Source of the DNA: a virus
Reading direction: 5' to 3' (one strand)
IMG/VR virus record: IMGVR_UViG_3300021961_011213
Coordinates: 1 to 26,036 of that record
Length of the DNA stretch: 26,036 nt
Part shown: one piece after another, positions 1 through 26,036 of the stretch
How positions within the stretch are numbered: the first letter of the stretch is position 1
How the letters are laid out: every line of letters starts with the position of its first letter
The notes under the pieces: model-generated
Told to the model about the DNA's origin: nothing
The model's database searches: none
Seen by the model: the letters and a program-made list of their open reading frames with translations, nothing else
Made by a program: the position numbers and the translations under genes

Positions 1-1300
1 CTCGGATAAGAGCATCTTCTGAACCAAACATTTCCTTGGCGATTTGTTTTGCCAGGTGGGTCTTACCTACACCCGTTGAACCCAAGAAGATAAATGAACC
101 AATTGGACGGTTGGGGTCTTTGATACCGATTCGGTTTCTACGGATGGACTTAACGATTTTGGAAACCGCCTCATCCTGTCCGATAACTTTCAACATCAAC
201 TCCTTATCCATGTTGATAAGAGCGTTGGTGTCATCGATGGACATTTTGCTCACAGGGATTTTTGTCATGTTGGAAACCACATCAAACACTTGTTCGACAG
301 AGATGGGGATTCGAGTTGTTGAAGATTCTTGTTCGAACTTCTTTTTCTCCTCATCGAGTTTTGCCAAGATTTTGCGTTCTTTGTCACGAAGGGCTGCCGC
401 CTCTTCATAGTTTTGCTTCTTGACAACATCCATCTTTTGTTGTTTGATTTCGGTTGCCTTTTGCTTGAGCTCTTCGATGATTTCAGGAATCTTCTGTTCA
501 GTTTGACTGCGAGCACCTACTTCATCCAAAATATCGAATGCTTTGTCAGGGAACTCACGGTCGGTAATATAACGGTCTGCCAACTGAACACAAAGGTTGA
601 TAATCTCATCGGAATATGAAACCTTGTGGAACGCCTCGTAACGGTCCTTCACATTGTTAAGAATTTCAATGGTCTCGGATACTGAGGAAGGGTCAACAAT
701 GACCTTTTGGAATCGACGCTCCAAAGCTCCGTCTTTCTCAAATGACTTTCGGTATTCATCCAAAGTGGTTGCTCCGATACATTGAATCTCACCTCGAGAA
801 AGTGCGGGTTTGAAGATATTGGAACCATCCAAACTACCTGATGAGTTACCTGAACCAATCAAGGTATGAATCTCATCAATGAACACGATGATGTTGGGAT
901 GTGATGACAGTTCTTCCAAGATAACTTTGAGTCGTTCTTCGAACTGTCCACGGTATTTGGTTCCTGCCACAACTGCGGTGAGGTCCAAGTTAACAATTCG
1001 CTTATCCAAAAGATTCTTGGGACATTCACCGTTTACAATGAGCATTGCTAGTCCTTCTACCAAAGCGGTTTTACCTGAACCAGGTTCCCCCAAGATAATG
1101 GGGTTATTCTTTTTCCTACGCGAGAGGATTTGGGCGATACGAACAATTTCTTTCTCTCTACCGATTACGGGGTCGAGTTTGCCTTGTTCGGCCAATTTAT
1201 TAAGGTCACGGGAAAAGTTGTCCAATACAGGAGTACCTGAGTCGGAGTTCATTTTCTTTCTGCCGATGTTCTTATCGTCGTCGTCCATTGTCTCGTTCAT
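1..1300 (-). CDS. clpC-like: ClpC-type AAA+ unfoldase, N-domain-less, 3' end outside window (partial)
   Basis: The first 433 codons are visible; the reading frame is open to the window edge. Domain order: a short acidic leader (residues 1-27), then directly the first AAA+ module with Walker A GEPGSGKT (71-78), Walker B IIVFIDEIH (137-145), sensor IGATT (175-179) and arginine pair ERR near 194-196. A ClpC-style middle region carries a UVR motif (about 292-315), and a second AAA+ module has Walker A GSTGVGKT (407-414). ClpC hexamers unfold proteins and feed them to ClpP. The family normally begins with a Clp_N double repeat of about 150 residues that binds adaptors; here it is absent, so adaptors would have to use the middle domain. 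The ATG at 1300 is the only sensible start. The gene is divergent from a UVR-motif protein, which supports a joint role. It could be called ClpB/ClpA-like, but the short M-region with UVR points to ClpC. Confidence 0.93.
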   Translation of the reverse strand, partial: MNETMDDDDKNIGRKKMNSDSGTPVLDNFSRDLNKLAEQGKLDPVIGREKEIVRIAQILSRRKKNNPIILGEPGSGKTALVEGLAMLIVNGECPKNLLDKRIVNLDLTAVVAGTKYRGQFEERLKVILEELSSHPNIIVFIDEIHTLIGSGNSSGSLDGSNIFKPALSRGEIQCIGATTLDEYRKSFEKDGALERRFQKVIVDPSSVSETIEILNNVKDRYEAFHKVSYSDEIINLCVQLADRYITDREFPDKAFDILDEVGARSQTEQKIPEIIEELKQKATEIKQQKMDVVKKQNYEEAAALRDKERKILAKLDEEKKKFEQESSTTRIPISVEQVFDVVSNMTKIPVSKMSIDDTNALINMDKELMLKVIGQDEAVSKIVKSIRRNRIGIKDPNRPIGSFIFLGSTGVGKTHLAKQIAKEMFGSEDALIR

Positions 1301-1376
1301 GATTATAAAATTTGATTTGTACAAAGGTTAGTCAAAAATCGCACATTTCCAAATCTGTAACACAAAAAAATTGTAA

Positions 1377-1409
1377 TTTGACAGATTGTCAGGTATTGGT
1401 TTATTTGTG
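1377..1409 (+). promoter_or_regulatory. Possible Bacteroidota-type promoter for the UVR-protein gene
   Basis: TTTG at 1377-1380 is followed after 21 bp by TATTTGTG at 1402-1409. This is one mismatch from the Bacteroidota primary-sigma consensus (TTTG, about 19-21 bp, TAnnTTTG). No late octamer is present in front of this gene, unlike most other + strand genes here. The promoter is inferred from pattern only. Confidence 0.35.
1379..1391. promoter_or_regulatory. Palindromic operator-like site 1 (TGACA-N3-TGTCA)
   Basis: TGACAGATTGTCA has 5-bp inverted arms around a 3-nt centre. It overlaps the TTTG element of the proposed promoter and lies in the shared control region of the divergent clpC-like and UVR-protein genes. 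Its centre is 42 bp from the centre of the second site, four helical turns, which favours binding of a dimeric regulator on one face of the DNA. Confidence 0.5.
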
Positions 1410-1418
1410 TTGTTTTAC

Positions 1419-1435
1419 ACTGACACATTGTCAGT
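1419..1435. promoter_or_regulatory. Palindromic operator-like site 2 (ACTGACA-N3-TGTCAGT)
   Basis: A perfect inverted repeat with 7-bp arms around CAT, sharing the TGACA-N3-TGTCA core with the site at 1379-1391. It lies 10 bp downstream of the proposed -7 element. The remainder of the 198-bp intergenic space (1301-1498) is AT-rich and shows no further gene or hairpin. Confidence 0.5.
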
Positions 1436-1498
1436 TATATGGTTTTGGTACAGGAGTTGACTAACAAGGGAAAAATAAACAATTAAAAAATTAAAAAC

Positions 1499-1921
1499 AT
1501 GTTTAGAAGAAGATTATTCGATGAATTTGATAACCTATTTAACTCTTTGATTAACCACGACCCTTTTGTAATGAAAGGTAAAACCTCAAAAGAGTCAGGA
1601 AATGATGAACACGGAGATTGGTCCAAAGAAACTTTCACTTCTGAAGATGGGATGATTCAGTTCACCACAATCTTCAGAACAAGTAAAGGTGATTCTGATG
1701 TCTCTGAGTCATCAGATATTAAACGACTTAAAAAAGAACTCGAATTGGCTGTTGAACAACAAGAGTTCGAACAAGCGGTTGAACTTAGAGATAAAATCAA
1801 AAATTTGGAATCAAACCAAGAAAAAATTTCGGACTTGGAAAAACAACTTCAAGAATCCATAAAAAAACAAGATTTTGAGAATGCTATTAAATTGAGAGAT
1901 GAATTGAAAAAACTTAAGTAA
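1499..1921 (+). CDS. Tandem UVR-motif protein, candidate ClpC adaptor (McsA-like logic)
   Basis: 140 aa. The N-terminus (MFRRRLFDEFDNLF) is followed by a polar linker, and the C-terminal half holds two copies of the UVR (UvrB/UvrC) helical-hairpin motif at about 76-104 and 113-140, each containing an FExAxxLRDxxK-type core. UVR motifs mediate pairing with other UVR proteins: UvrB with UvrC, and in Firmicutes McsA with ClpC or McsB. The neighbouring divergent ClpC-like ATPase carries a UVR motif in its middle domain, so an adaptor or activator role is a reasonable inference. The McsA zinc-finger cysteines are missing, so it is not an McsA orthologue. The start follows an A-rich leader with no Shine-Dalgarno sequence. 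The gene ends 24 bp before a strong terminator. Confidence 0.88.
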   Translation: MFRRRLFDEFDNLFNSLINHDPFVMKGKTSKESGNDEHGDWSKETFTSEDGMIQFTTIFRTSKGDSDVSESSDIKRLKKELELAVEQQEFEQAVELRDKIKNLESNQEKISDLEKQLQESIKKQDFENAIKLRDELKKLK

Positions 1922-1944
1922 TAATACAAACCCATGATTTTTTG

Positions 1945-1971
1945 ACCCCTGACGAAAGTTGGGGGTTTTTT
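1945..1971 (+). terminator. Rho-independent terminator with GAAA tetraloop
   Basis: Stem ACCCCTGAC (1945-1953) pairs with GTTGGGGGT (1958-1966), with two G-U pairs, around a GAAA GNRA loop (1954-1957). Six T follow (1966-1971). It closes the UVR-protein transcript and abuts the next late-promoter-like octamer. Confidence 0.9.
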
Positions 1972-1972
1972 A

Positions 1973-1980
1973 TATTTATG
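1973..1980 (+). promoter_or_regulatory. Late-promoter-like octamer TATTTATG
   Basis: It matches the TATTTAT(A/T) element found before many genes in this window, except for the final G. It sits immediately after the terminator and overlaps or directly precedes the candidate starts at 1978 and 1984, so any transcript would be essentially leaderless. Confidence 0.45.
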
Positions 1981-2292
1981 ATTATGGATGCTCCTTGGAA
2001 AAAATTTTTACATGAGGTATTAGAAGATGATTATAATAAATTAGTTGAACATTATTATCTTCTCAGAAAAATGTTTCAGAAACACAATATTGAAAATTGG
2101 CAATTAGAAAAAGGTGAGGGATTGACTCGGGAAATGTATATGATGAGAGATTACATCACTAATAGTTTGTCAAAAATTACAGGAGATTTAAAATCATATG
2201 GATTTTTAACACCAGAAAATCAACCTGAGTTTATTGATTACATTCAAAATAAACTCCGTATCATTGATAATGAAACACCTTTAAAAAATTAA
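1978..2292 (+). CDS. Small phage protein of unknown function, 104 aa
   Basis: Not recognised. Predicted to be largely helical, with a charged and aromatic N-terminal half (MDAPWKKFLHEVLEDDYNK) and no cysteine, signal peptide or membrane segment. Two ATG codons are possible, at 1978 and 1984; the first overlaps the TATTTATG octamer, so 1984 (102 aa) is equally plausible. An in-frame TTG at 1942 lies inside the upstream terminator and is rejected. The gene ends 3 bp before the KTSC-like gene and probably shares its transcript. Similar position and size to small late genes of T4-type phages, without a defined role. Confidence 0.75.
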   Translation: MIMDAPWKKFLHEVLEDDYNKLVEHYYLLRKMFQKHNIENWQLEKGEGLTREMYMMRDYITNSLSKITGDLKSYGFLTPENQPEFIDYIQNKLRIIDNETPLKN

Positions 2293-2295
2293 ATC

Positions 2296-2544
2296 ATGGG
2301 AGTAAAAAAAGAAACTATTGAAGGTACAAAAATTATCAATGAAATTGATTCTTCAACCATTGTAAAAAGTATCTATGACACCGAAGCAAAAGATATGATT
2401 GTTGAGTTCAAAAATGGGACTCAGTATAGATATGAGGAAGTACCTCACTCTACTTACACTAAGTTTCGTATGTCAGAGTCTCAGGGGAAATTCTTTTCAT
2501 CAGACATTGCAAAGAAGTTTAAGTATACCAAACTCGAAAAGTAA
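2296..2544 (+). CDS. KTSC-domain-like small protein
   Basis: 82 aa. The pattern S-x-I-x-x-x-x-YD, then VEFKNG-x-x-YxY, a conserved Pro (VP), and a final S-x-G-x-FF region matches the small KTSC domain (named after its Lys-Thr-Ser-Cys residues) seen in bacteria and phages. The family Cys is not visible here. Biochemical function is unknown for the family. It lies 3 bp after the preceding gene and ends 2 bp before a late-type octamer. The ATG start at 2296 has no Shine-Dalgarno sequence. Confidence 0.8.
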   Translation: MGVKKETIEGTKIINEIDSSTIVKSIYDTEAKDMIVEFKNGTQYRYEEVPHSTYTKFRMSESQGKFFSSDIAKKFKYTKLEK

Positions 2545-2546
2545 GG

Positions 2547-2554
2547 TATTTATT
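2547..2554 (+). promoter_or_regulatory. Late-promoter-like octamer TATTTATT
   Basis: Directly after the KTSC gene stop and 4 nt before the ATG at 2559 of the nucleotidyltransferase-like gene. This is unusually close for a T4-type late promoter, whose start site would fall inside the first codons. Confidence 0.45.
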
Positions 2555-2558
2555 GAGG

Positions 2559-3311
2559 ATGACACAATTATCCACAATTTTAAGAAGTTTTGCCGTTCAC
2601 GATATTCTAAATCCTAAGGTTTGGGATAATCCCGAAAACGCTTCTGAATCGGTAATGAAACCCAAGGTGAGAGAATCCTTGATGAAAATCGCTGAAAAAT
2701 TTCAAGAGACCTTGATGGATGATTTGGAAATTGAGGATGTTATCCTTACAGGAAGTTTATCCAATTACAACTATTCACAGTTTTCTGACTTTGACCTTCA
2801 TTTGGTCATTGATTACAATCAGTTTGGAAAACAAGCCCAACTTTACAGAGATTTATTTGGTTTAAAAAAACAAATTTTCAACGATAAACACGACATAAGT
2901 ATTTTTGGTTATGAGGTGGAACTTTATCCACAAGATGCCGAAGAGGCACACTTTTCATCAGGAGTTTATTCTGTGATGAAAGACGAGTGGATAAATAAAC
3001 CATCAAAAGAAAAACCTCAATTGGAAAAATCAGTTTTGACCACGAAGATTGACTCTTGGGTCAGTAAAATTGAGAACCTCATTCAAAGTATAAAGAAAGA
3101 AGGTTTAAAGGCAAACGAGAAAAATATTGATAAGTTAAAAGAAAAACTTAAGGATTATAGAAAGTCAGGACTTGAAAAAGAAGGTGAATACTCGTATGAA
3201 AATTTGGTTTTCAAATATCTCCGTAGGTCTAAACTTTTGCAAAATTTGTATGACACAATAAGTAGACAAACCGACAAAGAACTTTCTGTCGAGGTTAAAT
3301 TGGTAGATTAA
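2559..3311 (+). CDS. Nucleotidyltransferase-fold protein (Pol beta superfamily)
   Basis: 250 aa. Residues 62-84 read VILTGSLSNYN...SDFDLHLVI, the signature of the nucleotidyltransferase fold: a GS motif (65-66) followed by a DxD pair (D77, D79). A plausible third carboxylate is E121 in VELY. Such enzymes transfer nucleotides to proteins, RNA or small molecules with two metal ions. The substrate cannot be told. The C-terminal 90 residues are a Lys/Glu-rich helical extension. The start is set at ATG 2559; an upstream in-frame TTG (2553) overlaps the promoter octamer. Related genes of unknown role are known in T4-type phages. The catalytic residues look intact, so it is probably active. Confidence 0.8.
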   Translation: MTQLSTILRSFAVHDILNPKVWDNPENASESVMKPKVRESLMKIAEKFQETLMDDLEIEDVILTGSLSNYNYSQFSDFDLHLVIDYNQFGKQAQLYRDLFGLKKQIFNDKHDISIFGYEVELYPQDAEEAHFSSGVYSVMKDEWINKPSKEKPQLEKSVLTTKIDSWVSKIENLIQSIKKEGLKANEKNIDKLKEKLKDYRKSGLEKEGEYSYENLVFKYLRRSKLLQNLYDTISRQTDKELSVEVKLVD

Positions 3312-3324
3312 GTCTTATTTTGAC

Positions 3325-3332
3325 TATTTATT
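3325..3332 (+). promoter_or_regulatory. Late-promoter-like octamer TATTTATT
   Basis: In the short gap after the nucleotidyltransferase gene, 34 bp upstream of a second, better octamer. Either it is a tandem late promoter for the 56-aa gene or chance in AT-rich DNA. Confidence 0.35.
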
Positions 3333-3358
3333 TATTAAGCTATTATAAAGCGGAGCAA

Positions 3359-3366
3359 TATTTATA
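3359..3366 (+). promoter_or_regulatory. Late promoter TATTTATA
   Basis: Perfect octamer followed by GAATAA, the same extension seen at 17410-17417, and 13 nt upstream of the ATG at 3380. The spacing suits a gp55-type late promoter. Confidence 0.6.
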
Positions 3367-3379
3367 GAATAAACTCATT

Positions 3380-3550
3380 ATGGAAGAAGTAATAGAAGCT
3401 GGACAGTATTCTTATGAAGAGTGTTTGAAATGTAGTGGCACAACTTCAGAAGTACCTATGCCTCACCCAATCTATTCAACCGCAGATAATATACCAGTTG
3501 TTCAATTAACTGCGGTAGAACTCGGTGGATTCAACGGATTAAACAATTAA
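3380..3550 (+). CDS. 56-aa small protein with a CxxC pair
   Basis: A short reading frame (57 codons with stop) starting MEEVIEAGQYSYEECLKCSG and ending LNN. Support comes from the late promoter 13 nt upstream, the tight fit between neighbours (15 bp before the next ATG) and the CLKC pair at 15-18. Not recognised. It could be a small virion or accessory protein; the remaining residues are mostly polar, without a membrane segment. The ATG at 3380 is the only in-frame start giving this length. Confidence 0.7.
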   Translation: MEEVIEAGQYSYEECLKCSGTTSEVPMPHPIYSTADNIPVVQLTAVELGGFNGLNN

Positions 3551-3565
3551 ATTTAAATAAAAACC

Positions 3566-4735
3566 ATGGCAAAACTTAAACCAATCGGTAGTGAAAAATT
3601 AGAAGGTACCGAAAAATTGAAAAGAATTATGGAGATTGCAAATTATCAAATGCCGTCTTCTACTCTTTCTGAAAGTAAAAGTGATTATTCTATCGGTCTA
3701 TCCGATGGTCACCACTATCATATTGTGAAAGAAAAACAAGGTTATATTATCAAAAGAGGTTTGAACGAATCATCTTTGGATTATATGGGGCCAATAAAAA
3801 ATAGAAAATATTACACTTCTTATAGTCAGGCGTTAAAAAAGTTGAATCTTATTATTAAAGAGACAAATGAACTTAACGGAGAATCTGAGGAGGTGAAACT
3901 TTTCGGAGAGCAAAAGAAGTTTGTCCTTAAAACTCCTACACCTCCGGCACCAGCACCTGAGATGGATATTCCAGCAGTACCAGCAGAACCAATGGCTCTC
4001 CCCGAGCCCGAGTTACCTTCACCTGATATGGGTGGGGCAGATGAAATTGATGCTGAAATGAATTTAGATATGGAAGTTCCCGCTGATGAACCAGCTGATA
4101 TGGGTCAAGAATTGGAGGACAAAGTTTCTTTTAAGTTAATTCAGAAACTCACAGGTAAACTCACTCAAAAAATGAGAGCTCTTGAGGACCAAGAAGGTAT
4201 GACATCAGAAAATATCAAATATGTTATCAATATGGTTCTTTCAGCGTTGGATTTAACAAAATTAGAACCCGAAGATATGGAGGACATCATGTCTAAGTTT
4301 GAAGATATGGAAGCTGATGTTGAAATGGAGGAACCAGGAATGGGTGGAGATGAACTCGACTTGAATATGGACGCTGAAGTTTCGATGGAAGAACCAATGG
4401 AAGGTATGGGTTCAGAAGATTATGATTTTAATCTTTCTATCGGAGAAAGTAAAATTGATAGAGTATTGAGCAAGTATTTTGAAGTTTCCGACTCTGAAGT
4501 TGAATTATCTAAAAAATTGTTTGAAGGAAGACAAATTGAAAAAAACAACAAGATAAATTCTTTCAACTCTAAAATTGAAAACTTGTCCGAAACTATCGAA
4601 CAAGAATTAGCTGGAAAGAAATTTTTGGAGGAAAATACTGATTTCGAATTTGTTGGTAAAACAAACAAGAAAAATTTAGTGTTCGAGAATCAAAATAAAC
4701 AAATTAGAATTTCGGTTGAAGGTATAGTTCTATGA
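3566..4735 (+). CDS. Acidic Pro/Met-rich phage protein, probably virion- or prohead-associated
   Basis: 389 aa, no assigned function. The N-terminal 130 residues form a mixed alpha/beta module containing HHYHIVKEKQGYIIKRGLN. Residues about 132-185 are Pro/Glu/Met-rich and acidic. A helical core (about 187-250) includes KLIQKLTGKLTQKMRALED and VINMVLSALDLTKLEPEDMEDIM. A second acidic Met/Gly segment follows (250-290), then a charged helical region and a small beta-like C-terminus. Such low-complexity acidic segments are typical of core and scaffold-like phage proteins. The stop overlaps the next ATG (ATGA), implying translational coupling. The leader is A-rich with no Shine-Dalgarno sequence. 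Confidence 0.85.
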   Translation: MAKLKPIGSEKLEGTEKLKRIMEIANYQMPSSTLSESKSDYSIGLSDGHHYHIVKEKQGYIIKRGLNESSLDYMGPIKNRKYYTSYSQALKKLNLIIKETNELNGESEEVKLFGEQKKFVLKTPTPPAPAPEMDIPAVPAEPMALPEPELPSPDMGGADEIDAEMNLDMEVPADEPADMGQELEDKVSFKLIQKLTGKLTQKMRALEDQEGMTSENIKYVINMVLSALDLTKLEPEDMEDIMSKFEDMEADVEMEEPGMGGDELDLNMDAEVSMEEPMEGMGSEDYDFNLSIGESKIDRVLSKYFEVSDSEVELSKKLFEGRQIEKNNKINSFNSKIENLSETIEQELAGKKFLEENTDFEFVGKTNKKNLVFENQNKQIRISVEGIVL

Positions 4736-5130
4736 AGCGTTATCTAACTTATATTAATGGACTTGGTCCTGATTATAAGGGTGATAATCTCTACGAATTC
4801 ATTTTCTCTGAAAGTTTAGATGTATGGGGTACCTCTTGGGAATCTTCTCCCGCCAACAGTTACCCCACACCACCTGACTTAGAATTCATTAACAAAGTTG
4901 GTGTTTTAAGAAATTCTAACATCAAATTGGAGTTAATTCAAAATTCCAACTACTTTAATATGTCCGATGCCATGGACGGAGTAATAGCATTAGGTTGGGA
5001 AGTTGAGGATTATGATGAAAACAACAGGTTGGTTTTAAAATTTGGGGAGGAGGAAACCTCTATTAAAGATAAATTATATTCAAGAGATTTAGTTCTCGAA
5101 TTTGAAAAAAATGTTGTTTATGAAAACTAA
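4732..5130 (+). CDS. Conserved-looking phage protein of unknown function, 132 aa
   Basis: Begins MKRYLTYINGLGPDYKGDNLYEF and contains a Trp/Pro-rich stretch (WGTSWESSPANSYPTPPDL). I recall proteins of this type near the packaging genes of marine T4-type phages, but no function is established. The predicted fold is mixed alpha/beta, acidic, with no cysteine or membrane segment. It starts inside the stop of the previous gene (4-bp ATGA overlap), and its last 20 bases overlap the next gene, so the three form one translational unit. Confidence 0.85.
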   Translation: MKRYLTYINGLGPDYKGDNLYEFIFSESLDVWGTSWESSPANSYPTPPDLEFINKVGVLRNSNIKLELIQNSNYFNMSDAMDGVIALGWEVEDYDENNRLVLKFGEEETSIKDKLYSRDLVLEFEKNVVYEN

Positions 5131-6013
5131 AGACAAAATAATTAAGTTGATTGAAATGGGACTTCCCACTTCAACTTTGTCAAGGATGGATGAAAGTGAG
5201 ATTGAACTTCTTTTGAATAAGATTTCTTTATTGGAGCAAGGGGTTGTTGTGATTTCTAAGGAAAGAGCAAAGGAAGACCCCCAATCGTTGAAAGATTTAA
5301 CGGCACAAGATATCAATGTCAGAATCGAAGGTGAAGTATCAGAGGATGATGTAGACTTGATGGGTAGTCCTCAAGGTGGTGCAACAACTCAAGCACCACA
5401 CCAAGTACAATCACCTGATGGTATGGATGATTTGGGCGACCAAGAAATAGATAAAAAGGAAGATATGTCTGAGGCAGATTCTGATGAGAACAACCCTTGG
5501 GCTATTTGTCACTCCCAACTTGGTCCTAAGAAGAATGCTAAGTTTGAAAGATGTGTGAAATCCGTTAAGAAAAGTTTGGAGGAAGGAAAATCACCCTACA
5601 GTTTTTTTATTGAAGAAAGAATCGTATCTTTGGTTGAAAATTATTTAGAACCCAAGATGACAAAAACAGAATTTTTGGATATGATTGCAGAACAAGGTGT
5701 AATTCGCCGTTCTGTTTACAAACCTAAATCTATTAGGGGAAAATCAGGAAAATCAGGTAAATCAATTAAAATGAATCGTCCTATTGGTGATTTGGGAATG
5801 TTACAGGCGTTACCCGAGGCGGAGACAGAAACCGCACCAGTTAAACCGACCACTAAACCTGATACCAAACCCCGTACTCGTCCTGCTCATCCAGGAAAAA
5901 AACCTTTCGAGGGACCAAACCCTTCACCCAAGGCTTCAAAGAGAGATGTTGAACAGGCAAAAGAGGATTTATTAAAAGTTATCCAAAACATTCTCAAAGA
6001 TGGCAAAAAGTAA
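5111..6013 (+). CDS. Acidic phage protein with NPWAIC...RC cysteine module
   Basis: 300 aa from ATG 5111; ATG 5120 (297 aa) is also possible, and the in-frame TTG at 5102 is unlikely. Start 5111 is preferred because it follows a GAAAAAA leader. The N-terminus (KIIKLIEMGLPTSTLSRMD) is an amphipathic helix. An acidic linker leads to a short module NPWAICHSQLGPKK...FERCVKSVKK with two Cys, which I recall as a recurring element in marine phage proteins. A basic GKSGKSGKS stretch and a Pro/Lys/Thr-rich linker precede a C-terminal helix ending LLKVIQNILKDGKK. Function is unknown; position suggests a virion or packaging accessory. The last 14 bases overlap the following gene. Confidence 0.83.
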   Translation: MLFMKTKDKIIKLIEMGLPTSTLSRMDESEIELLLNKISLLEQGVVVISKERAKEDPQSLKDLTAQDINVRIEGEVSEDDVDLMGSPQGGATTQAPHQVQSPDGMDDLGDQEIDKKEDMSEADSDENNPWAICHSQLGPKKNAKFERCVKSVKKSLEEGKSPYSFFIEERIVSLVENYLEPKMTKTEFLDMIAEQGVIRRSVYKPKSIRGKSGKSGKSIKMNRPIGDLGMLQALPEAETETAPVKPTTKPDTKPRTRPAHPGKKPFEGPNPSPKASKRDVEQAKEDLLKVIQNILKDGKK

Positions 6014-7286
6014 AAAAGTTCAGGAGCAAATCGATTACGGAGATTATCCCGAACGCATGGACCCAAGTTTAGAAAGAAAACTTAGGGACCCTGAAAGTCC
6101 ATATGCCAAAAACCCAGCACTATCTCGTGGTTCTGAGGATGTTCAGAAATTGGTTACAAACCGATTCAAACAAGTTGTAGACAAAGTACGAGAGGTGACA
6201 GGTAGACAAACTATTTCATCTCCGATGCTTGGGAGAATGTTGATGGCTGAAATGTATCAAAAACTCCCAACAGTTATGAGAATCGAATCCCAACATAAAG
6301 ATGCTCTTGAAAATTTAGCAATTGAAGCGTCGTTGGAGGATTCTCAAATTCCTTCAGATTGGTTTATCATTGAAGCCTACTTGAATCGTGAACCGATTGA
6401 TGTAAGTAATTTCAGATATGAAGCCGAAGAGCTTGAGGATAAGAATGAAGAAGAGGCTGACCAAATCATGATTGACTCTGGTTTTGATGTTGGTGAACTC
6501 ACTTCATCTGAAGCGTTAGAATTGGAAAAACATAAAAGAAATATCATTAACGCTATCATTCAAGGAAGTGCGAAAAAAGGTCACTACATTTTCCAAAAAC
6601 CGGAAGTTCGTGCAAAATTGGATGAAATTGACCCTCGTCTTTACCCACTGTATTTGGAAATCATGTCTTTAAATGATTTCATGTATTTTACTATGGAAGA
6701 TATGATTGACATGATGAGTCAAACAGGTCAGGGTGTTGCTGGAAAAGTTGAACTTGATGACGCTGGTGATGATGGATTTGAAGATGAAGAGGGTATGGAT
6801 TCACCTGACACGGTTATCAAAGCCTATGGTGCTCTTTTCCCCATTGTTTGTCATGAAATAATCAAAGGTTTGGAGGAAGCAAAAGGTCGATATGGTTTAC
6901 CTGAAGACCCTGAAACTCGTGAAAAGGTTATGGGTCAAACCGATACCCTTCCCATGGAAGCATGGTCTTTGAGAATTGGACCACAGATTGTTGAAAAAAT
7001 TCGTTTTGTATTACCTGATGACATTTACGAAGAAGAAAACAAAGGCCTAATCAATTGGTTCCAAATGGAACTTTATAAACTCCCTGCTGAGAGATTTTTG
7101 GAAATTATCGGTAACGCAATTTCAGAAGACTCAGGTAAAAATTCAAAGGCAACCCAACAGTTCAAAGAACTTATGTCCGTTGCTAAAAAGAATATGGAGG
7201 AATACTCAAGTTTTGATTCAGACGAAGATTCTGACGAAGATGGATTAGATTTCTTAGCAGGTTTGGGTATTTCCCGTCCTGACTAA
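6000..7286 (+). CDS. Large acidic protein upstream of terminase, function unknown
   Basis: 428 aa, predicted mostly helical, with acidic linkers (VELDDAGDDGFEDEEGMD, and DSDEDSDEDGLD near the C-terminus). No catalytic motif, signal peptide or membrane segment is seen. It begins inside the stop region of the 5' neighbour (14-bp overlap) and ends 5 bp before the terminase gene, so it is expressed with the packaging enzyme. At 428 aa it is too large to be a gp16 small-terminase orthologue (T4 gp16 is about 164 aa), though a packaging-related role cannot be excluded. Start ATG 6000 (MAKSKKVQEQ) is the first Met of the frame in this context. Confidence 0.85.
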   Translation: MAKSKKVQEQIDYGDYPERMDPSLERKLRDPESPYAKNPALSRGSEDVQKLVTNRFKQVVDKVREVTGRQTISSPMLGRMLMAEMYQKLPTVMRIESQHKDALENLAIEASLEDSQIPSDWFIIEAYLNREPIDVSNFRYEAEELEDKNEEEADQIMIDSGFDVGELTSSEALELEKHKRNIINAIIQGSAKKGHYIFQKPEVRAKLDEIDPRLYPLYLEIMSLNDFMYFTMEDMIDMMSQTGQGVAGKVELDDAGDDGFEDEEGMDSPDTVIKAYGALFPIVCHEIIKGLEEAKGRYGLPEDPETREKVMGQTDTLPMEAWSLRIGPQIVEKIRFVLPDDIYEEENKGLINWFQMELYKLPAERFLEIIGNAISEDSGKNSKATQQFKELMSVAKKNMEEYSSFDSDEDSDEDGLDFLAGLGISRPD

Positions 7287-7291
7287 GAATA

Positions 7292-9052
7292 ATGACCAAA
7301 GAACAAGTTATCATAGAGTATAAGAAGTGTATGAAAAGCACTCCTTATGCCCTCAAGACATATCTACAAACCTATGATAATACCGTTTCAAGATATGTTC
7401 CGTTAGAATTATTCCAAGACCAAGTTCAGTTAGTTGAGGATTATGAAGAATTCAACGAAAACATCGCTCTCAAGTATCGACAGGCTGGTGTTTCTACTGT
7501 TACTGCCGCATGGGCTAGTAAAAGACTTGCATTTGCTCGCAAAGAAAAACCTGAAAAAGTCCTCATTATTGCAAACAAACTGGACACATCCGTTGAATTT
7601 GCCAACAAGATTAGAAGTTTTACAGAACAATGGCCAGGTTGGGTTGGAATAGGATTCTCACCCGAAAAAAATTCTGCAAGACACTTCAAACTATCGAATG
7701 GTTGTGAGGTTAAAGCCGTTGCAACATCTAAAGACGCACTTAGAGGTTATACCCCCACCACACTAATATTTGATGAGGCGGCGTTTATTGAAGCTGATAG
7801 TGATTTCTGGGCTGCGTGTATGGCGTCTTTGTCTACGGGTGGTAAAGTTATTGTTATATCCACACCAAACGGTTTTGACCCCATTTATTATGAAATCTAT
7901 GACCAAGCCCTTAGAGGGATGAATGATTTCAAAATCACCGAGATGTATTGGTATAGAGACCCTCGATATACCAAAGACCTCTATATGGTTAAAACCGAAG
8001 ATTTGGTTCATTATCTCTTAAACAAAGAAGAATACCCTGATGGTATCATTATCGATTTATCAGGAGAAAACAGTAGAGAAAGACAACTCACAACTCTTCA
8101 CCAATATATTGAAGATGGTTACAAACCGTGTTCTTCATGGTTTGAGAGTATGGTGAAAAAACTTAAATATGATAAAAGAAAAGTTGCTCAGGAATTGGAG
8201 TGTAATTTTTTGGGTTCGGGTGATAATGTATTTGAGGCTCAGATGGTTCAAACAATACAAAAAAACGATATTCGAGAACCTCAAGCCAAATTAGTGGGTG
8301 GTCAATTATGGATATGGAAAGAACCTGAAAATGGTCACAAATATGTTATGGGTATTGATGTATCTCGTGGAGATTCTGAAGACTTTTCATGTATTGAAAT
8401 AATTGATTTCGATACTCGGGAACAAGTCTTAGAATATGTTGGTAAACTCCCCCCCGATACACTGGCAGAAATTGCGTACAAATGGGGTTTGATGTATAGT
8501 GCCCTGTGTGTGATTGACTTAACAGGTGGAATGGGGGTTGCAACTGCTCGTAAACTACAAGAGTTAGGGTATGAAAACTTCTATTATGACGGGGTGGATT
8601 TATCTAATAAATGGAAATACGACCCAAAAATAAAAGAGAAAATACCAGGAATTAATTTCAACAACAAAAGGGTTCAGATAATTGCCGCTTTTGAGGAGAG
8701 TCTCAGACACGAATTCAAAGTAAGGTCTTCGAGATTGTTAAATGAGATGGGAACATTTATTTACATTAACGGACGACCTGACCACCAAAAAGGACACCAT
8801 GATGATTGTATCATGTCAATAGCGATGGCGTTGTATGTGGCAGAAGCCGCATTCCCTTCGTTGGTTAAGGTTGTTAACCATACAAAGGCTATGTTAAATT
8901 CTTGGTCTACCGTAGTTACAGAGAACAAGGAAAAATCCGAATTTTTCAATCCTGCAATACCCCAATCAAATCACCCCAATATTAATCAATACAAAAATTA
9001 TACAGCAACGAGGGGGGACTATGAAAAGTATGGTTGGTTATTTGGAAGGTAA
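7292..9052 (+). CDS. gp17: Terminase large subunit (T4 gp17-like)
   Basis: 586 aa, close to T4 gp17 (610). The packaging ATPase has Walker A-like KYRQAGVST (61-69), Walker B TLIFDEAAF with D161-E162 (157-165) and coupling motif ISTPNG (189-194). The RNase H-like headful nuclease domain has D356 in GIDVSRG, D409 in VIDLTGG and D504/D505 in GHHDD, matching the three acidic positions of gp17. The motor docks on the portal and translocates DNA into the prohead. The Walker A lacks the canonical GKT and reads GVST; terminases of this group often deviate here. It starts 5 bp after the upstream stop without a Shine-Dalgarno sequence. The portal gene follows behind its own late promoter. Confidence 0.97.
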   Translation: MTKEQVIIEYKKCMKSTPYALKTYLQTYDNTVSRYVPLELFQDQVQLVEDYEEFNENIALKYRQAGVSTVTAAWASKRLAFARKEKPEKVLIIANKLDTSVEFANKIRSFTEQWPGWVGIGFSPEKNSARHFKLSNGCEVKAVATSKDALRGYTPTTLIFDEAAFIEADSDFWAACMASLSTGGKVIVISTPNGFDPIYYEIYDQALRGMNDFKITEMYWYRDPRYTKDLYMVKTEDLVHYLLNKEEYPDGIIIDLSGENSRERQLTTLHQYIEDGYKPCSSWFESMVKKLKYDKRKVAQELECNFLGSGDNVFEAQMVQTIQKNDIREPQAKLVGGQLWIWKEPENGHKYVMGIDVSRGDSEDFSCIEIIDFDTREQVLEYVGKLPPDTLAEIAYKWGLMYSALCVIDLTGGMGVATARKLQELGYENFYYDGVDLSNKWKYDPKIKEKIPGINFNNKRVQIIAAFEESLRHEFKVRSSRLLNEMGTFIYINGRPDHQKGHHDDCIMSIAMALYVAEAAFPSLVKVVNHTKAMLNSWSTVVTENKEKSEFFNPAIPQSNHPNINQYKNYTATRGDYEKYGWLFGR

Positions 9053-9055
9053 AAC

Positions 9056-9063
9056 TATTTATA
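9056..9063 (+). promoter_or_regulatory. Late promoter TATTTATA before portal gene
   Basis: Perfect octamer in CTATTTATAATAG, just after the terminase stop and 31 nt before the portal ATG. Confidence 0.65.
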
Positions 9064-9094
9064 ATAGTTCACAAAAGATTAAGTTTAAGTAAAC

Positions 9095-10984
9095 ATGGAG
9101 AATAGAAGTTTTACAGTTTGGCAACGACTTTCAAGAGCGTTGGGTCCTGATGCGTTAATGAATCAAGATTTTCCTGTATACAAGTTAGACAAAAAAGAAT
9201 TACTTCGTACAACAGATAAAGCTGAGTATGAAAGAGAGAAACTTCAAGCTCGTCAATCGTTTTATTTGGCGAACCAATTTGCCAAGGTTGAAAACAACCT
9301 TTATACCCAAGCCATTTATTATGAACCAAACCGTTTGGCTTCATACTACGATTATGAATCTATGGAGTATACTCCTGAGATTTCTGCGGCTTTGGACATT
9401 TACGCAGAGGAATCTACCACTCCTAATGAAGATGGTGTTATTCTTCAGATTTATTCTGAATCGAAGCGTATTAAATCTGTATTGGTAGATTTATTTAATA
9501 ATGCCTTGGACATTAACACCAACTTACCTATGTGGACAAGAAACACATGTAAGTATGGTGACAACTTTGTTTATATGAGATTGGACCCTGAAAAAGGGGT
9601 TTTGGGTTGTCAACAATTACCCAATATCGAAATAGAAAGATATGAACAAGGTTTATCTACTCGTAATGCCTCAGTAGGGGTTCCGGGAAATGCTGATGAC
9701 AAAGGTTTGAGGTTCACTTGGAAAACTCAAAACATGGAATTCCAACCATGGGAAATTGCACACTTTAGATTATTAGGTGATGATAGAAAACTTCCTTATG
9801 GTACTTCAATGTTGGAAAAGTCTCGTAGAATTTGGAAGCAACTTTTATTATCTGAGGATGCGATGTTAATTTATCGTACATCTCGTGCACCTGAAAGAAG
9901 AATTTTCAAAGTTTATGTTGGAAACATGAATGATGATGATGTGGAGGCGTATGTACAAAGAGTTGCCAACAAGTTCAAAAGAGACCAAATTGTTGATTCG
10001 AAGACAGGTAATGTAGATATGAGGTTCAACCAAATGGCTGTAGACCAAGACTTCTTCATTCCGGTAAGAGACCCATCACAACCTTCTCCAATTGAAACTT
10101 TACCTGGAGCACAAAACCTATCTGAAATTGCCGATATTGAATATATCCAAAAAAAGTTGGTTACAGCACTTCGTATTCCTAAAGCATTCTTAGGTTTCGA
10201 AGAAGTTGTTGGGGATGGTAAAAACTTGGCATTACAAGATATTCGTTTTGCTCGTACAATCAATAGAATTCAAAAATCTATGATTCAAGAGTTGAACAAA
10301 ATTGCCATCATCCACCTTTTTATTCTTGGATTCGAAGAAGAGATTTCTAATTTTACTTTAGGTCTTACTAATCCATCCACACAAGCTGATTTGCTTAAGG
10401 TAGACATTTGGAAAGAAAAGGTACTTCTTTACCGTGATTTGGTTAGTGACCCTGGAAATGGAATTCAGCCAGCATCTTCGACATGGGCGAAAAAACATAT
10501 CTTCAATTGGTCGGATGACGAAATTAGAACAGACCTCCTTCAACAAAGAATGGAGAGGGCAATCGGTGAAGAACTCAAAAATACACCAACCGTTATTTCC
10601 AAAACAGGTTTATTCGACCAATTGGATAAACTATATGGTAACAAACCTGGTGAGGGTGGTGCTCCACAAGCACCTCCAGGAGAGACTACTGAACCTGCAG
10701 GCGCTGCCTTTGGTGGTGGTGGAGGATTCGGAGGAGGTCCTGAACTTGGAGGCGAATTAGGTGGAGAACTTGGTGGTGAGTTAGGTGGTGAAACACCTGA
10801 AGCCGGAGGTGAAACAACTCCACCAGCACCTGAAGAAGAATTGACACCTGAATCAGTTAAAGACAAAGATATGAACTTGTTGATTGAAACTGATTTATAT
10901 GGAAATAAGTTTTTAAATTTGGGTGTTGCTCAACAAAGTTTAGGAAAAATGGAAGAAGAGTTAGACAAGTTGTTAAATTCCTAA
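9095..10984 (+). CDS. gp20: Portal vertex protein (T4 gp20-like)
   Basis: 629 aa (T4 gp20 is 524). The N-terminal and central regions match the gp20 family: YTPEISAALDIYAEES (about 97-112), TCKYGDNFVYMRLDP, WEIAHFRLLGDDRKLPYG, RAPERRIFKVYVGN, and GDGKNLALQDIRFARTINRIQ. The dodecamer forms the DNA entry vertex, nucleates prohead assembly and binds gp17. The extra length is a Gly/Pro/Glu-rich tail (about 520-575) with four ELGG units, followed by a helical C-terminal segment. It lies between gp17 and the prohead core genes, as in T4. The leader has no Shine-Dalgarno sequence. Its stop is contiguous with the next late octamer. Confidence 0.96.
   Translation: MENRSFTVWQRLSRALGPDALMNQDFPVYKLDKKELLRTTDKAEYEREKLQARQSFYLANQFAKVENNLYTQAIYYEPNRLASYYDYESMEYTPEISAALDIYAEESTTPNEDGVILQIYSESKRIKSVLVDLFNNALDINTNLPMWTRNTCKYGDNFVYMRLDPEKGVLGCQQLPNIEIERYEQGLSTRNASVGVPGNADDKGLRFTWKTQNMEFQPWEIAHFRLLGDDRKLPYGTSMLEKSRRIWKQLLLSEDAMLIYRTSRAPERRIFKVYVGNMNDDDVEAYVQRVANKFKRDQIVDSKTGNVDMRFNQMAVDQDFFIPVRDPSQPSPIETLPGAQNLSEIADIEYIQKKLVTALRIPKAFLGFEEVVGDGKNLALQDIRFARTINRIQKSMIQELNKIAIIHLFILGFEEEISNFTLGLTNPSTQADLLKVDIWKEKVLLYRDLVSDPGNGIQPASSTWAKKHIFNWSDDEIRTDLLQQRMERAIGEELKNTPTVISKTGLFDQLDKLYGNKPGEGGAPQAPPGETTEPAGAAFGGGGGFGGGPELGGELGGELGGELGGETPEAGGETTPPAPEEELTPESVKDKDMNLLIETDLYGNKFLNLGVAQQSLGKMEEELDKLLNS
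10742..10789 (+). repeat. Four 12-bp units encoding (Glu-Leu-Gly-Gly)4 in the portal tail
   Basis: Units gaacttggaggc, gaattaggtgga, gaacttggtggt and gagttaggtggt encode the same tetrapeptide with different codons. They lie inside a Gly-rich linker (residues 550-565) between the portal core and the C-terminal helix. Confidence 0.85.
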
Positions 10985-10992
10985 TATTTATT
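10985..10992 (+). promoter_or_regulatory. Late-promoter-like octamer TATTTATT
   Basis: Begins at the base after the portal stop codon and lies 19 nt before the ATG at 11012. It supports that ATG over the GTG at 10994, which sits only 1 nt from the octamer. Confidence 0.55.
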
Positions 10993-11011
10993 AGTGAATA
11001 AATACAACCTC

Positions 11012-11719
11012 ATGACCTTCGGACAAATCAAATCAGTTATCGAAAAAAATCTTGTAGAGTCTTACAAAGATAATTCTACTTTCAAACAAACCCTCAAAGA
11101 GTTCAAACATAATGTTTTGAAAAATAAATCTTTTTCAAAGATTTATTCAATTTATGACGACCTTTCTACACCACAGGGTCTTACAGAAAATGATGCCAAA
11201 GAATTTTTAGAAGAATCACTTAATGTAATTCGTCATTTACTCGAGAAGGCAACTTTACCTTCCAAGGGAGAAGATGCAAAAAATTTATATGAGGATATCG
11301 ATAACTTAGTTTATTTTCACAAGGTTAATATTCACGAAAGAATTGAGTCAAAAAAGAAAATTATTTCTAAATTAACTGAGTCTAAAAAGGGCTTGAATGA
11401 ATCCCCGAAAATTCCTTTAAAAAGTATGGTTTCAATTGCAAACCAAACTATTGGAAAATACATCGATTCTTTGGATGAAAACACTAAGAAAGATTTTTTC
11501 CATATTATTGCCTCAAAAACTGAAGATTTAGAAAGTGAATTTTCCACTCTCAAAGAGTCTGCAGTAAACAAATTGAAGGTTTTACTCTCAAAAGAAGAAG
11601 AGGTTGATATTCAAAACAAAATCAACGAGACCATTCAAAAAATTGAATCAGAAAAATACGACCAAGTAAATTATGTAAAATTGAAAAACTTGGAGGAATC
11701 TATTGTTCTAGATTCTTGA
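11012..11719 (+). CDS. Prohead-core-position protein, function unknown
   Basis: 235 aa, Lys/Glu-rich, predicted almost wholly helical. It starts MTFGQIKSVIEKNLVESYKD and contains the block LSTPQGLTENDAKEFLEE. It occupies the place between gp20 and gp21 that holds the prohead core genes 67 and 68 in T4, so a core or scaffold role is a positional inference; there is no clear sequence match. Start ATG 11012 is chosen because the upstream GTG 10994 lies almost in the promoter octamer. The N-terminal helix ends in LVE, a possible gp21 cleavage site. Its last 20 bases overlap the end of the convergent rpsU-like gene. Confidence 0.8.
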   Translation: MTFGQIKSVIEKNLVESYKDNSTFKQTLKEFKHNVLKNKSFSKIYSIYDDLSTPQGLTENDAKEFLEESLNVIRHLLEKATLPSKGEDAKNLYEDIDNLVYFHKVNIHERIESKKKIISKLTESKKGLNESPKIPLKSMVSIANQTIGKYIDSLDENTKKDFFHIIASKTEDLESEFSTLKESAVNKLKVLLSKEEEVDIQNKINETIQKIESEKYDQVNYVKLKNLEESIVLDS

Positions 11720-11885
11720 GTTTTTGAACATACTTCGCTTTAATCTTTTGATTTCTTTTTTTTACTGATTTTTTTTCGAATTCTTTTCGTGCATTCAACT
11801 TTTGATTTTGTCTGGTTTTAATAACCTTTGACTTCAGAGTTTTGAGTGCCTTTTCAATATTTTTATCGACTTCGACTATTAACAT
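11700..11885 (-). CDS. rpsU: Ribosomal protein bS21 (phage-encoded)
   Basis: 61 aa, the normal length for Bacteroidota bS21. The family pattern is visible along the whole chain: MLIVEV at the N-terminus, NIEKALKTLKSK, a central basic run with LNARKEF, KKSVKKR, and KAKYVQKL near the end. bS21 sits on the 30S platform beside the 3' end of 16S rRNA. In Flavobacterium johnsoniae it helps sequester the anti-Shine-Dalgarno sequence, with Tyr54 contacting it; Y52 here aligns with that residue (KAAYIQTL versus KAKYVQKL). ATG 11885 is chosen over an in-frame TTG at 11909, since the family begins MLI. No Shine-Dalgarno sequence is seen. The gene stands alone on the opposite strand between head genes, and its end overlaps the + strand gene by 20 bp. 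Confidence 0.9.
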   Translation of the reverse strand: MLIVEVDKNIEKALKTLKSKVIKTRQNQKLNARKEFEKKSVKKRNQKIKAKYVQKLKNLEQ

Positions 11886-11962
11886 ATTATAGAAATATTT
11901 GGTTTTCAACGAAAAGTTTCTTATTCTTTATAAAAAATAAACGGAGACCAATTTTATGATAA

Positions 11963-12415
11963 ATGAAAAAAGGTAAAACGGTTAAGATTAACCAATATGA
12001 ATCAATAAAAACATTATACGGAACAGTAGACTCAAAAAACTTCAAATCTCTCTACATAAACTTACAAACTTGGGTGTCTCCTACTAAAGAATCTGAAAAT
12101 TGGGATAGGGTAGTTGGTTTACTAATAAAAAAAATCAAACAAAGTGTTAATGAAAGTATAGATACTGAATTGTTTGCTGACAAATTTATTGTTGATTTAG
12201 ATTTGAGAACGAGTGGAATTCAATTGAACAAAAAATCTTTCATGAATTTAGAAATTAATTTGTATACTAAATGTGAATTGGATTTCAAAGGTTCAAAACT
12301 TAAAGAATCTATTAAAAAAATAATCAAAGAAATTTATAAAGATTGTATTATTCGTAATGATTATTTCACTTTTAGTCCTAGTAAAGAAAGGAGTAGAGTA
12401 AAAACATTACAATAA
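11963..12415 (+). CDS. Small head-module protein of unknown function, 150 aa
   Basis: A Lys-rich alpha/beta protein with alternating hydrophobic stretches (KFIVDLDLRTSGIQL, FMNLEINLYTKCELDF) and a basic C-terminus. Not recognised. By position and length it could correspond to T4 prohead core gp68 (141 aa), but this is a positional guess. The start at 11963 follows a GGAG 16 nt upstream; an overlapping six-codon frame starts at 11956. It ends 27 bp before the gp21 gene, behind a late octamer. Confidence 0.8.
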   Translation: MKKGKTVKINQYESIKTLYGTVDSKNFKSLYINLQTWVSPTKESENWDRVVGLLIKKIKQSVNESIDTELFADKFIVDLDLRTSGIQLNKKSFMNLEINLYTKCELDFKGSKLKESIKKIIKEIYKDCIIRNDYFTFSPSKERSRVKTLQ

Positions 12416-12420
12416 CATTA

Positions 12421-12428
12421 TATTTATC
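12421..12428 (+). promoter_or_regulatory. Late-promoter-like octamer TATTTATC before gp21
   Basis: Lies 14 nt upstream of the gp21 ATG, in the 27-bp gap after the preceding gene. It matches the common element except at the last base. Confidence 0.5.
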
Positions 12429-12442
12429 TACAAAAGAATATA

Positions 12443-13159
12443 ATGAAAGATTTACGAATCCTTGGACCAAGAGAATCAGGTAAGGGAATTTTAATTGAGA
12501 TGGACGCGGGATACATTTCTCCCAAAGACCCAATTAATGAAACATTCCTTAAAGAACAAAAAGAATTGGATTATAGAAATCCTTTTGAGTTTTATGCCGT
12601 ACTTCAAAAATTTGGTGTTCCAAATAGAAATGGAAGAATCTATCCCGAAAAAATCTTGAAAAGAGAGGCGGACAGATATAAAACAATGATTAAAAAAGGT
12701 CTTTCAACTTCTGAGTTGAACCACCCTGAGTCTTCTCTAATCGATTTGGATAGGGTTGCACACATCATTACGGATATATGGTGGGATAACCATATTCTTA
12801 TGGGTAAATTGAAACTCTTGACATCTCCAGGTTTTCATGAAAGTGGAATCGTATCTACTAAAGGTGATATTGCGGCTAACCTAATGAGACAAGGGGTTAC
12901 CATGGGAGTTTCTTCAAGAGGTGTTGGTTCATTGAAAAAAATTGGTGAGCAAAATGAAGTTCAAGATGATTTTGAATTGATTTGTTTTGACTTAGTATCA
13001 TCCCCATCAACCCCTGGTGCTTACCTCTTTAACTCTCCTGAAGAGAGGTCTATGTATGAAGAAAACCTTGAAGAAGAAAGAAAACAAAAAATTTCTGACT
13101 CTGGAATGGGTAAGTCAGTTGATTTAATGAAAAAATTAACCGATTATTTAAATCGTTAA
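12443..13159 (+). CDS. gp21: Prohead maturation protease (T4 gp21-like)
   Basis: 238 aa, slightly longer than T4 gp21 (212). This serine protease of the prohead cleaves scaffold, core and capsid proteins at (L/I)xE sites before DNA packaging. Sequence signs: NRNGRIYP (61-68), the His block ELNHPES with H94, the nucleophile block MGVSSRGVG with S157/S158 (154-162), and FDLVSSPS with D183 (182-189), in the order expected for the family. The charged C-terminus (SPEERSMYEENLEEERKQK) may be autoprocessed. Its place between gp20 and gp22 agrees with T4 gene order. The leader is A-rich, with no Shine-Dalgarno sequence. Confidence 0.95.
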   Translation: MKDLRILGPRESGKGILIEMDAGYISPKDPINETFLKEQKELDYRNPFEFYAVLQKFGVPNRNGRIYPEKILKREADRYKTMIKKGLSTSELNHPESSLIDLDRVAHIITDIWWDNHILMGKLKLLTSPGFHESGIVSTKGDIAANLMRQGVTMGVSSRGVGSLKKIGEQNEVQDDFELICFDLVSSPSTPGAYLFNSPEERSMYEENLEEERKQKISDSGMGKSVDLMKKLTDYLNR

Positions 13160-13170
13160 TTTATTAAACT

Positions 13171-13380
13171 ATGGATGAGAAATTTTTTGTTGCTAAAATC
13201 GTTTACGACATGCCCGATGAAAACTCTGGTAGAGTAAAAAAAATCAGAGAGGAAAAACTCGTTAGAGGCTTTTCCGTAACTGATGTTGAAGCTAAAGTCA
13301 CTACTAAATACACAGGATTCCAACACGATTGGAGAATTATTTCTGTTGTAGAAAGTAAAATCGACGAAGTGATTGAATAG
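13171..13380 (+). CDS. DUF4494-like small protein
   Basis: 69 aa with the pattern FFVAKIVYD...GRVKKIREEKLVRGFSVTDVEAKVT...WRIISV, resembling DUF4494, a small alpha/beta family common in Bacteroidota: a strand, a basic hairpin, an 'A/S-x-T-E-A-E' type helix, then a final strand. The role is unknown. It lies 11 bp after gp21 and is directly followed by two intrinsic terminators, so it ends the gp21 transcript. T4 has no gene here. The family match is by pattern memory and should be tested with a profile search. Confidence 0.75.
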   Translation: MDEKFFVAKIVYDMPDENSGRVKKIREEKLVRGFSVTDVEAKVTTKYTGFQHDWRIISVVESKIDEVIE

Positions 13381-13383
13381 ATA

Positions 13384-13407
13384 AAGGTGGGGAGACCCAC
13401 CTTTTTT
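13384..13407 (+). terminator. Rho-independent terminator 1 after the DUF4494-like gene
   Basis: Arms AAGGTGGG (13384-13391) and CCCACCTT (13396-13403) form a perfect 8-bp stem around a GAGA GNRA loop, ending in a T run (13402-13407). Confidence 0.92.
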
Positions 13408-13410
13408 ATT

Positions 13411-13462
13411 TCCGTTTAATTCCATTTTCTTTTGGTAGAGATGGGATTAAACGGATTTTTTT
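13411..13462 (+). terminator. Rho-independent terminator 2, long stem
   Basis: Left arm tccgtttaattcca (13411-13424) pairs with tgggattaaacgga (13442-13455): 14 bp with one wobble, a 17-nt loop and seven T (13456-13462). It follows terminator 1 by 3 bp and precedes the scaffold promoter by 11 bp. Confidence 0.85.
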
Positions 13463-13473
13463 GTTTTGTTAAC

Positions 13474-13481
13474 TATTTATA
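13474..13481 (+). promoter_or_regulatory. Late promoter TATTTATA before scaffold and capsid genes
   Basis: Perfect octamer (CTATTTATAAG) 22 nt before the scaffold ATG and downstream of two terminators, so scaffold and capsid transcription is likely to start here afresh. Confidence 0.68.
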
Positions 13482-13503
13482 AGGTACAATAAAAACATTA
13501 TAA

Positions 13504-15114
13504 ATGCAAGAAACTAAAAATTTAGTTCAAGAGGCTTTGATTCAAATGAAAAATGTTGAAGATGTTATAGCCGAAAACGCAAAAGGAATACTTGCTTCTA
13601 CTATGAAGGAAGAAATCAGTCAGTTAGTAAAGGAATCTCTTTCTGAACAAGAGGACGATGAGGTTGAAATGGATGCAGAGTTGGAAATGCCTATGGATTT
13701 GGATATGGGTATGGAAGACGATGCAGATAATGAAGAATCTGATGAAATGGAATTCGATATGGATTTCGGTGATTCAGAGGAAACTATCGACATGACAGAC
13801 ATGTCTGATGATGAAGTCATCAAGGCTTTTAAAGCTATGGGACCTGAAGATGGTATCGTAGTCGTAAAAGACGAAGATGGTATTCATCTCACAGATGAGG
13901 AAGAAGATGTTGAGTATATTGTAAAACTTGAAGAATCCGAAATGGAGGAAGAAGGTGATATGATGGAAGAAGAGATGGACGAAGAAGAAATGGACTTTGC
14001 GGAATTAGACCTCGAAGAAGATGCTGATTTGGATGCTGTTCTTGATGCTCTATATGAGGCTAATGTATCTGAAGAAGACGATGTTGTCTATGAGATAGAA
14101 ATGGAAGAGGAAGAGATGAGTGAAGATGAACTCGCTATGGACGAAGGTGAAGAATATGATTATTTCCGTGACGCTGAAGAAGACGACGCGGCTCATATTA
14201 GAGACCTTGAATTAGACATGAAAGATGACAAATTTCACACAGAAGATTACGACCTTTCCGAAGCTAAAATGACTGTAAAACCAAAAGGCGTTGGTATGGG
14301 AAGTCCTAAATTCAAGTATGGTAGTTCACTACCTAAGAGAGGATTCGATGACCACAAAAAACAAGGACCAACTAAAATGGGAACTGGTAAGGCTAAATTC
14401 GAATTCAAAGAAGGTGAAATGGAAGAAGGAAAAGACTGGGGTTCTAACAAACACGAATACAGACGCAAGAAAGTAGACGGTGTTGAAAAGAAAGCTGGTG
14501 AAGGTAAAGACGGACACTACAAAGACTACGAAGGAAAATTCGGTGGTAACAAAGGTGATAAGTCTAAGACACATCCTGGTAAAAAAGACTATGAATCCAA
14601 AGAAGAAGCGAAAGAAGCTGCTAGAACTTATGGTATGGGCTCGAAAGAAGGTAGAGGTTTAAGAAAAGGTATTACCAATAACAGAAATTATGTTTATGGT
14701 GATAATGGTGTAAAAGTTGAATCGGTCGAAGTAGAAATGAAAACTTTGAGAGAAAAGAATGAGGAATACAGAAAAGCATTGAATGTTTTCAGAGAAAAAC
14801 TCAATGAGGTTGCTGTTTTCAATTCTAATCTCGCTTACGCTACAAGATTGTTCACTGAGCATTCCACTACCAAAAAAGAAAAAATCAATATATTGAGAAG
14901 ATTTGATTCTGTTGAAACTTTAAAAGAATCAAAACAACTCTATAAGACCGTTAAAGATGAACTTTCAAATGTTAATACTAAGAGTATCAATGAAAGTGTT
15001 GAGAGACAGTTGAATACAACTAAGACTTCTGGTTCTTCAGCAACTTTAATCGAGTCTAAGACATACGAAAATCCTCAATTCATGAGAATCAAGGATTTGA
15101 TGTCGAAAATGTAA
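13504..15114 (+). CDS. gp22: Prohead core scaffold (T4 gp22-like), greatly enlarged
   Basis: 536 aa, about twice T4 gp22 (269). The N-terminal helix (1-45) is followed by an extremely Asp/Glu/Met-rich region (about 48-245). A Gly/Lys-rich basic region follows (about 255-395), and then a conserved scaffold-type coiled helix (about 403-480: LREKNEEYRKALNVF, FNSNLAYATRLF, KINILRRFDSVETLKESK). The scaffold fills the prohead, organises gp23 and is digested by gp21. Position between gp21 and gp23 and the C-terminal helix support the call; the acid/base middle is an unusual expansion. Several LxE/IxE tripeptides offer protease sites, e.g. DVIAE and SLSE. The start follows a late promoter. The scaffold call itself is firm; the role of the middle segment is unknown. 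Confidence 0.9.
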   Translation: MQETKNLVQEALIQMKNVEDVIAENAKGILASTMKEEISQLVKESLSEQEDDEVEMDAELEMPMDLDMGMEDDADNEESDEMEFDMDFGDSEETIDMTDMSDDEVIKAFKAMGPEDGIVVVKDEDGIHLTDEEEDVEYIVKLEESEMEEEGDMMEEEMDEEEMDFAELDLEEDADLDAVLDALYEANVSEEDDVVYEIEMEEEEMSEDELAMDEGEEYDYFRDAEEDDAAHIRDLELDMKDDKFHTEDYDLSEAKMTVKPKGVGMGSPKFKYGSSLPKRGFDDHKKQGPTKMGTGKAKFEFKEGEMEEGKDWGSNKHEYRRKKVDGVEKKAGEGKDGHYKDYEGKFGGNKGDKSKTHPGKKDYESKEEAKEAARTYGMGSKEGRGLRKGITNNRNYVYGDNGVKVESVEVEMKTLREKNEEYRKALNVFREKLNEVAVFNSNLAYATRLFTEHSTTKKEKINILRRFDSVETLKESKQLYKTVKDELSNVNTKSINESVERQLNTTKTSGSSATLIESKTYENPQFMRIKDLMSKM

Positions 15115-15151
15115 AAATAAAAAATAAAATTCCTTAAATTAAAAAACAAAA

Positions 15152-16948
15152 ATGGGAGCATTATTAGAAAGTGGTCTTGTTGGTAACATCGGTCTTAAGC
15201 ACCTTAAAGTTATCAAAGAAGACACAATCAGCAAATGGGACAAGTTAGGATTCCTCGATGGACTTAACGGTCACCTTAAAGAGAACATCGCTCAGTTATA
15301 TGAAAACCAAGCGTCGTATCTTATCAACGAAGCAGCATCGACTGCTGATACAGGTTCATTCGAAACTGTTGTTTTCCCAATCGTAAGAAGAGTATTCTCT
15401 AAACTTTTGGCTAACGATATCGTTTCTGTACAAGCGATGAACCTTCCTATCGGTAAGTTGTTCTACTTCGTTCCAAACATTCAGTCTTACACTGGAGCTG
15501 GACTTAACGAGCACTGGGCACCTTACGGAGCACCTAACGCGGCTGCAGGTCAAACTCCAACCAGTGGTTATGACTACAATAACACTAAAGACCTTTACGA
15601 TAGATTCTACGAAGGTAACGAACCAGCATTGGACCCACCAGGTCTTTATGACTACTCTAAAGGTTCATTCTCAGCTATCACGGCTGGTACAAGAACAGTT
15701 GCATGGTTAGCTGACCAATTAGTTGTTTCTGCATATGGTCTTGACAACTATAGAAAAGTTATCATCATGATGTCAGGTTTCGCATCTGCGGGAGCTGGTC
15801 AACTTATCGGACCTAACGGTCAACCAATGGACTCTGAAGAATTCTTAGCAGACCTTACAATCAGAGGTGTTGCAGGAAACGCTTACACTTCAGGCAATAC
15901 TGGTAACAACTATCTCTTCAGAGTAGTAACTCAGAGATACGGTAAAGGTATTGTTGAATACGGACAGGATTCTACATTAGTATTCCCTAACAGTGAGACT
16001 GGTGGTGGTACTTACTACAATGTATGTGACGCTGAAGGAAAAATTTACTTAGAAGTAGACCTTCAAGTTCCTGTATGTGTTGATTGTGGTGCATCTTCTT
16101 TGGATGGTTACACAGGTTCAACATTCGAATCAACTGTAGCTAATGATTCTGCTTTCAGTGCAACTTACAGAATCTACAAGAATCTTGAATTTGAAGATAA
16201 AATTGGTGAGGTTTCTTTTGACCTTCAGTCTGTGACTGTTTCGGTTACTGAAAGAAAATTAAGAGCTCAATGGTCACCTGAAATGGCGCAGGATGTTGCA
16301 GCATTCCACAATATCGACGCTGAAGCTGAATTGACAGCTTTGTTGTCTGAGCAGGTAGCTGCAGAAATCGACCGTGAAATCCTTAGAGACTTGAGAAAAG
16401 CTGCGTCTTGGAACTTGAGATGGGATTACAACGGATGGAAGCGTCTTTCTACAGGTGGAACCACTCCTTACACTCAGAAGGACTGGAACCAAACTCTTAT
16501 CACCGCGATTAACCAAATTTCAGCACAAATCCACAAATCTACATTGAGAGGTGGAGCTAACTGGATTGTTGTATCTTCAGAGGTTTCTGCAATCTTCGAC
16601 GACTTGGAGTACTTCCATGTATCGAACGCAGCACCTGAGCAAGACCAATACAACATGGGTATCGAAAGAGTTGGTACTTTGGCTGGTAGATATCAAGTTT
16701 ACCGTGACCCATACTTCCCAGCAAACCAAGTTTTGTTAGGACACAAGGGTACTTCGTTACTTGACACAGGTTACATCTACGCACCATATGTACCTTTACA
16801 ACTCACTCCAACGATGTATAACCCATTCAACTTTACACCAATCAAGGGTATCATGACCAGATACGCTAAGAAGGTGGTTAACAACCGTTTCTACGGTCGT
16901 ATCACAGTTGATGGAGTTAGAACATTCGACTTGAGAGAATTGAGATAA
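15152..16948 (+). CDS. gp23: Major capsid protein (T4 gp23-like)
   Basis: 598 aa (T4 gp23 is 521). Family blocks: KWDKLGFLDGLNGHLKENIAQLYENQ (29-53), FPIVRRVFSKLLANDIVSVQAMN (75-97), RKLRAQWSPEMAQDVAAFH (about 370), IDREILRDLRKA, GRYQVYRDPYF, and TGYIYAPYVPL near the end. It forms the hexamers of the shell. A cleavage site equivalent to T4 E65/A66 is likely at LINE|AAS (after E60). The extra length is an inserted region (about 195-350) with a CVDC pair at C309 and C312. The leader is A-rich with no Shine-Dalgarno sequence despite a need for very high expression. The gene is followed by a strong terminator. Codons are more GC-rich than in neighbours (many -aac and -ttc), consistent with high expression. 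Confidence 0.97.
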   Translation: MGALLESGLVGNIGLKHLKVIKEDTISKWDKLGFLDGLNGHLKENIAQLYENQASYLINEAASTADTGSFETVVFPIVRRVFSKLLANDIVSVQAMNLPIGKLFYFVPNIQSYTGAGLNEHWAPYGAPNAAAGQTPTSGYDYNNTKDLYDRFYEGNEPALDPPGLYDYSKGSFSAITAGTRTVAWLADQLVVSAYGLDNYRKVIIMMSGFASAGAGQLIGPNGQPMDSEEFLADLTIRGVAGNAYTSGNTGNNYLFRVVTQRYGKGIVEYGQDSTLVFPNSETGGGTYYNVCDAEGKIYLEVDLQVPVCVDCGASSLDGYTGSTFESTVANDSAFSATYRIYKNLEFEDKIGEVSFDLQSVTVSVTERKLRAQWSPEMAQDVAAFHNIDAEAELTALLSEQVAAEIDREILRDLRKAASWNLRWDYNGWKRLSTGGTTPYTQKDWNQTLITAINQISAQIHKSTLRGGANWIVVSSEVSAIFDDLEYFHVSNAAPEQDQYNMGIERVGTLAGRYQVYRDPYFPANQVLLGHKGTSLLDTGYIYAPYVPLQLTPTMYNPFNFTPIKGIMTRYAKKVVNNRFYGRITVDGVRTFDLRELR

Positions 16949-16968
16949 TATCTTCTGATATTAATAGG

Positions 16969-16996
16969 AAGGGGACCCAATTGGGTCCCCTTTTTT
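16969..16996 (+). terminator. Rho-independent terminator after the capsid gene
   Basis: Perfect inverted repeat AAGGGGACCC / GGGTCCCCTT around AATT (16969-16992), followed by a T run to 16996. The T run overlaps the stop of the convergent 61-aa gene. Confidence 0.93.
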
Positions 16997-17180
16997 ATTT
17001 CTTGTATCTCGAATTACAATATTTTGAGTCATCTCCATAATGTAAACATCTTAAAACACCTACTTCAGTTCGAACAGTTTCATATTTGTCGCCATAATAG
17101 GGTCGATGACCTTCCCAAATAGCTTTTGTTAAAATTAATTCACCATTGACAATTCTTTTAACTATTTCGTTGGGATTCAT
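16995..17180 (-). CDS. Small protein of unknown function, 61 aa
   Basis: MNPNEIVKRIVNGELILTK at the N-terminus, an aromatic centre (HRPYYGDKYE) and two Cys (LRCLHYGDDSKYC). Not recognised. It lies 5 bp downstream of another small - strand gene and is convergent with the capsid gene; its stop codon falls in the terminator T run. It may be a moderately expressed accessory gene. No Shine-Dalgarno sequence. Confidence 0.65.
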   Translation of the reverse strand: MNPNEIVKRIVNGELILTKAIWEGHRPYYGDKYETVRTEVGVLRCLHYGDDSKYCNSRYKK

Positions 17181-17185
17181 AATTT

Positions 17186-17398
17186 TTAACTATCCTTTTT
17201 ATTGACTATTCTAAGAGATTTAGAGACTAATTCTGTTTCACTCATGTTGAATATTCCATGATTATGGGATTTTTCGATAGCAGAATAAATAACAAAAAGA
17301 GCCTGTTCAGAATTCAAATTATTCAAGAAGTCTTCAAAATCACTAGAATTGGTAATTTCAATTTTGTCAAAAAGAAATACAGGATTAACATTTTCCAT
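17186..17398 (-). CDS. Small acidic protein of unknown function, 70 aa
   Basis: Starts MENVNPVFLFDKIEITNSSD and is predicted helical in the middle (DFEDFLNNLNSEQALFVIYSAIEKS). No motif recognised. It is divergent from the 209-aa gene with only 32 bp between starts and is followed after 5 bp by the 61-aa gene, so these two small genes form one unit. The TATTTATA octamer in the intergenic gap is in sense for the + strand gene; its complement reads TATAAATA towards this gene. Confidence 0.65.
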   Translation of the reverse strand: MENVNPVFLFDKIEITNSSDFEDFLNNLNSEQALFVIYSAIEKSHNHGIFNMSETELVSKSLRIVNKKDS

Positions 17399-17409
17399 TA
17401 TACATCAAA

Positions 17410-17417
17410 TATTTATA
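17410..17417 (+). promoter_or_regulatory. Late promoter TATTTATA in a divergent gap
   Basis: Perfect octamer with GAATAA extension, 13 nt before the ATG at 17431; same sequence and spacing as 3359-3366. On the - strand the same bases read TATAAATA, the T4 consensus, 11 nt from the ATG at 17398, so it may serve both genes. Confidence 0.6.
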
Positions 17418-17430
17418 GAATAATAGTTTT

Positions 17431-18060
17431 ATGAAACAAAAAATCAACGAAGTAACGGATAGTTTTAGTGATGAACAATATCAGGGTAAACTGAATATTA
17501 CTCCAAGGATTTGGAAAAAAAATCAAATGGGGCCGTTTTCTGAAAAAGTTTCTAAATTCGAAAACCCTGAACTTTCTCATGATTCATACGATTGGGATAT
17601 AAGTAAATCTAAACAAGAAAGTGAAAGATTGGAAAATCTCACCAAAAATGGGATAAAAAAAACAATTCAAATAAGAAAAAAAATAACTAAAGAGGACATT
17701 CTAAAAGAAGACTTGGCGGTTTGGTTTGGAAAAAAGAAAAAACCTAAGGGGAGTAAACAACCAAAAGGTCCGTGGGTAAATATATGTAGAAAAAAAGAGG
17801 GTGGTGGTCATCCCCCCTGTGGAAGACCTGATGCAGATTCAAAGGGTTATCCAAAATGTAGAGCCGCAGGAGTTGCTTCTAAGATGAGTGATTCTGAAAA
17901 GAAAGCCGCGTGTGCACAGAAAAGACGGGAAGAGAAAAAAGACCCCAAAGTAGGTAAAGGTAATAAACCGACAATGGTTTCTTACAAACCTAAAAAGAAA
18001 AAAAATGAAAGTCTCAAAGATTTAATTCACAAGGTTCTTAGAGAATCTGTGATGCACTAG
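17431..18060 (+). CDS. Basic protein with four-cysteine module, probably virion-associated
   Basis: 209 aa. The N-terminal 95 residues are polar. Residues 100-170 form a basic Cys module, WVNICRKKEGGGHPPCGR then GYPKCRAAGVASKM and KKAACAQKRR, with C119, C130, C143 and C161: a possible zinc or disulfide site. I recall similar modules in other phages without a function. The C-terminus is very basic (KPKKKKNE), ending in the amphipathic helix SLKDLIHKVLRESVMH with an LRE tripeptide that fits the prohead-protease consensus. A DNA- or capsid-interior role is inference only. The 3' end overlaps the convergent membrane-protein gene by 23 bp. Confidence 0.82.
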   Translation: MKQKINEVTDSFSDEQYQGKLNITPRIWKKNQMGPFSEKVSKFENPELSHDSYDWDISKSKQESERLENLTKNGIKKTIQIRKKITKEDILKEDLAVWFGKKKKPKGSKQPKGPWVNICRKKEGGGHPPCGRPDADSKGYPKCRAAGVASKMSDSEKKAACAQKRREEKKDPKVGKGNKPTMVSYKPKKKKNESLKDLIHKVLRESVMH

Positions 18061-18391
18061 AATCTATTGGTTTTTGTTCAAGTATTGAAGTGTCTGGTGT
18101 CATTTTCTCAAAACTATCTACTACAATTGTTGGTATTGGTTTAGAAACTTCCTTTTTGATAGGGGGAACTGTTTCTACTTTTGGTGGTTTTATTTCCTGT
18201 GATATAACTTTAACAGCAGTATCTACTTTTACCTCTTTAGGAATTTCTATCGATACTTGGCTTACAGAGGGTTTCTGAGTCAAACCTTCAACAACATGGG
18301 GTATATTTAAAACTATAAGAGATAGAAAAATAAGTGTAAAACCTAAAACGGAAAGACCCGTGAAATAAAGTATTGTGAATGGATTTTTCAT
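18038..18391 (-). CDS. One-pass membrane protein with Pro/Lys-rich tail
   Basis: 117 aa. One strong hydrophobic segment (about 7-30, ILYFTGLSVLGFTLIFLSLIVL) follows a short positive N-terminus, predicting N-in/C-out topology with no lipobox. The exported part has a proline/lysine/valine stretch (about 66-95: EIKPPKVETVPPIKKEVSKP) like periplasm-spanning linkers such as that of TonB, but no TonB C-terminal domain is present. It could be a spanin-like or envelope-interfering protein; no lysis partner is seen next to it. It lies 1 bp after the stop-side of the upstream 132-aa gene and overlaps the convergent 209-aa gene. Confidence 0.72.
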   Translation of the reverse strand: MKNPFTILYFTGLSVLGFTLIFLSLIVLNIPHVVEGLTQKPSVSQVSIEIPKEVKVDTAVKVISQEIKPPKVETVPPIKKEVSKPIPTIVVDSFEKMTPDTSILEQKPIDSSASQIL

Positions 18392-18392
18392 T

Positions 18393-18791
18393 TCAATTGA
18401 CTAAGATTTTATGGAGTGAAGATTTAATATTCGAAGTTATTTGTAATTCAAAATCTTCTCTTCGTTTTTCGACTTCGGTATCAAATAGAGAAATAACTTG
18501 GTTCCAAGAACGGTCTTGTAAATGAACATCATACGCATACACATGATTAATAATTTTAACTCTATGTGACTCCAAGATGATGAAAATATCATCATTGGCA
18601 CTTCTGATATATCGTTTTTGAGTTCGTGGTGTTAACAATAAGGTTGAACCCTCTTGGTTAATAAATTTCTTACAAATCGCGATACTATCTCGTTCGTATA
18701 TGGATTTGTCTTGTTCAGACTTGAGTAATTTCAAAAACTTAAGGGTTTGTTTTTGAATGTACCTACGAAACTTATGTTCAAAGTTTTTCAT
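18393..18791 (-). CDS. Phage protein of unknown function, 132 aa
   Basis: Starts MKNFEHKFRRYIQKQTLKFLK. Basic helical N-terminus, then a beta-rich centre (STLLLTPRTQKRYIRS, DIFIILESHRVKIINHVYAYDVHL) and a helical C-terminus. No domain recognised. ATG 18791 is preferred over a TTG at 18821, which would add ten residues without support. It is downstream of the 158-aa Cys-module gene (41 bp gap) and adjoins the membrane-protein gene with one base between the two frames, so the three probably share a transcript. Confidence 0.75.
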   Translation of the reverse strand: MKNFEHKFRRYIQKQTLKFLKLLKSEQDKSIYERDSIAICKKFINQEGSTLLLTPRTQKRYIRSANDDIFIILESHRVKIINHVYAYDVHLQDRSWNQVISLFDTEVEKRREDFELQITSNIKSSLHKILVN

Positions 18792-18832
18792 GTTCTCTTG
18801 TTTAAGAACAAAGATAAACAAAAAATTTTAAA

Positions 18833-19309
18833 TCAACAATATGCTCCCGAACATCTTTTTTCCCCGTCGAGACCTGGTTGTTCTCCTTGACAAACTTGTA
18901 CGGCGTAACCATTTGCGTAAGCTGAGGGGTAAATATCATACTTAGCCTTAGCTGCCTCCTTACCTCTTGCACAAAGTTTGGTTCCTGATTTTTTTCTTCC
19001 TTCCATCATTTCAAACCCATCGACCATTTCATTCTCACCATCTTCATATATTTCATTCATAAGAAAATCGAATACTTGGTCCATGTTTTCCTTTGCAACA
19101 GTGATATGGTCATCAGCCCAATCGTGTCCATTTTCTAAAATTTGGTGAATTGCAGATTCGTCAAGTTCCAAAAGTTTTTCAGCCTGTCTTTTCAATTGTT
19201 CCAAGTTACTGAAGAACATATAACGATTATGTTCGTGTTCCGCCTCACGGAGAGCTTTGCGAACAATACTCTTTAACTCATTTTCTGATAGTTTGATTGA
19301 ATTACTCAT
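18833..19309 (-). CDS. Protein with C-terminal LCARGKEAAK...YPSAYANGYAVQVC module
   Basis: 158 aa. The N-terminal helix IKLSENELKSIVRKALREA ends in LRE|A, a fit to the gp21 consensus, and resembles the C-terminal helix of the 209-aa protein. The middle is acidic and helical. The last 50 residues form a compact module with K-L-C-A-R-G-K, YPSAYANGYA and three further Cys (VC, RC, YC). I recall this module in proteins of marine T4-type phages; function is unknown. The start overlaps the stop of the 504-aa gene (ATGA), indicating coupling, and a late octamer lies 34 nt upstream inside that gene. Possibly a minor virion protein. Confidence 0.85.
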   Translation of the reverse strand: MSNSIKLSENELKSIVRKALREAEHEHNRYMFFSNLEQLKRQAEKLLELDESAIHQILENGHDWADDHITVAKENMDQVFDFLMNEIYEDGENEMVDGFEMMEGRKKSGTKLCARGKEAAKAKYDIYPSAYANGYAVQVCQGEQPGLDGEKRCSGAYC

Positions 19310-20820
19310 TTTTTGTTGACGATTTGGAATTGTAATGTGTCTTTATAAATATCTTTTTCCCCACTTGTATTCACTCTGATATCTACAAAATATTCATTTG
19401 GTATTTTGTCTCTCATATCGAAGATGAAGTAATACTCGTTAGGAGTTCTGTTTACAGGGGTCCAATTTTGTACTTGTACTTCTGTCGTACCTTCCCTTAC
19501 ATAAATTCTGTAATAGATGTCGATATTTTGTAACATGTGTTGTGAAGACCATTGTTTCTTAGCAACAACCCCCACTTTACGAATTTCTGTGTTAAGGATT
19601 TTTTCATTCTGTAGGATACCGTAGAAACTAAATCCAAATTTCTCAGGTTCTTTGGACAGAGAACCAACTTGGATTCCAGCATTGTAGGCTTGTAATATAA
19701 ATTGGTTGGTCACATTTGGTATAGACTCACCATTTACAGTTAATCCTGTCCATACATCATAAAATAAACAAGGTGTTGGTTGTTGTGTAAATATGTTTGG
19801 AACTGTTACTTCATATACCCCTTTTGTTACCTGACATGTTGTGAGACCCGAACCATTTGGAACAATATCACCGTTTTGGTCTTCGATATTAACACCAGGT
19901 AAATTATCCAAATTCACAAAGTCACCATTCTGATAAACATAAAGGTATAACTTATTAGTTTGACTCTTTAGGAAAAGGTTTCTGTCGTCTTGAATCAAAT
20001 CATTGTAGTCAGTTAATAGATAAGGTTGGTAGAAGGTCTGTGTGTGTCTACCAAAAAACGCCACAGAGTACGAATCCGTCAATCCTGTGATGTTTTCTAT
20101 GTCCGGCTTATAGGCAACACCCCAACCAGTAATTCCTGTCAGAGAACCGTTTAAAATCGAGTTTATCTCATTGGTCATATCAAATTGAATGTCCTCATTA
20201 CCAAATTCGAAATGTTGTTCATCAACAATGGTTAATGCTGAATAGTTTAAACCTGTTAGACCTGTTAGAGAATTTGTATTGTCGTATATCCCTTCTTGTG
20301 ACCAATTGTCCACAGTTGTTATTTGATACCAGTTAGACGGTCTTAGAGAAAAACTTTTGTTGTTAAGTTGTTCTAAGGCTGACTGTTGACCGGCAATACC
20401 ATTTTTGGTTGTACCAAAGTCATTGTAGTCATAACCAACACCTTCATCCCAAACTTGTGGGTTTCCTGTGGAACCTGAAAACTTGGGGATTCTAAAAAGA
20501 ATTAAATCGAAAGAGGTTGCTCTCTTTCTGGCATTACTCATAGAAGTATTCAAGAGGTCATCATCAAATGAAGATGTATTGGTCATCATCAAGGTATGGG
20601 TCATTCCTGTCGTACAACCCGTAGAAATGACTTTGTCAGAAATCATGTCTCGTAGACCCTGTAAATCAAGGTCAAAAATAAAACGAGTAAAACCTAAATT
20701 TGGAACGATTAAACCTGAACTACCAAAATTGAGCTCAACCACAGGGTTTCTTCCTGTGTTTGTATAAAGATTTGAAATAATAGTGTTGTTTCTATTGAAA
20801 TACGAACGATAAATTGACAT
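19306..20820 (-). CDS. Tail or baseplate-region structural protein, 504 aa, unassigned
   Basis: Predicted mostly beta, rich in Asn/Thr/Gly/Tyr with repeated 'LTGLTG' turns (e.g. TNSLTGLTGLNYS), the composition of extracellular virion proteins. N-terminus MSIYRSYFNRNNTIISNLYTNT. The C-terminal 110 residues look like a separate beta-sandwich: DIYYRIYVREGTTEVQVQNW, EYYFIFDMRDKIPNEYFVDI. No enzyme motif. It lies between the gp5-like hub gene (21 bp upstream) and the Cys-module gene, and has its own late octamer 13 nt before the ATG. A baseplate, fibre-attachment or sheath-associated role would fit; none is proven. Confidence 0.85.
   Translation of the reverse strand: MSIYRSYFNRNNTIISNLYTNTGRNPVVELNFGSSGLIVPNLGFTRFIFDLDLQGLRDMISDKVISTGCTTGMTHTLMMTNTSSFDDDLLNTSMSNARKRATSFDLILFRIPKFSGSTGNPQVWDEGVGYDYNDFGTTKNGIAGQQSALEQLNNKSFSLRPSNWYQITTVDNWSQEGIYDNTNSLTGLTGLNYSALTIVDEQHFEFGNEDIQFDMTNEINSILNGSLTGITGWGVAYKPDIENITGLTDSYSVAFFGRHTQTFYQPYLLTDYNDLIQDDRNLFLKSQTNKLYLYVYQNGDFVNLDNLPGVNIEDQNGDIVPNGSGLTTCQVTKGVYEVTVPNIFTQQPTPCLFYDVWTGLTVNGESIPNVTNQFILQAYNAGIQVGSLSKEPEKFGFSFYGILQNEKILNTEIRKVGVVAKKQWSSQHMLQNIDIYYRIYVREGTTEVQVQNWTPVNRTPNEYYFIFDMRDKIPNEYFVDIRVNTSGEKDIYKDTLQFQIVNKK
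19344..19351 (-). promoter_or_regulatory. Late promoter TATTTATA (- strand) inside the 504-aa gene
   Basis: The - strand reads GATATTTATAAAG, 34 nt before the ATG of the 158-aa gene. The spacing is like that of the portal gene. It is intragenic, so chance is possible, but the full octamer and position fit. Confidence 0.45.
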
Positions 20821-20833
20821 TACACTTTTTCTT

Positions 20834-20841
20834 TATAAATA
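20834..20841 (-). promoter_or_regulatory. Late promoter TATTTATA (- strand) before the 504-aa gene
   Basis: The - strand reads GATATTTATAAAG, the same 13 bases as at 19342-19354, 13 nt before the ATG at 20820 and directly after the stop of the hub gene. Confidence 0.62.
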
Positions 20842-22341
20842 TCAATTCAATCGAATATATTGATTTAATACCTTTGTATAAGCCTCGTTAAGTTGTTGGA
20901 TGAGGTTTGCAACTGAAGAACCATCCTCTGTAACTGCAATGGGGGGTTCACCAGGAAAACCATGAGTATGAGATACCAAGAATCTCACAATGACATTTAA
21001 CAGTTCTAATAACTCTTCTCCTCTCACTAAACTTGAAGTGTTTGGTTGGATTTCAAGTGAGAATTTTTGTTCATCAATTCCATATAAGGAATTAGCAAAG
21101 TTAATTTTACCTTTACCTGGTATTTGAGATAATTGGGATAACAGATATAAATGTTGTCCTCCCATGGCAGCATAGGTTTCAGGTAAAGAAGTTGTTTCAA
21201 TTTTACGAAAACTCTTAGGTACGAATTTGATAGGGTCACCAACTTTATTTTGTTGATAAATCAATCCATATCCCCCAATTTTATCAGTTGTGATTAATCT
21301 AATTTTCCCAAAAACTGTTGTTAAATTTGACTTGACCAAGGGGTCAGGTGTATTTTTCATCAGTTGATAAGAAGCATTTGTTGGTCTGAAATATATCGGG
21401 AATTTTTCGTCTAAAACACTAAACAAGAAAGTACCTTCAGATGTCTTGTTTTTGGAATTACAATCTTGAATAAAATTATTGATGTAATTAATTGCATTGT
21501 CCAATGAAAGTCTTGAGAAAGACTGAGTGGCTCGTAAAAATTTATAATTTTCAATTTCACTGTCGACTTTTAAATTTTGAGATGTAGTTACTTGGTTTGG
21601 TAACAATTTAAAAAGTCTAACGGTACCATTAAATAAATTAAAACTATTTTCAGGATTGGTAATTTCATATTCCACAAGGTAATTTACTTGGAGGTTTTGA
21701 ACTTTGACATCGGCTTGTTTTACTGTGTTACCAATTGTAGTTCTATTTTGGAATTTACTTAATTGAATGAATGCCCTGTTTTTATTTCCAATTGGGTCTC
21801 GGTCTGAAACTAATTCACCATTGTATTTTCCTGCTCGAATTAAAACTTCATCTTGTTTAAGAACCATATCAGTAGAACCTCTTCCCATGACCGCAATATC
21901 TCCAGGGTCAGGGAATACACCATTTGGGTCAGGGTTTTTATAAGTTCCGTTAGGATTTCTAAGATTTTTTGCCCCTATTATTTGGACGCCTGAAATATCA
22001 GTATACTTTTGAGACTCATTGAAATTCTCATGTACAATATTTTGAATTCTATTAAATGGGCCTTGAATATAATACGCGTTTAGAAACTGTGAGGTATTTG
22101 CATCGTGATAGTATATCTGAATAAGTTCGTCCACTTTGGGAACTGCCCACATATAAAGAGGTAATAGTGAGTTGAATAAAAACGGGTCCTTTTCAGTCCA
22201 ATAATCTTCAGGATTGAACCCTTGAATACTTTTTTGTATTGCACTAATATCGTCTGTAAGCACATGTGCTCTAACCCTACCCAAGTTGAGTGGGTCTTGG
22301 TTATCAACGACTACTGCATAAAACCAAATTCTACCCTGCAT
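20842..22341 (-). CDS. gp5-like: Baseplate hub/spike protein with gp5-type OB fold
   Basis: 499 aa. The N-terminus (MQGRIWFYAVVVDNQDPLNLGRVRAHVLTDD) and LYMWAVPKVDELIQIYYHDAN are typical of the OB-fold domain of gp5/VgrG-like hub proteins. The C-terminus carries FLVSHTHGFPGEPP, an HTHG element often found before the spike in this family. The gp5 lysozyme domain (a Glu-Asp-Thr catalytic region) is not visible, so this is a hub without murein hydrolase. The long middle is beta-rich and unassigned. The trimer would sit at the baseplate centre under the tail tube. The first 11 bases overlap the end of the 69-aa gene upstream. Confidence 0.83.
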   Translation of the reverse strand: MQGRIWFYAVVVDNQDPLNLGRVRAHVLTDDISAIQKSIQGFNPEDYWTEKDPFLFNSLLPLYMWAVPKVDELIQIYYHDANTSQFLNAYYIQGPFNRIQNIVHENFNESQKYTDISGVQIIGAKNLRNPNGTYKNPDPNGVFPDPGDIAVMGRGSTDMVLKQDEVLIRAGKYNGELVSDRDPIGNKNRAFIQLSKFQNRTTIGNTVKQADVKVQNLQVNYLVEYEITNPENSFNLFNGTVRLFKLLPNQVTTSQNLKVDSEIENYKFLRATQSFSRLSLDNAINYINNFIQDCNSKNKTSEGTFLFSVLDEKFPIYFRPTNASYQLMKNTPDPLVKSNLTTVFGKIRLITTDKIGGYGLIYQQNKVGDPIKFVPKSFRKIETTSLPETYAAMGGQHLYLLSQLSQIPGKGKINFANSLYGIDEQKFSLEIQPNTSSLVRGEELLELLNVIVRFLVSHTHGFPGEPPIAVTEDGSSVANLIQQLNEAYTKVLNQYIRLN

Positions 22342-22540
22342 TTCTATCTTCGTATTCTTTTAGTATTGTATTGTACAATTCTTCGATTTTATCCAAGTAG
22401 ACACTCAAACCTAAAATACTTTGTTTGGTGGATTCAAATTCTTCTGCCAACTTATCCATTGTCTGCTCCAATCGGTTATTAGGAACATTTTTCGAATCTT
22501 TTGCAACCTCTATCAATACTTTCAATTCTTCTTGTGTCAT
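22331..22540 (-). CDS. Small coiled-coil-like protein, 69 aa
   Basis: MTQEELKVLIEVAKDSKNV then a heptad-like helix (LEQTMDKLAEEFESTKQSILGLSVYLDKIEEL). ATG 22540 is chosen because the upstream gene's TAA ends one base before it; the longer TTG start at 22558 would overlap that gene. It sits between two baseplate-region structural genes and overlaps the hub gene by 11 bp, so it may be a chaperone or small baseplate component. Not otherwise recognised. Confidence 0.72.
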   Translation of the reverse strand: MTQEELKVLIEVAKDSKNVPNNRLEQTMDKLAEEFESTKQSILGLSVYLDKIEELYNTILKEYEDRNAG

Positions 22541-22541
22541 T

Positions 22542-24683
22542 TTACTTAGGTTTTCCAAAAATTTTAACTATACCCCCCGTTAATGGAGGAACAATAACTC
22601 CACCTTCTAATTTTCCATTTGCAACAAACTCATCGTACCCTCCCTTTTCAATTGCTGTGATAAAACGAACCATCCTGTTGGGTGAGCCGTCGGGTAGAGG
22701 TCCTGTTTTTTGTCCATATTGTTGCATGTATTGAATTATATTTAAAACCCCTCTTTCAGGACTCATACCTGGTAAAAAATCAGACAAAGCTAAAAACGCT
22801 AAATCTATGGGTCTTGGTGGAACTTTTGGTGTTCTCAAAAGATTGATAACCCTTTGTATTTGTTGGATTAAAGATTTACACTCTCTATAATTGATAAAAC
22901 CTTGTACTAAAACTTCACCGTAATCCAATAAAGTATTGATTGCTTTTAATCTGGCATTTTTACTTGTTCGTGCAATATCCCGAAGTATTTCTCGTAACAG
23001 TTTCAATAGATTTTTCTTTACCATATTGAATAATAATTCTAAAAAACGATTGAGAATTCTTCCTACAACATTGAATACAAATTTTCTAAATTTTTTGGCA
23101 AATGCAACACCATCGTTTATTTGTGTTGCGGCTAATGCATTTATTGTGTTCGCAGAGTTGATTAATGTGTTAGCGGAGGAAATGATGGTATTTGCCGAAG
23201 TTATTAATTGATTTGCAAAACCAACAACTGTATTTTCAAGGTATTGTTTGAAAACAAATATTGGTAATAAAACTTTTGGTGTGAAAACGGAGGACAAAAG
23301 GGCTAAAATAATTTTTTTCAAAATGCTTTGATTAAATGGATTTGAAAAATCAAATCCTACACCCGCACCTGTTTGTGACCATTCTTGAGGTATTGAATCT
23401 AATATTCTTTCAATTTCCGCGATTTGTTGTTCAACTGTTAGATTGTCGATATTGTTGGCTAAGTTTTGAGTTTCATTCAATAAAGTTGAATTGTCCACAG
23501 GTAGTTTTATATTATCACAATCAACAAATTCAACGACACCCTGTTTTTGATTTTGGGACTCGTTATTTATATCATTCAACTCGGATTCGGTGAATTCGAA
23601 AAATCCATCATCGAGATTGTCAGTTTCTGACAATTTTGAAACCCCTGAAACATCTATTTCATTTGAACCTGGTTCACAAATACCTAAAATCCTGTTCAGA
23701 ATTGTGATAAATTTGTTTGAAGTTTCAATTTGTTGGAGTGAAAAACTACTACCTAACATTCCTGTCGCCAAGTTTAATAGATTTCCAAGGAATGTTTTGG
23801 AGTCATAAATGTCAATTGACTGGTAATAATCTCCTAATGCATCAACTATAGTATTGGCTGAAAACTTTAATTTATTTAAGGTATTTCCTGTTGGGGCACC
23901 TTCTCTATCAATCAAGAAAATTCTGAAATAATCTCCCGACGCTCCTTGACCATTTTGTGTTGTATATTGGATATCAAAAACTGCTTGACGGCTTCTTCCA
24001 TTATAATAGGTTGAAAATTCATCCCTGAATGTAACATTTTGTTGTTGTAGTCTCTCATTTAGTTCGAGATTCATCGGAAAGGGTTCTCTTCCAGCGTAGT
24101 TGTTGAAAACCGCCAATGAGGTTATTCCTGTTTGTTCGTAATATAATTTTCCTGCGGGACTTTGGGGTTTTATTATCAGAGATTTATTAAAATCCACATC
24201 ACTAACCCTAACATATATTCCGTCTTGTTGTGGTAATAATGAAAATGATTGAATAGTCGATAGTCCTGACGAAGGAAACCCTTGATATGTTTCTTGTGCG
24301 GTACAGTTTAAAACTCTAAATGCCTCTTCTTGAACTATCTGTTTGATTTCCCCCTTCATCTTGAAAACAAGTTCCAAGAGATTCTTTCTTATTAATTGGT
24401 TTGAATTAGTAAATCCTGTTCCCAAACTAGTTTGATTTATTAATCCTACTAATTTATCAAAACTAGTATCTTGGTTCCTTTTGTTTCGACTTTGGTTTGC
24501 CTCGACAGAAGATTTTGGGGCTGCTAGAATTTGAACCGACTTGAAAAAACTATCTCCTCTTGTTTTTTCAGTTTCCGTATCGTTTAATCGTGCCTCGTTG
24601 TATGCTTTGATTGCCGCAATTCTTCTCTGAATTTCGTCATAGCTACTGTTGATATCTAAGGATGAACTGTCAAAAACTGGCAT
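22542..24683 (-). CDS. Large baseplate-region structural protein, 713 aa, unassigned
   Basis: Domain sketch: charged helical N-terminus (1-60); mixed region with beta segments to about 290; a Ser/Asn/Asp-rich linker (340-400); a hydrophobic helical block (454-488, ILKKIILALLSSVF...); three 7-residue SANT(I/L) repeats (494-514); a basic helical block (KKNLLKLLREILRDIARTSKN); and a C-terminal Gly/Pro segment ending GGIVKIFGKPK. No enzymatic motif. Placement just upstream of the 69-aa and hub genes argues for a baseplate or tail component. The hydrophobic block could insert in a membrane on infection or pack in the particle; both are inference. The stop is one base from the next ATG, and the start is one base from the previous stop. 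Confidence 0.85.
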   Translation of the reverse strand: MPVFDSSSLDINSSYDEIQRRIAAIKAYNEARLNDTETEKTRGDSFFKSVQILAAPKSSVEANQSRNKRNQDTSFDKLVGLINQTSLGTGFTNSNQLIRKNLLELVFKMKGEIKQIVQEEAFRVLNCTAQETYQGFPSSGLSTIQSFSLLPQQDGIYVRVSDVDFNKSLIIKPQSPAGKLYYEQTGITSLAVFNNYAGREPFPMNLELNERLQQQNVTFRDEFSTYYNGRSRQAVFDIQYTTQNGQGASGDYFRIFLIDREGAPTGNTLNKLKFSANTIVDALGDYYQSIDIYDSKTFLGNLLNLATGMLGSSFSLQQIETSNKFITILNRILGICEPGSNEIDVSGVSKLSETDNLDDGFFEFTESELNDINNESQNQKQGVVEFVDCDNIKLPVDNSTLLNETQNLANNIDNLTVEQQIAEIERILDSIPQEWSQTGAGVGFDFSNPFNQSILKKIILALLSSVFTPKVLLPIFVFKQYLENTVVGFANQLITSANTIISSANTLINSANTINALAATQINDGVAFAKKFRKFVFNVVGRILNRFLELLFNMVKKNLLKLLREILRDIARTSKNARLKAINTLLDYGEVLVQGFINYRECKSLIQQIQRVINLLRTPKVPPRPIDLAFLALSDFLPGMSPERGVLNIIQYMQQYGQKTGPLPDGSPNRMVRFITAIEKGGYDEFVANGKLEGGVIVPPLTGGIVKIFGKPK
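23142..23204 (-). repeat. Three 7-codon repeats (ITSANTI-ISSANTL-INSANTI)
   Basis: Residues 494-514 of the 713-aa protein repeat the heptad x-x-S-A-N-T-(I/L) three times with diverged codons, followed by a degenerate fourth unit. The heptad period suggests a helical bundle or trimeric coiled coil. Confidence 0.75.
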
Positions 24684-24684
24684 A

Positions 24685-25053
24685 TTACTTCATTCTATAT
24701 GTGGACTCATCCGACATATCAGAATCTTTCTCCATCAACTTATCGATTAAATCCTCGTCCATATCAGACAGAGAAAACGATTCTTCATTATTGTTTGTTT
24801 TCTCCCAAATTGAACTTTGTAATTTCGATAAACTTAATTTCTTTTCAACACAATCATTAATGATTTTTTGTTGTTTTTCTATGATAAGTCCCATTTTTGT
24901 CATATCTTCAGGTTCTCTCATCATAGAAATGAGTTTGTTCTGTAGTCGAATGGCAGTATTTCTTTGTTCTACAATTTCATTGTAGATTTCTTGCATCAAA
25001 GAAAGTATCGAATCTTTGGAAAAATTAATTTCTTTTTTTTGTGGTCGCGGCAT
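24685..25053 (-). CDS. Helical phage protein, 122 aa, unknown
   Basis: MPRPQKKEINFSKDSILSLM basic start, a helical centre (EQRNTAIRLQNKLISMMREPEDMTKMGLIIEKQQKIIND) and an acidic C-terminus (SLSDMDEDLIDKLMEKDSD). No domain recognised. It lies downstream of the late sigma gene and one base before the 713-aa gene, with a TATTTATT octamer 3 nt before its ATG. Because it follows gp55 and has an acidic tail, a gp33-like coactivator could be imagined, but no sequence match supports it; a baseplate or chaperone role is as likely. Confidence 0.75.
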   Translation of the reverse strand: MPRPQKKEINFSKDSILSLMQEIYNEIVEQRNTAIRLQNKLISMMREPEDMTKMGLIIEKQQKIINDCVEKKLSLSKLQSSIWEKTNNNEESFSLSDMDEDLIDKLMEKDSDMSDESTYRMK

Positions 25054-25056
25054 ACT

Positions 25057-25064
25057 AATAAATA
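25057..25064 (-). promoter_or_regulatory. Late-promoter-like octamer TATTTATT (- strand)
   Basis: On the - strand, CAGTATTTATTAGTATG runs directly into the ATG at 25053 with 3 nt between. It lies in the 46-bp gap between the sigma gene and the 122-aa gene. The rest of that gap is AT-rich without a hairpin. Confidence 0.45.
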
Positions 25065-25099
25065 CTGTTAATTAAATTATCAACAAAAAAACAAAAAAG

Positions 25100-25846
25100 T
25101 TAATATTTTATTTTGGATTGTACCACACCATAAAGTTTTTTAAACTTCTTCATAGAATTTCTAATCTCTTTGGTGGACAAATTTGTCATTTCTCTCAATG
25201 AGAGTAAAATAATATTTTTATTGAATTTGTTGTTGTCGGCACTTGCAAAAATAGTTTCATAATTTTCAAAAAGGTCAACTAAAGCATATCCAAGTTTTAC
25301 TTCATTATCCGATAAATTTTCTGAGTTGATATAATCTTTTAGTTGGTTCAAATATTCTTGAATAACAACATCCATTTCTATTGAGTCAGATTCGATAAAG
25401 TATATCATGTCAGGTCTTTGCTCTAATGAGATAGAAATGTCCTCATAAGAAACTTTCCTATTCATTTCTTTTTGGTCCTTGATAATTTGCCCCATTAGGT
25501 AATTTTTACAAATGGTACCAAAATAAGAATATGCCTTCTTGTTTTTTGCTGGTTTGAATTTATCAACCTTTGTCATCAAAAAGGAATGGGTATCCACATG
25601 AATTTCCCTAAAATCCATATCTTTCCGATACAATTTGTATCTCCTGATTATAGATGAAATCATTTTATCTAAGGGTGCTCGAAGAAACTCGTTGTAAATT
25701 TTATTTTTTTCTTCCCATGACTCAGCTAAGAGGAAGGCTTTTACAGCCTCCTCCTCTCTGACATCAAAATAGTTGGTGGTAGTTGCTTTACGACCCCTTT
25801 TTTTGGATGAAACATCCTCGGTTGTTGCCGTTAATGTTTCTGACAT
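25100..25846 (-). CDS. gp55: Late-transcription sigma factor (T4 gp55-like)
   Basis: 248 aa (T4 gp55 is 185). The region about 50-130 resembles sigma-70 region 2 as kept in gp55: LDKMISSIIRRYKLYRKDM, REIHVDTHSFLMTKVDKF and KKAYSYFGTICKNYLMGQIIKD. The last 35 residues look like a short helix-turn-helix (LSLREMTNLSTKEIRNS). gp55 redirects host RNA polymerase to late promoters lacking a -35 element; the TATTTAT(A/T) octamers here are its likely targets. The extra N-terminus includes an AT-hook-like KKRGRK (15-20). The acidic clamp-binding tail of T4 gp55 is not obvious here. ATG 25846 is preferred over TTG 25849; it overlaps the stop of the 60-aa gene (TGATG). Confidence 0.85.
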   Translation of the reverse strand: MSETLTATTEDVSSKKRGRKATTTNYFDVREEEAVKAFLLAESWEEKNKIYNEFLRAPLDKMISSIIRRYKLYRKDMDFREIHVDTHSFLMTKVDKFKPAKNKKAYSYFGTICKNYLMGQIIKDQKEMNRKVSYEDISISLEQRPDMIYFIESDSIEMDVVIQEYLNQLKDYINSENLSDNEVKLGYALVDLFENYETIFASADNNKFNKNIILLSLREMTNLSTKEIRNSMKKFKKLYGVVQSKIKY

Positions 25847-26028
25847 CAATCATTTTGTTGTTCGAATTTTATGGTTCTATCATCCTTGAAGAAATATTCT
25901 TTTTTTGCGGATTGTACCCAAAACTTAACTTCTTCATCCAACATCTTTTCATTACCAAACTTATAGTTCCAAAAAAGAGAACCCTCTCTCATATTTGTGT
26001 GTTTGTACCCAATTTTCGGAATTGTCAT
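25846..26028 (-). CDS. Small protein upstream of gp55, 60 aa, unknown
   Basis: MTIPKIGYKHTNMREGSLFWNYKFG, then an acidic/aromatic part (EEVKFWVQSAKKEYFFKDD). Complete within the window. Its stop overlaps the sigma-factor ATG, indicating translational coupling. No domain is recognised; it may be a late-transcription accessory or just a neighbour. No promoter is visible in the 8 bases left upstream. Confidence 0.7.
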   Translation of the reverse strand: MTIPKIGYKHTNMREGSLFWNYKFGNEKMLDEEVKFWVQSAKKEYFFKDDRTIKFEQQND

Positions 26029-26036
26029 AATCGAAA

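Follow-up and report, generated by a model that had tools for sequence, protein, structure and literature searches.

A bS21 gene with no Shine-Dalgarno sequence among the head genes of a T4-like phage, compared with host rpsU

bS21 in phages and in their hosts

Among the ribosomal proteins that phages carry, bS21 is the commonest, and its role there is still a proposal. The closest described systems are the Bacteroidetes myoviruses of Chen et al. (2022), whose bS21 gene has the same place and orientation as the one discussed here (PMC9723584). In these phages, an aromatic residue at position 54 (Tyr54) is conserved, and bS21 is expressed late, together with the structural genes. Chen et al. 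proposed that the phage protein replaces the bS21 of the host (PMC9723584). The Tyr54 contact itself goes back to Jha et al. (2021), cited here through later papers.

The host side of this system is best described in Flavobacterium johnsoniae. Here, rpsU is autoregulated through an extended Shine-Dalgarno (SD) sequence by ribosomes that lack bS21, a control on which McNutt et al. (2023) provide data for Y54A and deltaC variants of bS21 (PMC9976891). In this organism efficient initiation on mRNAs that have no SD depends on bS21, and host messages other than rpsU are likewise SD-less (PMC9976891). McNutt et al. also speculated that a phage protease might remove host bS21 (PMC9976891).

A third system comes from a pelagiphage. 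The bS21 of pelagiphage HTVC008M was shown by Mizuno et al. (2019) to enter E. coli ribosomes, which were left with approximately 5% of their activity; bS21 binds loosely and can be exchanged (PMC6375957). HTVC008M resembles the phage considered here in carrying a bS21, and differs in its alphaproteobacterial host, its phage lineage and its origin.

Thus, where the gene lies, its orientation, the conserved Tyr54, its late expression and the idea of replacement are already published (PMC9723584), as is SD-dependent autoregulation of rpsU (PMC9976891), and the bS21 described below belongs to a published kind of arrangement, not one new in kind. The points added here are a contrast in SD sequences, a box that abuts the ATG and the loss of Gly27 and Pro41, all three read from sequence, together with the co-occurrence of a ClpC-type unfoldase and a UVR protein.

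The bS21 gene and its surroundings

The gene comes from a 26-kb viral record of IMG/VR, the whole of which is called the window, that carries T4-like terminase, portal, prohead protease and capsid genes (Table 1). Its translation is MLIVEVDKNIEKALKTLKSKVIKTRQNQKLNARKEFEKKSVKKRNQKIKAKYVQKLKNLEQ. The 61-aa product matches Pfam Ribosomal_S21 with an E value of 8.7e-9 and 35.4 bits, passing the gathering cut-off of 27, and its closest solved structures are 9i5v_9 (1.6e-7) and 7jil_z of F. johnsoniae (4.7e-7). The profile match and the solved relatives agree with the original prediction of a full-length bS21. The NCBIfam equivalog TIGR00030 (S21p) gives 23.2 bits, below its naming cut-off of 28.95. 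Automatic annotation might therefore not name the phage protein, and it is filed here as a divergent member of the bS21 family, rather than as one proven to work like host bS21.

A chance reading frame is excluded because relatives are encoded in 361 IMG/VR stretches, the ATG is preserved at 81 of 81 loci, and the median dN/dS is 0.17 (127 usable pairs). The gene is under purifying selection. A 69-aa alternative from the list of open reading frames, starting with TTG at 11909, was rejected because of the stop codon found directly before the conserved ATG in several relatives. No tRNA, Rfam or terminator signal was found around the gene, and searching phage records with the DNA of the locus returned no match. 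The isolated bS21 model had no significant Foldseek match, which is no surprise for two free helices; this is silent on where Y52 would be placed on the ribosome.

Table 1. Features of the window discussed in the text
Feature	Position	Strand	Evidence and remarks
ClpC-type AAA+ unfoldase without N domain	2..1324	-	cut by contig end; ClpC 3j3s_A E 5e-144
UVR-motif protein (McsA-like motif)	1499..1921	+	divergent from Clp gene; PF02151 3.5e-17
Nucleotidyltransferase-like protein	2553..3311		weak Polbeta match; phrog_36119 7.5e-40 (family without assigned function)
Terminase large subunit (T4-like)	7292..9052	+	PF03237 1.1e-13; phrog_2
Portal protein (gp20-like)	9095..10984	+	PF07230 9e-76
HP-1, convergent neighbour of bS21	11012..11719	+	3' end overlaps bS21 by 20 bp; 80/80 relatives
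Phage bS21, 61 aa + stop	11700..11885	-	ATG start; PF01165; PDB 7jil_z and 9i5v_9; 81/81 ATG; dN/dS 0.17
Tyr52 codon, equivalent of F. johnsoniae Tyr54	11730..11732	-	alignment
Conserved promoter-like region of bS21	11886..11915	-	TTTT box at -30..-27; ATATTTCTA box at -13, abutting ATG; no SD
CN, divergent neighbour of bS21, 150 aa	11963..12415	+	like bS21_CN of Chen et al. in position and sharing
Prohead protease (gp21-like)	12443..13159	+	PF03420 1.6e-23
Major capsid protein (gp23-like)	15152..16948	+	PF07068 1.7e-73
Possible late sigma factor	25100..25849	-	sigma-factor matches, both weak: TIGR02937 at E 0.0075 and phrog_234 (late sigma) at E 0.03

Within the window, bS21 is the one reverse-strand gene between those for portal and prohead protease. 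Its arrangement was counted in the closest 80 of the 361 stretches with relatives. All 80 have bS21 between HP-1 and CN, with the downstream neighbour on the opposite strand, and the bS21 strand opposes that of the terminase (TerL), portal, protease and capsid genes in the window and in these relatives, wherever the contig includes those genes. The lone, reversed bS21 in the head cluster that was originally described from the window is thus the same in all 80.

The two neighbours are themselves constant. HP-1 likely starts at the ATG at 11012 and not at the GTG at 10994, and its relatives share the start MTFGQIK. A ATATTTATTA-like string lies at the portal stop codon, ahead of HP-1, in most relatives. 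CN adjoins bS21 in 78 of the 80 relatives, the contigs of the remaining two ending at or just past bS21. The CN sequence is strongly conserved, including the segment IVDLDLRTSGI. Searches with CN found no sequence relative among deposited phages, no family match and no significant match to a solved structure. Its AF2 model (pLDDT 89) is a well-predicted alpha/beta fold with one viral structural match in BFVD, A0A8S5L9A5, itself without assigned function; the VIA-align Z values are middling (7 or less) and are left uninterpreted.

How does this locus compare with those of Chen et al. (clades a-e, PMC9723584)? Both have a reverse-strand bS21 between two hypothetical genes within a TerL-portal-protease-MCP series, and both have an aromatic residue at F. 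johnsoniae position 54 (Y52 in the window). The positions at which those phage proteins diverge, R21, F23, T28 and an Asp (numbered 25 by Chen et al., residue 24 in the sequence used here), differ in the window as well (S19, V21, I22, Q26). The arrangement was published before for lake phages. One difference concerns range: loci L023 and L025 carry bS21 at 66-69% TerL identity to the window, whereas Chen et al. found none below approximately 70% similarity, figures that set identity against similarity and use different references.

We infer that the host is probably a Flavobacteriia-like member of the Bacteroidota. One of the two nearest solved bS21 proteins is that of F. johnsoniae, and the capsid and TerL of the window are among the closest to those of Flavobacterium phage immuto. 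In this cultured relative the order of terminase, portal, protease and capsid genes is unchanged, and three hypothetical genes separate portal from protease; no bS21 is annotated in that interval, and tblastn gave no bS21 match in this phage.

Residue changes and the Shine-Dalgarno contrast

The window and its 80 relatives supply 34 distinct bS21 proteins, compared here with 74 bacterial sequences. Y52 of the window aligns with Y54 of F. johnsoniae, the offset coming from a two-residue deletion near the N-terminus, so that the tyrosine that contacts the anti-SD is kept, as had been supposed. Position 54 holds Tyr in 32 of the 34 viral proteins and His in two. In a wider set of Bacteroidota rpsU sequences, ranked by Pfam score, only 4 of 30 have Tyr there.

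Other positions have changed. Gly27 and Pro41 are invariant in the 74 bacterial sequences, and both are replaced in every one of the 34 phage proteins, Gly27 always by Lys or Arg. Further, L17, V21, I22, Q26 and K39 are fixed in all 34, while all 74 bacterial sequences have other residues at these places. Phage-specific changes are found along the N-terminal helix as well as at the sites of the invariant Gly and Pro. In a tree with the 74 bacterial sequences, the viral proteins fall on one side of a branch with support 100/100 and form one virus-only clade; the 65-column alignment is short, and inner forks are unsure. Set beside the host protein of Flavobacterium (7JIL; PMC9976891), the window bS21 shares family, length to within three residues, Tyr54 and overall alignment, but has the N-terminal deletion, a changed N-terminal helix, Arg for Gly27, Lys for Pro41 and no extended SD.

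For the SD, pairing was computed with nucleotides 1532-1544 of the 16S tail, the range named by McNutt et al., and an extended SD was taken as one below -13 kcal/mol. The best pairing in the 22 nt upstream of the window bS21 is -1.8 kcal/mol, which is no SD, and thus not the extended SD of an autoregulated rpsU. No viral copy of 79 goes beyond -2.7 kcal/mol. In contrast, pairing ranges from -18.4 to -21.6 kcal/mol across all 79 rpsU genes of Flavobacterium, a host sample confined to that genus (30 wider Bacteroidota rpsU loci, several with miscalled starts, were left out). Both halves of the contrast drawn in the original prediction therefore hold, the control of host rpsU through its own SD (autoregulation in PMC9976891, and a strong SD in 79/79) as well as the missing SD of the phage gene. 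At the level of sequence, the contrast between host rpsU and close phage copies is new.

The missing SD characterizes this phage and not just its bS21, since none of the 24 ATG-start genes of the window that were tested has an SD, and none pairs at or below -7 kcal/mol. Nor is SD loss universal among phages. Uncultured phages of 634-735 kb (LR756501-04, LR745206) also carry bS21, and one of these copies, that of LR756501 (735-kb phage, L196 8001), differs from the rest in having an SD (-12.1 kcal/mol). In the four huge-phage proteins read, Tyr54 is always kept and Gly27, Pro41 or both are gone, LR756501 retaining Pro41. These phages differ from the window in having no detectable TerL, portal, protease or capsid relative within 8 kb of bS21.

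In place of an SD, the phage gene has a promoter-like region (Table 1), which may act as the bS21 promoter. Of 33 distinct bS21 upstreams, 28 have an ATATTT that begins 13-15 nt ahead of the ATG, and in two more it lies at -27 (counted by eye). The window contains four copies of a related string, ATATTTATA (3358, 17409, 19352 and 20842), always upstream of a gene start and on the right strand, at distances of 22, 22, 43 and 22 nt in that order; it is probably a phage promoter motif. A position weight matrix scan of the window with the bS21 box was too permissive to list promoters alone. If the box is a phage promoter, then its bS21 copy lies approximately 9 nt nearer the start codon than the usual 22, which would make the leader very short or absent. 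Thus, to judge from the closeness of box and ATG, and with the transcription start inferred, the bS21 mRNA may be nearly leaderless in most of these phages.

Possible roles of the phage protein

The reading preferred here, with confidence somewhat better than even, is that a late, SD-free phage bS21 holds host rpsU repressed, escapes that control itself and progressively replaces the bS21 of the host. A T4-like phage of a Bacteroidota host would make its own bS21 late, if related phages are a guide, from a separate promoter on the reverse strand. The protein would enter host 30S subunits and keep the 16S tail hidden; because the Tyr contact is kept, the anti-SD should stay hidden. This, in turn, matters for one host gene, since host rpsU is translated best by ribosomes without bS21. 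An SD-free phage copy would therefore hold host rpsU repressed while escaping the same control, and phage bS21 would progressively displace the host version. The SD contrast thus suggests how displacement could come about.

The original prediction went further, and proposed that ribosomes that ignore SD sequences favor phage messages. This part is weak. Hiding the anti-SD cannot by itself separate phage from host mRNA, because host messages besides rpsU also have no SD; its effect would be to repress rpsU, the only host gene that relies on an SD. A preference for phage messages, if there is one, would have to arise from the altered residues of the N-terminal part and the hinge rather than from a hidden anti-SD alone. 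Replacement could also harm translation, given the approximately 5% activity left to E. coli ribosomes by the pelagiphage protein (PMC6375957).

A simpler reading is that the phage copy tops up bS21 that is lost late, when host rpsU mRNA is gone, and that its differences are drift, with no preference among messages. Loose, exchangeable binding (PMC6375957), the retention of Tyr54 and many core residues, and the need of F. johnsoniae for bS21 in efficient SD-less initiation (PMC9976891) would all suit such restocking. Positions 17, 21, 22, 26 and 39, however, are fixed in 34/34 viral proteins and never hold the bacterial residue, which looks more like selection than drift, although fixation in a single founder, followed by constraint, could also explain them. 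Restocking alone is considered rather unlikely.

The place of the gene among head genes, fixed in 80 relatives with the constant partners HP-1 and CN, would be explained if bS21 worked away from the ribosome, as a head or packaging factor that binds RNA, or were packed in virions, a possibility mentioned by Chen et al. (PMC9723584). Conservation of the residue that contacts the anti-SD makes little sense off the ribosome, however, the gene has its own promoter-like box on the opposite strand, and the huge phages with bS21 show no such head genes within 8 kb; such a use is improbable. That phage bS21 is instead a poison with which ribosomes translate poorly, as the cut in E. coli ribosome activity (PMC6375957) and the loss of invariant Gly27 and Pro41 might suggest, is very improbable, for in related phages bS21 is made late, when phage proteins are needed in bulk (PMC9723584), and a general poison would hit phage messages as well, SD-less as they are like those of the host.

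Progressive replacement through the SD contrast has the merit of a direct prediction. Because the control of host bS21 is understood in Flavobacterium, an rpsU'-gfp reporter is predicted to be silenced by phage bS21. Whether phages remodel ribosomes becomes, in this way, a question for a reporter assay in an easily handled laboratory strain.

Clp genes were noted in bS21 phages by Chen et al. (PMC9723584). The ClpC-type protein of the window is assigned no N domain because its match starts at ClpC residue 153. Of 20 bS21 contigs, a set that includes fragments, 12 have its gene, and in one (G003) it is in pieces. Full-length relatives have 665-681 aa and a loop that reads IGF in five of six and MGF in the sixth, which we take, by analogy with ClpA and ClpC, to be a loop for docking ClpP. 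The UVR protein adjoins the Clp gene in the window, and likewise in 9 of 20 contigs; the McsA model matches it at 1.5e-10, far under the naming cut-off. It is possibly an adaptor of the unfoldase.

As a guess from co-occurrence with bS21, the unfoldase is a candidate for the bS21-removing protease on which McNutt et al. speculated. A fuller version of progressive replacement, and a doubtful one, would then have a late, SD-free and nearly leaderless phage rpsU silence host rpsU while the unfoldase and its UVR adaptor remove host bS21, so that ribosomes pass into a phage-specific form with an altered hinge. Many bS21 phages have kept the ClpC-type and UVR pair, which lies some 10-15 kb away from bS21.
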